64,000 bases of DNA from Stigmatella aurantiaca DW4/3-1 (GTDB lineage Bacteria > Myxococcota > Myxococcia > Myxococcales > Myxococcaceae). Below, piece by piece: positions 1 to 64,000 of the stretch; positions within the stretch are counted from its first letter, which is position 1; each line of letters begins with the position of its first letter. Where the stretch lies: NCBI RefSeq assembly GCF_000165485.1, contig NC_014623.1, positions 5,288,893 to 5,352,892 of the forward strand. The letters are read 5' to 3'. A model generated the notes under the pieces. It worked only from the letters and a program-made list of their open reading frames with translations. It made no database searches and was not told where the DNA came from. The position numbers and the translations under genes are program-made.

Positions 1-1276
<1,276 letters not shown>

Positions 1277-1397
1277 GAATGGAAAGTCCTTTGAAACGGG
1301 TACAGCAGCCCCTGTTGATTCACATGGACCAGCCGCGGGGCGCGACGGAGGCCACGTGTGTCCCCACCCCGGGGACAAGAAGAAAATGAAGCCGCGC

Positions 1398-1427
1398 ACC
1401 CTAGACACCGGTGATTCCGGCAGTCAA
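1398..1427 (-). promoter_or_regulatory. Sigma-70-like promoter for rpsA
   Basis: On the minus strand, TTGACT (1427-1422) is separated by 18 bases from TAGGGT (1403-1398). This matches 5/6 of the -35 consensus and keeps the TAnnnT frame of the -10. A start near 1390 would leave a leader of about 115 nt before the rpsA ATG. Upstream of it lie two small inverted repeats, AGCAC/GTGCT (1431-1449) and GCCCGG/CCGGGC (1468-1485). This is a prediction from sequence only. Confidence 0.5.
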
Positions 1428-1617
1428 GCGAGCACGCAACGGTTGTGCTGACCTGCGCAAAACGCCCGCCCGGGGCCGTCCGGGCTGCGGAAGAGACACA
1501 GGAGGGCCGCTTCCTGGCGGACCGGACGCGTTTCCCGGCCCACACACGGCGACCGCAGGCCCTTCTGTTCTAGGAACGCCTGCTCCCCCGTGCAAGCTGC
1601 CCGGAGGGAGCGGTTTT

Positions 1618-1647
1618 TCCGGGAGGACGGCTGCCTGCCCTCCCGGA
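1618..1647 (-). terminator. Hairpin just after the maltoporin-like gene
   Basis: A perfect 9-bp inverted repeat (TCCGGGAGG / CCTCCCGGA) with a 12-nt loop begins 14 bases past the stop codon of the porin gene. On the minus strand it is followed by AAAA rather than a U-tract, so it would be a non-canonical or weak terminator or a 3'-end stabiliser. Read on the plus strand it is preceded by five T's. It separates the porin transcript from rpsA. Confidence 0.5.
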
Positions 1648-1661
1648 GACGGAGCGTGGGG

Positions 1662-3068
1662 CTAGAACCACCACTCGGCGCGGGTGCCGACGTAGTGGCC
1701 GAACTTCTTCGGGCCAAAGTCCTGGAGGTACGGGGACACGGGCAGGCCGTAGGTGCCCCGGTCCAGCAGGTCCACTTCGGCCTGGTTGAAGATGGCCAGC
1801 GAGTAGATGAGGCGGATCTGCGGGCGGGCCCAGGCCGAGCGCAGGCCGGACGGGACGATCGTGGGGACGATGGAGAAGCGGAAGGCCGTGGGCATGCCCG
1901 GATCCTCCACGCCCTCGGGCAGCTCCGCCTTGAAGCCCTGGAACGTCGCCTCGTTGACCAGGTGGAAGTTGTCGTGCAGGTACAGGAAGCTGCGCACGCC
2001 CACCACGAAGTTCGTGCCGCTGTTGATTCCGACCGCCGCGCTGGTCCGCTCCCCGTCATCCGCGCCCTTGCTGTGCTGGAGGATGCCGTACGCGTTCAGG
2101 GTGAGCAGCGGGTTCACGTTGTAGAGCAAGTGCTCCACCGCCTCGATGCCCAGCGCGCCGCTGTACTTGCCGTCCTCGTTGGGCCGGCCGAAGGTCGCGA
2201 ACGTCGGGGAGGCGCTGAAGGCGCCGTTGGCGATGCCGCCGCCGAAGCGCACCGACAGCTCGTTGAAGCTGCCGTCGCCCAGGTCCAGGCGGCCCTTGAC
2301 GCCCACCGCGTAGCCGATGTCGCTTTCCTGGATGTTCACGCCCTCATCGGTGAGGCGCGTCTTGTTGGCGGGCAGCAGGTGGAACTCACCCAGGAAGTTC
2401 ACCGAGTGCTTCTCGGCCACCGGCAGGATGTACTGGCCCACGAACGTGGTGCGCTGACGGTCGAAGCGAACGTTCGTGTCCGGGTCCACGACGCTGTACA
2501 GGCCAGGGGCCTGGGAGGTCTGCAGCAGCACCGCCAGGTCCAGCCCCTTGTACTTCAGGCCGGCGCCCTGCGAGACGAGGGCATTGAAGAAGAAGATATC
2601 GGCGATGTGCACGTCGGTGCTGCGGTAGAAGCGCTGGCCGACCCAGAGCGTCAGATCCTGGGTGAGCACGTTGCCCGCCTCGAGGTAGGCCTGGGAGATG
2701 GAGAAGCCCGGGGTCGAGGCGCCGAGGTACGAGCCCGTGTTCGAGTACATCGCGGGGGTGACCACCACGTGGTAGTAGGGCTTGGCGGGCTCCTCCGCCA
2801 CGGGCTTGACGATGTGCAGCTTGATGGTGGGCTCGAGGTAGTCGCCTTCCTCGAAGCGCCCTCCCAGCGCATTGCCCAAGAGGTTGATGTACTTGCCGTG
2901 CACGAAGCGGCCAGTCTGGGGATTCCAGGTGGCGCCCATGCGGCCGTACATGCCGAACTCGACGTTTTCAGACCCAATCCACGCCGAAGCGGTGGTGGGT
3001 ACTGCCAACAGGGTCGCGGCGGAGATCAACGAGGTGACGCAAGAACGCAGTCTTCGGGAAGAAAGCAC
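1662..3068 (-). CDS. Maltoporin-like outer-membrane sugar porin (LamB family)
   Basis: Predicted outer-membrane beta-barrel for passive entry of oligosaccharides. I chose the GTG at 3068 because it puts a signal peptide first (LSSRRLRSCVTSL... ending TTASA, then W); upstream in-frame starts would add about 37 unlikely residues. The mature protein is about 440 residues, close to the 420 of LamB. The segment RFYRSTDVHIADIFFFNAL...GAG parallels the conserved maltoporin motif around 'RFYQR.DVH..D...W..SGPGAG', and the chain ends in aromatic residues (EWWF), as outer-membrane barrels do. It diverges from a sugar ABC importer, which supports a carbohydrate substrate, but which sugar cannot be told. 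Overall LamB similarity is distant. Confidence 0.75.
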   Translation of the reverse strand: MLSSRRLRSCVTSLISAATLLAVPTTASAWIGSENVEFGMYGRMGATWNPQTGRFVHGKYINLLGNALGGRFEEGDYLEPTIKLHIVKPVAEEPAKPYYHVVVTPAMYSNTGSYLGASTPGFSISQAYLEAGNVLTQDLTLWVGQRFYRSTDVHIADIFFFNALVSQGAGLKYKGLDLAVLLQTSQAPGLYSVVDPDTNVRFDRQRTTFVGQYILPVAEKHSVNFLGEFHLLPANKTRLTDEGVNIQESDIGYAVGVKGRLDLGDGSFNELSVRFGGGIANGAFSASPTFATFGRPNEDGKYSGALGIEAVEHLLYNVNPLLTLNAYGILQHSKGADDGERTSAAVGINSGTNFVVGVRSFLYLHDNFHLVNEATFQGFKAELPEGVEDPGMPTAFRFSIVPTIVPSGLRSAWARPQIRLIYSLAIFNQAEVDLLDRGTYGLPVSPYLQDFGPKKFGHYVGTRAEWWF

Positions 3069-3177
3069 GATGCAGCCCCCAAACGTATTGCGGATGACAA
3101 AAAGTCGAGGATGTGAGGAGTGAGACCGGAGGGAGACATCTCCCTTCCTCAATGGGCCGGCCAATGCGGGCCTCCTC

Positions 3178-3231
3178 ATAGAACTTGATAGTTGTTCTAT
3201 TCAAGTCTCTTGATCACGGATAAATCGTGAT
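3178..3231. promoter_or_regulatory. Two AT-rich inverted repeats upstream of the porin gene
   Basis: ATAGAAC (3178-3184) pairs with GTTCTAT (3194-3200) across 9 nt, and ATCACG (3213-3218) pairs with CGTGAT (3226-3231) across 7 nt. The stretch is much more AT-rich than its surroundings and lies 110-165 bases before the porin GTG. Either dyad could be an operator or part of the porin promoter or leader. No regulator gene is adjacent. Confidence 0.4.
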
Positions 3232-3272
3232 ACGGGTTGCCTTGCCCACGGGAGGGGTGGACGCGAAGGTTC

Positions 3273-3289
3273 TTGACCCCTCGCGTCAA
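3273..3289. promoter_or_regulatory. Candidate operator, copy 1 (TTGAC-N7-GTCAA)
   Basis: A 17-bp dyad, TTGAC CCCTCGC GTCAA, lies in the divergent interval between the porin and the sugar-importer operon. An almost identical copy lies 35 bp downstream (centre to centre). Two equal dyads on a similar helix face suggest cooperative binding by a dimeric regulator. Confidence 0.6.
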
Positions 3290-3307
3290 AGATTGCTCAG
3301 CCAAACA

Positions 3308-3324
3308 TTGACCGCCCGCGTCAA
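3308..3324. promoter_or_regulatory. Candidate operator, copy 2 (TTGAC-N7-GTCAA)
   Basis: TTGAC CGCCCGC GTCAA, the same half-sites and spacer length as copy 1, 70 bases before the binding-protein ATG. Read on the minus strand the two copies share TTGACGCG-R-GSGGTCAA. Confidence 0.6.
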
Positions 3325-3393
3325 GGTTTGCCCAGCCCGTGTGGACGCGTTGAACGCGCTCCGGTCCGGAGCGTCTCCTTGGAGGAAACACGT

Positions 3394-4659
<1,266 letters not shown>

Positions 4660-4669
4660 GGAGGCAGGG

Positions 4670-5635
4670 ATGGCCCACCCCGCGACCCCGATCAACCCTG
4701 GACCTGGAGGCGCCTCCGCACCGCCCGAGGCGCCCCCGCCCGTGCTGGAAGGCGCCTCCGCGCTGCTGCGCGAGCGCACCCGCGCCGCTTGGCTGTTCCT
4801 GGCCCCCACCCTGGTGGTGATGGTGGTGGTGGCCGGGTGGCCCCTGGCACGGACCTTCTGGTTCTCGTTCACGGACGCGAACCTGACGGACATGGCCGCC
4901 TCCCAGTTCGTGGGGTTGGAGAGCCTCCGCCAGGTGATAGACGATCCGGACTGGTGGACCACGGTGTGGACCACCTTCCGGTTCGCCGGGGTGTCGGTCG
5001 TGCTGGAGACGGTGCTGGGGATGATCATCGCCCTGGCGCTGAACGCGAAGTTCGGGGGCCGCGGCATTCTGCGCGCCGCGGTGCTCGTGCCCTGGGCCAT
5101 CCCTACCGTTGTCTCCGCGAAGATGTGGGCGTGGATGTTCAACGACATCTACGGCGTCGTGAACGCGGTTCTCCAGTCGCTGGGCCTCATCTCGGAGCCG
5201 ATGGCGTGGACGGCGGAGCCGGGGCTGGCCTTTGGGGCGGTGGTGGCCGTGGACGTGTGGAAGACGACGCCCTTCATGACGCTGCTCATCCTGGCGGCGC
5301 TCCAGATGTTGCCGGGAGATGTCTACGAGGCGGCCCGCATCGATGGGGCCGGGCCCATCCGGGCGTTCTTCCAGGTGACGCTGCCCATGCTGAAGGGGCC
5401 GCTGATGGTGGCCATCATCTTCCGCATCCTGGATGCACTGCGCGTCTTCGACGTCTTCTTCGTGCTCACCGGCGGTGGGACAGAGACGATGCCGATGGCG
5501 GGCTACGCGCGGCAGCGGATGTTCGAGTACCAAGAGATTGGTGTCGGCTCAGCGGCGGCTTCCTTGCTGTTCGCGATCATCGCCCTGTTCACCGCCGTCT
5601 ACATGGTGGTGGGCCGGGTGAAGCTGGGAGATTAG
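4670..5635 (+). CDS. Sugar ABC transporter permease, MalF type
   Basis: First inner-membrane permease of the importer. It has 321 residues with a roughly 40-residue Pro/Ala-rich N-terminal tail followed by about six hydrophobic helices. The cytoplasmic EAA loop that docks the ATPase is clear: EAARIDGAGPIRAFFQVTLP. GGAGG at 4660-4664 precedes the ATG at 4670, only 10 bases after the binding-protein stop, so the genes are co-transcribed. Short MalF-like members (about 290-320 residues) are usual for trehalose/maltose-type systems; this one lacks the large periplasmic loop of E. coli MalF. Confidence 0.92.
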   Translation: MAHPATPINPGPGGASAPPEAPPPVLEGASALLRERTRAAWLFLAPTLVVMVVVAGWPLARTFWFSFTDANLTDMAASQFVGLESLRQVIDDPDWWTTVWTTFRFAGVSVVLETVLGMIIALALNAKFGGRGILRAAVLVPWAIPTVVSAKMWAWMFNDIYGVVNAVLQSLGLISEPMAWTAEPGLAFGAVVAVDVWKTTPFMTLLILAALQMLPGDVYEAARIDGAGPIRAFFQVTLPMLKGPLMVAIIFRILDALRVFDVFFVLTGGGTETMPMAGYARQRMFEYQEIGVGSAAASLLFAIIALFTAVYMVVGRVKLGD

Positions 5636-5638
5636 GGC

Positions 5639-6463
5639 ATGCGCTGGGTGAAGAAGGCGGCGTTCGCGGTGTTGCTGGCGGTCATCAGCGTCTACACGCT
5701 CTTTCCCTTCTACTGGGCCATCGTCTCGTCCTTGAAGACGGGCAGCGAGCTGTTCGAAGTCGCCCCATGGCCGAAGGAGCCCGCCTGGGGCAACTACACG
5801 GCGGTGTTCACCGCCCAGCCCTTCGGGCAGAACATCCTCAACTCGGTCATCGTCGCCTCGGCGGTGGTGGTGCTGTCGCTGGCGCTGGGGCTGACGGCTT
5901 CGTTCGCGCTGGCGCGCATCCAGTTCCGGGGCCGCAGCACCCTGCTGCTCACGGTGCTGGGTGTGTCCATGTTCCCGCAGATCGCCGTGCTGTCGGGCAT
6001 GTTTGAACTGGTGCGCTGGCTGGGCTTCTACAACAAGCTGCCGTCGCTGATTCTCTCGAACCTCATCCTCACCCTGCCCTTCACCGTCTGGGTGCTCACC
6101 ACGTTCATGCGGGAGCTGCCGAAGGACCTGGAGGAAGCGGCCATCGTGGATGGTGCCACGCCGTGGATGATCGTCACCAAGGTGTTCCTGCCGCTGCTGG
6201 GGCCCGCCATGGCGACCACGGGGCTCTTGGCGTTCATCTCCGCGTGGAATGAGTTCCTGTTCGCGCTCACCTTCAGCCAGTCCGACAACGTGCGGACGGT
6301 GCCGGTGGCCATCGCCCTGTTCAGCGGTGGCAGCGCGTTCGAGACGCCCTGGGGCGTCATCATGGCCGCCTCCGTCATCGTCACCGTGCCCTTGGTGGTG
6401 CTGGTGCTCATCTTCCAGCGGAAGATCATCTCCGGTCTCACGGCGGGAGCCGTGAAGGGGTAG
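5639..6463 (+). CDS. Sugar ABC transporter permease, MalG type
   Basis: Second permease, 274 residues with about six membrane helices. The EAA loop reads EEAAIVDGATPWMIVTKVFLP, and the C-terminus (FQRKIISGLTAGAVKG) is the conserved MalG-family tail that contacts the ATPase dimer. The ATG at 5639 follows the previous stop by 3 bases, so translation is probably coupled. No MalK/UgpC-type ATPase gene follows; instead the 3' end overlaps the convergent DUF3703 gene by 26 bases. The importer must borrow an ATPase encoded elsewhere. Confidence 0.93.
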   Translation: MRWVKKAAFAVLLAVISVYTLFPFYWAIVSSLKTGSELFEVAPWPKEPAWGNYTAVFTAQPFGQNILNSVIVASAVVVLSLALGLTASFALARIQFRGRSTLLLTVLGVSMFPQIAVLSGMFELVRWLGFYNKLPSLILSNLILTLPFTVWVLTTFMRELPKDLEEAAIVDGATPWMIVTKVFLPLLGPAMATTGLLAFISAWNEFLFALTFSQSDNVRTVPVAIALFSGGSAFETPWGVIMAASVIVTVPLVVLVLIFQRKIISGLTAGAVKG

Positions 6464-6809
6464 CCTCCTCCTCCCGCAGCCATTCCTGGAGATCCGCGGG
6501 GATGGGCATGGGGGTGAAGATGCCCACGTTGGCTCCTCCCGTGTTCCCCCGGGGGGCGCGCCCGAGCCACGAACCCGGGGCTGCCAGGAGCAGCCGGGGC
6601 CATTGCCCGAGGCACTCGCGGAGGTCCCTCCGGCGCCAAGCGAAGGCAAACATCGCCCCGTGCACCCGGAGGTGAGGCCAGGCATGGGCTTGGCTCAGGA
6701 TGTGCGCCCGCTCCAGGAATCGCCACGAGGCAGCCAGTTCCCCGCGCGCTTCTGCTTCTGTTGAGGCACGCAGCTCTTGGTCGAAGTGCTCTTGCAGGTG
6801 GAGGTTCAT
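6438..6809 (-). CDS. DUF3703 family protein
   Basis: A 123-residue soluble protein whose central part matches the DUF3703 pattern as I remember it: an alpha-helical N-terminus, 'FLERAHILSQ', 'HLRVHGAMF', then 'SWLGRAPRGNTGGANVG' and 'PMPIPADLQEWL'. Function is unknown; nothing suggests catalysis. The gene is monocistronic and its 3' end overlaps the MalG-type permease gene tail-to-tail. The Met at 6809 is the only good start. Confidence 0.75.
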   Translation of the reverse strand: MNLHLQEHFDQELRASTEAEARGELAASWRFLERAHILSQAHAWPHLRVHGAMFAFAWRRRDLRECLGQWPRLLLAAPGSWLGRAPRGNTGGANVGIFTPMPIPADLQEWLREEEATPSRLPP

Positions 6810-7247
6810 CGTTTACTCGTTGCCGAACGGGTGCTGGGACATCTTCTTCTCAAGGCGGCGTAATCTCGAACACGGGTAGACGCCTCTATCGAGCATTTGT
6901 AACGCCCGGCTGCGCGGCTGCCACGATGGTTGCCCCTGCGGCGGTGAGAACAGCCGACATGCTCGGTTCAGGCGCTCTGTCTGGGCTTGTCCCGATTGGG
7001 TGGCTCTCCTACACGATGTGTGGCTGCCCGCCAGGAGCCTGCGCTTCGCCCCTCCCGATGGGGGAAGGCACGAACCTGTCCGACAAGCAGACAGGTTCCG
7101 CGAGGCTGCGACCAGGGCAGGCTCGGTCTACCGGACATTTGGGTATGAGCATGGCGTGAGCAGACCTCAAGAGGATGGCTGACGAGAAGAGACCCGACGG
7201 GTAGGATGTAAATGAGGAGAGGCCATTGCCTTCTTTGGAGGTGCGCC
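6810..7247. other. Gene-poor stretch of about 440 bases upstream of the broken kinase gene
   Basis: No convincing gene on either strand: the open frames have no recognisable protein features. The only clear structure is an 8-bp hairpin, AACCTGTC (7073-7080) / GACAGGTT (7090-7097), with a 9-nt loop, not followed by T's. The lack of genes next to a decayed kinase is consistent with DNA left over from earlier genes. Confidence 0.4.
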
Positions 7248-8144
7248 ATGGATGAGCTGTCTCCCGAGGCACTTCCGGACGGAACTCTTTGGGGGTCATG
7301 GCGGGTGAAGAGACGTGCGGGCTACGGCACGTATGGGGCGGTTTACCAAGCACACCGAAGGGGGCGGTTCCACTGGAAGCACCGCCGCTCGGTCAACACC
7401 CATTACCAGGCCACGCCCGCGGATGACGTGTATGCACTGGGGGTGACGGCCTACCGGCTGTGCACGGGAATCTACCCGCCCCCGGCGACGGACCCCTCCA
7501 TCGTGGGCGATGATGGGCGCGATACCCAGGAGGTGCTGGTGCCTCCGAGCCAGCTCAAACCGCTGGCGCCCGCCTTGGAGCGCCTCATTCTCCGCATGCT
7601 TTCCGACAGGCCCCAGGACCGAGGCAGTGCTGTTGAGCTGGCCTCAGCCATGGAAGCTGCGGCGGATGCCGCTGGCGCTGAAGCCGATGTGCCGCTGAAT
7701 CCGTCGAGCAGAACCTCGGGAGTCACGAGCCCCCCTGCCCCCGCGCCTCGCCAGGCAGGAAATTGGTCCGGGGTGCTCCTCCCCTTGATCGCTGGAGTTC
7801 TCATCCTGGTTGTTGAGAGCCTGCGCTGGGAAGGTTTCTTGGCGCCTCCTTCCGGCATGACAGATGGCGGAACCGGAGGCGTGGCGGATGCAGCCGTGGA
7901 AGAGTTGCCGGTGTCCAGATAAGAGCCCGAGTCCAGCGGACTGACCTTGGAGGTACCCAAGGAGCCATTGCCGGGCCAACGGCGCCCACCCTGTGCCCGC
8001 TTCCAGATCAACATCCATGGAGGCTGCTGGCTTGAGGTCCTTCAAACCTCACCGCCCTGCGGAGAGAGCTATTACGAATGGAAAGGGGCCTGCTACTCCC
8101 CCATGTTCGTCCCTCTGAGGCCCGGTACATCGGACCCTCGTTAG
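7248..8144 (+). pseudogene. Myxobacterial Ser/Thr protein kinase gene, catalytic core deleted and interrupted by a stop
   Basis: ATG at 7248 with GGAGG upstream. Residues 1-40 carry a normal kinase start with a glycine-rich loop (GYGTYGAVYQAH). The frame then jumps to sequence normally found after the activation segment (RFHWKHRRS...ATPADDVYALGVTAYRL, then the ERLILRMLS...RPQDRGSA end of the C-lobe). The VALK lysine, HRD and DFG motifs are all absent, implying an in-frame loss of very roughly 150-200 codons. After a membrane segment (GVLLPLIAGVLILVV) an in-frame TAA at 7920-7922 stops translation. The same frame resumes with the family's conserved Cys-rich tail (LPGQRRPPC...NIHGGCW...PPC...YEWKGACY) ending in TAG at 8144. 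It cannot be an active kinase. A short membrane-anchored fragment may still be made. Confidence 0.8.
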
Positions 8145-8169
8145 GGCAACGGTTTCATCGAAAGCCCTA
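8142..8169. terminator. Inverted repeat holding both stop codons (broken kinase / acyl-CoA dehydrogenase)
   Basis: TAGGGC (8142-8147) pairs with GCCCTA (8164-8169) across 16 nt. TAG of the plus-strand gene is the first arm's start, and the complement of the minus-strand gene's TAG is the second arm's end. It is a candidate shared bidirectional 3' end. Confidence 0.4.
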
Positions 8170-9315
8170 TGAGCCGAACAGCTTGAACGTCTCCCGGGCG
8201 ATGACCATTCGCTGCACCTCGCTGGTGCCCTCGTAGATGGTCTGCACGCGCGCGTCCCGGTAGTAGCGCTCCACCGGGAACTCGTCGATGTAGCCGTAGC
8301 CGCCGTGGAGTTGCACCGCCTTGTCGCAGACACGGTTGGCCATCTCGCTGGCGAACAGCTTCGCCATGGAGGCCTCGCGCGTGAACGGCTGACCCTTCTC
8401 CTTCAGGGTGGCCGCCCGGAACGTCAGCAACTCCGCCGCCGCGATCTGCACCTTCATGTCCGCCATCATGAAGCGAGGGCCCTGGAACTCGCTCACCGGC
8501 TGGTTGAAGGCATGGCGGTCCTTCGTGTACCGCACGGCGGCCTCCAGCGCCGCCCGGGCCACCCCGCACGCCTGAGAGGCAATGCCGATGCGGCCCCCGT
8601 CCAGCGCCACCATCGCCAGCTTGAACCCCTCCCCTTCCTTCCCCAGGATCTGATCGGCCGGAATGTGGCAGTCCTCGAACGTCAGGCTCACCGTGTTCGA
8701 GCCGCGCAGGCCCATCTTGTCCTCGTGCTTGCCCACGTGCAGGCCCTTCGTTCCGCCCTCCACGATGAAGGCGGACAGGCCCTTGTTGCCCGTGCCGGAG
8801 GTGCGCGCCCACACCACCATCACCCCCGCGTACGCCCCGGAGGTGATCCACTGCTTGCTGCCGTTGAGCACCCACTGGTCGCCCTGCCGCACCGCCGTGG
8901 TGCGCAGCGCGCCCGGGTCCGAGCCCGCGTGGGCCTCGGAGAGCGCGAACGAGCCCACCACCGCCTCGCCGGACGTCAGCCGGGGCAGGAACTTTTCCCG
9001 CTGGGCCTCCGTGCCGAAGGTGTTGATCAGCTCCCCGCACATGTTCGTCACGGCCATGGCCACGGAGGTGGAGGCGCACGCGGCCGACAGTTCCATCACC
9101 GCCAGCGCGTAGGCCACCACCCCGGCCTCCGAGCCCCCATAGCGGGCCGGGAGGTTCACCCCCATCAGCCCTACCTCCGCCAGCTCCTTGAAGAGCGCCG
9201 GGGAGAAGCGCTCCTCCCGGTCGGCGGCGCGGGCCTGGGGCTCCACCTTCTCGCGGGCCACCTTCCGGGCGGTGTCACGGATGAGCGTCTGGGTCTCGGT
9301 CAGCTCGAGGTTCAC
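8167..9315 (-). CDS. Acyl-CoA dehydrogenase, short-chain type
   Basis: FAD enzyme that introduces the alpha-beta double bond into short acyl-CoAs and passes electrons to ETF. It has 382 residues, the usual length. The N-terminal helical domain is followed by the beta domain with FALSEAHAGSDPGALRT and 'WVLNGSKQWITSG', and the C-terminal helical domain ends in YEGTSEVQRMVIARE, where the Glu of EGTSE is the catalytic base position of short-chain and butyryl-CoA dehydrogenases. It is the last gene of a minus-strand run of beta-oxidation genes (6 bases after the preceding one) and a close paralogue of the gene at 9760-10902. Confidence 0.95.
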   Translation of the reverse strand: MNLELTETQTLIRDTARKVAREKVEPQARAADREERFSPALFKELAEVGLMGVNLPARYGGSEAGVVAYALAVMELSAACASTSVAMAVTNMCGELINTFGTEAQREKFLPRLTSGEAVVGSFALSEAHAGSDPGALRTTAVRQGDQWVLNGSKQWITSGAYAGVMVVWARTSGTGNKGLSAFIVEGGTKGLHVGKHEDKMGLRGSNTVSLTFEDCHIPADQILGKEGEGFKLAMVALDGGRIGIASQACGVARAALEAAVRYTKDRHAFNQPVSEFQGPRFMMADMKVQIAAAELLTFRAATLKEKGQPFTREASMAKLFASEMANRVCDKAVQLHGGYGYIDEFPVERYYRDARVQTIYEGTSEVQRMVIARETFKLFGS

Positions 9316-9321
9316 GGGGGT

Positions 9322-9756
9322 CTACTCGATGGCCTTGAGGTTGAAAGGGTACTCGATGGGGTAATCGCGGCCGTCCGGGGGCTTGGGGAACGTCATCGCC
9401 GTGAGCACCGCCACCACGCAGTCATGCAGCCCGGGGTCCTTCAGCGTGGTGCCCTTCTTCAGCACCTTCGCGTTCCTCACCATGCCCACCGCGGAGATGG
9501 TGAAGGAGGTCATCAGCTTGCCCTCCACCTTCTTGTCCTGCTCCACCAGCGTGTCCTCGTAGCAGGCCTGGATCTTCTCCCGGTGGTACGCGATGACCTG
9601 CTGGATGGAGTCGGGCGTGAAGGGCAGCTTGGTCACGTCCAGCACCTCGCGGGGCTTGGGGGCGGCCTTCCGGGCGGGCTTGGCCCCAGGCTCGTCCTGC
9701 GCGAGCACCGCCGTGGATGCCAGCCACACCGCCGCGACGAAAAACCGGCCCATCAT
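9322..9756 (-). CDS. Periplasmic AgmX/PglI C-terminal (TonB-like) domain protein
   Basis: A 144-residue exported protein. A signal peptide (MMGRFFVAAVWLASTAVLAQ) precedes a short Lys/Pro linker and one AgmX/PglI C-terminal domain: 'IQACYEDTLVEQ', 'GKLMTSFTISAVGMVRNAKV', 'LHDCVVAVLTAMTFPKPPDG', 'YPIEYPFNL'. The two cysteines of the CYE and DCV motifs are both present. In myxobacteria this domain is common on gliding and periplasmic proteins, and its fold resembles TonB C-terminal domains. It lies between two acyl-CoA dehydrogenase genes with 3- and 6-base gaps, so it is co-transcribed with them although no metabolic role is known. Confidence 0.8.
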   Translation of the reverse strand: MMGRFFVAAVWLASTAVLAQDEPGAKPARKAAPKPREVLDVTKLPFTPDSIQQVIAYHREKIQACYEDTLVEQDKKVEGKLMTSFTISAVGMVRNAKVLKKGTTLKDPGLHDCVVAVLTAMTFPKPPDGRDYPIEYPFNLKAIE

Positions 9757-9759
9757 CGT

Positions 9760-10902
9760 TTACTCCTTCAGCAGGTTGGCCGAGATGACGATGCGCTGGA
9801 TCTCGCTCGTCCCCTCGTAGATTTCGGTGATGCGCGCGTCTCGCACGTGGCGCTCGGCATCCATCTCCTTGCTGTAACCCATGCCGCCGTGCACCTGGAG
9901 GGCCTTGTTGGCCACGCGGCTGGCCATCTCGCTGGCGTACAGCTTCGCCATGGCGCTCTCCATGGAGTGGCGCACGCCCTTGTCCTTGAGCAATGCCGCC
10001 TGGTGCACCAGCAGGCGCGCCGCGTCGATCTCCGTGGCCATGTCCGCCAGCATGAACTGGATGGCCTGGTGCTCCCGGATGGGCTTGCCGAACGTCTTGC
10101 GCTCGCCCGAGTAGCGCACCGCCTCCTCGAACGCGGCCCGGGCGATGCCCAGCGCCTGCGCGGCGATGCCGATCCGGCCGCCGTCCAGCGTGCTCATGGC
10201 GACCTTGAAGCCCTCGCCCTCCTTGCCCAGGAGGTACTTGGCCGGCACGCGCATGTCCTCGAAGAACATGGAGCAGGAGTGCGCCGCGCTGATGCCCATC
10301 TTCTTGTCAGGCTCGGCCCGGATGAAGCCCGGCGTGTTCGTGGGCACGATGAAGGCGGTGATGCCCTTGTTGCCCGCCTCCTTGTTCGTCATCGTGAACA
10401 GCACGATGGCGTCCGCCTTGGGGCCGTTGGTGATCCAGTTCTTCGAGCCGTTGATGACGTACTCGTCGCCCCGGCGCACCGCGACCGTCTGCTGGGCCGC
10501 CGCGTCGCTGCCCGCCTCGGGCTCGGTGAGGCCGAAGCAGCCGAGCTTCTCGCCGCTGGCGAACGGGGTGAGGAACTCCTTCTTCTGCTCCTCGTTGCCG
10601 TACTTCGACACCGGATCGCAGTAGAGCGAGTTGTTCACGCTCATGATGACGCCGGTGGAGGCGCAGCCACGGCTGATCTCCTCCATGGCGATGGCGTAGC
10701 AGACGTTGTCCAGCCCGGCGCCGCCATACTGCTCGGGCACCGCCACCCCCAAGAGCGACAGCTCGGCCAGCTTCTTCACCGCCTCGGTGGGCCACGCGTG
10801 GGTCTCGTCCCACTTCCGGGCGTTGGGAATGAGCTCGCGCGCGGCGAACTCACGGCACATCCGCTGGGTTTCCCGCTGGATGTCGGTCAGCTCGAAGTTC
10901 AT
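9760..10902 (-). CDS. Acyl-CoA dehydrogenase (butyryl-CoA dehydrogenase-like)
   Basis: 380-residue flavoenzyme of acyl-CoA oxidation. Motifs in order: 'CYAIAMEEISRGCASTGV', 'CFGLTEPEAGSDAAAQQT' (FAD/substrate-binding beta domain), 'YVINGSKNWITNG', 'RIGIAAQALGIARAAFEEA', 'QVHGGMGYSKE', and the C-terminal YEGTSEIQRIVISANLL with the catalytic Glu. The RIGIAAQA and YEGTSE forms favour short-chain (C4) substrates. It is followed after 3 bases by the AgmX-like gene and preceded, after 119 bases, by enoyl-CoA hydratase. It probably works on butyryl-CoA with the hydratase and dehydrogenase upstream. Confidence 0.95.
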   Translation of the reverse strand: MNFELTDIQRETQRMCREFAARELIPNARKWDETHAWPTEAVKKLAELSLLGVAVPEQYGGAGLDNVCYAIAMEEISRGCASTGVIMSVNNSLYCDPVSKYGNEEQKKEFLTPFASGEKLGCFGLTEPEAGSDAAAQQTVAVRRGDEYVINGSKNWITNGPKADAIVLFTMTNKEAGNKGITAFIVPTNTPGFIRAEPDKKMGISAAHSCSMFFEDMRVPAKYLLGKEGEGFKVAMSTLDGGRIGIAAQALGIARAAFEEAVRYSGERKTFGKPIREHQAIQFMLADMATEIDAARLLVHQAALLKDKGVRHSMESAMAKLYASEMASRVANKALQVHGGMGYSKEMDAERHVRDARITEIYEGTSEIQRIVISANLLKE

Positions 10903-11021
10903 GGCACTCCTGAAAGAATGGGCGCGGCCGCATTGTACGCGGCCCGGGGGGAAGCACGACCGACCCTCCGGGGTCCCTCCCTGGAGGAGGGGTTGCCGTG
11001 CCTATTAGAGAACGAAACGTT

Positions 11022-11798
11022 TCACTTGCCCGAGAAGGCAGCGGGACGCTTCTCCAGGAAGGCCTTCATGCCCTCGCGCTGGTCCTCGGTGCCGAAGAGG
11101 ACGCCGAAGCCCTGGCTCTCCAGCTCGTTGGCGGTGCGCAGATCCTGGTCCGCGCCGAACTCGATGACGCGCTTGGCCTGGGCGAGCGCCAGCGGGCCGT
11201 TCTTGAGGAGCTTGCCGGCCACCGCGAGGCAGTGCTCCATCAGCTTCTCCGGGGGCAGGACGTCCAGCACCAGCCCGTACTCCTTGGCCTGGGCCGCCGT
11301 CACGTGACTGCCCGTGAAGACGAGCTCCTTGGCGCGCATCTTCCCCACCAGCCGCGTGAGCCGCTGCGTGCCGCCGAAGCCCGGGATGACGCCGAGTGTC
11401 ACCTCGGGCACCCCCAGCTTTGCCTTCTCCGAGGCGTAGATGAGATCGCACGCCAGGGCCAGCTCGCAGCCCCCGCCGAGCGCGAAGCCATTCACCGCCG
11501 CGATGGTGGGGCAGCCCAGGTGCTCCAGCATGCCCATGACCCGCTGGCCCAGGGCAGCGAACTCGCGGGCCCGCTCCGAGCCGATGGTGGCCATCTCGGC
11601 GATGTCCGCGCCGGCCACGAAGGCCTTCTCGCCCCCGCCCGTGACGATGAGGACGCGGGTGTCCGTGCCCAGCGACCGGAGCGCGGACTCCATCTCGAGG
11701 AACGTCTGGGTGTTGAGCGCGTTGAGCGCCTTGGGCCGATCAATCGTGAGGGTCGCGATCGCGCCCTGCTTCTCCAGCCGGATGTTGTCGTAGACCAT
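11022..11798 (-). CDS. Enoyl-CoA hydratase (crotonase family)
   Basis: Hydrates trans-2-enoyl-CoA to 3-hydroxyacyl-CoA, the second beta-oxidation step. 258 residues, standard for single-domain crotonases. The oxyanion-hole segments FVAGADIAEM and NGFALGGGCELALACDL are intact, and both catalytic glutamates are in place (in GGGCELA and in LGVPEVTLGVIPGFGGTQRL). The order on the minus strand is 3-hydroxybutyryl-CoA dehydrogenase, this gene (27-base gap), then acyl-CoA dehydrogenase. A CCCTCC/GGAGGG hairpin lies in the downstream gap near 10974-10990. Confidence 0.95.
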   Translation of the reverse strand: MVYDNIRLEKQGAIATLTIDRPKALNALNTQTFLEMESALRSLGTDTRVLIVTGGGEKAFVAGADIAEMATIGSERAREFAALGQRVMGMLEHLGCPTIAAVNGFALGGGCELALACDLIYASEKAKLGVPEVTLGVIPGFGGTQRLTRLVGKMRAKELVFTGSHVTAAQAKEYGLVLDVLPPEKLMEHCLAVAGKLLKNGPLALAQAKRVIEFGADQDLRTANELESQGFGVLFGTEDQREGMKAFLEKRPAAFSGK

Positions 11799-11825
11799 GG
11801 GAGGCTCCTCTTGCGGGAAAAAGTC

Positions 11826-12683
<858 letters not shown>

Positions 12684-12743
12684 GACGTTCGAGATCCCGG
12701 TCGAAAGAGAGTGGGGCGGCTATAGCCCCCCCCTCCCGGACGG

Positions 12744-13151
12744 TCAACGGCTCGCGGGCAGGCGCAATGTCCTCAAGATGTAAGGATTTTCACCAATCGT
12801 CAGGGCCTCGACGAGCGGTGGGCGGGCCGGCTGCCCCTGCTCCTTCACGAAGATGAGGGCCCGGTAGGAGCCCTCGGGCAGGTCCACCTTCAGGCGGATC
12901 TCCGAGGGGGGCGCCGCGGAGAAGAAACGCTCCTCGCGCTTGAGGATCCTTCCGTCCTCCCCGGTCACCTGGAAGTCCAGCCCGCGCACCGCGCTCCAAC
13001 CGGAGCCGTCGAGCTGCCACACCAGCTCCCGCTCGGGAGGTTCCGTCACCCGCCACAACCACAAGCCCAGCCCCACGAGCGCCAGCAGCGGCAGGCGCTT
13101 CATCAGCGGGTGGCGTCCCCGGTCTGGCTTCGCGGCGGCCTCCACCTTCAC
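12744..13151 (-). CDS. Small membrane-anchored protein of unknown function
   Basis: 135 residues starting from a GTG that overlaps the preceding stop (GTGA, 13148-13151), so it is translationally coupled. A basic N-terminus is followed by one hydrophobic helix (LPLLALVGLGLWLWRV) and a presumably periplasmic beta-rich domain (ELVWQLDGSGWSAV..., YRALIFVKE). An internal ATG at 13103, just before the helix, is an alternative start. I do not recognise the family. The tight pairing with the 163-residue gene upstream suggests the two act together. Confidence 0.6.
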   Translation of the reverse strand: MKVEAAAKPDRGRHPLMKRLPLLALVGLGLWLWRVTEPPERELVWQLDGSGWSAVRGLDFQVTGEDGRILKREERFFSAAPPSEIRLKVDLPEGSYRALIFVKEQGQPARPPLVEALTIGENPYILRTLRLPASR

Positions 13152-13639
13152 TCCTTCTTCGGGGTCCGCTTGCCGCCACGCCGCGCGTTCAGCTCGGAGA
13201 TGACCACCTTGGGCTGAACCGCGGCGGCCTCTGGCGTCTTGCTGGCGGGGCCGCCCTCTTCCTTCTCGAGCGGCTTCTCGTCCGAGGGGACCAGGCGGAT
13301 CTGCGCCTTCACTTCGAGGGTCATCCCAGAGATGAGCTTGAGGAACTCCTCGCGCAGCTTCTCCGATTGAAGGAAGCGGCGGATCTCCTCGGTGAGGACG
13401 CGGCCGATCTCGTCCTTCGTCTTCTCGGCCTGGGAGACGATGTGCCCGAGCATCTCCTTGGGGAGCTTGAGCTGCCCGGCGAGGCTCCGGATGCCCTCTT
13501 CCGTCATGAAGATGGCGCCCAGGCCGGCGACGGCCGCCTTGCGCACGAACTCCGGGACGAAGCCCGGCCGGCCCTCCCGCTCGGCGTGTTGCGCGTCATC
13601 CAACGGATCCGGCGGAACGTCGTCTCTGTCACCCGGCAT
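13148..13639 (-). CDS. Helical protein of unknown function
   Basis: 163-residue soluble protein, charged and mostly helical. The first 35 residues are acidic/polar, followed by a probable amphipathic helical region (FVRKAAVAGLGAIFMTEEG, LAGQLKLPKEMLGHIVSQAE, LTEEIRRFLQSEKLREEFLK) and a basic, Pro-rich tail (RRGGKRTPKKE). The layout resembles small coiled-coil or phasin-like proteins, but I cannot assign a family. It starts 25 bases after mrp and overlaps the next gene by 4 bases. Confidence 0.6.
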   Translation of the reverse strand: MPGDRDDVPPDPLDDAQHAEREGRPGFVPEFVRKAAVAGLGAIFMTEEGIRSLAGQLKLPKEMLGHIVSQAEKTKDEIGRVLTEEIRRFLQSEKLREEFLKLISGMTLEVKAQIRLVPSDEKPLEKEEGGPASKTPEAAAVQPKVVISELNARRGGKRTPKKE

Positions 13640-13664
13640 GAGACACCTCGGTTGCGCATGAGCT

Positions 13665-14756
13665 TTAGCGGGCTTGCATCACCGGCAGCGGAATCGAGCG
13701 GACACTCTGCGCGGAGACGCGCCCGGCCACGTTGCGGGCAATCTCCAGGAACGCCTGGGCCTCGCGGCTGTCCGGCGCTCCGGCCACCACCGGCACCCCC
13801 GCGTCCCCGGACTCGCGCACCTTCAGCTCCAGCGGCACCTCGCCCAGGAACGGGATGCTGAACATCTCGGCCGCCTTCCGGCCGCCGCCCCGGTGGAAGA
13901 TGTTCGTCGCGTGCGAGCAGTTCGGGCAGATGAACTGGCTCATGTTCTCCACGATGCCGAGCACCGGGATGTGAACCTTGTCGAACATGCTCTTGGCGCG
14001 CACCACATCGGCCAGCGCCACGTCCTGCGGCGTCGTCACGAGCACCGCCCCGGCGGCCCGGACCGACTGGGAGAGCGACAGCGCCACGTCGCCCGTGCCC
14101 GGCGGCAGGTCCAGGATGAGGTAGTCCAGCTCGCCCCAGTTCACGTCCCGCACGAGCTGCATCAGCGCGCCGTGCAGCATGGGGCCGCGCCAGATGAGCG
14201 CCTGGTCCGGCTCCACGAGGAAGCCGATGGACATGATCTTCAGCCCATACTTGCTCATGGGGGTGAGCGTCTTGCCGTCCGGGCTCACTGGCTTCTCGGT
14301 GATGCCCGTCATCAGGGGGACGGAGGGCCCGTAGAAGTCCGCGTCCAGCAGGCCCACCTTGGCCCCGTGCCGCGCCAGCGCCGTGGCCAGGTTCACCGCC
14401 ACGGTGCTCTTGCCCACCCCGCCCTTGCCCGCGCCCACCAGGATGATGTTCTTCACGCCCGGCAGCAGCGCCTGCCCCTGCCCCTGCCCCACGCCTCCCC
14501 CGGTGGCACGCACCTGGGCGCCCCACTCCAGCTCGAAGGACTTCAGCCCGGGCACGGCCTTGAGCGCCGCCTCGGTGTCCGCCTGGATCTTCCCCTTCAT
14601 GGGACAGGCGGGCGTGGTCAGTTCGATCTTCAGTTTCACCGCATCGCCACTGATGCGGATGTCCTTCACCATCCCCGCCTTCACCAGATCCACGTGCAAC
14701 TCGGGATCCACCACCTTGGACATCGCCGCGAGGATGTCGCGCTCGGAAACGCTCAT
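13665..14756 (-). CDS. Mrp/NBP35-type P-loop ATPase, Fe-S cluster carrier
   Basis: Cytosolic scaffold or carrier that delivers Fe-S clusters. 363 residues from the ATG at 14756; a GTG three codons earlier has its AGG too close. The N-terminal 90 residues form a MIP18/DUF59 domain (VVDPELHVDLVKAGMV, TTPACPMK). The ATPase domain has the deviant Walker A GAGKGGVGKST, switch region DADFYGPSVP, and DLPPGTGDVALSLSQ. The cluster-binding pair is present as ICPNC. It is of ApbC/Mrp type and fully conserved in the key residues. Confidence 0.93.
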   Translation of the reverse strand: MSVSERDILAAMSKVVDPELHVDLVKAGMVKDIRISGDAVKLKIELTTPACPMKGKIQADTEAALKAVPGLKSFELEWGAQVRATGGGVGQGQGQALLPGVKNIILVGAGKGGVGKSTVAVNLATALARHGAKVGLLDADFYGPSVPLMTGITEKPVSPDGKTLTPMSKYGLKIMSIGFLVEPDQALIWRGPMLHGALMQLVRDVNWGELDYLILDLPPGTGDVALSLSQSVRAAGAVLVTTPQDVALADVVRAKSMFDKVHIPVLGIVENMSQFICPNCSHATNIFHRGGGRKAAEMFSIPFLGEVPLELKVRESGDAGVPVVAGAPDSREAQAFLEIARNVAGRVSAQSVRSIPLPVMQAR

Positions 14757-14918
14757 CGGAAACACCTGAAACCTTTTGGAAATCGCGCAGTTGCGTGACG
14801 GAAAAGGCGCGGAGGATGGCCAGCCCCCTCCGGGCCTGTCAACGACGTTTAACGCCGCTGCCCTCCTCGCGCACGAGCCGGGCCGCCGCTCGTTCGCCGC
14901 CTCGCGGGCTTTGCGGGT

Positions 14919-15533
14919 TCACTCGATGGCCGCGACCCGGTACTCCCCCGCCTCCAGCACCAGCCGCACCGCGCGCTCCGCCCCCAGGGAGAACGTGGCC
15001 TCGGCGCCCGACACCTTCACGTCTCCCTTGAGCGCCAGCCGGGCGCGGCGCAGGCGCTCCCGGGCGAGCGGCTCCCGGTGGAAGTCCTCGCGCAGGCGGT
15101 CCGGGGTGTAGCGGGCGCGCAGCGGCGCGCTCAAGAGGCTCCAGGCCTTCTCCCAATCCGTGGTCTCCGCCGCATTCAGGAAGCGCGCCAGGGTGGCCTT
15201 CACCTCGTCCGTGGGCAGCGTCTCCACCACGCGCCAGGAGGACTCCCGGCGCTCCATCGTCAGGGCGGGGGCATGGCCTTCCAGGAGCGGAAGGCCCGCG
15301 CGCACCGCGGCGGCCCGTTCCCGGCGCGCCGCTGGGTCCGCGTAGCGGCTGCGGAAGGCGGCCTCTCCTTCCGGCAGCCCGGTGGTGAGCGCGTAGGCCT
15401 GCGGCAGGCGGTTCTCCTCCAGCGCCTTGGCGTACGCCTCGGCGGTGGGCACGGGGCCGCCTCGCGAGGCAGTGGCGCAGCCAGCGGAGGCCAGGGCCAA
15501 GAGCAGCAGCAGCGGGCGGAGGCAGGGGGGCAT
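14919..15533 (-). CDS. Lipoprotein of unknown function
   Basis: 204 residues with a lipoprotein signal (MPPCLRPLLLLLALASAGC, lipobox Cys 19). The mature part is Arg/Glu/Ala-rich with two similar-looking helical/beta segments: one around 'AYAKALEENRLPQAYALT' and another around 'FLNAAETTDWEKAWSLLSAPLRARYT'. This suggests a duplicated NTF2-like or DUF4878-like module, but that is only a guess. It lies 19 bases downstream of the menaquinone methyltransferase gene on the same strand, so it may be co-transcribed. Confidence 0.7.
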   Translation of the reverse strand: MPPCLRPLLLLLALASAGCATASRGGPVPTAEAYAKALEENRLPQAYALTTGLPEGEAAFRSRYADPAARRERAAAVRAGLPLLEGHAPALTMERRESSWRVVETLPTDEVKATLARFLNAAETTDWEKAWSLLSAPLRARYTPDRLREDFHREPLARERLRRARLALKGDVKVSGAEATFSLGAERAVRLVLEAGEYRVAAIE

Positions 15534-15552
15534 GGGGCGCCGCGGGGCGGTG

Positions 15553-16287
15553 TCAGTTCACGCGGGGTTGGGCCACGAAGAGGCAGCACACGCCCAGGGT
15601 CAGCCGGTGCACCTGGAGGACCTCCAGGCCCGACTCGCGCATGATGTCCGCGAAGGCCTCGGGCTGGGGGAAGGCGGCGATGGACTCCTGGAGGTAGCGG
15701 TACTCGCCGGAGCCGGAGAGCTGGGCGCCGAGCCAGGGCACGACCTTGCGGATCTGGAAGCGGAGCAAGGGGCTCAGCAGTCCGTTCCGGGGCTCGGACA
15801 ACTCCAGGATGGCGATGCGGCCACCCGGGCGCGTGACGCGCGCCATCTCGCGCAAGGCCCGCGGCCGGTCGGGCACGTTGCGGATGCCGAACGCCATGCA
15901 GATGCCATCGAAGCTCTGGTCCTCGAAGGGCAGCGACTGGGCATCTCCCAGCTTCAGCTCGCACTTGGCCGACAGCCCCTCCTCGGCCACCTTCTTCCGG
16001 CCAATCTCCATCATGCCCTCGGAGGGGTCCAGGCCCACCACCGTTCCCTCGGGGTGGTGTTTCAATACCTTGAGCGCCAGGTCTCCCGTCCCGGTGGCCA
16101 GGTCCAGCACCCGGTAGCCCGGCTTCAACTCCAGCGCCTTCACCGTCTTGCGGCGCCAGCTCTGGTCGATGCCGAGCGACATCATCCGGTTCAGCAGATC
16201 GTAGCGGGGGGCGATCTGGTCGAACATCTGTCCAGAGCCCTGGGGGCCCGGCGGCTGCGGCGTCACAGGTGGGGGAGAGGGATTCAT
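15553..16287 (-). CDS. ubiE: Demethylmenaquinone/ubiquinone C-methyltransferase
   Basis: SAM-dependent C-methylation of demethylmenaquinol, the last step of menaquinone synthesis (menG/ubiE). The ATG at 16287 gives 244 residues (MNPSPPP...), with a Pro-rich tail before the UbiE signature FDQIAPRYDLLNRMMSLGID-like start. The SAM motif I is VLDLATGTGDLAL. The UbiE signature MAFGIRNVPDRPRALREM and 'VTRPGGRIAILELSEP' are intact. A GTG at 16335 would add 16 residues and is less likely. Divergent isochorismate synthase at 16483 supports a menaquinone role. Confidence 0.93.
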   Translation of the reverse strand: MNPSPPPVTPQPPGPQGSGQMFDQIAPRYDLLNRMMSLGIDQSWRRKTVKALELKPGYRVLDLATGTGDLALKVLKHHPEGTVVGLDPSEGMMEIGRKKVAEEGLSAKCELKLGDAQSLPFEDQSFDGICMAFGIRNVPDRPRALREMARVTRPGGRIAILELSEPRNGLLSPLLRFQIRKVVPWLGAQLSGSGEYRYLQESIAAFPQPEAFADIMRESGLEVLQVHRLTLGVCCLFVAQPRVN

Positions 16288-16420
16288 GGGAGGCGGCTTC
16301 CTGTCAGTGCAGTCCGTGTCCACAAAGGGTATCACCGGGACGCCCCGGAACGTGGAGCCTTTACCCGGCTCGCCTCTCGGGCGACACTTGGGTCTCCCGT
16401 GCCCCCACGGGGTGTTCCCG

Positions 16421-16439
16421 GCTTTGATACAAACAAAGC
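16421..16439. promoter_or_regulatory. AT-rich hairpin between ubiE and isochorismate synthase genes
   Basis: GCTTTG (16421-16426) pairs with CAAAGC (16434-16439) across 7 nt, at the start of a conspicuous AT-rich stretch (about 16421-16470) in the divergent interval. It is the likely promoter region of one or both menaquinone genes. No clean -35/-10 pair can be assigned. Confidence 0.35.
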
Positions 16440-16482
16440 TAATACATCAGAGAAGCTTATCGTTCATCAGGGGTAGGCACCC

Positions 16483-17844
16483 ATGGCGAGGGTAGGAACC
16501 GCAGTGGCCGGAGCGTCTCCTGGAACATCCTCCTCTCTTTCGATCGATGCGCCCGCGCTGGCTGGGCAAGAGCGTTGGGTGGGCGGGATGCTCTACCTGG
16601 CGGCGGTGGATCCCCTCGCCGGGGTGGACGTGCTGGGCGAGCCGTCGCTGTATTGGGACTCCCCCCAGATGCGGGAGGTGGTCGCGGGCTGGGGCGAGGC
16701 GGGGGCCATGGTGGCCGGCAGCGCCCAGGAGGCGCGGGAGGTGCTGCGGCTCCTGTCTTCCGCGGCCACGGTGCGGTGGGCGGGCGAGGTGCCCGCGTCG
16801 CTTCCCGGGCCGTGGTTCGGGGGCATGCGCTTCGCGGCGGAAGGCAAGGATGAGGGATGGGGCCCGTTTGGTTTCGGGCGCTGGACGCTGCCGGAGCGGA
16901 TGGTGTGGCGTGAGGGAGACCGGTTGGCGGCGGCCGCCTTCGTCCCCGAGGGGCCTGGTGCGGAGGAGCAGGTCCGGGCGCTGCTGGTAGGCCTCGGGGC
17001 AAACTTTCCCGCGGGTCCCCTGCCCTCGCGGCGCACGGCCCAGGCGCTGCGCGTGTCTTCGTCCCGGCTGGACTTCGAGCGGAGCGTGGAGCGGGCCACG
17101 GAGACCATCGCCCAGGGGCGCTTGCAGAAGGTGGTGCTGGCCCGGGCGGTGGAGATCGAGGGCGAGCGCCCGTTCGCGCCGGTGGACGTGCTGGCCCGGC
17201 TGCGCGAGCAGAACCCCCGGTGCACCACGTTTCTCTTCCGGGCCTCGGATGGGACGGCCTTCCTGGGCGCCACGCCGGAGACGCTGTGCCGGTGGGAGGG
17301 ACGGGAGCTGCGCACGGAGGCGCTCGCGGGGACGGCGCCGGTGGCGCAAGCCCAGGAGCTGAGCGGGCGTGACAAGGAGCGGCGCGAGCACCACGCGGTG
17401 GTGCGCTACCTGCTGGAGGTGCTGGGGCCCCTGGCCGAGCGCATCGACGCGGATGAAGTCCCCACGCTGCTGACGCTGAAGAACATGGTGCACCTGCGCA
17501 CGAGCGTCCGGGCCCAGTTGCGCGAGGGGGTCGGGGTGGCCGATCTGGTGGCGGCGATGCACCCCACGCCGGCCGTGGGCGGGACGCCCAGCGCGATGGC
17601 GTTGGCGTTCCTCCTCGAGCACGAGGGGCTGGACCGGGGCTGGTACGCCGCGCCCGTGGGGTGGGTGGGCCCGGGGCGAGCCCATCAGGTGGTGGCGCTG
17701 CGCTCCGCCCGGGTGAAGGGGTCCAAGGCCCGGCTCTTCGTGGGCGCGGGCATCGTTGCCGGCTCCAATGCCCAGGCGGAGTGGCGGGAGACCGAGCTGA
17801 AGAGCCTCACGATGGTGAGGGCCCTCGGCGGTACGGAGGGCTGA
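16483..17844 (+). CDS. menF: Isochorismate synthase
   Basis: Converts chorismate to isochorismate, the first step towards menaquinone. 453 residues. The N-terminal half is divergent; the C-terminal half is the chorismate-binding domain: 'FERSVERATETIAQGRLQKVVLARA', 'FLFRASDGTAFLGATPETLCRWEG', 'EALAGTAPVA', 'EHHAVVRYLLEVL', 'MHPTPAVGGTPS', 'GWYAAPVGWVG' and 'FVGAGIVAGSNAQAEW'. The TPAVGG and GAGIV motifs with the metal-binding glutamates mark isochorismate synthase rather than anthranilate synthase. The ATG at 16483 fits. Neighbouring ubiE makes menF more likely than a siderophore entC. Confidence 0.92.
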   Translation: MARVGTAVAGASPGTSSSLSIDAPALAGQERWVGGMLYLAAVDPLAGVDVLGEPSLYWDSPQMREVVAGWGEAGAMVAGSAQEAREVLRLLSSAATVRWAGEVPASLPGPWFGGMRFAAEGKDEGWGPFGFGRWTLPERMVWREGDRLAAAAFVPEGPGAEEQVRALLVGLGANFPAGPLPSRRTAQALRVSSSRLDFERSVERATETIAQGRLQKVVLARAVEIEGERPFAPVDVLARLREQNPRCTTFLFRASDGTAFLGATPETLCRWEGRELRTEALAGTAPVAQAQELSGRDKERREHHAVVRYLLEVLGPLAERIDADEVPTLLTLKNMVHLRTSVRAQLREGVGVADLVAAMHPTPAVGGTPSAMALAFLLEHEGLDRGWYAAPVGWVGPGRAHQVVALRSARVKGSKARLFVGAGIVAGSNAQAEWRETELKSLTMVRALGGTEG

Positions 17845-17860
17845 GGCCCCCCGGGCTCAG
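17841..17860. terminator. Inverted repeat holding both stop codons (menF / sppA)
   Basis: CTGAG (17841-17845) pairs with CTCAG (17856-17860), extended inside by GCCC/GGGC with one unpaired base. The menF TGA and the complement of the sppA TGA lie in opposite arms. Only 12 bases separate the two genes. Confidence 0.4.
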
Positions 17861-19593
17861 TCGAACCGATCGCGGGGCTCCAGGCCCCCCTGTTCCGTGA
17901 GAGCCCAGGCGGTCGGACAAAAGGCGTAGAGGTGCGTGCGCGCGCCACTCAGCAACAATTGGAGGAGCGAGACCCGGCGCTCCGCGCCTCCATAAAGGGC
18001 CAGCTCGAAGCGCTCCGTCTTCACCCCGGCCCGCTCCAGCGCATACCGGCACGCCTCCTCGAAGCTGCCCACGCGGTCCACCAGCCCCGCGGCCAGCCCG
18101 CGGGTGCCCGAGTAGACGCGCCCCTCCCCCCGCGCGTGGATCTCCTCCGTCGTCCGGCGGCGCGCCTTGGCCACGTGGGCCAGGAAAGCCTGGTACGTCT
18201 CCTCCACCTCCGCCTCCAGCGAGGCGCGCTCGTGGGGGGTGAAGCCGCGTGACACCGAGAAGATGCCCGCGTTCTCCCCTCGCGTGAGCAGCGTGCGGTG
18301 GATGCCCAGGTGCGCCATCAGGCCGGAGGCCTCGAACTTGCCGGCGAAGACGCCGATGGACCCCACCACCGCGTGGGGCGAGGACCAGATCTCCTGGGCC
18401 CCCAGCGCCGCCATGTAGCCGCCACTGGCGGCCACCTGATCCACATAGGCAATCACGGGCTTCTTGCGCGCCACGCGCTGGATGGCCTCCAGGATGAGCT
18501 CCGAGGCGAGCGCCGAGCCCCCCGGGCTGTTGATGTAGAGCACCACCGCCTTGGCGCGCTTGTCGCGTCCCGCGGCGCGCACCGCCTTCACCACCGCGTC
18601 CGAGCCCGCCGTCTTGGGGCCGATGGGGCCGCTGGAGCCTCGCCCGGGGACGATCATCCCCGACAGGGAGATGAGGCCGAGCTTCGGCCGGCGGCGCAAC
18701 GGCCGCCACTTCACGGGCGGGAACGGCAGCGCCGCCAGCCAGCTCTCCATGGCCTCCAGGGGCTCCTCGGGCTCCTCCTCGTCCTTCTTTCGCTCCTCCG
18801 GGGGACGGGGGGTCAGCCGCGCCGGCAGCTCCGCCTCGGAGCACAGCGCGTCCACCAGCCCCGCGGCCACCGCGCGCTGGGCGCTGTAGGGGCCCGCGTC
18901 GATCAGCGCCCTTGCCTCCTCGGGCGAGCGCTTGCGTCCCCCGGCGATCGCGTTCACCAGCTCCGCGTACCGCTCGTCGAGAAAGGCCTCCAGCGTCTGC
19001 TGTTGGATGTCCGAGACCCGCTCGTGGGTGAACAGCTCGGGGGCCGTCTTGTAAGCACCGCGCCTCACGAAGTGCGCCTGGATGCCCACGCGCGCCAGCC
19101 CCTCGCCCAGCGCCGTGGCCTCCGCCGCGTAGCCCACCAGGTCCACCCGGCCCGCGGGGGCCAGCAACACCTCGTCCGCCGCGCAAAGCACCTGGAACCC
19201 CAGGTTGTCCACGCTGACCGCCCAGCCCACCACCCGCTTGCCCGCCGAGCGGAAGGCCATGAGCTGCTTCACCAACTCGTCCTTCTTGGCGGACGACACG
19301 GCGAGCCCTTCCAGTTCCAGCAGGATGCCCTGCACGCGGGGGTCCTTGGCCAGCAGGCCGAGCGCCTCCCGGAAGGACTCCAGCGAGGAGACCGTCGCGG
19401 GCTCGGGGGCAACGCCCCTCAGCCCCCAGCGCCACCGGGAGCGGCGGCGCTCGCGGTAGGCCAGGTCTCCGGAGAGACGGAAGCGCACATAGGTAGGGCG
19501 GTGCCGGGAGGCCAACAGGCGGAAAGGCAATCCGAGCAGCGTCCGTATCAGCAGCAACAGGTTGGCGAGGGCGACGAAGACGAGGCGCACCAT
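17857..19593 (-). CDS. sppA: Signal peptide peptidase SppA (long, 67K type)
   Basis: Membrane-anchored serine protease that degrades released signal peptides. 578 residues with two peptidase-S49 repeats, as in E. coli SppA. An N-terminal hydrophobic anchor (LVFVALANLLLLIRTLLGLPF) comes first. The N-terminal repeat carries the catalytic Lys (in RRGAYKTAPE); the C-terminal repeat carries the nucleophilic Ser (VAASGGYMAALGA) after VLYINSPGGSALAS. A Glu/Pro-rich linker around residues 260-285 joins the halves. Both catalytic residues are present. It ends against menF and diverges from a small membrane-protein gene. Confidence 0.93.
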   Translation of the reverse strand: MVRLVFVALANLLLLIRTLLGLPFRLLASRHRPTYVRFRLSGDLAYRERRRSRWRWGLRGVAPEPATVSSLESFREALGLLAKDPRVQGILLELEGLAVSSAKKDELVKQLMAFRSAGKRVVGWAVSVDNLGFQVLCAADEVLLAPAGRVDLVGYAAEATALGEGLARVGIQAHFVRRGAYKTAPELFTHERVSDIQQQTLEAFLDERYAELVNAIAGGRKRSPEEARALIDAGPYSAQRAVAAGLVDALCSEAELPARLTPRPPEERKKDEEEPEEPLEAMESWLAALPFPPVKWRPLRRRPKLGLISLSGMIVPGRGSSGPIGPKTAGSDAVVKAVRAAGRDKRAKAVVLYINSPGGSALASELILEAIQRVARKKPVIAYVDQVAASGGYMAALGAQEIWSSPHAVVGSIGVFAGKFEASGLMAHLGIHRTLLTRGENAGIFSVSRGFTPHERASLEAEVEETYQAFLAHVAKARRRTTEEIHARGEGRVYSGTRGLAAGLVDRVGSFEEACRYALERAGVKTERFELALYGGAERRVSLLQLLLSGARTHLYAFCPTAWALTEQGGLEPRDRFD

Positions 19594-19714
19594 AGGTGGG
19601 CTCGCGCGTTAATGGACGGCTGGCGAGGACGCAAGCAGGGTTTGAGCGGGGGTGTCGGCCCCTGGTGGGTCGCCTGAGACTTTTCGCGGAGGCGAACGTG
19701 GTAGGCTGGGGCCC

Positions 19715-20065
19715 ATGCGTTCGCTTTCGCAACTCTCTCAACTCATGGTGCTGTCCGTTCTGCTCTCCGGGGGAGCCGCGCTGGCCGGCCGTCCCGTGAA
19801 TGAGTTCCAGCCGCCGCCCGAGATGTCGAAGGAGGAGCGGGAGGCCAACAAGGCCCGGGAGCTCGGGGGCAACATCAACTCCTACAACCGGGACGTCCAG
19901 ATTCACGAGACGCCCGTGCCCTGGGCGGCCCTGGGCCTCGCGGGGCTGGTGTTGCTGGGCGCCGCCCCCTTCGCATGGCGGGCCTACCGCAGCACGTCCA
20001 AGGAGATCGCCGACGCCAACACCTTCGGCAGCTCCGGCACGCAGCAGGCCGAGGACGAATCCTGA
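19715..20065 (+). CDS. Small exported membrane protein of unknown function
   Basis: 116 residues from the ATG at 19715. A signal-peptide-like N-terminus (LSQLMVLSVLLSGGAALAG) is followed by a charged stretch (PPPEMSKEEREANKARELGG) and one membrane helix (WAALGLAGLVLLGAAPFAW) with a short polar tail. The topology suggests a periplasmic segment anchored at its C-terminus. I do not recognise it. It is divergent from sppA and convergent with rtcA. Confidence 0.65.
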   Translation: MRSLSQLSQLMVLSVLLSGGAALAGRPVNEFQPPPEMSKEEREANKARELGGNINSYNRDVQIHETPVPWAALGLAGLVLLGAAPFAWRAYRSTSKEIADANTFGSSGTQQAEDES

Positions 20066-20084
20066 GGTGAGCGGGCCGCTCAGG
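20061..20084. terminator. Inverted repeat holding both stop codons (small membrane protein / rtcA)
   Basis: CCTGAG (20061-20066) pairs with CTCAGG (20079-20084) across 12 nt; both TGA stops lie inside the arms. A nested TGAGC/GCTCA dyad (20068-20082) overlaps it. Confidence 0.4.
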
Positions 20085-21156
20085 CGGGGCGGACCAACAC
20101 CCCTCCGCCGACGTCCACCTCCACGCGCACCGGCAGGAAGCGCTCGATGACGCACACCTGGGCCTTCAGGTGCTCCGTGACTTGGGCGGTGGTGTAGCGG
20201 GTGGTGCCCGGGGAGACTGGCCCCAACCGTCCCGCGGCCAGCAGCGCGGCGGGCAGCAGGAGTTGATCGCCCAGGTGCTCGTCGATGGCACCGCCAGACT
20301 CCATGAAGCGTGTCACCCGCTCGGCCGCCTCGCGCCCCACATCCTCGGGCGCCTGGCCGCGCTCGCCCAGCGCCCCGAAGCCCGCGAAGGTGTTCTCGAA
20401 CTGCGCCAGGATGAAGGTGACGCTGCCGGCCGAGCGCGTCACGGGCAGGGGCCGGTTCTTGGTGTGGCAGTAGAGCCCCCGCTCCCGCAGGGCCGCCTCG
20501 GCGGCGCGGGACTGCCGGTCGGCCAGGGCAAAGGGCAGCCCCCCCACATAGGTGCTGACGGAGATGTCGTGCAGCGTGCCGCGCGCGGGCAGATCCACGA
20601 GCACCGGCGGCGGCTCGGGCGGGAGCACCTGCGCTTGGAACTCGCCGCCCCCTTCTGGATAGAAGCCCGCGTGGGTGAGGCTCAGCAAGGCGTTCAGCCC
20701 ATAGGCATGCATCGCCGGGAGCCACACGCTGCTGAGGTAGGGGTAGCTGGGCCCATGCGCCACGTGCGTTCCCCCGCGCAGGGTGAGCGTGCCTCCGCCC
20801 ATGAGCGCCAGCGGGAAGAAGAGACACTGAAAGACCAGGGGCGTGCCGCCGGCGGTCCCCACCTCCAGGATGTAGTCCCCAGGCCGCACCGGCCCCGGGG
20901 TGAAGCGCAGCTCCGGAGAGCCGACGAGGGCCTCCTCGCTGGTGCTGGCGCTGATGGCCTCGGCACCGCGCACGCACGCCAGGTGGTGGGGACGCAGCCC
21001 CGGCGGCTCCTGGTGCTCGCGCAGGTGGGTGAGGTGGAACGGCCGGCCGGTGATGAGCGACAGGGCCAGCGCGGAGCGGAGGATCTGCCCTCCCGCCTCG
21101 CTTTCGCTCCCATCCAGCAGCACCAGCCCTTCTCCGGACCTGTCGGTGCCGGTCAT
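20080..21156 (-). CDS. rtcA: RNA 3'-terminal phosphate cyclase
   Basis: Converts RNA 3'-phosphate ends to 2',3'-cyclic phosphates using ATP. 358 residues from the ATG at 21156, preceded by AGGGAG; the open frame extends far upstream but without cyclase-like sequence. Recognisable motifs: LLDGSESEAGGQILRSALAL (the family's start), 'GLRPHHLACV', 'LVFQCLFFPLAL', 'GFYPEGGGEFQ', 'RGLYCHTKN' and DEHLGDQLLLPAAL, whose His is the adenylylated nucleophile. No rtcB ligase or rtcR regulator is nearby; it diverges from an anion permease gene. Confidence 0.94.
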   Translation of the reverse strand: MTGTDRSGEGLVLLDGSESEAGGQILRSALALSLITGRPFHLTHLREHQEPPGLRPHHLACVRGAEAISASTSEEALVGSPELRFTPGPVRPGDYILEVGTAGGTPLVFQCLFFPLALMGGGTLTLRGGTHVAHGPSYPYLSSVWLPAMHAYGLNALLSLTHAGFYPEGGGEFQAQVLPPEPPPVLVDLPARGTLHDISVSTYVGGLPFALADRQSRAAEAALRERGLYCHTKNRPLPVTRSAGSVTFILAQFENTFAGFGALGERGQAPEDVGREAAERVTRFMESGGAIDEHLGDQLLLPAALLAAGRLGPVSPGTTRYTTAQVTEHLKAQVCVIERFLPVRVEVDVGGGVLVRPA

Positions 21157-21228
21157 GACACTCCCTGTGACAGACAGCACGTGGGAGTTGCAGCGTAGCA
21201 GAAGCCTCTGGGCTACCGTCCGCGCATC

Positions 21229-22476
21229 GTGGCCCTTGCGATCTTCCTTTTGACCTACGTCTTCATTGCCGGCGCACGACTGCCCTTCCTCAAGCTGGAC
21301 CGGCCCGGGGGGGCGCTGCTCGGCGCGGTGCTCATGGTCGTGCTGGGCGTCGTGACCCCCGCCGAGGTCTTCAACCACAGCGACAACCCCGCACGTCATG
21401 CGGTGGATTTCGACACCCTCGTCCTGCTCCTGGGGATGATGCTGCTGGCGGCGTACCTGGCCCAGGCCGCCTTCTTCCGCACGTTCGGGGCGTACACGGT
21501 GCGGTTGGCGCACACGCCCCGGTTGTTGCTGGTGGCGGTGACGGCCATCAGCGCCTTCCTGTCCGCCTTTCTCGTCAATGACACCGTTTGTTTGATGCTC
21601 ACCCCCCTGGTGCTGGCCGTGGTGGAAGATGCGCGGCTGCCCCCGGTGCCCTACCTGCTCGCGGTGTGCATGGGCTCCAACAGCGGCTCGGTGGCCACCT
21701 TCACGGGCAACCCCCAGAACATGCTCATCCAAGGGGCCTCGGGGCTGTCCTATGCGAGCTTCGCCGCCTACATGGCCCTGCCGGCGCTCCTGTCCACGGC
21801 GATCGTCATCGCCGCGCTGGTGTACCTGTTCCGCACGCAGTTGCCCGCCAAACGCTTTGACCCTCAACCACCCCCTCCCGCGCCGGACCGGCCGTTGATG
21901 GGGGTAACGCTGGCGGTGCTGGTGGGGGTGGTGGGGGCGTTTTTCGCGGGCTTCCCGATGAGCTGGAGCGCGCTGGCGGGGGCGGTGCTGGTCATGGCGG
22001 TCGCCCGCATCGAGCCGCGCCTCATCCTGGAGCGGGTGGACTTCGTGCTGCTGGTGTTCTTCGCCAGCCTGTTCGTGGTCGTCTACGGGGTGAACAAGGA
22101 CGGCTGGGCCGATGGCATTCGCGAGCTGTTCGCCCCGCTGATGGCGGGCCCCGCGTGGCGCGAGACGCTGGGGTTCGCGGCCCTGACGCTGGTGGCCTCC
22201 AACCTCTTCAGCAACGTGCCGTTCGTGATGCTGGCGCGCACGTGGGTGCCCACGTTGCAAAACGTGGAGCTGGGCTGGCATGTGCTCGCGCTGGGCTCCA
22301 CGCTGGCGGGCAACCTCACGCTGGTGGGCAGCGTGGCCAACCTCATCGTCTTCGAGGCCGCGCGTGGCAAGGTGACGATGTCCTTCATGGACTACCTGCG
22401 CATTGGCCTGCCGGTGACGCTCCTGAGCTTCATCGTGGGGATCGCCGTGCTCCTGGCGGAGCACGCGCTGTTTTGA
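21229..22476 (+). CDS. ArsB/NhaD-superfamily anion permease (SLC13-like)
   Basis: Inner-membrane transporter of 415 residues with about 10-11 hydrophobic helices. The duplicated ion-transporter fold is marked by two similar motifs: SAFLVNDTVCLMLTPLVL...GSNSGSVATFTGNPQNMLI in the first half, and 'LVASNLFSNVPFVMLA...GNLTLVGSVANLIVFE' in the second. These re-entrant loops bind the anion and Na+ in SLC13/ArsB/YbiR proteins. The substrate (citrate, sulfate, arsenite or other) is not decidable. The start is the GTG at 21229, 72 bases from divergent rtcA. Confidence 0.85.
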   Translation: MALAIFLLTYVFIAGARLPFLKLDRPGGALLGAVLMVVLGVVTPAEVFNHSDNPARHAVDFDTLVLLLGMMLLAAYLAQAAFFRTFGAYTVRLAHTPRLLLVAVTAISAFLSAFLVNDTVCLMLTPLVLAVVEDARLPPVPYLLAVCMGSNSGSVATFTGNPQNMLIQGASGLSYASFAAYMALPALLSTAIVIAALVYLFRTQLPAKRFDPQPPPPAPDRPLMGVTLAVLVGVVGAFFAGFPMSWSALAGAVLVMAVARIEPRLILERVDFVLLVFFASLFVVVYGVNKDGWADGIRELFAPLMAGPAWRETLGFAALTLVASNLFSNVPFVMLARTWVPTLQNVELGWHVLALGSTLAGNLTLVGSVANLIVFEAARGKVTMSFMDYLRIGLPVTLLSFIVGIAVLLAEHALF

Positions 22477-22527
22477 GGCCCTCCCGGGAGGCATCCCGGA
22501 AGCCCAGCGCCGCGATAATCTGGGACC

Positions 22528-23178
22528 ATGTCCTTCCAGCAGCCCTGGGGCGGGGCCTTTCGCCTCCAGACCTACGTTCACCGCACGCCGGAGGCCTTGC
22601 CCGCTCCGGCCATCGAGGCCATTCGAGAGGCCATCCTGGGCTCGTCCCTCCTGGGGGAATCGAACCTCACGCGGCAGTTCTCCGGCACCTATGGCTTCTC
22701 CATCACGTTCCAGCGCCCGGCCATCGCCCAGGTGACGGAGCGCTTTCCCGCCTTCGCCCCCTTCCTGGACGCGGCGCTCCTGCCGGACTGTGACGCGTTT
22801 CTGCTCAACCCGCTGCTGATCCAGAACGGGCGCGGGGTGGCGGCCCACATCGATCGCAGCCTGGAGTTCTATGGAGCGGGCATCGGCTGCCCGGTCGCGG
22901 TGAGCGTGCTCTACGTGCAGGTGCCGGAGCAGCTCGCGGGCGGAGAGCTGCGGCTGTACCACCGGGGCACGCGGGTGGCGGCGCTGGCCCCCCTGGCGCG
23001 CTCGCTGGTCACCTTCCGGGGCGATGTCGCGCACGAAGTGGTCGCGGTGGAGGCGGGTGCCCCCATGCTGTCGGCGGCCCGCGTCAGCCTGGTGGTCGAG
23101 CAGTACCGCGTGCCCCCCGCCGTGAGGGCACGGCTGCCCGCCTTTGAGTTGCGCAACCGCTCGGGAGCCCTGGCATGA
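22528..23178 (+). CDS. 2-oxoglutarate/Fe(II)-dependent oxygenase
   Basis: 216-residue member of the prolyl-4-hydroxylase-like 2OG-Fe(II) oxygenases. The facial triad is visible as H107-x-D109 (AAHIDRSLEFYG) and H169 (FRGDVAHEVV), with R185 (ARVSLVVEQY) in position for 2-oxoglutarate. The double-stranded beta-helix strands CPVAVSVLYVQ and GGELRLYH lie between them. The substrate is unknown; relatives hydroxylate protein side chains or small molecules. Its stop overlaps the start of the AHSA1-domain gene (ATGA, 23175-23178), so the two are translationally coupled. Confidence 0.85.
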   Translation: MSFQQPWGGAFRLQTYVHRTPEALPAPAIEAIREAILGSSLLGESNLTRQFSGTYGFSITFQRPAIAQVTERFPAFAPFLDAALLPDCDAFLLNPLLIQNGRGVAAHIDRSLEFYGAGIGCPVAVSVLYVQVPEQLAGGELRLYHRGTRVAALAPLARSLVTFRGDVAHEVVAVEAGAPMLSAARVSLVVEQYRVPPAVRARLPAFELRNRSGALA

Positions 23179-23831
23179 GCGAGCTGGTGCTGGAGCTGAG
23201 GATGGCCGCCTCTCCCAGGCAGGTCTTCGCGGCCTTCGAGGCCCCCTTCCTGCTGCGCCGTTGGTACGGCGCCCCTCCGGGCTGCTTCCGCACCGGGGCG
23301 GACGGCAACGTGGGGGCGGGCGAGCCGTTCCAGGTCAACCTGATCGATGCCCAGGGGACCCCTTTCATGCAGAGGGGCCGCATCCTCGATGTGGTGCCCG
23401 CCGAGCGGCTCGAGCTGGAGATGTCCTGGGAGGGCGGGCACCTGGGGCAGGAGGTCACCCGCGCCGTGCTGAACTTCCACCCGGCGGACGGGGGCACCCG
23501 CTTCGAGGTCCGCCAGGGGCCGTTCCGGAGCCCGGAGGCGCTGGAGGCCCACCGGGCATACTGGAAGGCCAGCCTGGAGCGGCTATCCCGCGTCGCCTCC
23601 GGAGAAGCGGTGCCCTGCTTCGAGGAGTTCTGGGATGAGTCGGGTGGCTACACGGGACGGCTCGGGGTGGCCACCTACGCGGTGCTCGCGGGCATGCGGG
23701 AAGCGGGGGCGGCGCCCGAAGCGCTCGCCCAGGTGGAGGAGCTGCTCTACACCCACCTCTCGCGCCTGCCCTCGGAGACGGCCGAGCTGCTCGGGGCGGT
23801 GCTTCACTCCCGGCTGACCGGCCTCTCCTGA
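23175..23831 (+). CDS. SRPBCC/AHSA1-domain protein
   Basis: 218 residues. The first about 145 form an AHSA1 (START-like) helix-grip fold: 'AASPRQVFAAFEAPFLLRRWYG', 'GRILDVVPAERLELEMSWEGG', 'TRAVLNFHPADGGTRFEVRQGPF', and the closing helix 'AHRAYWKASLERLSRVA'. About 70 extra helical residues follow that are not part of the domain. Such proteins bind hydrophobic ligands or act as co-chaperone-like factors. Start codon overlap with the 2OG oxygenase suggests a shared job. Confidence 0.8.
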   Translation: MSELVLELRMAASPRQVFAAFEAPFLLRRWYGAPPGCFRTGADGNVGAGEPFQVNLIDAQGTPFMQRGRILDVVPAERLELEMSWEGGHLGQEVTRAVLNFHPADGGTRFEVRQGPFRSPEALEAHRAYWKASLERLSRVASGEAVPCFEEFWDESGGYTGRLGVATYAVLAGMREAGAAPEALAQVEELLYTHLSRLPSETAELLGAVLHSRLTGLS

Positions 23832-23841
23832 GCCAGACGCG

Positions 23842-25416
23842 TCACGGGGCGATCTGGAAGTAGAACAGGTCGGTGCTGCCCCGGGAGGAGTAGACCGTTC
23901 CCTCGTGGTGGATGGAGTTGAAGAAGTCCGAGCCCACCACCACCTTGCTTCCCGGCTGCGGGGCCAGGAGCAGCCGATGGGGCGAATCCAACGGCGCCAA
24001 GCCCCCGTCGAAGCTCCGGTTCCAGAGAAAGACGCCCGAGTTGTTGTAACGCGAGATGAAATGCGAGGCGGTGCTGTGGGGTTCGAACCCCGTGGCGGTG
24101 ACGGTGAGGTGGGCGTCCGTGACGAGCCCGTTCAGCGTGACGAGCCCCTGATCGCGGATCCACCGGTCCGCGCCCTGGGCCGTTAGCGCACCGGTATAGC
24201 CACTGCGGTTCAGAGGGTAGCCCTGATCGTTCGGATCGCCTCCGAAGTAGTTCTGCCCCGCGAACGAGAAGATCCCCCCCAGGTTGGCGTTGAACACCAC
24301 CTGATCCACACCGAAGGCCCGGACCGCGGTGACTTCGCCGTAGGCGTTGCTGAACAGCCGCTTCCAGAGGAAGCCCCCGGCAGGGGTGTATTTCACGATG
24401 AAGGCCGAGGCATGCGGCAGGAGCCCGTCGCCCAGGTTGGCGCCTCCACCGGCCCGGCCTCCCACCAGGACATTGCCCGACGCATCCGTGGCCACCGTGT
24501 GCACCAGGTTCCGGGGCTCGGCGGGTGTGGCCTCGAAGGCCTTGGACCAGACCGGCTGCCCCTGCCAGGTGAACTTCGCCACGAAGCCGCCCGGATAGGG
24601 GTCTTCCCCGTAGGTGCTGGCGTTGCCCGCGTAGAGCGTGCCCGTGCCAAAGTTCACCTGGCCGTGGAAATTGCCCGCGACGATGAGGCTGCCGTTGGCA
24701 TCGGTGGCCACGGCGTCCGCGGAGATGGACCAAGCCAGGACCCGTCCGCTGTCTCGGTCCAGAGAGGTTGCCACGAAGCCCTGGCTCCAGACGATCTGTC
24801 CGCTGGGCGAGAACTTCGCCACGAAGACACCCGAATAGGGGCCCGTGCCCAGGTGCGGGCGGGCTTCGGGCAGCGCGCCCGTGCCGAGGTTGGGCGTGCC
24901 GCGGTAGTTGCCCACCGCGAGGATGTTGCCCTCGGGGGTCACGGTGAGGTCATTCAACCAGACATCATCGGTGGTCACCTGGCGGACCCAGAGGGGGGCT
25001 CCCGTCGAGTCGTAGCGCGCGAGCGCGAAGCCGGTGGTCAGCGGAAAGGGTGCGTCCCCAAAGAATCCACCCGCCACGAAGCCGCCCGAACTGTCAGAGG
25101 CCATGGCCAGGAGCCGTTCGTAGCCCTTGCCGCCATAGTGGCGCGGCCAAGGGGCGATGACCTCTGGGACCGTGCCGGGCGGGTCTTCGGACGGGCTGGC
25201 CGGCGGCGTGGGCACGGCCTCGGAGGGTTCCTGGGGCGTGGGAGGGTCCGCGACCTGCTCCAGCGGGGGCGGTTCCTCCTGGGGAGACATGCCCTCCCCG
25301 CTCCCCCCACACGCCGCCAGCACCAGGGCGACCCACCACCCCCCGCGCCACTGTCCCGCCCTTCCCCGCCCGCCGCCCTGCCCCTGCCACCGCCCCGTCC
25401 CCGAAAACGTCTTCAT
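23842..25416 (-). CDS. Beta-propeller lipoprotein (SBBP-like repeats)
   Basis: 524 residues with a lipoprotein signal (GGWWVALVLAAC, Cys 36) and a Pro/Glu-rich linker (about 40-85). The body consists of repeats of about 55-65 residues with the pattern 'G.....VA.F...G...W...F......D....VATDASGNVLVGG...G..N.G.G', typical of the SBBP/NHL-like propellers frequent in myxobacteria. At least six blades can be counted. It is probably a cell-surface binding or scaffolding protein; no catalytic residues are seen. It is the second of two same-strand lipoprotein genes, 145 bases after the first; nothing notable was seen in that gap. Confidence 0.75.
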   Translation of the reverse strand: MKTFSGTGRWQGQGGGRGRAGQWRGGWWVALVLAACGGSGEGMSPQEEPPPLEQVADPPTPQEPSEAVPTPPASPSEDPPGTVPEVIAPWPRHYGGKGYERLLAMASDSSGGFVAGGFFGDAPFPLTTGFALARYDSTGAPLWVRQVTTDDVWLNDLTVTPEGNILAVGNYRGTPNLGTGALPEARPHLGTGPYSGVFVAKFSPSGQIVWSQGFVATSLDRDSGRVLAWSISADAVATDANGSLIVAGNFHGQVNFGTGTLYAGNASTYGEDPYPGGFVAKFTWQGQPVWSKAFEATPAEPRNLVHTVATDASGNVLVGGRAGGGANLGDGLLPHASAFIVKYTPAGGFLWKRLFSNAYGEVTAVRAFGVDQVVFNANLGGIFSFAGQNYFGGDPNDQGYPLNRSGYTGALTAQGADRWIRDQGLVTLNGLVTDAHLTVTATGFEPHSTASHFISRYNNSGVFLWNRSFDGGLAPLDSPHRLLLAPQPGSKVVVGSDFFNSIHHEGTVYSSRGSTDLFYFQIAP

Positions 25417-25561
25417 GTCACTGCCCCTCCCCTGGCGTGTTTCGTTGCTTCACCTCTTCCAGCGCTCGGGGGCAGCGAGATGGACGAAAAAATCATTTCC
25501 CTCGCGAACAAGGCCGAGGCCTCCACTGCTTCGAGGGAAGAGGGATCGAATTGGAAGGAGC

Positions 25562-26392
25562 TCAGGGGTCCGGATCCGGGAGCTCTCCGGGGGCGAGTTC
25601 CGGTGCGGGCGGCGCGGGCGGGCGCTGGTTCTCCCGGCCCGTGCGGTGGGTGCTGTCCGGCGCGGACTGCTCTGCCGCTTCGGGCAGGGGCGCTCCTCCT
25701 CGGCGATCCTTGGGCGTCAGATCTTTCGTGAATTGGGCCGAGATCGCATCCACCAGGGAGGTGATGGCCCGCTGGAACAGCTCCGGGTTCTTGCCCACCT
25801 TGAACGGATCCAAGTGCTCGGCGTCCGTCTGGAGCTGATCCGCGTCGAAGGGGCGCCGCCACACCTCGTTGCGGCCGTCGAGCCAGAACATGCGCCCGTA
25901 TCCCTTGATGTACGCCCCCGCCCGCCCCTTCTCGCTGTGCATGCCGTAGTCCTGGACGACGAACTCGACGATCGCATCCGCCCCCAGCGGCGCGAGCAGA
26001 TCGTAGTCCGGCGCGTTCGCCGGCACTTCCTCCACCAGGAAGCTCTCCAGGGCGGTGGCCACCCGCGCCGGATCCAGCACGCTCGTCCAGGGCCGCTCCC
26101 TGGGAAGCTGGTGGATGGTGTTCACGCGCAGCCGCTCGGAGATCTCGAAGCGCGTCACCGCCGCCGCCAGCTTGGCCTGGAGCCGCCGATCCGCTTCCTT
26201 GGGCTCAAGCTTCTTGAGTTTTTCAGAGTAGGTGTCGTCTTCCCGGAAGACGAGGCTCTTGGGGCCCGCCCCATCCTCGATGCGGGAGATGAAGGCTGGA
26301 CGCGCCACCCGGTCCAGGTTCGAACCCGACAGCCGCGTCGACGTGCATGCGGAGAAGAAAACCAGCAGGAAGAGAATCGAGCATCGCGCCAT
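25562..26392 (-). CDS. Lipoprotein of unknown function
   Basis: 276 residues. Lipoprotein signal MARCSILFLLVFFSAC (Cys 16). The mature part contains 'RRLQAKLAAAVTRFEISERLRV', 'LESFLVEEVPANAPDYDLLA', 'ADAIVEFVVQDYGMHSEKGRAGAYIKGYGRMFWLDGR-like' segments reminiscent of proteins that assess envelope components, and ends in a 50-residue Pro/Glu/Arg-rich tail. I do not recognise a named family. It is divergent from the MshEN-domain gene (91-base gap). Confidence 0.65.
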   Translation of the reverse strand: MARCSILFLLVFFSACTSTRLSGSNLDRVARPAFISRIEDGAGPKSLVFREDDTYSEKLKKLEPKEADRRLQAKLAAAVTRFEISERLRVNTIHQLPRERPWTSVLDPARVATALESFLVEEVPANAPDYDLLAPLGADAIVEFVVQDYGMHSEKGRAGAYIKGYGRMFWLDGRNEVWRRPFDADQLQTDAEHLDPFKVGKNPELFQRAITSLVDAISAQFTKDLTPKDRRGGAPLPEAAEQSAPDSTHRTGRENQRPPAPPAPELAPGELPDPDP

Positions 26393-26483
26393 GCCCTACA
26401 CATATCGCAACCCAGGCGGCCGGGCCCCTTCCCACCCTCCCCCCGGATTTGCGGCGCCGGGGAGCACTGCTACCCTTGCGGGC

Positions 26484-27218
26484 GTGAGCCCTCCGAACCC
26501 GTCCCCGCCTCCTTTCCGCAAGAAGCGCCTCGGAGAGATTCTCCTGGACGCGGCCCTCCTGTCCGAGACGCAGCTGCGCACGGCCCTGGCCGAGCAACGC
26601 AAGTGGGGCGGCAAGCTCGGCCATACCCTGGTGCAGATGGGCTTCGTGGACGAGAACTCCATGGTTCACGCCCTCTCCCGCCAGCTCCAGATTCCCTCCG
26701 TGGATCTGGCCCAGGTGGCCCCGCCCGCGCACGTGTTCCAACTCTTCCCGGCGGCGCTCGCCGAGCGGTACACGGTCTTCCCGGTGGCGGTGGACCTCTC
26801 ACACAAGACGCTCACCCTGGCCAGTGCGGATCCCACCAATGTGGAGGCCCTGCACGAGCTGGCCTTCCACACGGATTACCGCATTCAGGTGGTGGTCAGC
26901 AGTGCCTCCGCCATCGAGCGCGCCATCCGCCAGCACTATTACGGTGGCATGGGCACCACCACCGCCCAGCCCAGGGAGTTCGGGCTCGACGAGCCCTTCT
27001 ACGAGTTCACGCCCCCGTCTTCTCCCGTCACACGGTCGCCCCGGGAGGCCGAGTTGGCCCAGCGCGTGGATGCGCTCACCCAGCAGGTGGCCGATCTGGA
27101 GCGCATGGTGGCCAACCAGGCCCGTTCCCTGAGCACGCTCATCGAGGTCCTGGAGTCCCGGGGGGCCCTCTCCCGCCAGGAGTATTTCGCCCGGATGCGG
27201 GGCCCGTCGCGCTCCTGA
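26484..27218 (+). CDS. Stand-alone MshEN (type II secretion E N-terminal) domain protein with coiled coil
   Basis: 244 residues from the GTG at 26484. Residues 15-67 contain two tandem copies of the c-di-GMP-binding MshEN motif. Copy 1 is RLGEILLDAALLSETQLRTA...Q (residues 15-38), with Ala 24 in place of the usual Gly. Copy 2 is KLGHTLVQMGFVDENSMVHA...Q (44-67). The fold continues to about residue 140 (LSHKTLTLASADPTN, 'AIRQHYYGG'). There is no ATPase domain; instead a Pro-rich linker leads to a predicted coiled coil (EAELAQRVDALTQQVADLER). A c-di-GMP sensor or adaptor is plausible by analogy with MshE. It is convergent with the cyclic-nucleotide-binding gene. Confidence 0.75.
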   Translation: MSPPNPSPPPFRKKRLGEILLDAALLSETQLRTALAEQRKWGGKLGHTLVQMGFVDENSMVHALSRQLQIPSVDLAQVAPPAHVFQLFPAALAERYTVFPVAVDLSHKTLTLASADPTNVEALHELAFHTDYRIQVVVSSASAIERAIRQHYYGGMGTTTAQPREFGLDEPFYEFTPPSSPVTRSPREAELAQRVDALTQQVADLERMVANQARSLSTLIEVLESRGALSRQEYFARMRGPSRS

Positions 27219-27242
27219 GCCGCCGGAGAGGATCCCGGCTCA
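27216..27242. terminator. Inverted repeat holding both stop codons (MshEN protein / TPR-CNB protein)
   Basis: TGAGCCG (27216-27222) pairs perfectly with CGGCTCA (27236-27242) across 13 nt. The TGA of the plus-strand gene opens the left arm and the complement of the minus-strand gene's TGA closes the right arm. Confidence 0.5.
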
Positions 27243-28691
27243 AACCAGCAGGTTCTCCGCCGTGGGGTCCCGGTCCTTCTCGTTCGTGAGCGCCTCGGTC
27301 CGGCGCAAGCGCTGCTCGGACAGTTTGGAGACGAGCTCGAGAATCTGCGGGTGCGTGAGGATGAGCGAGTCGAAGTCCTCGCGGGGCAGCCGCAACAGCG
27401 AGGTGCGCCGGATGGCCACCACCGTGGCCGTGGCGGGCGTCTTCAACAACAGGGAGATCTCCCCGAAGAGTTCGCCCTCGCGCAGGCGCGAGAGTACCTG
27501 GCCGCCCTTGCTCGCCTCCACCTCGCCGGAGAGGACCACGTAGAGCCCTTCGACCCGGTCTCCTTCGCGGACGATGAGCTCGTCCTTCTTCACATCGCGG
27601 GCCCGGAAGCGCTCCACCAGCATGCGCCGGTCCTTGCGCGCGAAGGGCTGGAACAGCTCCGAGGTGCTCATCACGTTCGTCAGGAGCCGGTCCCGGCAGA
27701 ACTTCTTGAGTGCCCGCGCCACCTGGGGATAGCGGCGTGACAGCTGGGCCAGCACCGGGGCGGGGACTTCCAGGAGGAGCGTCTCCGGGGAGGTGCTCTC
27801 CACGGTGGCCATGCGCGGTGCTCCCGACAGCAGCGCCATCTCTCCGAAGAAGGCACCGATGCCCAGGGTCGCCAGGTCCTTTCCCTCATCCCGGAAGACG
27901 CGCACCGCGCCTTCACAGATGATGTAGAAGGCGTTGCCCCGGCTGCCGCGCTCGAAGACCCGCTGGCCCCGGGGAATGTGGCGCAGCGGACACCCGTCGA
28001 AGAACTCGATGAAGGCATCGCGCGGCAGGTCCGAGAACAGGGGGATGTCCGGCAGGGCGTTGAGCGGCTTGTCCCGCGAGGACACTTCCTCCGCGAGGCT
28101 GAACAGGGCCTCCTCCAGGGAGGACGAGGTTTCGGGACCGCGCTGCCTCAGGCTCGTGCGCGCGGCCTGTTCCACCTCTTGGAGCAGCGTGTCGGCCTGC
28201 TCGGGCTCCAGCGCGGGCGAGGCGGCGGGCGGCTCCGGGGGACTCGGCTCTCCGGTGCTGGGGGGCGGCGCCCAGACGGCGTCATGAGGAAGGAGGAGCT
28301 CGCTCGCGGCCTTCAAGGAGAGCTGCTTCTTGCCCTCCCCCAGATCGATCTCGAAGGTGGTCTCTTCCTGCGGCTCGCTCCGGCGAGCGTACAGGTCCGC
28401 GAGCATCTGCTGAATGCCCCGGTGCGAAGGGTCCAGCTCGAGCAGCCGCTTGCTCGCGGCGAGGGCGCGCGGGAGGAAGCCCTCGCGAGCGAACCCCTCG
28501 GCGGCGAGCTGGTAAGCCGAGACGGCCCGCGCCCGCTGGCCGGAGCGGGCCCAGGCCTCGCCCAGGCGCGCATGGGCATGGTGGTCCTTGGGCTGTTTGA
28601 GGCAATACCGCTCGTAGAACTCCGCGGCCTGAGAGAAGCGGCCCTGGGTGAAGGCCTCGACGGCCTGAGCCTGGAGCGAGCCTGGGTCCAT
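27240..28691 (-). CDS. TPR protein with two cyclic-nucleotide-binding domains
   Basis: 483-residue cytoplasmic protein. Residues 1-105 hold three TPR-like helices pairs (AVEAFTQGRFSQAAEFYERY; 'ARLGEAWARSGQRARAVSAY'). A Pro-rich linker (140-165) leads to two CNB domains. CNB1 (about 215-335) has a complete phosphate-binding cassette FFGEMALLSGAPRMAT with Arg 293. CNB2 (about 343-460) has LFGEISLLLKTPATAT, where Ala 420 replaces that Arg. So one site looks able to bind cAMP/cGMP and the other does not. No DNA-binding or enzymatic output is present; a scaffold role is likely. Its start lies 1 base after the HEAT lipoprotein stop, so they are co-transcribed. Confidence 0.85.
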   Translation of the reverse strand: MDPGSLQAQAVEAFTQGRFSQAAEFYERYCLKQPKDHHAHARLGEAWARSGQRARAVSAYQLAAEGFAREGFLPRALAASKRLLELDPSHRGIQQMLADLYARRSEPQEETTFEIDLGEGKKQLSLKAASELLLPHDAVWAPPPSTGEPSPPEPPAASPALEPEQADTLLQEVEQAARTSLRQRGPETSSSLEEALFSLAEEVSSRDKPLNALPDIPLFSDLPRDAFIEFFDGCPLRHIPRGQRVFERGSRGNAFYIICEGAVRVFRDEGKDLATLGIGAFFGEMALLSGAPRMATVESTSPETLLLEVPAPVLAQLSRRYPQVARALKKFCRDRLLTNVMSTSELFQPFARKDRRMLVERFRARDVKKDELIVREGDRVEGLYVVLSGEVEASKGGQVLSRLREGELFGEISLLLKTPATATVVAIRRTSLLRLPREDFDSLILTHPQILELVSKLSEQRLRRTEALTNEKDRDPTAENLLV

Positions 28692-28692
28692 G

Positions 28693-30798
28693 TCAGCGAG
28701 CTCCCTCCGTTGCCGTGCCGCCCTTGGTCAACGCCGCGCTCGCGGCTTCGCGGACGCGCCGGTAGTAGTCGCTCTTGAGCGCATCCAGCGCCTCTGCCTG
28801 GGCGCTGGTGCCCATCCGCTGGAGGGCCACGGCCGCGGCGGCCCGGACCTCGGGCTGATCATGGTAGAGGTTGCGTGCCACCCCCTCGGCGGCCCGGGAG
28901 TCGCCGATCTCCCCCAGGGCCAGCAGCAGCTCCCGCCTCGCCACGCTGGAGGGATCCTCCAGGGCCTTGATGAGGGTGTCCACCGCGTCCTTGGCCTGGA
29001 GCTTCCCGAGAATATGGGCGGCCAGCACCGCCTCCGCGCCTCCTCCGCGCACCACCTCTTGCAAGGCGGGCGAGGCGGACGCGGGCGCGCCGAAGCGGCT
29101 CAAGGCATCGAGCAGCACCAGCTTCTCGCTGGAGAACTGGGGCAGCAGGGAGACGAGGGCGGCCTGGCCGGCTTCGCCCTGCTCGGCCAGCGCCAGCGCC
29201 AGCGCCTTCTGGAGCTCTCGCTCGGATTCGAACATGCCGCCCTTGGCCGCTTCCACGCCTTCGGGGCCCAGGCGGGCCAGCCCGATCAGGGCCGCGGAGC
29301 GCAAGGGGAGGCTGGGATCACCCGCGTGCTGCTTGAGCACATCCAGGGCTCCCGGCGCTTTCACCGCCCCCAGGGCGCGCAGCACGGCGGCGAGCGGCTC
29401 GAGGCGCTGGGGCTCCACCTCGTCGTACAGCTCCGAGGGCACCCGAGGTTGGACCTGCACCTGGCCCGCGTCCCGGGCGCGCTGGGCATTGAGGCTGCGG
29501 ACCCGATCGAAGAGCTGGGCGGTCTTCGCGTTGCGGGGCTCCTTGCCATCCTGGGGGGCCGAGGGATCGAACCCAGGGGCGTAGACCTGGGGCAGCGGGC
29601 TGGGCACCCAATCCTGGCGCAGGGGCTCGAGGGCCTTGAGTTCCTGCTCGTAGAGCTTCTGGACGGCGGGGCCCGCGGCGGGGTCACCGATGGCGGTCAC
29701 GGCCTCCAGGGCGAGCATGCGCTGGGAGGCATCCGCCGAGGTGAGCACCGGCAGCACCCGGGACAGCATCGGTTGCGCGGCGGGGCCGAGGCCCGCCACC
29801 GCTTGCAGGCCACTGTCGATGCTGGCCGGGCGGGAGAGCCGCTCGGCGATGGGCTCCAGCGGGCAGCCCCCGCGTGAGCGCATGGTCCGGCCCGCGACGA
29901 GGGACTCGGCCAGGGCGCCTTCCAGGGAGATGGTGCACAGGGCCGCGTCGGTCTCCGGGCCCCGCGGCATGGAGGCCAGGGAGTCGATGGCCAGGGAGCT
30001 GACGACGCTCTTCTCCAGGGCGACCGCCTGGAGGCGAGCCACCGCCGTGGTGTCCTGGAGCTTGCTGAGCGCGGTGATGGAGGCCTCGCGCAGTTGAGGG
30101 AAGCTCTCGTCGAGCAGCGGAGCGATGGCGCTCACGGCGCGCCGGTCCCCCGCGTCCCCCAGCCCCCGCACGGCGGCGGCGGCGAGGACGACCTGACTGT
30201 CCCGGACGAGCGGCAACAGGCGGTTGACGGCTTCGGGGCGCCCGCTCTTGCCAAGCTCCTCGGCGGCCCCCACGCGCTCGGGAAGCGAGCCCTCGTTGAG
30301 GGTCGTCAGGTTGCGATCCCAGATGGCCTTGGACTCCGCGGCGACCGCCTCGGCCATGGCGCCTGGGACGTTCGCGGACTTGAGCGCCTGGACGATGATC
30401 TGGCGCGTATTGCGGGCGCGCCGGCTGTATTGAAGGGTGAGGTAGGCCTTGGCCTTGTCGTTCTTGATCTTGGACAGCGCCATGGCGGCGCGGCCCTGGA
30501 CGCTCTCGTCGGGATCCTCGAGCAGCTCGCCCAGCAGGTCCACCACGCGCGGATCCTGGCTTCCACCCAGGGCCTCGGCGGCCTCTCCCCGGACGATGGA
30601 GGCCATGTCCTTGGCCGCCCGAGTGAAGAGGACCAGATCGTCGGCGTTGCCCTGCTTCGCCAGTGCCTGGACCGCCTGAGCACGGATCTCCGGCCGGGGG
30701 CTCTGGAGATCGGCGAGGAGCTGATCCCGGTTGCCCTGGCACGCGGTGGCCAGGCCGAGGGACAGAACGAAGAAGAGGGAGCGAACGCCGGGTCTCAT
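28693..30798 (-). CDS. HEAT-repeat lipoprotein
   Basis: 701 residues with a lipoprotein signal (MRPGVRSLFFVLSLGLATAC, Cys 20). The entire mature part is HEAT/PBS-lyase-type helical repeats of about 30 residues ('LLADLQSPRPEIRAQAVQAL', 'LLEDPDESVQGRAAMALSKI', 'ALEDPSSVARRELLLALGEI', 'LYHDQPEVRAAAAVALQRM'). It is likely a periplasmic or outer-membrane-attached protein-interaction solenoid. It is co-transcribed with the TPR-CNB gene downstream. Confidence 0.82.
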   Translation of the reverse strand: MRPGVRSLFFVLSLGLATACQGNRDQLLADLQSPRPEIRAQAVQALAKQGNADDLVLFTRAAKDMASIVRGEAAEALGGSQDPRVVDLLGELLEDPDESVQGRAAMALSKIKNDKAKAYLTLQYSRRARNTRQIIVQALKSANVPGAMAEAVAAESKAIWDRNLTTLNEGSLPERVGAAEELGKSGRPEAVNRLLPLVRDSQVVLAAAAVRGLGDAGDRRAVSAIAPLLDESFPQLREASITALSKLQDTTAVARLQAVALEKSVVSSLAIDSLASMPRGPETDAALCTISLEGALAESLVAGRTMRSRGGCPLEPIAERLSRPASIDSGLQAVAGLGPAAQPMLSRVLPVLTSADASQRMLALEAVTAIGDPAAGPAVQKLYEQELKALEPLRQDWVPSPLPQVYAPGFDPSAPQDGKEPRNAKTAQLFDRVRSLNAQRARDAGQVQVQPRVPSELYDEVEPQRLEPLAAVLRALGAVKAPGALDVLKQHAGDPSLPLRSAALIGLARLGPEGVEAAKGGMFESERELQKALALALAEQGEAGQAALVSLLPQFSSEKLVLLDALSRFGAPASASPALQEVVRGGGAEAVLAAHILGKLQAKDAVDTLIKALEDPSSVARRELLLALGEIGDSRAAEGVARNLYHDQPEVRAAAAVALQRMGTSAQAEALDALKSDYYRRVREAASAALTKGGTATEGAR

Positions 30799-30870
30799 CG
30801 CACTCCGAGGGCAGCGGTGGGGACCTCGTTTATATCAGTCCCCACGGCGGGAGCCTCGCTCCCTCACGTA

Positions 30871-32817
30871 TCAGCGAGGACGGCGGGGGCCAGCAGGCTT
30901 CCGGGGCCCCCGGCTTCCTCCAGGGCTCGACCGGTGGGAATCCCAGGAGGTCCCCTGCCCCCGCTTCTTGGTCTTGTTCCAGTCGACGAAGCCCTTGCCG
31001 CCTTCCTCTCCGCCTTCTGCGCGAGGGCTCGTGCGGGCGGGACGGCCCTCGGCCGCGGCGCCACCGAAGCGGGGCGAGCGGGGGCGCTCCGTGCCCTCTG
31101 CTCTGGGCGCTCGCTCCCGGCGCTCGGGACGGCCCGCGCTCTCGCCGCGAGGCTTCCACTCCTTGCGCTCGGGACGGCCCGCGCTCTCGCCGCGGGGAGC
31201 CCAGGCTTTGCGCTCGGGACGGTCCGCGCTCTCGCTGCGGGGCTTCCACTCCTTGCGCTCGGGACGGCCCGCACCCTCTCCTCGAGGCTTCCACTCCTTG
31301 CGCTCGGGACGGTCCGTTGGCTCACCCCGAGGGGCCCAGGCCTTGCGCTCGGGGCGGCCCGCACCTTCGCCGCGGGGCTTCCACTCCTTGCGCTCGGGAC
31401 GGCCCGCACCCTCTCCTCGAGGCTTCCACTCCTTGCGCTCGGGACGGTCCGTTGGCTCACCCCGGGGGGCCCAGGCCTTGCGCTCAGGGCGGCCCGCGCC
31501 TTCGCCACGGGGTTTCCACTCCTTGCGCTCGGGACGGTCCGTTGGCTCACCCCGGGGGGCCCAGGCCTTGCGCTCAGGGCGGCCCGCGCCTTCGCCACGG
31601 GGTTTCCACTCCTTGCGCTCGGGACGGTCCGCGCCTTCACCCCGGGGGGCCCAGGCCTTGCGCTCGGGGCGGCCTGTGCCTTCGCCGCGAGGCTTCCACT
31701 CCTTGCGCTCGGGACGGTCCGCGCCTTCACCCCGGGGAGCCCAGCTCTTGCGCTCAGGGCGAGCACTTCCCTCGCTCTTCTTCCACTCCGAGCGACGAGG
31801 GCGTTCGCTGCCCTCTTCGCTCACGGCCGCGGACGAAGTCCGGCCAAACCGTGCCAGTCCGGTACCACCCTCCGTCCGGGGGGATTTCCCGGCCGGTTTG
31901 CGCTCGGGGCGCCCGGCGGCGGCCGGACGCGCCCGTCCCGTCTTTGCGGCGGCCGGAGACCGGCTCGGCTTCGCCGGAGCGGCGGCGGCCCCCTCGACCT
32001 CGAACCCCTCACCGTCCTCATCCTCCTCGAAGCCGGGAGCGGCGCGCCCATGCCTCCGGGGCGGCAAGTTCAGCTCTCCCTCGGGCGGTGCCGTCCTGGC
32101 CTCGGCCACGTCCTGGAGCAGGCGCACCTCCGTGGAGGTGAGCGGGCGCAGCTCGCCTGGGCGCACGCCGCTCACGCCAACACCCGCGTAGGCCGGCCGG
32201 AACAGCCGCACCACCGGGTGCCCCACCGCGGCGCACAGCCGCTTGATGAGGTGGGGCCGTCCCTCGGCGACGACGATCTTCAGCCACGTGTTGCGCTCGG
32301 CCTGCTCGAACAGGTCCACCGACAGGGGGGTGGCCATTCCATCCTCGAGCCGCACGCCGCCGCGCAGCTTCTCCAGCGTGGCCCGGTCGGGCGAGCCCTT
32401 CACCTTGGCCAGGTACGTGCGCGGCACCTGAAAGCTGGGGTGCGTGAGCTTGTGCGCCAGCGTCCCGTCATCGGTGAAGAGCAGCGCGCCCTCGGCGTCG
32501 TAGTCCAACCGGCCCACGGGGAAGAGCCGCTTGCCGGTGGCTTCCACATAGCTGGCCACCGTGGGCCGTCCCTGGGGATCCGACAGGGTCGTCACCACGC
32601 CGGCCGGCTTGTACAGCAGGTAATAGGAAGAGGTTTCGGGCAGCGACACCAGCTCGCCATCCACGCTGACCAGGTCCGTGCCAGGCTCCACCCGGCTGCC
32701 CAGCTCGGTCACCTTCTGGTTGTTCACCATCACCCGGCCCGCGGTGATGAGCTCTTCGGCGTGCCGGCGCGAAGCGACTCCCGCGCGGGCCAGATACTTC
32801 TGCAATCGCTCAGCCAT
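30871..32817 (-). CDS. rluB: 23S rRNA pseudouridine synthase (RluB/RsuA family) with a long repeat tail
   Basis: Residues 1-60 form an S4 RNA-binding domain (RLQKYLARAGVASRRHAEEL). Residues 65-240 form the RsuA/RluB catalytic domain with the active-site Asp 105 (VGRLDYDAEGALLFTDDG) and 'YLAKVKG', 'RLEDGMATPL', 'HLIKRLCAAVGHPVVRLFR'. The enzyme part would end near residue 245. About 400 more residues follow. These are an acidic/Ala-rich linker, a tandem array of 15 units of 15 residues (353-577, RPERKEWKPRGEGA-type), and a Gly/Arg-rich end. The tail is extremely basic and probably binds RNA or ribosomes. Some RluB proteins have short basic tails; this one is exceptionally long. It lies just upstream of a HEAT lipoprotein gene. 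Confidence 0.92.
   Translation of the reverse strand: MAERLQKYLARAGVASRRHAEELITAGRVMVNNQKVTELGSRVEPGTDLVSVDGELVSLPETSSYYLLYKPAGVVTTLSDPQGRPTVASYVEATGKRLFPVGRLDYDAEGALLFTDDGTLAHKLTHPSFQVPRTYLAKVKGSPDRATLEKLRGGVRLEDGMATPLSVDLFEQAERNTWLKIVVAEGRPHLIKRLCAAVGHPVVRLFRPAYAGVGVSGVRPGELRPLTSTEVRLLQDVAEARTAPPEGELNLPPRRHGRAAPGFEEDEDGEGFEVEGAAAAPAKPSRSPAAAKTGRARPAAAGRPERKPAGKSPRTEGGTGLARFGRTSSAAVSEEGSERPRRSEWKKSEGSARPERKSWAPRGEGADRPERKEWKPRGEGTGRPERKAWAPRGEGADRPERKEWKPRGEGAGRPERKAWAPRGEPTDRPERKEWKPRGEGAGRPERKAWAPRGEPTDRPERKEWKPRGEGAGRPERKEWKPRGEGAGRPERKAWAPRGEPTDRPERKEWKPRGEGAGRPERKEWKPRSESADRPERKAWAPRGESAGRPERKEWKPRGESAGRPERRERAPRAEGTERPRSPRFGGAAAEGRPARTSPRAEGGEEGGKGFVDWNKTKKRGQGTSWDSHRSSPGGSRGPRKPAGPRRPR
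31087..31761 (-). repeat. Tandem 45-bp repeat array encoding the RluB tail
   Basis: Fifteen consecutive 45-bp units, many grouped as 90-bp pairs (an EWKPRGE unit alternating with an AWAPRGE unit). Two adjacent 90-bp blocks, 31441-31530 and 31531-31620, are identical at every base, a sign of recent duplication. Codon bias leaves several other frames open here; none is likely to be real. Confidence 0.95.
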
Positions 32818-32839
32818 GCTCTTGATGCCTTCGTGCCCG

Positions 32840-33814
32840 TTATTCGGGCTTGGGCCCCGGGCTTCCCGCTTCGGGAGGTTTCGGGGGCGTGTTCGTCAAC
32901 AGGCCGCTGGTGGCCTTTTGCGTCTTCTCGGCGGCCTCGATGGCCTCTTCCAGCTTTTCCAGCGCGGCCTCTGACGCCGCCGCATTCTTGTCCAGGCGCT
33001 TCTGGAAGCCCGGGTCCGACAGGGCCTCCACCGTACCGGCCGCCCCCGGTACCGGAGCGACCTCCTTCTCGACGATCTCCCGGTGCTCCTGCGTCAGCTC
33101 GTGGAACTCCCGGAGCGTGGGCAGGGAGGCCAGGTCCTTGAGCGCGAAGAACTCCAGGAACTCGCGTGTGGTGCCATACAGGATGGGCCTGCCCACCTCT
33201 TCCTTCTTTCCGAGAATCTTCACCAGCTTGCGGTCCATCAACGCCTTGATGACGGCGCCGCAATCCACCCCGCGGATGTCCTCCACCTCGGGCCGGGTGA
33301 CGGGCTGCCGGTAGGCGATGATGGCCAGCGTCTCCACGGCGGCCCGGGTGAGCCGCTGCGGCTTCACCCGCAGGTAGCGCCGCACGTACTCCGCCGAGTG
33401 CGGGTCCGTGCGGAACTGCCACCCGTCGGCCACCTCGTGCAGGACGATGCCGTTGACGCCGTCGCGGTGCAGGCCGGAGATCTGATTGAGCGCCTTGGCG
33501 ATGAGCTCCCGGTCGATGCCGGTGCTCTCGTAGAGCTGGTCCACCGTCAGCGGCTTGTCGGCCACGAACAGGACGCTCTGGAGCACGGTGCGGATGCGGT
33601 CCTCGGACAGCCGCCGGCTCTTCTGGACGAGCTTCTCGAAGGACGTCTCCAGGTCCGGCCCGGCGTCCTCCTCGATGGCGATGGCCTCCACTTCGTCCAA
33701 ATCACTCGCATCCCCGGGGCCGGTGACGGCGGCGATCTCGTCCTCGGAGAACGGGCCGGGGCCGCCGGGCGTTCCAGGGGGTGGGCCCTTGTCCGTCTTC
33801 CTACCGATAGTCAC
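32840..33814 (-). CDS. scpB: Condensin-associated protein ScpB
   Basis: Winged-helix partner of SMC and ScpA in chromosome condensation and segregation. 324 residues, longer than the usual 180-220, because of an acidic N-terminal extension (about 70 residues, DEVEAIAIEEDAG) and a Pro/Ala-rich C-terminal tail. The core has 'VLQSVLFVADKPLTVDQL', 'TRAAVETLAIIAYRQPVTRPEVEDIRGVDCGAVIKALMDRKLVKI' and 'GRPILYGTTREFLEFFALKDL', all classic ScpB. It overlaps the end of scpA by 14 bases, so coupled. Confidence 0.95.
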   Translation of the reverse strand: MTIGRKTDKGPPPGTPGGPGPFSEDEIAAVTGPGDASDLDEVEAIAIEEDAGPDLETSFEKLVQKSRRLSEDRIRTVLQSVLFVADKPLTVDQLYESTGIDRELIAKALNQISGLHRDGVNGIVLHEVADGWQFRTDPHSAEYVRRYLRVKPQRLTRAAVETLAIIAYRQPVTRPEVEDIRGVDCGAVIKALMDRKLVKILGKKEEVGRPILYGTTREFLEFFALKDLASLPTLREFHELTQEHREIVEKEVAPVPGAAGTVEALSDPGFQKRLDKNAAASEAALEKLEEAIEAAEKTQKATSGLLTNTPPKPPEAGSPGPKPE

Positions 33815-34655
33815 TCTCGTCCACCTCCGTGGGGACCAGCCGCTCCAGGGCGTCGCCGTTGGGTGTCAGGATGATGTCCTTCAACGGTTCCTCCTGAACC
33901 ACGCGGATGAGGCGCCGCTTTACCATCTCCAGGATCGCGAGGAACGTCACAACGACTTCCTGCCGCGTACTCGCCTCGGTGAACAGGCTGGTGAAGGCCA
34001 CCTGCCCCTCGGTGCGCACCCGCTCGGCCACCTTGAGCAGGGCCTCCGAGAGGCTGACGCGCTCGAGCACCACCTCGTGCTGCACCTTGGGGACCAGCCG
34101 CTCGAGCACCCGGTCCAGGGCCTCGATGAGCTTGAGGACAGAGAACTCCTGGAGCCCCACCTCCTCCTCGGGGATGGGGATGGCCTCTACCGGCACGTTG
34201 CGCGTGTACACGTCCCGGCCGAGCAAGTCCTGCCGGGCGAGCTGCTCCGCCGCGTCCTTGTACTTCTGGTACTCCAACAACCGGCGCACCAGCTCCGCGC
34301 GGGGGTCGTTCGCCTCTTCCACGGCCGCCTCGGAGGCTTCCAGGGGGGCGGCCTCCTGGCGGGGCAGCAGCATGCGGCTCTTGAGGTGGGCCAGCGTGGA
34401 GGCCATCACCAGGAACTCCCCGGCGATGTCCAGGTTCAGCTCCCGCATCCGCTCCAGGTATTCCAGGTATTTCTCGACAATCAGGGCGATGGGGATGTCG
34501 AAGATGTCGAGCCGGTGCTCCCGGATGAGGTGGAGCAGCAGATCGAGCGGGCCCTCGAAATTGGGCAGGGCAATCCGGAAGGCGTCCCCGGGCGAGCGGG
34601 GCACCTCGGTGTCGCCGGAGCCCTCATCGGGCGGCTCCCGGCGGTCATCGGTCAC
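33801..34655 (-). CDS. scpA: Condensin kleisin subunit ScpA
   Basis: Kleisin that bridges the SMC heads. 284 residues. The N-terminal motif FEGPLDLLLHLIREHRLDIFDIPIALIVEKYLEYL and 'GEFLVMASTLAHLKSRMLLP' bind the SMC neck; the C-terminal winged helix has 'EVVVTFLAILEMVKRRLIRVVQEE'. Order scpA-scpB with overlap, downstream of trpS on the same strand (70-base gap). Confidence 0.95.
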   Translation of the reverse strand: MTDDRREPPDEGSGDTEVPRSPGDAFRIALPNFEGPLDLLLHLIREHRLDIFDIPIALIVEKYLEYLERMRELNLDIAGEFLVMASTLAHLKSRMLLPRQEAAPLEASEAAVEEANDPRAELVRRLLEYQKYKDAAEQLARQDLLGRDVYTRNVPVEAIPIPEEEVGLQEFSVLKLIEALDRVLERLVPKVQHEVVLERVSLSEALLKVAERVRTEGQVAFTSLFTEASTRQEVVVTFLAILEMVKRRLIRVVQEEPLKDIILTPNGDALERLVPTEVDESDYR

Positions 34656-34725
34656 CGGTCATCCTTCGGGAACATCGGACTGAACCCCTTAGCAGTGGCC
34701 TCCCAAGGGGTCAAACTTTCCAACC

Positions 34726-35739
34726 TCAGGAGATACCCACGGCGCGGCGGACCTGGTCCATCAGGGGGGCGGCCTTCTCGCGGGCCCGGCGGGCCCCGTC
34801 CTGGAGGATGCGCTCCAGCTCGCCGGGGTCCCGGAGCAGCTCCTCGCGGCGCTGGCGCGCGGGCCCGAAAGTCGTGTGGAAGGCCTCCAGGAGCAGCTTC
34901 TTGTACTCCCCATACCCCTTGCCCCCGGCGCGCCAGGTGGCGTCCGCGGCGGCGAACTCGGCGGGCGGGAGCATCACCTTCATCAAGTCATAGAGGGCGC
35001 TGCCCTCGGTGGGTTTGGGGGCCTCCACGGGCGTGGAGTCCGACTTGATGCTCATGAAGCGCTTTTTGATCTCCTTCTCGTCCCCGAAGAGGTCGATGGT
35101 GTTGCCGTAGGACTTGGACATCTTCTGCCCATCGACGCCCATCACGGTGGCGGTGCTCTCCTGGAGCCGGGCCTCCGGGAGCTTGAGGATGCCGGGGGCG
35201 TGGCCCTTCTGCTTGCCTTCGGGGTCGGCGGGATCGTACCCAGGCACATAGGTGAGGTTGAACTTCACCGCCCAGTCGCGCGCGAACTCGATGTGCTGGA
35301 CCTGATCCTTGCCCACCGGGACGACGTCCGCGCTGTAGAGCAGGATGTCCGCGGCCATCAGCACCGGGTAGGCAAAGAGGCCGAAGTCCGGGCTGATGCC
35401 CTTGGCGACCTTGTCCTTGTAGCTGTGGGCGCGCTCGAGGTTCGCGTGGGGCACCACGGTGCCGAGGATCCAGTACAGCTCCGTCACCTCCCGCACATCG
35501 CTCTGCCGGAAGAGGATCGCCCGGCTGGGATCCAGCCCCAGCGACAGGTACGCGAGCGCGGCCTCCCGCGTGAACTCCTCCGCCTTGGCGGGCTCCCTCA
35601 CCGTGGTGAGCGCGTGCAGGTTGGCGATGAAGTAGAACGCCTCGCCCTCGCTCTGCAGCTGGATGAACTGCCGGATGGCGCCGTAGTAGTTGCCAATGTG
35701 CAGCCGGCCCGAGGACTGAACGCCGGAGAGAATGCGCAT
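34726..35739 (-). CDS. trpS: Tryptophan-tRNA ligase
   Basis: Charges tRNA-Trp. 337 residues from the ATG at 35739 (MRILSGVQSSGRLHIGNYYG), the usual start of the family; the 39 upstream in-frame residues look non-coding. The class I signatures are HIGN and KMSKSYGNTI. Other conserved parts are 'FIANLHALTT', 'DVVPVGKDQVQHIEFARDWA' and 'MGVDGQKMSKS'. The leader has no convincing Trp-codon leader peptide or T-box. Confidence 0.96.
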   Translation of the reverse strand: MRILSGVQSSGRLHIGNYYGAIRQFIQLQSEGEAFYFIANLHALTTVREPAKAEEFTREAALAYLSLGLDPSRAILFRQSDVREVTELYWILGTVVPHANLERAHSYKDKVAKGISPDFGLFAYPVLMAADILLYSADVVPVGKDQVQHIEFARDWAVKFNLTYVPGYDPADPEGKQKGHAPGILKLPEARLQESTATVMGVDGQKMSKSYGNTIDLFGDEKEIKKRFMSIKSDSTPVEAPKPTEGSALYDLMKVMLPPAEFAAADATWRAGGKGYGEYKKLLLEAFHTTFGPARQRREELLRDPGELERILQDGARRAREKAAPLMDQVRRAVGIS

Positions 35740-35998
35740 GGGTCGAACCGCCCTCTTCGCAAAAAGGAGGGCCCTCGTTCGCATACCCGCCGTCCCCCTG
35801 CAACCGCCTTTTCCCCCGGACTCCGGGTGCTTTGAGAAACACGCCCCGTTCTGCATTGGACGTTGGAGGCGCTTGCCACTGGATCTTTGTGTCTACTGCA
35901 TAAAAATCCTGAAATATCAGTGGGTTGTGAAGCGCGGAGGGGGGCGCTAGTCTTAAGATGTCGTAAGCAGGCGGCCGTACGCCTGGGAGAGAGGTCGA

Positions 35999-37165
35999 AT
36001 GGAGCATTTCAAGGGGAGCCTGAGCCACTACCCCATGGACGTCACAGTGCCGGCCCTCCTGGCTCGCAAGGTCGAAGGCACACTCCGGGTGGAGCGCGGC
36101 GCGGTGGCCCGCTACTTCCTGTTCCGGGGCGGTTTCCTGGTGGGCGAAAGCTCCAACGTGCCCAGCGAGCACCTGGCCCAGGTGCTGGTGGACCTCGACA
36201 TCCTCGATGCGCCCCGGGCGGCGCTGGCGTTCGAGGCGGCGGAACTGGCGCGGCTGCCCTATGGCGCCTTCTTGGTGAGGCAGCAGTTCGTGGAGCTGCC
36301 CCGGCTTCAGGAGGCGCTGGAGCACAAGGCGCGCGAGGCATTTTTCGACTGCTACAATTGGGACTCGGGCGAGGTGGAGTTCACCTTGCAGATGCCCTCG
36401 ATGGAGCAGGCGGTGGAGTTGAAGCTGTCGCTGGCGAGCCTGCACCGGGACGCGGTGGAGCGCCTGCGGGAGTGGAAGGTGTTCCGGGAGATCTTCACCG
36501 GCATGGACACCACCTTCCGCGTCTTCCACGAGTACGCGCTGGGCAGCTTCTCCGAAGAGGAGTCCTCGCTCCTGAACCGGGCGGACAGCGGGGCCACGCT
36601 GGCCGAGCTGCTCGCTTCGGGCGCGGAGCCGCGGATCTTCGTGGCGCGGCGGCTGCTCCACCTCTACCGGCGCGGGGCCATCTCGCCCCACCAGCACGAG
36701 GGGCCCTCGCTGGGCGAGTCCGCGGACATCCCGGAGATGCTGTCGATGGCCCGGCGGTTCATGGACGTGGGCAAGTACGACCATGCGCTGGAAGTCGCCG
36801 CGCAGGTGCTCGAGCGGGGGCCGGTGCAGGAGGCCCATGCCCTGTACCGGGCGGCGGAGATCTCCCTGACGCTGGCCTCCTGTGACGAGCTGTTCGCGCT
36901 GGATGGGCGGTTGCTCTTCGAGCCCCTGCCCCGCCCGCTTCCCGCCTCGCTCACGGCGGACGATCTGTACCTGTACTCCAAGCTGCGGGGCAGCGTGACC
37001 ATCCGCCAGGCCTTGCGCACGGCGGCCATGGGAGAGGCGGCCGCGTCCCGGTCGATGCACCGGTTGCTGGCCATGGGGCTGCTGCGCATTGCCCCGCCGA
37101 TGGGTGATCTCGAACCGCAGCGCAAGACGGACCCCTACGGCTTTCTCCCCACGCTGGAGGTCTGA
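35999..37165 (+). CDS. DUF4388 (PATAN-like) domain protein
   Basis: 388 residues. The N-terminal about 165 residues match DUF4388: 'GSLSHYPMDVTVPALLARKVEGTLRV', 'RYFLFRGGFLVGESSN', 'AREAFFDCYNWDSGEVEF'. The middle and C-terminal parts are helical, ending with TPR/winged-helix-like segments ('ALEVAAQVLERGPVQEAHALY', 'SVTIRQALRTAAMGEAAASRSMHRLLAMGLLRI'). Such proteins are abundant in myxobacteria and often linked to signalling, motility or gas-vesicle/Ras-like systems, but no biochemical function is established. A 5'-AT-rich stretch (35880-35930) precedes it and probably holds its promoter. Confidence 0.75.
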   Translation: MEHFKGSLSHYPMDVTVPALLARKVEGTLRVERGAVARYFLFRGGFLVGESSNVPSEHLAQVLVDLDILDAPRAALAFEAAELARLPYGAFLVRQQFVELPRLQEALEHKAREAFFDCYNWDSGEVEFTLQMPSMEQAVELKLSLASLHRDAVERLREWKVFREIFTGMDTTFRVFHEYALGSFSEEESSLLNRADSGATLAELLASGAEPRIFVARRLLHLYRRGAISPHQHEGPSLGESADIPEMLSMARRFMDVGKYDHALEVAAQVLERGPVQEAHALYRAAEISLTLASCDELFALDGRLLFEPLPRPLPASLTADDLYLYSKLRGSVTIRQALRTAAMGEAAASRSMHRLLAMGLLRIAPPMGDLEPQRKTDPYGFLPTLEV

Positions 37166-37184
37166 GCCGGCGGGGGGGGCTCAG
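37162..37184. terminator. Inverted repeat holding both stop codons (DUF4388 / metallophosphoesterase)
   Basis: CTGAGCC (37162-37168) pairs perfectly with GGCTCAG (37178-37184) across 9 nt. Both TGA stop codons lie inside the 7-bp arms. Confidence 0.5.
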
Positions 37185-38002
37185 CCGTACAGCCGCCGCA
37201 GCTCGATGCCCTCGCGCAGCATCTGGACGTCTGGGTAGACCGTGCCCAGGTCCAGTTGCACGTACGTCTTGTGCTCGTCCAGGAGCGCGAAGCTGGTGGA
37301 GACGCAGAGCTGCTCCAGGCCCATGCGCTCATAGCCCTCGCGCACCACGTCATGGCCGTAGATGGCGATGCGGCCGCCCAGCACGGACAGGAACGCGCGG
37401 GCCTGCTCCGCGGTGGCCATGCGGCTCCACAACATGGGGCCCAGCACGGACTCGCGGAAGAACTCCTCGATGCCCCAGCCGAAGTAGCCCTCGAGCTTCA
37501 CGTCCTCCAGTTGCGCCAGGCTGCGCAGGGGCGCGGAGGGCGCGGCGTGCAGGAGGACGACGCCGTTGGGGGCCACGGCCACCAGGGGCAACTGCTGGAT
37601 GAGGCTCCGCAGGGTCTGCACCTCGTCCGGCGCCATGCGCTCTTCCAGAACCTGGGCCTCGTCCGCGTGGAACTTGGCGGTGCGCGGGCCGCCCACGTGG
37701 GCGTGCTCGTGGTTGCCCATCAGGCAGTGGACGCGTCCCGGGTAGCGTGCCTGGGCGCGGAGGAACGCCTGAATGACCTCGGGAGACTCATCCTTATAAG
37801 GAGTGCCGAGGTAGTCCGGCCACTGCTGCTCGGTGAGCGCGTCGGGCCCGTGCACCATGTCACCGGTGAAGACGAGAACGGTGTCCTGGGGGGAAGCTTC
37901 CAGAAGCGTGACCATGCGCTGAAAATCCCGCAGGTTGCCCTGGATGTCGGTAGCGACCAGGAGCCGGCCAGAATCGGGGAGCCTGAGGAGGCGGGAAGTC
38001 AC
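37181..38002 (-). CDS. Calcineurin-like metallophosphoesterase (Ser/Thr phosphatase family)
   Basis: 273 residues. Metal-binding motifs of the PPP/MPE fold appear in order: VATDIQGN (D-x-H replaced by D-x-Q), VFTGDMVHG, MGNHEHAHVGG, a further His in VVLLHAAPS, and IYGHDVVREGY near the end. The first motif usually reads DIHG/DLHG; here Gln replaces His, as in some myxobacterial relatives, and could alter metal use. A GTG start with GGAGG close by at 38002. Predicted soluble, dephosphorylating a protein or nucleotide. Confidence 0.82.
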   Translation of the reverse strand: MTSRLLRLPDSGRLLVATDIQGNLRDFQRMVTLLEASPQDTVLVFTGDMVHGPDALTEQQWPDYLGTPYKDESPEVIQAFLRAQARYPGRVHCLMGNHEHAHVGGPRTAKFHADEAQVLEERMAPDEVQTLRSLIQQLPLVAVAPNGVVLLHAAPSAPLRSLAQLEDVKLEGYFGWGIEEFFRESVLGPMLWSRMATAEQARAFLSVLGGRIAIYGHDVVREGYERMGLEQLCVSTSFALLDEHKTYVQLDLGTVYPDVQMLREGIELRRLYG

Positions 38003-38185
38003 GGCCTCCAGCCTAGATGCAGATGGGCCAAGCTCAAGTCCCTGCCCTTTTTATCGAGGGTGTAGCCTCCCCCAGAAGGCGTTCTCGCGGGCTCCTTGGG
38101 AACATCCCAGACATCTCGTCCCCCAATGGCTATCAGCGGGAAGACGGAGGAGCCCGTTTATCACCGGGTGTCTTGGAGAAGCCTC

Positions 38186-38608
38186 TCACGGCTTCGTCTG
38201 CTTCCGGGCGGGCCAGGGCTCGAGATCCGGGGGCACCCAGCCTGCTTTGGCGCGCGGCGAATCCAAGGTCTCCTTCCGGTAGTGGCGCGCCAGCAGCTTG
38301 GAGTCCAGCAGCTCCGGGTGCGCCTCCAGGAAAGCCTCGAACGCGGCTGGCGCGGGTGTCTCGTCGAGTGCCACCTGCAGGCGCTCGGCCCAGGCCCGCG
38401 TCATCGTCTCGTGGAACTTCCCCGCCGCCCCCAGCGCCGTGGCGTAGTGGCGCACCAGCGTCCGGATTCGCTCCAGCCCCGCCTCGAAACCGTGCGCCCT
38501 CAGGCACACCCATCCCATCCGCAGGTGCGCCTGGTGGCCGAACATGTCTCCGGGGTAGGTGGCTGCCTCGATCGCCGCCAAGAACTCCGCGTCGGACGAC
38601 CCTTCCAT
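38186..38608 (-). CDS. Small conserved protein of unknown function
   Basis: 140 residues from the ATG at 38608, chosen because AAGGGCGGA sits at proper distance; ATG 38614 and a longer start at 38650 are possible. The helical core 'FGHQAHLRMGWVCL', 'LERIRTLVRHYATALGAAGKFHETMTRAWAERL' resembles a conserved family with H.HL..A...L and K.HET.T..W motifs. The family's function is not known to me. Conserved His/Glu residues (HETMT) could bind metal. The interval 38003-38185 upstream of the phosphoesterase gene shows no further gene. Confidence 0.65.
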   Translation of the reverse strand: MEGSSDAEFLAAIEAATYPGDMFGHQAHLRMGWVCLRAHGFEAGLERIRTLVRHYATALGAAGKFHETMTRAWAERLQVALDETPAPAAFEAFLEAHPELLDSKLLARHYRKETLDSPRAKAGWVPPDLEPWPARKQTKP

Positions 38609-38821
38609 GCCCATTCCGCCCTTCGTGTGTACGCAAGCCAACGGACCCATGCTGACACGTCCTGGCCGAGAACGTGGGTTTGTCGTGCCGCGTCATTTCA
38701 AAGTGGCAAAAAGAGGCTCGCTCTGACCGATGCGCGCTCCAAAACCTCCGATGCTTCTTTGTAACGTTTCGACAAGACGTGTGTCTTCAGCGCCTGCGAT
38801 TTAAGTGCTGCACCGCGTCAG

Positions 38822-38850
38822 TTGATTCACATTTCCTGAAACTGGATACT
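38822..38850 (+). promoter_or_regulatory. Sigma-70-like promoter for the GH16 gene
   Basis: TTGATT (38822-38827), 17 bases, GATACT (38845-38850), in an AT-rich patch 70 bases before the ATG. A start near 38857 would put the two CTTTTTGCG repeats inside the leader. Confidence 0.45.
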
Positions 38851-38869
38851 GATATAAACTTTTTTGTCG

Positions 38870-38896
38870 CTTTTTGCGGCTTGGTTTCTTTTTGCG
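38870..38896 (+). promoter_or_regulatory. Direct repeat CTTTTTGCG in the GH16 leader
   Basis: CTTTTTGCG at 38870-38878 and again at 38888-38896, 18 bp apart; a related inverted copy, GCAAAAAG, lies at 38706-38713 further upstream. Possible binding sites for a regulator (LacI-like or other), or elements of the leader RNA. Confidence 0.35.
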
Positions 38897-38920
38897 AGAA
38901 TTCACGGAAAGAGTCTGGAT

Positions 38921-41539
38921 ATGAAACGTGGCTGGAACGCCGCTTGGAAGCGGCTCGTGGTGGGTGGCAGTGCTTGGGCCTTGGGCCTGGGGGGCCTGAG
39001 CTGTGTGGTGGATGACGCCACCGAAGCCCCTGTAGCGGCCGAAGTCCTCCAAAGCACCGAGGCTTCTCTGGAGACCGGTGCATCCCGGACGATCTCCATC
39101 GCGGGCCAGCCGTTCACGTTGACGTGGGAGGATGACTTCGGCGGCGACCTGAACAAAGGCCAGCCCAAGTCCTTTCTCAACACCGCCAACTGGAGCAAGG
39201 AGAACCTGGGCGTCAATTACGAGCAGCAGGCCTATACGAACCGTGAATGTGTCGATCACCCCACCAACTGGAACTACTGTGTGGAGAACGGCAAGCTGAC
39301 GCTGCTGGCCCGGAAGGAGCCGCTGGACTGCGTCGTTTGGCAGCAGTGTACCGCCAGCAGCCAATGTGGCACCAACGGCACCTGCGCGGCCACGGGCTAC
39401 TGTATCTACGATCAGAACCGGAACGGCGTTTACGATCACGAGGAGTGCGCGCCCTTCAACGGCACCGCCAACGGGCCGGCCAACGGCCAGCAGTACACCT
39501 CGGGCCGCATCAAGAGCGACGAGAAGGTCGAGTTCCGGTACGGCTACATCGAGTTCCGCGCGCGCATGCCCTTCGCGGATCTGCCCGCCGGTGCCACGCC
39601 CCCCAACGGCATGTGGCCGGCCATCTGGATGCTCGGCGCCAACGGGGCCATCGCCAATGGCACCCGGGATGACAGCGCGGGCTGGCCCATGACGGGCGAG
39701 ATCGACATCATGGAGTACTCGCAGATCAAGGAGAACAGGACGCTCTACCCGCAGAACGAGGCCATGGGCTTCAACGCCCTGTGGCGTGAGATCCCCGAGC
39801 CCGGCGAGATGGCGGCGGCCCCGGGCGGCTGGCAGGCGAACGCGTGCAGCGACTGGCCCAACGGCGGCGACGCGAAGTGCGACGGAGACGTGGGCGGCGC
39901 GCGCGTGAAGTGGCCGGGCAAGACGATCGACTACCACCAGTGGCACACCTGGGGTTTCCTCTGGGACGAGAACGGCTTCAAGATCTACATCGACAACCTG
40001 CCGCAGAACGGCGGCGCGCCCGTGGGCACCTTCAGCATTGGCGACAGCGCGACCGAGTTCCGTCAGCCGATGTTCCTCATCCTCAACAACGCCGTGGGCG
40101 GTGAGCTCGGGTGCCTGGGCTGGTCCGGCCGTTCCTGCACCTCCAGCGCGCAGTGCGCCAATGGCGCGGCGTGCTCGGGTGGCAAGTGCCAGGAGACGCC
40201 CGCCTCGTGCATCAACGTCGACTGGGCGGCCCATGGCGACAAGGCCAAGCTCGAGGTGGACTACGTGCGTTGGTTCCACCGCAACTCGGGCTACCCGCAG
40301 GCCGCCAAGGCCTCGTGCCAGGACAGCGATGGCAACGGCACGCCCGACAACATCATCCGCAACTGCGGCTTCAACGAGGACTACACCTACCACCGCAGCG
40401 ACCTGTTCTTCGAGGGTGGTGGCGGCCTCACCGACATCAACAACGAGGGTGGATCGCGTGGCTTCGTGCAGTGGGTGCGCATCGACAACGCTGGCTCGCA
40501 GCCCTACAGCGTGCAGATCCGCCAGGAGGGCTTCCAGCTCAACGCGGGCACCCAGTACAAGTGGAAGGTGGACCTGAAGTCGAGCGTGGCCCGCAGCATC
40601 CCCATCAAGATCGCCCAGCCGGCCGCGCCCTACGGCGTCATCGCCACCTTCAACTGCAACGTGGGCACCGGCTGGACCACGTGCACCGGTCCGAACTTCA
40701 CCCCCACCGCCACGGGCCTCTACAAGCTCGAGATCGACGCGGGCGGCAATGCTGCCTACAACAACACCCAGGTGTGGGTGGATGACATGTACCTGGGCGC
40801 CACCAGCAATTCCTGCCAGCCGGATTGCACGGGCAAGACGTGTGGCAGCGATGGCTGCGGCGGCGTCTGCGGCACCTGCCGTTCGGGCACCTCCTGCGGG
40901 AGCTGGGGCCACTGCACTGCGTCCTCGGGCACCTGCACCCCGTCGTGCTCCGGCAAGACGTGTGGCAGCGATGGCTGCGGCGGCACCTGCGGCACCTGCT
41001 CCACGGGCAACACCTGCAACGCCTCTGGCCAGTGCACCCCGAACACCTGCACCCCGTCGTGCTCCGGCAAGGCGTGTGGCAGCAATGGCTGCGGCGGCAC
41101 CTGCGGCACCTGCGGCTCGGGCACCACTTGCAACACCTCTGGCCAGTGCGTCCCGTCGGCGCCCACGGCGGTTCGCCTCGAGGCGGAGAACGCCACGCTG
41201 ACGGGCTGCTTCGCCGAGGCGGGCGGTGACAGCGGTGGCAAGGTCGTGGCCTTCGAGGGCAACGACACCATCTGCTGGAGCAACGTGACGCTGACGGGCC
41301 GCACCTCGGCCACGGCGCACGTGGGCGCGCCCTACCCCGACGGCCAGGCGCAGCTGAAGTTCAACGGTGCCGTCATCGGCACGGTCAAGCTGACCACCGC
41401 GACGGGGGGCTGGAGCAGCCCCACCTTGACGGACATCTCCACCGCGATCTCCTCCAGCGGGACTGGGACGCTCTGCCTCACGGGTGTCACGCACCCGAAC
41501 GGGTGGATCTTCTCGGTGGACTACCTGGATCTGAAGTAG
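38921..41539 (+). CDS. Secreted GH16 endo-beta-glucanase (laminarinase-like) lipoprotein with Cys-rich and carbohydrate-binding modules
   Basis: 872 residues. The signal ends in a lipobox-like GGLSC (Cys 28), so probably surface-attached. The GH16 domain (about 60-455) has the active site TGEIDIMEYSQ with nucleophile E260 and acid/base E265; the beta-bulge ExDxxE form is typical of laminarinases. Two Cys-rich inserts interrupt the fold: 137-191 (includes an EF-hand-like loop DQNRNGVYDHEE, 164-175) and 398-431. A CBM4/9-like domain follows (about 466-628), then three Cys repeats (632-743, CSGKTCGSDGCGGTCGTC type), and a CBM6/36-like domain (751-872). It likely cuts beta-1,3 or mixed-linkage glucans of fungi, algae or plants. 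It is paired with the GH3 gene downstream. Confidence 0.9.
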   Translation: MKRGWNAAWKRLVVGGSAWALGLGGLSCVVDDATEAPVAAEVLQSTEASLETGASRTISIAGQPFTLTWEDDFGGDLNKGQPKSFLNTANWSKENLGVNYEQQAYTNRECVDHPTNWNYCVENGKLTLLARKEPLDCVVWQQCTASSQCGTNGTCAATGYCIYDQNRNGVYDHEECAPFNGTANGPANGQQYTSGRIKSDEKVEFRYGYIEFRARMPFADLPAGATPPNGMWPAIWMLGANGAIANGTRDDSAGWPMTGEIDIMEYSQIKENRTLYPQNEAMGFNALWREIPEPGEMAAAPGGWQANACSDWPNGGDAKCDGDVGGARVKWPGKTIDYHQWHTWGFLWDENGFKIYIDNLPQNGGAPVGTFSIGDSATEFRQPMFLILNNAVGGELGCLGWSGRSCTSSAQCANGAACSGGKCQETPASCINVDWAAHGDKAKLEVDYVRWFHRNSGYPQAAKASCQDSDGNGTPDNIIRNCGFNEDYTYHRSDLFFEGGGGLTDINNEGGSRGFVQWVRIDNAGSQPYSVQIRQEGFQLNAGTQYKWKVDLKSSVARSIPIKIAQPAAPYGVIATFNCNVGTGWTTCTGPNFTPTATGLYKLEIDAGGNAAYNNTQVWVDDMYLGATSNSCQPDCTGKTCGSDGCGGVCGTCRSGTSCGSWGHCTASSGTCTPSCSGKTCGSDGCGGTCGTCSTGNTCNASGQCTPNTCTPSCSGKACGSNGCGGTCGTCGSGTTCNTSGQCVPSAPTAVRLEAENATLTGCFAEAGGDSGGKVVAFEGNDTICWSNVTLTGRTSATAHVGAPYPDGQAQLKFNGAVIGTVKLTTATGGWSSPTLTDISTAISSSGTGTLCLTGVTHPNGWIFSVDYLDLK
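40814..41152 (+). repeat. Three tandem Cys-rich repeats within the GH16 gene
   Basis: Near-identical DNA units starting GGCAAG at 40832, 40952 and 41066 (spacing 120 and 114 bp), each encoding C..C.GK.CGS.GCGG.CGTC...T.C...G.C. The eight cysteines per unit suggest disulfide-locked spacers. Confidence 0.85.
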
Positions 41540-41570
41540 GCCGTCTGTTGCACAGTCAGTAAGGCGTGGG

Positions 41571-41607
41571 CAGTCCCTCTCCAGCGAGGTTTGTTGGAGA
41601 GGGACTG
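41571..41607. other. 13-bp perfect hairpin between the GH16 and GH3 genes
   Basis: CAGTCCCTCTCCA (41571-41583) pairs fully with TGGAGAGGGACTG (41595-41607) across an 11-nt loop. It has no U-tract, so it could be a partial terminator, an mRNA-stabilising or processing structure between two co-transcribed genes. Confidence 0.6.
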
Positions 41608-41663
41608 TTCGCTCCGTGGTTCTGTCTGTTGTCGCTGTTCCACCTCTCGCACCCCCCTCCCCT

Positions 41664-44600
41664 ATGAATTCAATCTCTCATCTCTACCAATGCGCGCGCA
41701 GCGCTTGGAGCCGGTGGGCATGCGCATACGCGAGCGCCCTGCTCGTGGGCCTGATGGCGTTCTCGCCAGCGGCCGCGCAAGCCCAAGTCAATCTCGCCAA
41801 GGGAAAGACCGTCACCACGTCCTCGAACGATGGCGTGTTCACAGGTCCCTCCGCCGTCGATGGTGACGCTGGGACCCGGTGGAGCAGTGGCTTCACCGAC
41901 AATGAATGGATTTACGTGGACCTTGGTGCGTCTACCTCCATCAGCCGGGTGACGCTCAACTGGGAGACCGCCTACGGCAAGAGCTACAAGATCCAGGTCT
42001 CCGCCAATGCGACGACCTGGACGGATGTGGCCACCGTCACCAACGGGGATGGCGGCATCGACGACCTGACCGTGTCTGGCACCGGCCGCTACGTGCGCAT
42101 GCTCGGCGTGCAGCGCGCCATCGGCTACGGCTACTCGCTGTGGGAGTTCGAGGTCTATGCCAGCGGCGGTGGCGGTAGCACCGGAGACCTGGCCAAGGGC
42201 AAGCCCGCCACGGCCTCGAGCATCGAGAACGCCGATCCCAACCTCGCCCCCGCCTACGCGTTCGACGGCAACGCGGGCACCCGCTGGTCCTCCGTCGCGG
42301 CCGATCCCCAGTGGATCCGCGTGGACCTGGGCTCGGCCCAGCAGATTGGCCAGGTGGTGCTCGACTGGGAGGGCGCCTATGGCAAGACGTACACCATCGA
42401 CGGTTCCACCGATGACGTGAACTGGACCACGCTCGCCTCCATCTCCAGTGGGGCGCCGGGCCGTGAGGAGATCAACGTCTCGGGCACCGCGCGCTACGTG
42501 CGCATGCGCGGCACGGAGCGTGGCACGGGCTATGGCTACTCGCTCTGGTCGTTCGAGGTCTACAAGTCCGGTGGCGGCACCACGCCCCCGCCGCAGTCGG
42601 GCAACCAGACCATCAAGCTGACGTTCCCGGATGTGGCCTACGCGAAGATCAACGTCTCGCCCACGCCGCTCAGCGTCTCGCCCACGCCCCCCGAGGGCCT
42701 GGCGACGCCGTCCGTCGTGAACAAGGGTGTCTTCACCTACTCGCTCACCTTCCCGGCCAACACCACGGTGACGATGTCCAAGAACCAGTACTCAGGCTCC
42801 GTCCCCAACACCGACATCCGCCTGGTGGTCACCACGTCCTCGGGCACCCAGCGCGCCCAGACCGTGACGGCGCTCGCCGTGCAGGATGCGCAGTGGCAGG
42901 TGGAGGTGTTCTCCACGGGCACCACGCCGCCTCCTTCGGGCGGCCCGATCATCCCCGATCCGTACGTGCGGCCGGCCCCGCCGCCCACCGCGGGCGCGTT
43001 CGCGGTGAACGCTCCGGCCGATGGCGCGATGATCACCAACACCCGCCGCCCCACCCTCTCGTGGGCCGCCGTCACTGGCGCCTCCAGCTACAAGGTCTAC
43101 GTCAACATCACCCGCAACGACTACGACTGGATGGCCCCGGGCAACCTGCTCAACCGCTTCACCGAGGTGGGCAACGTCACGGGCACGTCCTTCACCTTGA
43201 ACCAGGACCTCGTCGACCGGTGGACATACAAGTGGTACGTCGTGGCCCAGCTGTCGGGCGGGAGCACCAGCCGCTCCAACCTGCGCACCTTCAGCGTCTA
43301 CCTGCCCAAGGTCGAGACCGCCAACGACGGCGTCAACCTCATCAACGGCATGCGTGACCTGAACAAGAACGGCACCATCGAGCCGTACGAGGATTGGCAC
43401 AACCCGATCGCCACGCGCGTCAACGACCTGATGGGCCGGCTGACGCTGCACGAGAAGGCGCTGCAGCTGTTCTTCAACGCCAAGGAGTTCCCCGGCGCGG
43501 GCTTCACCATGGGCCCCCTGTCCACGGAGGACATCACCAACTTCCAGGTGACGGCCGCCAGGACGCGCCTGGGCATCCCGATCGTCGACGCGGGTGACTC
43601 CATCCACGGCTTCAAGACGAGCTGGCCCACGCAGCCGGGCCTGGCCGCCTCGCGCAACGTCCAGAACGCCTGGGAGATGGGTGACATGCAGCGGCGCGAG
43701 CAGATCGCCGTGGGCAGCCGCGGCACCCTGTCGCCGCTCGCCGAGGTGGGCACCAAGGTGCTCTACCCCCGCATCCAGGAAGGCAGCGGCGAGGACGCGG
43801 ATTTGGCCGCGGGCCTCACGCGCGCCCTCATCGCCGGCTTGCAGGGCGGCCCCGAGGTCAACCCGCACTCCGTGTGGGTCACCACCAAGCACTGGCCGGG
43901 CCAGGGCGCCGGTGGCGAGGGTGGCATCGTCTATGACGGCACCACCATCCACTACCACATGCGGCCGTGGCACGCGGCCATCGAGGCCAACACCTCGGGC
44001 ATCATGCCCGGCTACGCCGGCAGCTCGCTGCTGGGTCCCGAGGGCGGTGGCGCCGGTGACAACGTGGGCATCCTCAACTACCTGCGTCAGAACATGGGCT
44101 ACACCGGCATCATCTGCACGGACTGGCTGCCCGACAGCGCCTGGATCAACGCGGCCAAGGCCGGCTCCGACGTGATGGGTGGCGCCAACCCGGGCCAGAT
44201 GGGCAACTTCGAGACGTCGGTTCCGATTGCCCGCCTCGACGAGGCCGTCCGCCGCGTCCTGGATCTGAAGTTCCGCCTGGGCGTGTTCGAGGATCCGTAC
44301 CGCGAGGGCGCCGCCGGCACCTCGGCCTGGCACACCGCCGACAACAAGTTCCTGGCTCGCCGCGCCTCCCAGGAGTCGCTGACGCTGCTCAAGAACGATG
44401 GGGCCCTGCCGCTGCGTCTGGGCGCGGGCTCGCGGATCGTCGTTGCTGGCCCGCGCGCGGATGACCCGTCCTGCATGGTCACCTGGCGTTCGGACTTCCA
44501 CGGCACCGAGTTCGGCGACCCGACCATCTACCAGGCCATCAAGGCGCGCGCCGAGGCCGCGGGCATCACCGTCTACAAGGATGCGGCGCCGGCGGGGGTC

Positions 44601-46118
44601 ACCCCCAACGCCGCCATCGTGGTGGTGGGTGAGAGCTACTTCACCCACGGCACCGAGTGGGACAAGGAGAAGCCCTACCTGCCGGGCGATCCGATTGGCC
44701 CCGCGCACGATGCCAAGTGGGGCAATCAGTACGGTGTCATCACCGGCTTCAAGGCGCAGGGCATCCCCACGACGACGGTGCTCATCCTGCCGCGGCCCTA
44801 CATCCTGACCAACGTGGTGCCGCAGACCAACGCGCTGCTGGCGGCTTACCGTCCCGGTGACATGGGTGGCTATGCGATCGCCGACCTGCTGTTCGGCGAC
44901 GTGTTGCCGCGGGGCCAGCTGCCCTGGCAGCTGCCGCGCTCCATGAGCCAGCTCGGCACCGACGTGCCCAACAACCAGCTGGAGAAGTGGGACCTGCCGT
45001 TCGACCTGGGCGCCACCGAGGCCCAGCGCACCACCATCCGCCAGAAGATCGCCGCCGGTGAGCACATCCTGCCCGTCTACGGCGACCCGCTCTTCCAGTA
45101 CGGCGCGGGCATCCAGGGCTTCGGGCTGACCGACTCCACCCCGCCCGCGGCGTTCACCCTCCAGACGCCCGCCAACGGCACCACCATCACCGGCACGCGG
45201 CCTCCGTTCGCGTGGACGGCGAGCAGCGACGCGCAGACCGGGATCCAGAAGTACGAGCTCTTCATCGACGGCGTCCTCATCCCCTCGGCGACGACCAAGG
45301 GGACGACCGCAGCCGTTCCGGGCCTGGCGCTCGCCAATGGCAACCACACCTGGTACGTGAAGGCATACAACTGGGCCAACGGTACCACCACCTCGGCCAC
45401 GTATACCTTCACGCTGAGCGACACCACGGCGCCCGCGGCCTTCTCCGCGCTCGTCCCAGCGGCGGGCGCTACGGCCCCTGCCGATCCCACGCAGTTCATC
45501 TGGGAGCAGACCACCGACGTGGGCGCTGGCGTCTCCAAGTACGTCCTCATCGTGGACAACGTGGACCGCACGCCCGCCATCACGGGCACGGCCTACACGG
45601 GCATCACCACCAACTTGGCGCTCGGCAAGAACGCGGCGGCCTCTTCCTCCGAGTTCGGCAGCCCGAACGACGCGGTGGATGGCAACCTGGCCACGCGCTG
45701 GTCCAGCTTGGCCACGGGTGCCAGCCCGGACACCGCCACCTTCACGGTGGATCTGGGCGGCATCTATTCCATCAAGCGCGTGCTCATCAACTGGGAGGCC
45801 GCCTACGGCGTGAAGTACGTCATCGAGGCCTCGCTGGATGGCACCACCTGGAAGGCGCTCTACACGGAGAACGCCGGCAACGGGGCCACGGATGACCTGA
45901 CCGGCTTGAGCGGTGTGGGCCGGTACGTGCGGATGCGCGGCGTGCAGCGCGCCACCGTGTTCGGGTACTCGTTCTGGGAGTTCCAGGTGTATGGTGTGGG
46001 CACGGAGCAGACCTCGATCAGCGGTCTGGCCAACGGGGCTCACACTTGGCGGGTGCGTGCGGTGGATGGTGCGAACAACACCACCTTGTCCAACGGGCCC
46101 ATCTCCTTCACGAAGTAG
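41664..46118 (+). CDS. Large secreted GH3 beta-glucosidase with three CBM32 (F5/8C) domains
   Basis: 1484 residues from the ATG at 41664. Signal peptide (cleavage near AQA, residue 40). CBM32 domains at 44-165 and 176-300, a linker/Ig-like stretch (315-418), an Fn3-like domain (440-548), then the GH3 catalytic pair: the N-terminal barrel (about 565-885) with KHWPGQG (742-748) and nucleophile D820 (GYTGIICTDW), and the C-terminal domain (895-1155). Two Ig/Fn3-like repeats (1160-1250 and 1256-1484) follow, and the second is split by a third CBM32 (1316-1443). It probably releases glucose from the non-reducing ends of beta-glucan oligomers made by the GH16 enzyme. Far longer than the usual 650-850 residues of GH3. 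Confidence 0.9.
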   Translation: MNSISHLYQCARSAWSRWACAYASALLVGLMAFSPAAAQAQVNLAKGKTVTTSSNDGVFTGPSAVDGDAGTRWSSGFTDNEWIYVDLGASTSISRVTLNWETAYGKSYKIQVSANATTWTDVATVTNGDGGIDDLTVSGTGRYVRMLGVQRAIGYGYSLWEFEVYASGGGGSTGDLAKGKPATASSIENADPNLAPAYAFDGNAGTRWSSVAADPQWIRVDLGSAQQIGQVVLDWEGAYGKTYTIDGSTDDVNWTTLASISSGAPGREEINVSGTARYVRMRGTERGTGYGYSLWSFEVYKSGGGTTPPPQSGNQTIKLTFPDVAYAKINVSPTPLSVSPTPPEGLATPSVVNKGVFTYSLTFPANTTVTMSKNQYSGSVPNTDIRLVVTTSSGTQRAQTVTALAVQDAQWQVEVFSTGTTPPPSGGPIIPDPYVRPAPPPTAGAFAVNAPADGAMITNTRRPTLSWAAVTGASSYKVYVNITRNDYDWMAPGNLLNRFTEVGNVTGTSFTLNQDLVDRWTYKWYVVAQLSGGSTSRSNLRTFSVYLPKVETANDGVNLINGMRDLNKNGTIEPYEDWHNPIATRVNDLMGRLTLHEKALQLFFNAKEFPGAGFTMGPLSTEDITNFQVTAARTRLGIPIVDAGDSIHGFKTSWPTQPGLAASRNVQNAWEMGDMQRREQIAVGSRGTLSPLAEVGTKVLYPRIQEGSGEDADLAAGLTRALIAGLQGGPEVNPHSVWVTTKHWPGQGAGGEGGIVYDGTTIHYHMRPWHAAIEANTSGIMPGYAGSSLLGPEGGGAGDNVGILNYLRQNMGYTGIICTDWLPDSAWINAAKAGSDVMGGANPGQMGNFETSVPIARLDEAVRRVLDLKFRLGVFEDPYREGAAGTSAWHTADNKFLARRASQESLTLLKNDGALPLRLGAGSRIVVAGPRADDPSCMVTWRSDFHGTEFGDPTIYQAIKARAEAAGITVYKDAAPAGVTPNAAIVVVGESYFTHGTEWDKEKPYLPGDPIGPAHDAKWGNQYGVITGFKAQGIPTTTVLILPRPYILTNVVPQTNALLAAYRPGDMGGYAIADLLFGDVLPRGQLPWQLPRSMSQLGTDVPNNQLEKWDLPFDLGATEAQRTTIRQKIAAGEHILPVYGDPLFQYGAGIQGFGLTDSTPPAAFTLQTPANGTTITGTRPPFAWTASSDAQTGIQKYELFIDGVLIPSATTKGTTAAVPGLALANGNHTWYVKAYNWANGTTTSATYTFTLSDTTAPAAFSALVPAAGATAPADPTQFIWEQTTDVGAGVSKYVLIVDNVDRTPAITGTAYTGITTNLALGKNAAASSSEFGSPNDAVDGNLATRWSSLATGASPDTATFTVDLGGIYSIKRVLINWEAAYGVKYVIEASLDGTTWKALYTENAGNGATDDLTGLSGVGRYVRMRGVQRATVFGYSFWEFQVYGVGTEQTSISGLANGAHTWRVRAVDGANNTTLSNGPISFTK

Positions 46119-46151
46119 CCGTCGTCGAAGGGGAAGTTTCCGGCAGTGAGG

Positions 46152-46184
46152 GGGGCGGCCCGGCGAGGGGCCGCCCCTTTTTTT
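46152..46184 (+). terminator. Strong intrinsic terminator after the GH3 gene
   Basis: GGGGCGGCCC (46152-46161) and GGGCCGCCCC (46168-46177) form a 10-bp GC stem with a 6-nt loop, followed by seven T's (46178-46184). It is 34 bases past the GH3 stop. It is the only textbook rho-independent terminator I see in the window. Confidence 0.9.
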
Positions 46185-46273
46185 GTGGCAGTGCGGTGCA
46201 CACTTCCTGATCCCTCTCGTGGACAGAGCCTCCGATCTCGGACACGTTGCCGGGACTTTCAGGAGAACAAACC

Positions 46274-47020
46274 ATGCGCCTTGCGTTGAAGCAGGAGTTG
46301 CTCACCCTCGGTCTTGCCCTCACCCTGGCCGCGCCTCTGCCGGGCTTCGCCGCCGGTACCACGACGCCCGAGAAGCGTTTCGAGACCCCGGTGGGAATCG
46401 CTTTGTCTGTCAAGCAGATCGGCCCCGTCACGCAGACCACGGATCTACAAATCATCTGTGTGTTGAAACATGATCCCGCGGGTGACCAATACATCGAGGC
46501 AATGCAGGACTTCAATGACAAGCAAGGCGGATTGCTCTCGTCCTTGCGGGAGCGTGGCGAGTTCGTGGGGGAGCTGGGCGAGACTTTCCTCTACACGCCG
46601 CCGCCCCGCTCGATTACCCCGAAGCGGGTGCTGCTGATTGGCATTGGAGAGGCCAAGGAGCTGTCGCTGGACCGGCTGCGCCTCGTGGGCCGGATCGCGC
46701 TGCGCGAGGCCGTGCGCTTGGGGGTGAAACACGTCTCGTTCGCGCCGACGCTGCGCGACCAGGGCAGCAGTGTCATCGATGTGGGCGAGGGGGATGCGGC
46801 GGTGGTGGAGCAGATGCTGCTGGCCTACGACACGGAGAAGCGGTTGCAGCAGCAGGGGCTGGCGCCCAAGCTCCGTCTCTCGTCCTGGGTCATCGAGGCA
46901 GGCCCGAAATACTTCGAGGGCGTCAACACCCACGTGGGCGATGCCATCAAGGCAGCCGGTGAGCAGATCCAGCAGCGCGACTCAAAGCCGTATGTGAACG
47001 CGGCCCCCGCCGCCAAGTAG
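46274..47020 (+). CDS. Secreted leucyl-aminopeptidase N-terminal (M17_N) domain protein
   Basis: 248 residues from the ATG at 46274 with AGGAG upstream. A signal peptide (LLTLGLALTLAAPLPGFAA) is followed by an M17_N macro-like domain: 'FNDKQGGLLSSLRERGEFVGELGETFL', 'RVLLIGIGEAKELSLDRLRLVGRIALREAVRLGVKHVSFAP'. The C-terminal di-zinc peptidase domain of M17 enzymes is completely absent; the protein ends after about 60 further residues. It is therefore not a peptidase and may bind nucleotides, peptides or a partner peptidase in the periplasm. It follows a strong terminator, so it has its own promoter. Confidence 0.75.
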   Translation: MRLALKQELLTLGLALTLAAPLPGFAAGTTTPEKRFETPVGIALSVKQIGPVTQTTDLQIICVLKHDPAGDQYIEAMQDFNDKQGGLLSSLRERGEFVGELGETFLYTPPPRSITPKRVLLIGIGEAKELSLDRLRLVGRIALREAVRLGVKHVSFAPTLRDQGSSVIDVGEGDAAVVEQMLLAYDTEKRLQQQGLAPKLRLSSWVIEAGPKYFEGVNTHVGDAIKAAGEQIQQRDSKPYVNAAPAAK

Positions 47021-47094
47021 GGCTTGAGCGCCACGGCCAGCACTTCCAGCACCTCCGTTTGTGCCCTGGACAGCCAGACACCCTCCCCCTGTGA

Positions 47095-48039
47095 CTATGC
47101 CCCCGGCTTGCGCCGCTTGGGGCGGGGAGGCGCGGCGGTCTCGCTGCGTGGGTGGTGCTCGTCATAGACGGCGCGCAGCCGGGCGCTGTTGACGTGGGTG
47201 TAGATCTGCGTGGTGGCCAGGTCCGCGTGGCCGAGCATGGCCTGGACGGCGCGCAGGTCCGCCCCGCGCTCCACCAGGTGGGTTGCGAAGGAGTGGCGCA
47301 GCTTGTGCGGGGAGATGGGCTTGCGGATGCCCGCCTTGAGGGCATAGCGCTTGAGGAGCTTCCAGAAGCCCTGCCGGGTGAAGGCCCCTCCCCGGGGCGT
47401 GATGAAGAGCGAGCGGGATTGGCGCTTGCCCAGCAGGTGTTGCCGCGGCCCACCCAGGTAGGCCTGCACCTTCTCCACCGCCACGCTGCCCACCGGAACG
47501 ACGCGCTCCTTGCTCCCCTTCCCCTTCGCCACCAGGTAGCCCGCCCCCAGCTGCACGTCGTTGATGCCCAGCGAGCACAGCTCGCTCACGCGCAGGCCGG
47601 TGGCATACAGCAGCTCCAGCATCGCCTTGTCCCGCATGCCCGTGGGGTGGCGCTCATCCGGCGCGGCCAGCAACTGCTCCACCTCCTCCAGCGTGAGGAA
47701 ACTCGGCAGTTTTCGCGCCGAGCGCGGCGTGTCCAGGTCCTCGGTGGGGTCCTTTTCCGCATGCTTCTCGGCGATGAGAAACCGGTGGAAGCCGCGCACG
47801 GCCGCCAGGTGCCGCGCCTGGCTGCGCTTGGACAGTCCGCGCGCCCCCAACTGCATCAGGTGCGCCGTCACGTCCTCCTGCTTCACCCGGGCCACATCGA
47901 GCACCCCGCGCGCGCGCAGGTCCTCGAAGTAGACCGTGAGGTCCGCGGCATACGCGTCCACCGTCTTACCGGACAGCCCCCGCTCGGCGCGGATGAAGGC
48001 GATGAAGGTGTCCAGGAACCCCTCCATCGGACCGTTCAC
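47095..48039 (-). CDS. xerD: Tyrosine recombinase XerC/XerD
   Basis: Resolves chromosome dimers at dif. 314 residues. The N-terminal SAM-like core-binding domain (FLDTFIAFIRAERGLSGKTVDAYAADL) is followed by the catalytic domain with all residues: Arg (ATGLRVSEL), Lys (KGKGSKERVVP), HxxR (SPHKLRHSFATHLVE), His (LGHADLATTQIYTHV) and the Tyr of IYTHV. A basic C-terminal tail (PPRPKRRKPGA) is extra. Sequence alone does not separate XerC from XerD, though the LGH.DL.TTQIYTHV form favours XerD. Its ATG overlaps the previous gene's stop (ATGA, 48036-48039). Confidence 0.9.
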   Translation of the reverse strand: MNGPMEGFLDTFIAFIRAERGLSGKTVDAYAADLTVYFEDLRARGVLDVARVKQEDVTAHLMQLGARGLSKRSQARHLAAVRGFHRFLIAEKHAEKDPTEDLDTPRSARKLPSFLTLEEVEQLLAAPDERHPTGMRDKAMLELLYATGLRVSELCSLGINDVQLGAGYLVAKGKGSKERVVPVGSVAVEKVQAYLGGPRQHLLGKRQSRSLFITPRGGAFTRQGFWKLLKRYALKAGIRKPISPHKLRHSFATHLVERGADLRAVQAMLGHADLATTQIYTHVNSARLRAVYDEHHPRSETAAPPRPKRRKPGA

Positions 48040-49028
48040 CGCTCACCGCCCGCGCTCTTCCGGGCCTCCGTGGCCGCCTCCGCCTGCGCCAGCGCCGCCA
48101 GCACCCACGGCCACCCCAGCATGGAGTTGCCGGGGGACTTGAGGCAGGCGTTGGCCACCTCCAGCACCTCCTTGGGCCGGGTGTGGGCCGCCAACGCCAG
48201 GTGCGCCCGCAGGAACGGGTAGCGCAGGTAAGACAGGTTGTGGTGGAGCACCGGCGACCAGCGCAGCGTGGGCCGCCCCGTCCAGCGCTCCACCGCGAAC
48301 GCCACCATCTGAATCAGCGCTTCCCCCGGATAGAGCGGCAGGCGGAAGGCGGCCCCCAGGTACATCACCAGCGAGCTGGCGGCGACCGCCCCTCCGAGCC
48401 TCCAGGCCCCCCCGGTGCCCCAGACGAGCATCGGCACGAGGCTCAGCACGATGGCCCCCACCTGCACCCGGTTGACCGAGAGCCCTTGGCCGCGCGCCAA
48501 GCCGCCAATGCTCCCGGCGCACACCCCACCCACCATGCCCAGGCACGCCCCCATGATGGCGGCGGCCATTCCACCCATCCGAGACCCGAAGGTCTCGGCC
48601 GCCACCCCGTGCAGTCCCACCACCATGGCGAGGCTGGCCATCAGGCCCATGATCATCCCCGCCGCCAGCCCCGTGGTCAGCGCCAGGAAGAGGCCCATCA
48701 CCGAGCACAGCACCGCCGTCATGCCCCAGCCTCCGGCCAGGGGAACCCCCACCGCGTGGAGCGCCAACCCCAGCGCGAAGGAGAGCACGGGGGAGATGCC
48801 CAGCAGCAGCACGAGCATCCGCCGCGCATACACCCCCGCCGCGCGGTTGCCTTGCCCCTGCTCGCGCCAGAGCTGCCCGATGCGGCCCCCCGGACAGCGG
48901 ATGCCAGCCCCATGCAACCGGTAGTGCAGGTCCACCGGCCGCCACAGCAGCAGCCACAGCAGGGCCAGCGTCCCGGGGACTCGCTCCGGAGCGTCCTGTG
49001 CCACCTCGTGCGAGTGCTCGGTCCCCAC
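48036..49028 (-). CDS. Multi-spanning membrane protein of unknown function
   Basis: 330 residues. After a cytoplasmic N-terminus ('RPVDLHYRLHGAGIRCPGG') there are about 6-7 hydrophobic helices rich in Gly/Met/Ala ('MLVLLLGISPVLSFALGLAL', 'LFLALTTGLAAGMIMGLMAS', 'GAIVLSLVPMLVW'). The C-terminal about 90 residues are soluble and helical ('LSYLRYPFLRAHLALAAHTRPKEVLEVANACLKSPG'). I cannot name the family; it resembles the membrane part of larger HEAT-type proteins. It sits between tsaC (18-base gap) and xerD (4-base overlap). Confidence 0.7.
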   Translation of the reverse strand: MGTEHSHEVAQDAPERVPGTLALLWLLLWRPVDLHYRLHGAGIRCPGGRIGQLWREQGQGNRAAGVYARRMLVLLLGISPVLSFALGLALHAVGVPLAGGWGMTAVLCSVMGLFLALTTGLAAGMIMGLMASLAMVVGLHGVAAETFGSRMGGMAAAIMGACLGMVGGVCAGSIGGLARGQGLSVNRVQVGAIVLSLVPMLVWGTGGAWRLGGAVAASSLVMYLGAAFRLPLYPGEALIQMVAFAVERWTGRPTLRWSPVLHHNLSYLRYPFLRAHLALAAHTRPKEVLEVANACLKSPGNSMLGWPWVLAALAQAEAATEARKSAGGER

Positions 49029-49046
49029 GCGCTCCCTTTCCCTCGG

Positions 49047-49658
49047 TCAGGCGTCCAGCTGGCCCTTGCCCTGGCGGAGAATCTCGATCGAATCGCCGAT
49101 CAGCGACACCACCGTGGAGGGTTCTATCAACGTCACGCCCCCATCCAGGATGAGGTCCAACCCATGGCCCAGCCGCTCCTTGATGTCCCGGGCGTCGATG
49201 AGGGGCTCGCCCTCCTCGTCGCTGGCGGAGGTGGTGACGAGCGGCCGGCCGAGGCCCGCCGCGAGCGCGCGCGCCAGCGGGGCGTCCGGCACGCGGATGC
49301 CTACCTGCTTCTGCCTCGACATCATCATGTCCGGGACGATCCGCGTGGCCTCGAGGATGAAAGTGAAGGCCCCGGGCGTCAGCCCCTTCATGGTGCGGTA
49401 GGCGAAGTTGCTCACGTGGGCGTACTTCGCCACGTCCGACAGGTCCGGGCACAGGAATGACAGCGGCTTCTTCTTGTCGCGGCCCTTGAGCTGGTACAGC
49501 CGCTCGATGGCCTTCTTCGACGCCAGGTCACACCCCAACCCGTAGTAGGTGTCCGTGGGATAGGCGACGAGCCCCCCGCGAGACAGCACCTCCACGGCCC
49601 GGCTCACGTGGCGGGGCTGGGGATTGTGGAGATCGACCTCGAGAATGGGTGCCGACAT
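49047..49658 (-). CDS. tsaC: Threonylcarbamoyl-AMP synthase (YrdC/Sua5 family)
   Basis: Makes the threonylcarbamoyl-adenylate intermediate for tRNA t6A37. 203 residues from the ATG at 49658; GGAGG upstream fits this ATG better than the adjoining GTG. Motifs: LVAYPTDTYYGLGCDL (ATP/threonine site), 'LYQLKGRDKKKPLSFLC', 'GAFTFILEAT', 'VGIRVPDAPLA', 'PLVTTSASDEEGEP'. TsaC length, lacking the Sua5 extra domain. It is 33 bases downstream of the second antiporter. Confidence 0.93.
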   Translation of the reverse strand: MSAPILEVDLHNPQPRHVSRAVEVLSRGGLVAYPTDTYYGLGCDLASKKAIERLYQLKGRDKKKPLSFLCPDLSDVAKYAHVSNFAYRTMKGLTPGAFTFILEATRIVPDMMMSRQKQVGIRVPDAPLARALAAGLGRPLVTTSASDEEGEPLIDARDIKERLGHGLDLILDGGVTLIEPSTVVSLIGDSIEILRQGKGQLDA

Positions 49659-49691
49659 CACATGCCTCCTGGGCTCCCGGAGATTACCTCC

Positions 49692-50990
49692 TTACGCTGT
49701 CCTGGGGCGCTCGTCTCCCCGTGTCTCGCCGCTGCGCTCCAGGGCACGCCGGGTGAGGACTGGGCCCACCAGCTCGTGGGTGGTGATCATCGCCACGATG
49801 AGGACCTCCACCTGGGGGCCGAAATCCGGGAAGGTGCGGGAGACCAGGGCCGCCAGCCCGAAGGTGACGCCCGCCTGGGAGATGAGCCCCATCCACAGGT
49901 AGCGCCGCAGCCGGGGATCCTCGGCGGGCGCGAAGCGGCGGCAGGCCAGGAGGATGGCCACCGCGCGCAGCACCACCAGCAGCAGCGCCGCCGGGCCCAC
50001 CGTCATCAGCGTGTCCAGCTTCAGCCCCGCCCCGGCCGCGGCGAAGAAGAGGGCGAACACCGGCAGGCCCGCGAACTGGATGGCGTGGTGGATGTTCCGG
50101 CTCTGGCGCTCGTCCAGGTTGGCGATCAGGGCCCCGGCCGCCAGCGCCACCAGCAGGGGGGACAGGTGCAGCCGCGTGCCGCCCTCCGCCGCCGCGAAGC
50201 AGATGCCCACCAGGAACAGGGGCAGCTCCCGCTTCACCCGCCGCATGTAGACGAGCATTCCCAGCGCCAGCACGGCCCCTACCCCCACCGAGCCGAACAG
50301 CTCCCAGCCCACCCCGCTCAGCAGCCCGCCCACATCGAAACCGCCCCCGAAGCTGGCGCGGGTGATGCCCGCGGCCAGCGCGAAGGCCACCATCACGAAC
50401 AGGTCGCCGATGATGACCAGCGCCATGAGGAACTCGGTGAAGGGGCCCCGCGCGGAGGTCTCCTGCACGATGGCGATCGTCACCGTGGGCGAGAAGGAGA
50501 CCACCACCGTGGACACCAACGCGCTGACGGCCAGCGCCTGCGGCACCGTCATGAGCGTCAGGAAGGGCAGCACCGGCTTCAGGGCGAAGATCACCGCGAA
50601 GCACACCCCGAAGGTGATGCCGCACACCGTGGCGCACAGCACGGCCACCTTGGTGCCGACCCGGCGGATGAGCCCCAGGTGCAGCTCCGTGCCGGCCACC
50701 AGCGCGATCAGGCTCACCGCCAGCCCCTTCACCAGCTCCAGCCCCTTGACCCCCTCGCCCGGGATGAAGCCCATGGCATAGGGCCCCACCGCCACCCCCA
50801 CCAGCAGGTAGCCCGTCAGGCGCGGCAGCCCTACCCCCTTGGCCACCTTGCCGGCGAACAGCCCGCACAGCAGCAGTGCCCCCGCCGCCAGGAGCACCGG
50901 CGTGCCCGAGTCCACGCGCCAGAGCTGGGCGCGGGAGATGCCCGCGAGGAGCATCACCAGCAGCGCCAGCCGGATGATGGCGCCGATCAT
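49692..50990 (-). CDS. CPA2-type cation/proton antiporter, second of a pair
   Basis: 432 residues, about 12 helices (LLLCGLFAGKVAKGVGLPRLTGYLLVGVAVGPYAMGFI, 'LVAGTELHLGLIRRVGTK', 'ALVIIGDLFVMVAFALAAGI', 'VALAAGALIANLD', 'LFFAAAGAGLKLD', 'MGLISQAGVTFGLAALV'). This is the KefB/NhaA-fold CPA2 family; a D residue in IIGDLF matches the family's ion-binding position. There is no KTN or TrkA-C domain. The ATG at 50990 overlaps the end of the upstream antiporter (ATGA, 50987-50990). Confidence 0.88.
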   Translation of the reverse strand: MIGAIIRLALLVMLLAGISRAQLWRVDSGTPVLLAAGALLLCGLFAGKVAKGVGLPRLTGYLLVGVAVGPYAMGFIPGEGVKGLELVKGLAVSLIALVAGTELHLGLIRRVGTKVAVLCATVCGITFGVCFAVIFALKPVLPFLTLMTVPQALAVSALVSTVVVSFSPTVTIAIVQETSARGPFTEFLMALVIIGDLFVMVAFALAAGITRASFGGGFDVGGLLSGVGWELFGSVGVGAVLALGMLVYMRRVKRELPLFLVGICFAAAEGGTRLHLSPLLVALAAGALIANLDERQSRNIHHAIQFAGLPVFALFFAAAGAGLKLDTLMTVGPAALLLVVLRAVAILLACRRFAPAEDPRLRRYLWMGLISQAGVTFGLAALVSRTFPDFGPQVEVLIVAMITTHELVGPVLTRRALERSGETRGDERPRTA

Positions 50991-52189
50991 GCCGTCCCCT
51001 TCGGCGCCCTGCGGGGAGGCTCCAGCACCCACCGGAAGGCGCGGCTGGCCAGCACTTCGTTGATGACCGCGCCCACGGCGACGATGTCGAAGACCTGCTG
51101 GGACAGCTCGCCTGGCACCAGCAGCAGGTACTCCGCCACCAGACACAGCGCCAGGCCACCCTGGGAGATCAGGGCGTAGCCCAGCCGGGGGGGCAGCTCC
51201 AGCATGTTCGCCGCGGCGCGCCGCGCCAGGGAGCCGCCCAGGATCTTCCCCACGAAGCGCAACGTCACGTACCCGGGCAGCAGAAGCCACGCATTCAGGT
51301 CTTGACCGTGCAGGTGACAGCCCACCAGGAACACGAGCACCAGGTACGCGGGTCGCTCGAAGCGCCCCAGGGCGCGCGCCACCTGCTCCACGGCCCGTCC
51401 GCCCACCAGCGCCAGCGTCGCCCCGCAGGCCACCCCCGCGAGCAGTGCGGACACGCGCAGGTAGGCAGCCGCGCCCCCCACCAGCGCCACGCCGCCGAGG
51501 GTGACGGCCATCAGCTCCGCGGGGTCCTTCAGCCCATACGTGAGGAAGGCGATCAGCGCGCCGCACATCATCCCCAGCAGCATCGCCAGGCTCACCAGCC
51601 CCAGCCCCTCCGCCGGACTGGCCGAGGCGCCCAGGGCCAGGGCCAGGGCCAGCACGCCGAGCCCCACACCGTCATCCAGGATGGTGAGCAGCGCCACCGC
51701 CAGCCCGCGCGAGCGCTCCATGCGCCCACTGCGGTAGCCCAGCACCGCGAAATGTCCCGACGAGAGGCTGGCCGCCGCGCCCAGCAGCGCCGCGCCCCCC
51801 ACCGCCGTGGCCAGTGGAAACTCGCTGGTGAGCAGCAGCACGGCCGCCAGCGGCACCGAGACGAACAGAAAGGCCACCCCGGCATGGGCCAGGGCCGCCG
51901 TGAACACCACGCGTGGCAGCAGCCGCAACAGCCGGGGATCCAGGTTCAGCCCGAGGATGACCCCCACCGTTCCCAGGCCCAGCGCCACCACGGGCCGCAG
52001 GGACTCCAGATCCTGGACGGTGAGCACCCCTGTCTGTCCAGGCCCGAGCAAGGCTCCAAACAGGAGAAACAGCAGCCCGCTGGCCGCGAGCTGCGCGATG
52101 CCCGGCAAGCGGACGGCGTCCAGCAACGTCCGGCTCGAAGCCAACAGGGAGAGCGCCGCGATGGCGAGAAAGACGAGCAGCGCCTGCAC
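50987..52189 (-). CDS. CPA2-type cation/proton antiporter, first of a pair
   Basis: 400 residues with about 12 helices. CPA2 features: 'LRPVVALGLGTVGVILGLNLD', 'GGAALLGAAASLSSGHFAVLG', 'LLTILDDGVGLGVLALALAL' (acidic residues DD in the ion-binding helix), 'LVLVFLVGCHLHGQDLNAW', 'YALISQGGLALCLVAEYLLL'. It is distinct from, not a copy of, the next gene. It starts 33 bases after the PII-like gene and overlaps the next antiporter by 4 bases. Paired antiporter genes may form a heteromeric transporter. Confidence 0.87.
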   Translation of the reverse strand: MQALLVFLAIAALSLLASSRTLLDAVRLPGIAQLAASGLLFLLFGALLGPGQTGVLTVQDLESLRPVVALGLGTVGVILGLNLDPRLLRLLPRVVFTAALAHAGVAFLFVSVPLAAVLLLTSEFPLATAVGGAALLGAAASLSSGHFAVLGYRSGRMERSRGLAVALLTILDDGVGLGVLALALALGASASPAEGLGLVSLAMLLGMMCGALIAFLTYGLKDPAELMAVTLGGVALVGGAAAYLRVSALLAGVACGATLALVGGRAVEQVARALGRFERPAYLVLVFLVGCHLHGQDLNAWLLLPGYVTLRFVGKILGGSLARRAAANMLELPPRLGYALISQGGLALCLVAEYLLLVPGELSQQVFDIVAVGAVINEVLASRAFRWVLEPPRRAPKGTA

Positions 52190-52222
52190 GGTTCCGTGCT
52201 TACACCGCCCGGGGGGGCGCCG

Positions 52223-52558
52223 TCACTCCCGCCGGAACAGGGGTGCGGACACCACCGGAAGGGCGATCAGCCGGCCCATGGGCGGCTCATCCGCATCCAT
52301 CTCCAGCTGGACACGGTTCACCAGCCGTTCAATTTCTTCGGCGGACTGAGGCAACAGGCTCAGCAACACGAGCCGGTCCTCATCCGCGCCCAGCGCCAGG
52401 CTGCGCAGTCCCGCGAAGACGGGCACCTCGGCGGACAGCGCGGCCGCGGCGCTCCGGGCCCGCACCACCCACGGCTCCGGGATACCAAAATCCCGGAGAC
52501 GGCGGATGGCCCGCTCGAGCTGCTCCACCTGTTCGAGCATCGTGATGAGGAGAAACAC
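52223..52558 (-). CDS. PII-like signalling protein
   Basis: 111 residues from a GTG at 52558. It has the ferredoxin-like layout of PII-like proteins: beta 1 MFLLITML, helix 'EQLERAIRRLRDFGI', 'PWVVRARSAAAALSAEVPVFAGLRSL' (T-loop region), 'DRLVLLSLLPQSAEEIERLVNRVQLEM' and 'MGRLIALPVVSAPLF'. No classical PII uridylylation Tyr motif is apparent. It heads an operon with two CPA2 antiporters, as PII-like proteins often regulate neighbouring transporters by nucleotide binding. Assignment is from fold pattern and context. Confidence 0.65.
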   Translation of the reverse strand: MFLLITMLEQVEQLERAIRRLRDFGIPEPWVVRARSAAAALSAEVPVFAGLRSLALGADEDRLVLLSLLPQSAEEIERLVNRVQLEMDADEPPMGRLIALPVVSAPLFRRE

Positions 52559-52594
52559 GTCCCCTGTTTAGCGGGTCCGCGTCCCCCCGTCACG

Positions 52595-53041
52595 CTACTC
52601 GCGCTGGGGCTCCTGGCCCTCGGTGGGAGCCGGCACCGGGGCGGCTCCCGCCGTCTCCGGCGCCGCGGCGGGCTGCTCAGGCTGAGCCATCGCCGCCCGG
52701 GCCGCACGCTTGCCCTCCTCGATGAGCTTCTTCACCTTCTGCCCACCCTTGCGGCCAATCTCCTCGTAGAAGTTCGGCCCTCGCGTCGCCTTCACGCGAT
52801 CGCCGCCCTTCTTGCCGATCTCCTCGTAGAACTTCGCGCCGCGCTCGGCCTTCACGGTCTCGCCGCCCTTGCGGCCAATCTCCTCGTAGAAGGAGCGGCC
52901 GCGCTCGGCCTTCACGGTGGCGCCTCCCTTGCGGCCGATCGTCTCGTAGAACTCGCGGCCGCGCTCATTGCGGACGGTCTCTCCACCTTTCCGTCCCGCC
53001 TCGGCCACCGTCATGCTGCCCTTGTTGTCCTTGTCCGACAT
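52595..53041 (-). CDS. KGG-repeat stress protein (GsiB-like)
   Basis: 148 residues, highly hydrophilic. Five repeats of exactly 20 residues (G-R/K-KGG-E-TVKAERG--FYEEI) occupy residues 16-110, KGG at 18-20, 38-40, 58-60, 78-80 and 98-100. Then a basic segment and a Pro/Ala/Glu tail. KGG proteins such as GsiB and ConE-type proteins accumulate under general stress and desiccation and are probably disordered protectants. Possible relevance to myxospores is inference. Confidence 0.85.
   Translation of the reverse strand: MSDKDNKGSMTVAEAGRKGGETVRNERGREFYETIGRKGGATVKAERGRSFYEEIGRKGGETVKAERGAKFYEEIGKKGGDRVKATRGPNFYEEIGRKGGQKVKKLIEEGKRAARAAMAQPEQPAAAPETAGAAPVPAPTEGQEPQRE
52712..52996 (-). repeat. 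Five 60-bp repeats encoding KGG motifs
   Basis: Each 60-bp unit encodes a 20-residue KGG repeat; the DNA units are similar but not identical. Confidence 0.85.
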
Positions 53042-53207
53042 TTCAGTCTCCTCTCGTTGCTGCCCGACGCCTCGCCAAATGCCCCTTGCCTCAAAGCTTG
53101 GGATGGAAGCGCCTCAATGCAAGCAAGCTCCGTACTCCGCCAGCCGTTCGCACCCGACAAACCACATCACAACCCCAATGATTACGAGAGGTTGCCAAGC
53201 TAGCTGG

Positions 53208-53244
53208 GCATCCTGGCCGGGCTAATGCCTGCCCGGCAGGATGC
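53208..53244. other. Long GC-rich hairpin in the KGG-gene upstream region
   Basis: GCATCCTGgCCGGGC (53208-53222) pairs with GCCCGGCAGGATGC (53231-53244), 14 pairs with one bulged G, 8-nt loop (TAATGCCT). On the plus strand it is followed by TTTC. It could end transcripts coming from either side or be a protein-binding dyad. Confidence 0.5.
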
Positions 53245-53285
53245 TTTCATGTCCAAAACACACCAGCCCACGTTGCCGATTCCCC

Positions 53286-53636
53286 ATGCGTGCACTCCCT
53301 TTGCCCGCGCCATGCACCGTGCCCAACGGGCCAAGAGCGAATGCCGCGGTCGAGCAAGCTAGGGGGTGGATTCGAGTACTAGCCCCTCTGGTGCTCTCCC
53401 TGGGTGGGCTGGCCATGCTTCGCCTCCTTGGTCCAGATGCGGTGGATCAGGAAGCGTTGCACGGCGGGCGGGGGCCGCTGGCCTGGCTGCCCCCTGGATG
53501 GACGTCCTGGGGTGGGGGGCCCTGGCCGATGACATTCTTGCCTGGGCACGTGTTTACCGCCGTGGGTGGAATGCTCTGCGGCACCCGGGCGGGCACAGCG
53601 TTCGCCCTGCTGGGCTGCTTCTTTCGCGTCAGTTGA
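53286..53636 (+). pseudogene. Truncated TVP38/DedA-like membrane protein fragment
   Basis: A 116-codon open frame. Its N-terminal helix 'VLAPLVLSLGGLAMLRLLG' and later 'PMTFLPGHVFTAVGGMLCGTRAGTAFALLG' resemble the start and the conserved FLPG...GG..FG...G...AL.G motif of TVP38/TMEM64-family proteins, which normally run to 220-240 residues. The middle (about residues 50-75) looks scrambled and the frame stops right after the motif, overlapping the 3' end of the amidase gene by 8 bases. I infer a decayed fragment; a real short membrane protein is the alternative. Confidence 0.4.
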
Positions 53637-55236
53637 TCTTCGCCAACTGGTTCCGGCCGTTGAGGAAATCCTCGACGCCCTGAGCGATCGATTTCGCCAC
53701 GGTGTCCTGGTACTCGGGAGAGGCCAGCCGCTTCTCCTCCTCGGCGTGGGACAGGAAGGCCGTCTCGACGAGGATCGCTGGCATCTTGGCCCCCAGCAGC
53801 ACGTAGAAGAGGGCCTCCTTGGTGCCCAGGTCCCGCGTGCCCTTGAAGTCCTTGGACAGCTGGCCCACGAGGCTCTTCTGGACCTGGGAGGCCAAGCGCG
53901 TGGACTCGCCCGTGTTCGCCTTGGTGGCCAGGTCCGCCAGGATGAACTGCAAGTCGCTGATGCCCTTCTCGGTGGAGGCGTTCTCCCGCGCGGCGAGGCG
54001 GATGGAGTAGCGATCCGAGGAGAGGTTCAGGGTGTAGGTCTCCACCCCGCGCAGCTTGCGGTTGGTGGCGGAGTTGCAGTGGATGGAAATGAAGAGGTCG
54101 CCCCGGGCCTCGTTGGCGAAGGCCGCGCGGTCCTCCAGCCGCACGTAGCGGTCCTCCTCACGCGTGAGGAGCACCTCCAGGCCGCGCTCCCGCAGCTCGG
54201 CGGCGAGCTTCAGGGAGATGGCGAGCGTGATGTCCTTCTCGCGCGTGTGCTCATGGCCGATGGCGCCGGTGTCATGGCCCCCGTGGCCCGGATCAATCAC
54301 GACGCGGCGCACCTTGAGGCCGAGCTGCTCGACGAGCGTCAGCTCCGTCTGGCGCGACATCTTCGCCGCGCTCTTGAGACGCGTTTCGGGCATGAGCTTG
54401 TCGAGCGAGGCCGTGGCGGGCGGGGCCGGTGTCTCGGCCACGGGCTTCGGCTTCGCCTCGCTGGGCTTCGGCGGTGCCGCGGCGACGGCGGGCGGGGGGG
54501 CCGGGGGGGCGGTGATGGGGGCGGGGGCGGAGGCTGGAGCCGACGGGGCGGCGGCCGTGGCCGGGGGCTCGGACAGCTTCACCGGGACGACGATGGGCTC
54601 CGGCGGGGGCTTGGCGGGCGGGGTGTCCCGGCTCACCTTCGAAATGGCATCCACCAGGGAGGGCGTGGCCGTGTCGTGGCGGGCGGCGGGGGCCTCGGCC
54701 ACCGTGGGCGCGGCCGGCTTGCGCGCGGGCGGCGTTTTGGCCGGGGGCAGCGAGGCGAGCAGCTCCTTGATCTCGCGGGTCCGGTCCCCTTGGGAGGAGA
54801 CGGCAAGGCTGGCGGACAGGACCCGGCGGGCGGACTCGGGCTGGTCCTGACGCTCCAGGTAGATGCGCGCCAGGAGAAACGCCGCGTCATCCGCGAGCCG
54901 GTGCCGGGGGTGGGCCTCCATCAGCTTCGTGTAGTCGGTGATGGCCGCCTGCTGATCCTCCGGGAGGAAGGAGATGCGGCTCAGCTCGTTCATCAGCTCG
55001 CCCGCGGTGAAGAGCGCGTCCGGGGCCCGTGTGCTCTTGGGGTGCTCGCTGGCCACGGCCTCGAACCGGTGGGCCACGCTGAGCCAGTGGTGGCGCAGCT
55101 TGCGCCGGGCGGCGTCGCCCTTCAGGGCGTAGTAGGCCGTCCGCGCCTCTTGGTAGGCGGTCTCGGCCGCGTCTTGCTTCGCCGCGGCGGCAACGCTCGA
55201 CAGCAGCAGGAGGCAGAGAACGAGCCGGGTGCGCAT
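53629..55236 (-). CDS. N-acetylmuramoyl-L-alanine amidase (AmiC-like)
   Basis: Cleaves the amide between MurNAc and the stem peptide in the periplasm. 535 residues from the ATG at 55236. Signal peptide (MRTRLVLCLLLLSSVAAAA). The N-terminal about 150 residues are TPR-like (EARTAYYALKGD..., 'AAFLLARIYLERQDQPESARR'), then an Ala/Pro-rich linker (about 170-300), then Amidase_3 (about 315-530). Zinc and catalytic residues are visible: VVIDPGHGGHDTGAIG (His, with Glu in HTREKDITL), FISIHCNS, and PAILVETAFLSH (Glu). A TPR domain replaces the usual AMIN targeting domain. Confidence 0.92.
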   Translation of the reverse strand: MRTRLVLCLLLLSSVAAAAKQDAAETAYQEARTAYYALKGDAARRKLRHHWLSVAHRFEAVASEHPKSTRAPDALFTAGELMNELSRISFLPEDQQAAITDYTKLMEAHPRHRLADDAAFLLARIYLERQDQPESARRVLSASLAVSSQGDRTREIKELLASLPPAKTPPARKPAAPTVAEAPAARHDTATPSLVDAISKVSRDTPPAKPPPEPIVVPVKLSEPPATAAAPSAPASAPAPITAPPAPPPAVAAAPPKPSEAKPKPVAETPAPPATASLDKLMPETRLKSAAKMSRQTELTLVEQLGLKVRRVVIDPGHGGHDTGAIGHEHTREKDITLAISLKLAAELRERGLEVLLTREEDRYVRLEDRAAFANEARGDLFISIHCNSATNRKLRGVETYTLNLSSDRYSIRLAARENASTEKGISDLQFILADLATKANTGESTRLASQVQKSLVGQLSKDFKGTRDLGTKEALFYVLLGAKMPAILVETAFLSHAEEEKRLASPEYQDTVAKSIAQGVEDFLNGRNQLAKIN

Positions 55237-55330
55237 GGGGCCTCCAAGAAACACAGGGAGCTACCGCTACAGACGTGTGTCATGGGCCCACCCCACCCGC
55301 AACTTTTCGGTCCTCCGGCCCTGCCGTGGA

Positions 55331-56095
55331 TCAGCGGATCCACCCCAGCGTCCGGGCCAGATCCTCGTCAATCACGCGGACCCAGCGGGGCTGCCGGGGC
55401 ACCACGGCGGCCAGCACCTTGTCGCCCTTGCGGACCGGCGCCCGGCCAGGACGGGCCCGCGCCCGGACGGCATGTTTCACGTCCTGCCGCCAATACGTGG
55501 CGGGGAAGACCACCTCTTTCCGCGTCTCGGGCAGAGGGCCCTCCGGGGTGAGCCACACCAGCGCGCCCAGGCGCAGGGGCTCCACCTCCGCGCGCAGGGT
55601 GCGGCGCAGCTCCCAGAGGAACAGGGCCAGGGCGCCCAGCGCGCCCACCCCCAGGGCCCACGGCAACAGGTGAACCGCCCCGGCGCGGCCCCGGGTGAAG
55701 CGGGCCTCGCGGGGACGATCGGGCTGCGAGGGGTCCACGAGCAGCAGCACCTCCGCCCCGTGGCCAAGCCCCTCGGCGTACTCGGCGGAGGTGCGCACCC
55801 CACTGGCGGAGTACTGCATGCCCTTGTGGCTGTAGAGCACCTCCAGGGTGGCCTCCGCGTCCGCCCGCTCCTCGGCGGGGGGAAGCCTCACGCCCGCGAT
55901 CAGGCCCCGCACCTCCTGGGCTTGGGAGAGAAAGGCGCTCTCCCGAAGGAAAAAGCGCCCCACCCCGGACGCCGCCGCGCCCAGCACCGCCATGAACCCC
56001 AGCCCCAGGGCAAGCGTCCTCAGCAACCGCCCGATGGCCCCCGGAACCTGGGTGAACCGGACCGGGCGAGGTGCGTGGGGAATGACGAACTGCAC
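55331..56095 (-). CDS. DUF3592-like membrane protein
   Basis: 254 residues from the GTG at 56095 (GGAG upstream). One N-terminal helix (LLRTLALGLGFMAVLGAAAS), an extracytoplasmic stretch with 'GLIAGVRLPPAEE...LEVLYSHKGMQYSASGVRT' and 'GAEVLLLVDPSQPDRPREARF', a second helix (LPWALGVGALGALALFLW), and a cytoplasmic C-terminal part. The pattern V.Y...G......V....G..V.V..DP..P matches DUF3592-type proteins. It is divergent from the kinase gene. A TCAGA-TTTG-TCTGA dyad lies at 56204-56217 in that interval. Confidence 0.65.
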   Translation of the reverse strand: MQFVIPHAPRPVRFTQVPGAIGRLLRTLALGLGFMAVLGAAASGVGRFFLRESAFLSQAQEVRGLIAGVRLPPAEERADAEATLEVLYSHKGMQYSASGVRTSAEYAEGLGHGAEVLLLVDPSQPDRPREARFTRGRAGAVHLLPWALGVGALGALALFLWELRRTLRAEVEPLRLGALVWLTPEGPLPETRKEVVFPATYWRQDVKHAVRARARPGRAPVRKGDKVLAAVVPRQPRWVRVIDEDLARTLGWIR

Positions 56096-56254
56096 GGCGG
56101 AGGACTCCTGACGCCTCTCCTGGGGCGTCCAGGGGCAGCGCAATTGCCCTCCAGTCTAACCGGAGTTTCCACCCTTCAATACTTGCCTTGGCCCGGGCCG
56201 TCCTCAGATTTGTCTGAACGCACGAGACCCTCCGTGCTCGCGGCGGAGGTGGAG

Positions 56255-59200
56255 ATGCCAGGTGGCTCGGACGATGACTCGGACTTCGACGACGCGTTGA
56301 TTCGCGAGGTGGCCCGTGCGCCGCCGCCGTTGCCCCTGCCCGGCGTGGGGGAACACCTGGGGGGGAAGACGGGCCAGCGGTTCGAGATCCTCGCCCCCCT
56401 GGGGGTTGGATCCATGGGGCGGGTCTTCCGGGCGTGGGATCTGGAACTCCAGCGGGTGGTGGCCCTCAAGTTCATCCCGCCGCACGAGGCCTTGGGCGAG
56501 GCGCCCCTGCGCACCCTGCTGCGAGAGGCGCGGGCCATCGCCCAGCTCGACCACGAGAACATCGTCCGGGTCTTCGACATGTCCGAGTGGAGTGGCCAGG
56601 TCTGGGAGCCACGGGTCCCGTTCTTGATCATGGAGTGCTTGCAGGGAGAATCGCTGTCCTCGCTGCTGGAGCGAGAACGGCTTCCCTTGGGGCGCGCCCT
56701 GGAGATCATGGTGGGCATCGCCGCGGGGTTGGCGCATGCCCACGAGCACCAGGTCATCCACCGGGATCTCAAGCCCAGCAACGTCTTCATCAACCAGCGA
56801 GGGACCGCGAAGCTGCTCGACTTCGGCCTGGCCCACCTGTTGTCCTCGGGCCCCTCCGCATTGCCCCACCTGCCTTCGGCCGGCACCCCGGTCTACATGG
56901 CCCCGGAGCAATGGCAGGGAGAGGCACAGGACGAGCGCACCGACATCTGGGCCGCGGGGGCCGTCTTCTACGAGATGCTCACCGGGGAGCCCCCCTACCC
57001 TCACAGCACCTCCCTGGAGGATCTGCGCGCGCAGGTGGCCTCTGCGGAGCCCGTTCCTTCCGTTCGAGGACGGAACCCGGAGCTCCCACAGGAGGTGGAG
57101 CAACTGCTGGCCACGGCGCTGGCGAAGGAGCCCGCGAGACGTTTTCCCACGGCACAGGAGTTTGGCGAGGAACTCCAGGAGTTGGCGCATCGGTTCGGCC
57201 ACCGGCCAGCGGTCCATCGGCCCAGCGCCCCTGAGCGCCGCCAGGTGACCCTGGTGTCCTGCGCCCTGTGCGGGCTGGCCTCCGGTCCGAAGCGGCTGGA
57301 CGAGGATGATCTCGGTGAGTTGGAGGAGGCCTTTCTCCAGTGCTGTGAGGAGATCCTCCAGCGCCACGGTGGCACCCTCGCCATGTCCCTCGGCGATGAG
57401 GTGCTGGCGTGCTTCGGCTACCCCGTGGCCCGCGAGGAGGACACGGAGCGGGCGGTGCGCGCGGGGCTGGAACTGGTCCAGGAAGTCCCGCGAGTGCTTC
57501 ATCGGCAGATGGCGGCGCTGCCCCTGGGCACGCTGGCCGTGAAGGCCGGGCTTCACACTGGCAAGGTGGCCCTGCGGGCCCACCCCCGGGAGAGCCCGGG
57601 CGCCCTGCTCGTCATCCATGGTGAGGCGCTCAAGGCCGCCCCCTGGGTGGCGAGCCAGGCCGAGCCCGGCGTGCTGCTCGTCAGTCAGAGCACCTGGGCG
57701 CTGGTGCGCGGGGCCTTCGAGGCCCGGCCCGTGGGCTCCCGCATGTTCGAGAGCCCGTCGGGTGTCCGGCCGTTGGGGCTCTACCGTGTGCTCCAGGAGC
57801 GGCCCTCGGAGTTCCGTTTTGACCGGGTGCTCGCCGCCGGAGGCCTGACCCCTCTGGTGGGGCGAGAGCCGGAGCTGCGGCGGTTGCTGACATACTGGGA
57901 GGGGGCTCAGCGAGGGCATGGGGCGCTCGTCCTCGTCAGCGGGGAGGCGGGCATCGGCAAGTCCCGCCTCATCCAGGAACTCCACGCGCACATGACGCTG
58001 GAGGAAGCCGCCCACTTCCAGTGCCAGTGCTGGCCACAATTCAGCGCCAGCGCGTTTCACCCGCTCATCGAGATGCTGCGCCGGCGGCTGCCCGAGTTCC
58101 CCTTGCCCGGCCTGACCGCGGAGCACGAGTACCTCCTGTCGGCCCTCCTCGAGGTGTCCGCCGCCGGGGCGCCGCCTCGGCCTCCGCCATCCCTGGACCG
58201 GTGGAAGGAGAGAACGCTCCAGGCCCTGCTGTCCCTGTTGCTGCGCACGGCGCGCGAGCGCCCGGTGCTCGCCATCATCGAAGATGTCCACTGGGCCGAT
58301 CCGTCCACCTTGGAGTTCCTCGGCCTCGTCCTTGAGAACATGGAACGGGAGCGGCTGCTCGTCGTGCTCAGCGAGCGGCCCGATTTCCGGCCGGCCTGGC
58401 CGCCTCGCCCCTGGCTGCACCGGATGGAGGTGGAACGGCTGCCCGCGAAGCTCACCGCCCGGATGGTGCGAGAGGCCGCGCGGGGGCGAGCGCTGCCCGA
58501 GGAGACGGTCCAACAGCTGGCGCTGAAGACAGACGGAATTCCCCTCTTCGTCGAAGAGATGACGCACATGGTGCTGGAGCGGGCTCCCGATGGCGAGGCG
58601 CCTGTTTCTGGGGAGGGGGCCGCCATTCCTGGCACGCTCCACGAGCTGTTGCTGGCGCGGTTGGATTTGCTGCCTTCGCGGCAGAGGACCCTGGCGCAGG
58701 TGTGCGCGGTGGTGGGGCGTGGCATTCCCCTGGCATTGCCCGCGGCCGTGCTGCGACGGGACGAGGCGGGCGTGCGGCGAGACTTGGAGGGGCTCGTGGC
58801 GGCTGGGCTTCTCCAACCCCAGGCGGTGGGCTGGGAGGCCGGGTATCAATTTCGACACATGCTCTTGCAGGATGCGGCCCTGCACGCTCTGCCGCGCAGC
58901 ACCCGCCGGGAGTACCACCGGCGCATCGCGGAGGTCCTGGAGGAACGATTCCCAGACATGGTGGCGTTCCAGCCCGAGGTGCTCGCCCACCACCACACGG
59001 AGGCCGGAGAGTATGCGCTGGCCATTCGTTCCTGGTACCGGGCGGGGCAGCGCGCCAGCCTGCGCTCCGCCCATCCGGAGGCGGTCAGCCACTTCCAGCG
59101 GGCGTTGAAGCTGCTGAAATCCCTTCCAGACGCGGACCAGAGGGCCTCGGAGGAGCTGGAGTTGCTCATCGCCCTGGGCACGCCGCTGGCCCAGATCCAG

Positions 59201-60211
59201 GGGTACCGCTCGCCCAGCGTGGAGCGCATCTACGCGCGGGCGCGGGAGCTCTTCCAACAAGTGGGAGAGGATCTGCCCCGGCTCGAACTCTCCTATTGGG
59301 GGCCTTTCGCGTACTACTTCTCCCGGGCGGAGTATCCCCTGGCGCACGAACTGGCCGAGCGGCTGGTGGACCTGGGCCGGCGGCAGCACCACCAGGAGTT
59401 GCTCGCCCTGGGCCATCGGATGATGGCCTCCATCCTCTTCATCTGGGGGCAGATCCCCGCGGCGCAGGAACACATCCTCCAGGCCCTGGAGAACTCCCGC
59501 TTCGAGCTTGCCCAGCACCAGCAATTGGCCGAGAAGCATTGGGTCAACCCACGCGTCATGGCCCTGGCCTTCGGCGCCATGGTGCTCTCCGTGATGGGCC
59601 GGGACGCGGAAGCCCAGCGCTTCAGCCACGAGGCGCTCCAGCTCTCCCGGAGCATTGGCCACCCGCACACCACCGCCAGCGCGCTGACCTACATCACCGT
59701 GGCCTGCCACCTGCGCCGGGACGTGGAGGGTGCCCTCCGGTGGGCGGACGAGGCCATCGCGATCGCGAGCGAGCACGGCTTCCCCGCGTGGCAGCTCTGG
59801 TGCACCTTGGTGCGCATCTGGGCCTTGTCCGAGCGGGGCGAAGCCCGCGAGGGGCTGACGCTCATGCGCGAGGGCATCTCGCGCTGGTCGCGTCTGGGCA
59901 TCCGCGCGGGCCTGTACCAGCACAACCTCGGCCTGCTGGCGGAGATGCACCTGAAGCTGGGGCAGCCCCGGGAGGCCCTGGAGCTGCTGCCCTCGGCGCT
60001 GCACCGGCCGGAAACGGCCGAGCACTTCTATGAGGCCGAGCTGATCCGGCTCCGGGGCGAGGCCTTGCGCGCCCTGGGGCGGGAGGAGGAGGCCCTGGCC
60101 TGCTTCCGGCAAGCCCTCCAGATCGCTCGCTCGCAGGAGGCCCACGCCTTCGAGCAGCGCGCCCTGGAGGCCCTGGGCGCGCACTCCGAAGAGGCCTCCC
60201 CTGCTTCCTAG
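56255..60211 (+). CDS. Ser/Thr kinase - cyclase-like - STAND ATPase - TPR regulator
   Basis: 1318 residues from the ATG at 56255 (GGAGG 6 bases before); the open frame extends upstream but that part has no protein character. Domains in order: protein kinase (44-312) with GVGSMGRVF, K72, HRDLKPSN (D171), DFG (D189) and GTPVYMAPE, all intact; a class III cyclase-homology domain (about 327-490) where the first metal Asp is lost (VTLVSCALCG) although GDEVLACFGYP is kept; an AAA/STAND ATPase (about 528-880) with Walker A GEAGIGKS (563-570) and Walker B LAIIEDVHWAD; and C-terminal TPR helices (about 1030-1310). It is a large signalling hub, common in myxobacteria. Confidence 0.92.
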   Translation: MPGGSDDDSDFDDALIREVARAPPPLPLPGVGEHLGGKTGQRFEILAPLGVGSMGRVFRAWDLELQRVVALKFIPPHEALGEAPLRTLLREARAIAQLDHENIVRVFDMSEWSGQVWEPRVPFLIMECLQGESLSSLLERERLPLGRALEIMVGIAAGLAHAHEHQVIHRDLKPSNVFINQRGTAKLLDFGLAHLLSSGPSALPHLPSAGTPVYMAPEQWQGEAQDERTDIWAAGAVFYEMLTGEPPYPHSTSLEDLRAQVASAEPVPSVRGRNPELPQEVEQLLATALAKEPARRFPTAQEFGEELQELAHRFGHRPAVHRPSAPERRQVTLVSCALCGLASGPKRLDEDDLGELEEAFLQCCEEILQRHGGTLAMSLGDEVLACFGYPVAREEDTERAVRAGLELVQEVPRVLHRQMAALPLGTLAVKAGLHTGKVALRAHPRESPGALLVIHGEALKAAPWVASQAEPGVLLVSQSTWALVRGAFEARPVGSRMFESPSGVRPLGLYRVLQERPSEFRFDRVLAAGGLTPLVGREPELRRLLTYWEGAQRGHGALVLVSGEAGIGKSRLIQELHAHMTLEEAAHFQCQCWPQFSASAFHPLIEMLRRRLPEFPLPGLTAEHEYLLSALLEVSAAGAPPRPPPSLDRWKERTLQALLSLLLRTARERPVLAIIEDVHWADPSTLEFLGLVLENMERERLLVVLSERPDFRPAWPPRPWLHRMEVERLPAKLTARMVREAARGRALPEETVQQLALKTDGIPLFVEEMTHMVLERAPDGEAPVSGEGAAIPGTLHELLLARLDLLPSRQRTLAQVCAVVGRGIPLALPAAVLRRDEAGVRRDLEGLVAAGLLQPQAVGWEAGYQFRHMLLQDAALHALPRSTRREYHRRIAEVLEERFPDMVAFQPEVLAHHHTEAGEYALAIRSWYRAGQRASLRSAHPEAVSHFQRALKLLKSLPDADQRASEELELLIALGTPLAQIQGYRSPSVERIYARARELFQQVGEDLPRLELSYWGPFAYYFSRAEYPLAHELAERLVDLGRRQHHQELLALGHRMMASILFIWGQIPAAQEHILQALENSRFELAQHQQLAEKHWVNPRVMALAFGAMVLSVMGRDAEAQRFSHEALQLSRSIGHPHTTASALTYITVACHLRRDVEGALRWADEAIAIASEHGFPAWQLWCTLVRIWALSERGEAREGLTLMREGISRWSRLGIRAGLYQHNLGLLAEMHLKLGQPREALELLPSALHRPETAEHFYEAELIRLRGEALRALGREEEALACFRQALQIARSQEAHAFEQRALEALGAHSEEASPAS

Positions 60212-60217
60212 CCCCCG

Positions 60218-61120
60218 TCAGAAGGGCCGCTGCAAGCGGTGGTGCGTGGCGCGCAGGGCGTGGATGCCCCCAGCGCGTTCCTCCAGCAGCGGGGTCTCGT
60301 ACCGCCAGGACCTCAGGTGGCCATCGACACGCCAGACCACGCGGTTCAGGGCGCTGCCTTGGGAGATGACCTCGGCGATCTGGAGAGACTCCCAGTCCAG
60401 ACGCTTCTCCACCTTCTGGCGCTCCTCCAGGGTGCGTGCCGACAGGAGGGCCAGGACGTTGTGCCAGACCCGGTCCCGGTAGGCCCGGAGCCCCGTGAAG
60501 GAGACGAGCTCATCCAGCTTGCCGAACAGATCGCTGAAGATCCGGATCCCTCCCCCGAACTCCCTGACCAGGACTGCTTGGATCTTTGGAAGGCAGCGCA
60601 TGAGGACGTTGTTGATCTGATCGTGGTCGAACCTCCTGCGGGCCAACCGCTCGGGGTCCAGGTACTCTCCCCCCTCGCGCAGGAGCGCGTGAACGCCGAA
60701 GGCCAGGTCGTAGTTGATGTGCGCGTTGATGCCGAGCATCAGGTTCTCGATGACGCTCGAATGCTCCTCGCCCGCCAGGGCGTGGGCTCGCTTCCAGGCC
60801 TCGCAGGCAGGGGCCGCCAGGGAAGAAAAGTAGAGCCCGCTGAACCGGGCCACGACTTCATCCACCCACTTCCCATCGAAGAAGATGGGAAGCGTGTAGT
60901 CGCCCTCGCCGTGGATGGCCGCGCGCACCTCCGTGGTCATGAGGTAGTAGGCGCGCAGGAAGATCGCCCGGCTGTCCTTGCAGAGGTAGAAGTGCTCGAG
61001 CTGCTGGCGCATGCACGCCAAGGTCTCGCTGGTGGTGCGGGGGCACCGCTGCTGAATGCGTTCTTCGGGGGTCTCCAGGGCGGTGTCCCGTGCGCTGGCG
61101 GCGATAAAGATGTCTGCCAT
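60218..61120 (-). CDS. DUF5995 family protein
   Basis: 300 residues from the ATG at 61120 (GGAGG upstream; the longer start at 61192 is less likely). DUF5995 marks: 'RFSGLYFSSLAAPACEAWKRAHALAG', 'VIENLMLGINAHINYDLAFGVHALL', 'DHDQINNVLMRCLP', and the ending 'WRYETPLL'. Helical and probably soluble. The family's function is unknown. Convergent with the kinase-STAND gene (6 bases), without a shared-stop repeat. Confidence 0.75.
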   Translation of the reverse strand: MADIFIAASARDTALETPEERIQQRCPRTTSETLACMRQQLEHFYLCKDSRAIFLRAYYLMTTEVRAAIHGEGDYTLPIFFDGKWVDEVVARFSGLYFSSLAAPACEAWKRAHALAGEEHSSVIENLMLGINAHINYDLAFGVHALLREGGEYLDPERLARRRFDHDQINNVLMRCLPKIQAVLVREFGGGIRIFSDLFGKLDELVSFTGLRAYRDRVWHNVLALLSARTLEERQKVEKRLDWESLQIAEVISQGSALNRVVWRVDGHLRSWRYETPLLEERAGGIHALRATHHRLQRPF

Positions 61121-61223
61121 GAGGTTCTCCCTCCTTTCCAAGAACGATGGAGAAGGAAGGTGGCACCTGTGATGCAAGGCCACGCCCAGCACGAGGCGAG
61201 GCCTCGGGCGCTTGCCCCCCGCT

Positions 61224-63980
61224 CTACTTCAACTCCTTCTGGAGCCGGGCCAGCAGGTTCAGGGCCTCCAGCGGGGTGGTGATGTCCAGCGCGGTATCGC
61301 GCAGGGCCTCCAGCACCTTCAGGTGGGCGGGAGGGACCGCCGGTGGCGCCGGAGTGGCGGATGGGGAGGCACCCGGAAAGAGCCCCAGCTGTCCCGCCGA
61401 GGTCCGGGCGCCCCGGCGGGCCGCCACCCGGGGCCTTCCCGCGTCATCCAACTCCCCGGACTCCAGGTTCTGGAGGATGTCCCGCGCACGGCCCACCACC
61501 TCCTGGGGAAGCCCCGCCAGCCGCGCCACCTCGATGCCATACGAGCGATTGGCCCCGCCCGGCACCAGCTTGCGCAGGAAGAGCACCTTGCCGCCTTGCT
61601 CCTTCACGGCGACGCACAGGTTCTTCACCCGGGGCTTCTCGCGCGCGAGATCCACCAGCTCGTGGTAGTGCGTGGCGAACAGCGTCCGCGCGCCCACCTT
61701 GTCGTGCAGGTGCTCGGCCACCGCCCAGGCGATGGAGAGCCCATCGAAGGTCGAGGTCCCCCGGCCAATCTCATCCAGGATGACGAGGCTGCGGCGCGTG
61801 GCGTGGTGGAGGATGTGGCTCGTCTCCGTCATCTCCACCATGAAGGTGGACTGGCCGCGCGCCAGGTTGTCGGCCGCCCCCACCCGCGTGAAGATCCGGT
61901 CACACAGGCCAATGTGCGCGGCGCGGGCCGGGACAAAGCAGCCCGCCTGGGCCATCAGCACCGTGAGGGCCACCTGCCGCATCACCGTGCTCTTGCCGGC
62001 CATGTTGGGGCCGGTGATGACGAGCAACTGCGCGTCATTGGGATCCAACCGCACGTCGTTGGGGACGAAGGCCTCGCCCGCGGCGAGCACCCGCTCCACC
62101 ACGGGGTGGCGCCCGCCGGTGAGCGAGAAGACTTCCGACTCATCCACCACCGGCCGCGTGTAGCCGTACTCCGCCGAGCACCGCGCGAAGGACAGCAGCG
62201 CATCACACGTGGCCACCGCCTCCGCCGCCGAGCGGATGCGCGGGGCCGCGGCGACCACCTGGGCCCGCAGCTCCTCGAAGAGGCGCAGTTCCAGCGCGCA
62301 CCGCCGCTCCTCCGCGGTGAGCACCTTCTCCTCGAACTCCTTGAGCTCGGGGGTGATGAAGCGCTCGGCGCCCACCGTGGTCTGCTTGCGGATGTAATCC
62401 TTGGGGACGAGCTCCAGGTTGGAGCGCGTCACCTCCAAGTAGTAGCCGAAGACTTTGTTGTAGCGGACCTTCAGCGAGGAGATGCCGGTGCGCTTGCGCT
62501 CGCGGGCCTCGATCTCCAGCAGCTTGTCCTTGCCCGAGGTGGACAAGGCGACGATCTCATCCAGCTCGGAATGGAAGCCCTGCCGGATGAGGCCGCCTTC
62601 CTTGATGACCAGGGGCGGCTCGTCCACGACCGCGCGCAGCAGCAGATCCGCCAATTCGGGCAGGGCCCCCAGGGGCCCGGAGAGCGCCCGGAGCAGCGGG
62701 GCCGAGCACCGTCCCAGCGCGGTGGCGAGCTTGGGCAGGAGCGCCAGCGACATCCCCAGGGCCCGCAGGTCCCGGGCATTGCCCGCCCCCAGGGAGAGCC
62801 GGCCGCACAGCCGCTCCAGGTCGGCCACCTCCTTGAGGAGGGTGGTCAGCTCCTCGCGCCACACGCTGCGCTGAGCCAACTCCTCCACGGCATCCAGGCG
62901 AGCGTGAATCTCCGGCAGGGCGCACAAAGGGGTGGCCAGCCATCGCGCCAGCTTCCGGGCCCCCATGCAGGTGGCGGTCCGGTCGAGCACGCCCAGCAGG
63001 CTGCCCTTGCGCCCCCCATCGCGCAGCGTCTTGAGCACCTCCAGGTTGGCCCGGGAGGACTCGTCCATGAGCATGTGCCCGGCGCGCTCCATGCGGCTGA
63101 GCCGGTCCACGTGCGGGGCGGCGGTCTTCTGGGTGTCCTTGAGGTAGCGCAGGGCGGCGCCCGCCGCGCCGGTGGCCAGCGGCGCATCGCTCAACCCGAA
63201 GGCCTCCAACGAGGCCACCGCGAAGTGCATGCGCAGATAGACGGTGGCCCGGTGGGGCTCGAAGGCGGCCTTCTCCAGCCCCGCCACGGCGGGGGTGCGC
63301 GGCAGCCGCGAGGTGAGGAAGGCCACCTCGGGTGCGTCGGTGAGCCCCTCGGGCACCAGAAGCTCCCGGGGCTCCACGCGGGACAGGGCCTCCACGAGCT
63401 CTTGCGCGCTGGGAACCTCCACGGTGAAGAACTCGCCGGTGGAGGCCTCGAGCAGCGCGGCCCCGAAGCCCTTCTCGCCCCAGTGCACGGCGGCCAGGAA
63501 GTTGCTGGCCCGGGGCTCCAGCACCTCGTCATCCAGCACCATGCCGGGGGTGATGATGCGCGTCACCTCGCGCCGGACGATGCCGGGCCCGTTGCCCGGT
63601 GCCTCCATCTGGTCGCAGATGGCCACCTTGAGCCCCTGCTCGATGAGCCGGCCGATGTAGCGCCGCGCCGAGTGGTAGGGCACCCCACACATGGGGATGC
63701 GATCGCCGGTCTTGGAGCGCGCGGTGAGGGTGATCTGCAACAGCTCCGAGGCCTTCACGGCGTCCTCGAAGAACAGCTCGTAGAAGTCCCCCAGGCGGAA
63801 GAAGAGCAAGGCGTCGGGGTTGAGCGCCTTGGTCTCCAGGTACTGCCGCATCATGGGGGTCAGGGAGGCAAGGTCCCGTCCCCCGGCAGGCTCGGTGCCA
63901 CCCTCCATACCCTCCGGGTTGGCCACGGTCACGGCCCCTGTCGCCACATCCTTGATTGTCTTCGCCTGCGTCACGCCCAT
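61224..63980 (-). CDS. mutS: DNA mismatch-repair ATPase MutS
   Basis: Recognises base mismatches and starts repair with MutL. 918 residues from the ATG at 63980 with AGGGAGA upstream. The mismatch-binding domain has 'LLFFRLGDFYELFFEDA' (the F-x-E motif is in GDFYELF) and 'MCGVPYHSARRYIGRLIEQGLKVAICDQME'. The ATPase has Walker A TGPNMAGKSTVMRQVAL, 'DEIGRGTSTFDGLSIAWAV' and 'LFATHYHEL'. It is complete, slightly longer than E. coli MutS because of N-terminal and C-terminal extensions. The last 20 bases of the window hold only its upstream region. Confidence 0.97.
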   Translation of the reverse strand: MGVTQAKTIKDVATGAVTVANPEGMEGGTEPAGGRDLASLTPMMRQYLETKALNPDALLFFRLGDFYELFFEDAVKASELLQITLTARSKTGDRIPMCGVPYHSARRYIGRLIEQGLKVAICDQMEAPGNGPGIVRREVTRIITPGMVLDDEVLEPRASNFLAAVHWGEKGFGAALLEASTGEFFTVEVPSAQELVEALSRVEPRELLVPEGLTDAPEVAFLTSRLPRTPAVAGLEKAAFEPHRATVYLRMHFAVASLEAFGLSDAPLATGAAGAALRYLKDTQKTAAPHVDRLSRMERAGHMLMDESSRANLEVLKTLRDGGRKGSLLGVLDRTATCMGARKLARWLATPLCALPEIHARLDAVEELAQRSVWREELTTLLKEVADLERLCGRLSLGAGNARDLRALGMSLALLPKLATALGRCSAPLLRALSGPLGALPELADLLLRAVVDEPPLVIKEGGLIRQGFHSELDEIVALSTSGKDKLLEIEARERKRTGISSLKVRYNKVFGYYLEVTRSNLELVPKDYIRKQTTVGAERFITPELKEFEEKVLTAEERRCALELRLFEELRAQVVAAAPRIRSAAEAVATCDALLSFARCSAEYGYTRPVVDESEVFSLTGGRHPVVERVLAAGEAFVPNDVRLDPNDAQLLVITGPNMAGKSTVMRQVALTVLMAQAGCFVPARAAHIGLCDRIFTRVGAADNLARGQSTFMVEMTETSHILHHATRRSLVILDEIGRGTSTFDGLSIAWAVAEHLHDKVGARTLFATHYHELVDLAREKPRVKNLCVAVKEQGGKVLFLRKLVPGGANRSYGIEVARLAGLPQEVVGRARDILQNLESGELDDAGRPRVAARRGARTSAGQLGLFPGASPSATPAPPAVPPAHLKVLEALRDTALDITTPLEALNLLARLQKELK

Positions 63981-64000
63981 TGTCTCCCTTCTCTCACGCC

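Follow-up and report, generated by a model that had tools for sequence, protein, structure and literature searches.

Transcription of maltose and alpha-glucoside importers is known to be subject to LacI-type regulation. Importers of this kind, with their local operators, are one of the closest described parallels to the locus analyzed here, from which they differ in that neither LacI-family gene of the genome under study fits the distribution of the sites. Autoregulated operators are also known for regulators of the MarR family. The likeness in this case is a 17-bp palindrome with two 7-bp arms situated upstream of a MarR gene, whose product matches by sequence MarR proteins of solved structure (such as Rv2887 and OhrR), whereas the gene itself has no linkage to the genes for the porin, importer and glucanases discussed below. 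A third parallel is offered by the GH87-type alpha-1,3-glucanases (mutanases): CatAgl_D1 and CatAgl_D2 catalytic domains, accompanied here by F5/8 and CBM modules, are found in several proteins described below, and we take the CatAgl-domain glucanases to be of the GH87 type. Alpha-1,3-glucan occurs in the cell walls of fungi and in dental plaque. In the open-licence full-text literature we found nothing on the regulation of GH87-type glucanases in myxobacteria, and searches with the motif spellings, for mutanase or maltoporin in myxobacteria, for GH87 in Corallococcus, and for MarR together with Stigmatella or glucan returned nothing on the present system; the papers that did come up concerned a Prevotella GH87 locus, a candidate-phylum genome and steroid degradation.

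The window (the whole stretch of 64,000 nucleotides that was analyzed) corresponds to positions 5288893-5352892 of the single-contig genome of 10,260,756 bp referred to here as G000. It carries a gene for a LamB-family outer-membrane porin on the minus strand (1662..3068, GTG start assumed), whose product matched PF02264 (E 3.3e-38) over residues 39-468, that is, over most of its length, and scored far below the NCBIfam maltoporin cut-off. On the plus strand there are genes for the extracellular sugar-binding protein of an ABC importer (3394..4659, SBP_bac_1) and for two ABC permeases (4670..5635 and 5639..6463, both BPD_transp_1). Inspection by eye of the ORFs of positions 1-12000 revealed no ATPase gene adjoining the porin and importer genes and no regulator gene, and no regulator gene was noticed next to the operons in the other loci that were mapped. 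Near more distant copies we saw, also by eye, a LysR-like gene (L215), the end of an AraC-like gene (L023), a LacI-like gene (L025) and a TetR-like gene (L214).

The interval between the porin and importer genes contains two 17-bp dyads, TTGACCCCTCGCGTCAA at 3273-3289 and TTGACCGCCCGCGTCAA at 3308-3324 of the forward strand, which in the orientation of the porin gene (minus strand) read TTGACGCGAGGGGTCAA and TTGACGCGGGCGGTCAA, respectively. They have identical TTGAC/GTCAA arms and spacers of 7 bp, start 35 bp from each other, and have copies in the orthologous intervals. This twin arrangement, its placement between a sugar porin and an ABC importer, and the lack of an adjoining regulator gene had all been described in the sequence-only reading, and each of these points was borne out, the positions exactly. 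The dyads form the cores of a tandem direct repeat (3273..3337) with a period of 35 bp, composed of two 30-bp units (3273-3302 and 3308-3337) which are 83% identical. Counted from the start site inferred for the porin, they are about 110 and 150 bp upstream, and the first of them starts 68 bp beyond a putative porin promoter, TTGAAT-N18-TATGAG (3175..3204, minus strand), which was read by eye and is not listed by the consensus scan.

The motif originally proposed, TTGAC-N7-GTCAA, is present exactly, but its arms proved too short and too symmetric, since one of them extends to WTGACGC. Among 30 collected sites, CGC occupied positions 5-7 of one arm in every case and the other arm was looser (partly a result of the way in which the sites were chosen). 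This combination of one tight and one loose arm suits a dimer with a strong and a weaker half-site, or an asymmetric binder. The site would thus be WTGACGC-N5-GTCAW, with the 17-bp palindrome WTGACGC-N3-GCGTCAW as its best form. We consider it likely that the twin dyads are the operators of a small alpha-glucan regulon, for which a MarR-family protein can be named as a tentative regulator. According to this proposal, the two dyads would be bound by a dimeric transcription factor whose gene lies in another part of the genome, and the same factor would probably control the porin and importer operons together with unlinked genes for secreted alpha-1,3-glucanases; the cutting of glucan and the import of the resulting oligosaccharides would then respond together. 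What the sequences show directly is that the sites exist, are conserved, recur before glucanase genes and keep a fixed distance to the putative porin promoter; protein binding, co-regulation and the substrate are inferred from this, and control could be by either repression or activation.

Exact copies of TTGAC-N7-GTCAA numbered 6 in the genome, compared with 0 for the reversed control, and matches with up to one mismatch 134, compared with 100. By eye, the four exact places outside the interval comprised one coding sequence with HAMP-like repeats, one site beside a different MarR gene and two other intergenic sites, and a genome-wide regulon based on this exact spelling was dropped. The refined pattern WTGACGC-N5-GTCAW gave 8 hits at 7 places in G000 (1 hit for the reversed control), and 75 hits (14 for the control) when summed over seven genomes. 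The seven exact places in G000 are the two dyads, one glucanase site, one site before a MarR gene, two sites in coding sequence and one before a ribonucleotide reductase-like gene; four of the seven are thus away from glucan genes, which counts against the regulon. In the subset of listed places that was inspected in relatives, most of the remaining occurrences look unrelated. The exceptions are exact sites upstream of a GH43 gene in G041 (L294:1924-1940, 49 bp from the ORF) and of genes with a weak likeness to phasins in G041 and G040 (L300:2026-2042 and L254:652-668, respectively); given the GH43 site, the regulon may not be specific for glucan. A lack of conservation combined with random scatter, which the sequence-only reading had regarded as fatal to its proposal, was not what we found at the porin/importer locus, although most of the other inspected copies do resemble chance occurrences.

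The link to glucan digestion comes from the promoters of alpha-1,3-glucanase genes. CatAgl domains were found in 13 of 96 genomes of the family, with four copies in G000. The proteins in question have both CatAgl_D1 and CatAgl_D2 catalytic domains, and alpha-1,3-glucanase is their predicted activity. In G000 the main glucanase gene (532644-536159) is preceded, at a distance of 109 bp, by TTGACGGAAAGCGTCAT (ATGACGCTTTCCGTCAA on the gene strand), and equivalent sites occur in G036, G037 and G038. In G041 and G042, dyads are located upstream of a gene for a large protein of secreted type which adjoins a second copy of the binding-protein gene, and this large protein carries alpha-1,3-glucanase catalytic domains.

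The main glucanase copy was scanned in 10 of the 13 genomes (G032, G033 and G035 (L217) were left out). The refined site was present exactly in five of these promoters (G000, G036, G037, G038 and G041), with one mismatch in two (G042 and G007), and absent from three (G004, G006 and G034). Among 149 unrelated upstream regions of 300 bp that served as a control, two contained a site with up to one mismatch and none an exact one. Because some of the glucanase sites went into the refined pattern, the exact matches are not independent of it, and G000, G036, G037 and G038 are close relatives that do not represent independent cases. A weight matrix built solely from the binding-protein sites gave scores of 13.9-16.0 for the glucanase promoters of G000, G036, G037, G038, G041 and G042, and 2 of the 149 unrelated regions reached 13.9. 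Before the refinement, the glucanase site of G000 already differed from TTGAC-N7-GTCAA at a single position, although 134 places in 10.26 Mb match at least that well. Among the glucanase paralogs (scanned with the exception of the fourth G007 copy (L272) and the class D copy of G037 (L266)), sites with up to one mismatch were found in 3 of 7 members of class B, 3 of 6 of class C and none of 5 of class D. Four GH31 loci of G000 (L273-L276, out of five matches) contained no site with up to one mismatch; a site with two mismatches was found in L276. Two further observations concern the correspondence between dyads and glucanases: G039 and G040 have kept a single dyad, yet show no CatAgl match at E 1e-20, and G042 has the glucanase site but lacks the dyad in the porin interval, which counts against common control.

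The MarR-family gene mentioned above (G000:C1:9066245-9066790) lies apart from the porin, importer and glucanase loci. Its product contains a winged-helix DNA-binding domain of the MarR type (PF12802, E 1.4e-14; PF01047, E 1.2e-13), and upstream of the gene there is a palindromic site, ATGACGCATCGCGTCAT, a putative operator of the gene itself. Both its 7-bp arms are intact, so that it was matched on both strands, as no other place in G000 was. The stop codon present in G036 within the longer reading of the gene indicates that a later ATG is the start, which puts 173 bp between the site and the gene in G000. The upstream dyad is kept in all four close genomes over which gene and dyad were compared (G000, G036, G037 and G038); in the latter three it occupies the corresponding place, its interior has changed and its flanks have diverged. 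The segment before the likely ATG (L246:2639-2745) is strongly conserved at the DNA level and is probably untranslated, as the G036 stop codon falls within it. An AlphaFold model of the protein, obtained from a 4-sequence alignment, had a mean pLDDT of 43, too low for the model to be used. In favour of a MarR-type factor, a second MarR gene, present in the same four genomes, is associated in all of them with a different palindrome of the same 7-3-7 build, TTGACAA-N3-TTGTCAA (L004:1501-1517, between this gene and a TolC-like gene), which is probably the operator of the second MarR protein itself; its arms match the porin dyads no further than TTGAC.

Binding of this protein to the porin dyads is suggested by the shared arm sequence, and among the seven exact places in G000 it is, as judged by eye, the sole regulator gene beside a site. 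We put it forward as the best candidate for the factor acting on the dyads, but only tentatively; the gene could be just another target. Somewhat more doubtful is the wider picture of a previously undescribed MarR-family regulator that would tie extracellular digestion of alpha-1,3-glucan to LamB/ABC uptake from several unlinked loci, as a scattered regulon in which the number of operators has been altered by local duplication. If the regulon is real, it supplies a testable operator, a candidate regulator and a set of target genes for glucan sensing and use by myxobacteria, all originating from one small intergenic motif; for gene regulation this would be a modest step forward, of a kind already familiar.

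A plausible alternative, to which we give a little more credence than to the MarR assignment, is that the dyads serve as operators for a different unlinked regulator (e.g. of the TetR, GntR or AraC type), the MarR gene being a mere target or unrelated. The invariable CGC in one arm and the looser second arm would also fit an asymmetric binder, some of the arrays are direct repeats at about 18-22 bp, and TetR-like and LysR-like genes were seen by eye near a few sites in relatives (L293, L298 and L299). The sites at these three loci fall, however, in coding sequence, and inspection by eye showed no regulator gene other than the MarR gene beside the exact places in G000.

It is unlikely, but worth weighing, that the twin dyads are a chance pattern or the product of a neutral tandem duplication. 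Of 5000 dinucleotide shuffles of the interval (3069-3393), 6 produced a pair of dyads that agreed in their 5-bp arms and in spacer length (3-12). Such a pair, with its members up to 60 bp apart, arose about once per shuffled window (11 in 12 windows), compared with one observed; with up to one mismatch allowed, the window contains two matches of the motif, and two or more were obtained in 16 of 100 shuffles. The pair is thus rare for the interval and not for 64 kb, and the case accordingly rests on comparison with other genomes, since the sequence by itself does not settle the question. The repeat also runs beyond the dyads, which speaks for this reading.

The comparison covered the upstream regions of 29 related binding-protein loci from 22 of the 96 genomes of the family. 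A dyad with up to one mismatch was found at 10 of these loci, while 19, including that of G042, had none. Eight of the intervals are orthologous, originating from seven genomes of the same genus and from G042, a member of another genus of the family, and seven of the eight have kept one dyad or more, with up to one mismatch allowed. Two dyads are present in G000, G036, G037 and G038 (at 35 bp) and in G041 (at 20 bp), whereas G039 and G040 have one each and G042 has none; G032-G034, which belong to a third genus, have a related site. Among the four closest genomes, conservation immediately downstream of the dyads equals that of the dyads themselves, which accords with chance or neutral duplication, and since conservation there is non-specific, the weight falls on G039, G040 and G041. 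In these three genomes much of the surrounding sequence has changed, but the distance between the -35 box of the putative porin promoter and the first dyad has been held: it is 68 bp in G000, G036, G037, G038 and G041, 69 bp in G039 and 70 bp in G040. This constancy, together with the recurrence of the site before glucanase genes, argues against a chance origin. A block corresponding to the putative promoter was present, with base changes, in all eight orthologous intervals.

That G039 and G040 have just one site each points to local duplication as the origin of the pair, which probably goes back to one ancestral site. Cooperative binding, as originally proposed, finds no support in these data, in which neither the copy number nor the spacing of the dyads is conserved. 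The accompanying proposal of sites for a dimeric regulator encoded at a distance fared better, gaining partial support from the conserved orthologous intervals and from the recurrence of the site before related genes.

We regard it as very unlikely that the dyads work in RNA, as small leader hairpins, rather than as DNA operators. A block at 3180..3235, in which 55 of 56 columns are identical in the four close genomes, possibly includes the importer promoter as well, and in that case the dyads may lie in the leader of the importer transcript. Just downstream, at 3356..3373 (plus strand), there is a hairpin of 7 pairs, 3 of which covary in 9 orthologues and paralogues; it is situated directly 5' of the ribosome-binding site of the binding-protein gene and is possibly an mRNA stabilizer. 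The dyads behave differently: departures in their 5-bp arms mostly break pairing (of the 30 sites, 5 have lost pair 4, 1 has lost pair 3 and 11 have lost the outer pair), and two-sided changes that keep pairing occurred at the outer pair only, a result that is no more than indicative, given that resemblance was the basis on which these sites were selected. In G000, moreover, the sites of the glucanase and MarR genes lie as far as 109 and 173 bp before the genes.

Least probable of all is a role of the dyads as operators for a sugar repressor of the LacI family, of the kind that acts on many maltose-type importers: the flanking genes are indeed maltose-type uptake genes, LacI-like genes occur near several distant homologues, and look-alike repeats are found upstream of an AraR-like LacI gene in G000, but the genome has just two LacI-family matches, of which (i) the first sits with L-arabinose-like genes beside a classical TGTGAGCGCTCACA palindrome and has no match at E 1e-60 in G037 and G038, which both carry twin dyads, and (ii) the second, present in G000 and G036-G038 and preceded by AACGTT-centred palindromes, has no match at E 1e-40 in the dyad-bearing G039 (in a 58-genome sample without G040 and G041), so that neither gene follows the distribution of the sites. 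The region upstream of the AraR-like gene (L130:9580-9805, G000:C1) combines the classical palindrome with a 19-bp direct repeat resembling the dyads.

Other readings of the dyads were rejected on inspection. The sigma-70 scan lists no promoter-like site in 2900-3600 and, by eye, the TTGACC of either dyad, taken as a -35 hexamer, is followed by no convincing -10 hexamer at 16-18 bp; a sigma-54 element (TGGCAC-N5-TTGC) was likewise not seen by eye. Operators of the CRP/FNR type have the spacing TGA-N6-TCA, and here it is TGA-N9-TCA.

In G036, a second alpha-1,3-glucanase gene (L047:13215-16661) is located directly 3' of the importer operon. The G000 copy which has an upstream block similar to that of this second gene is found at another location.
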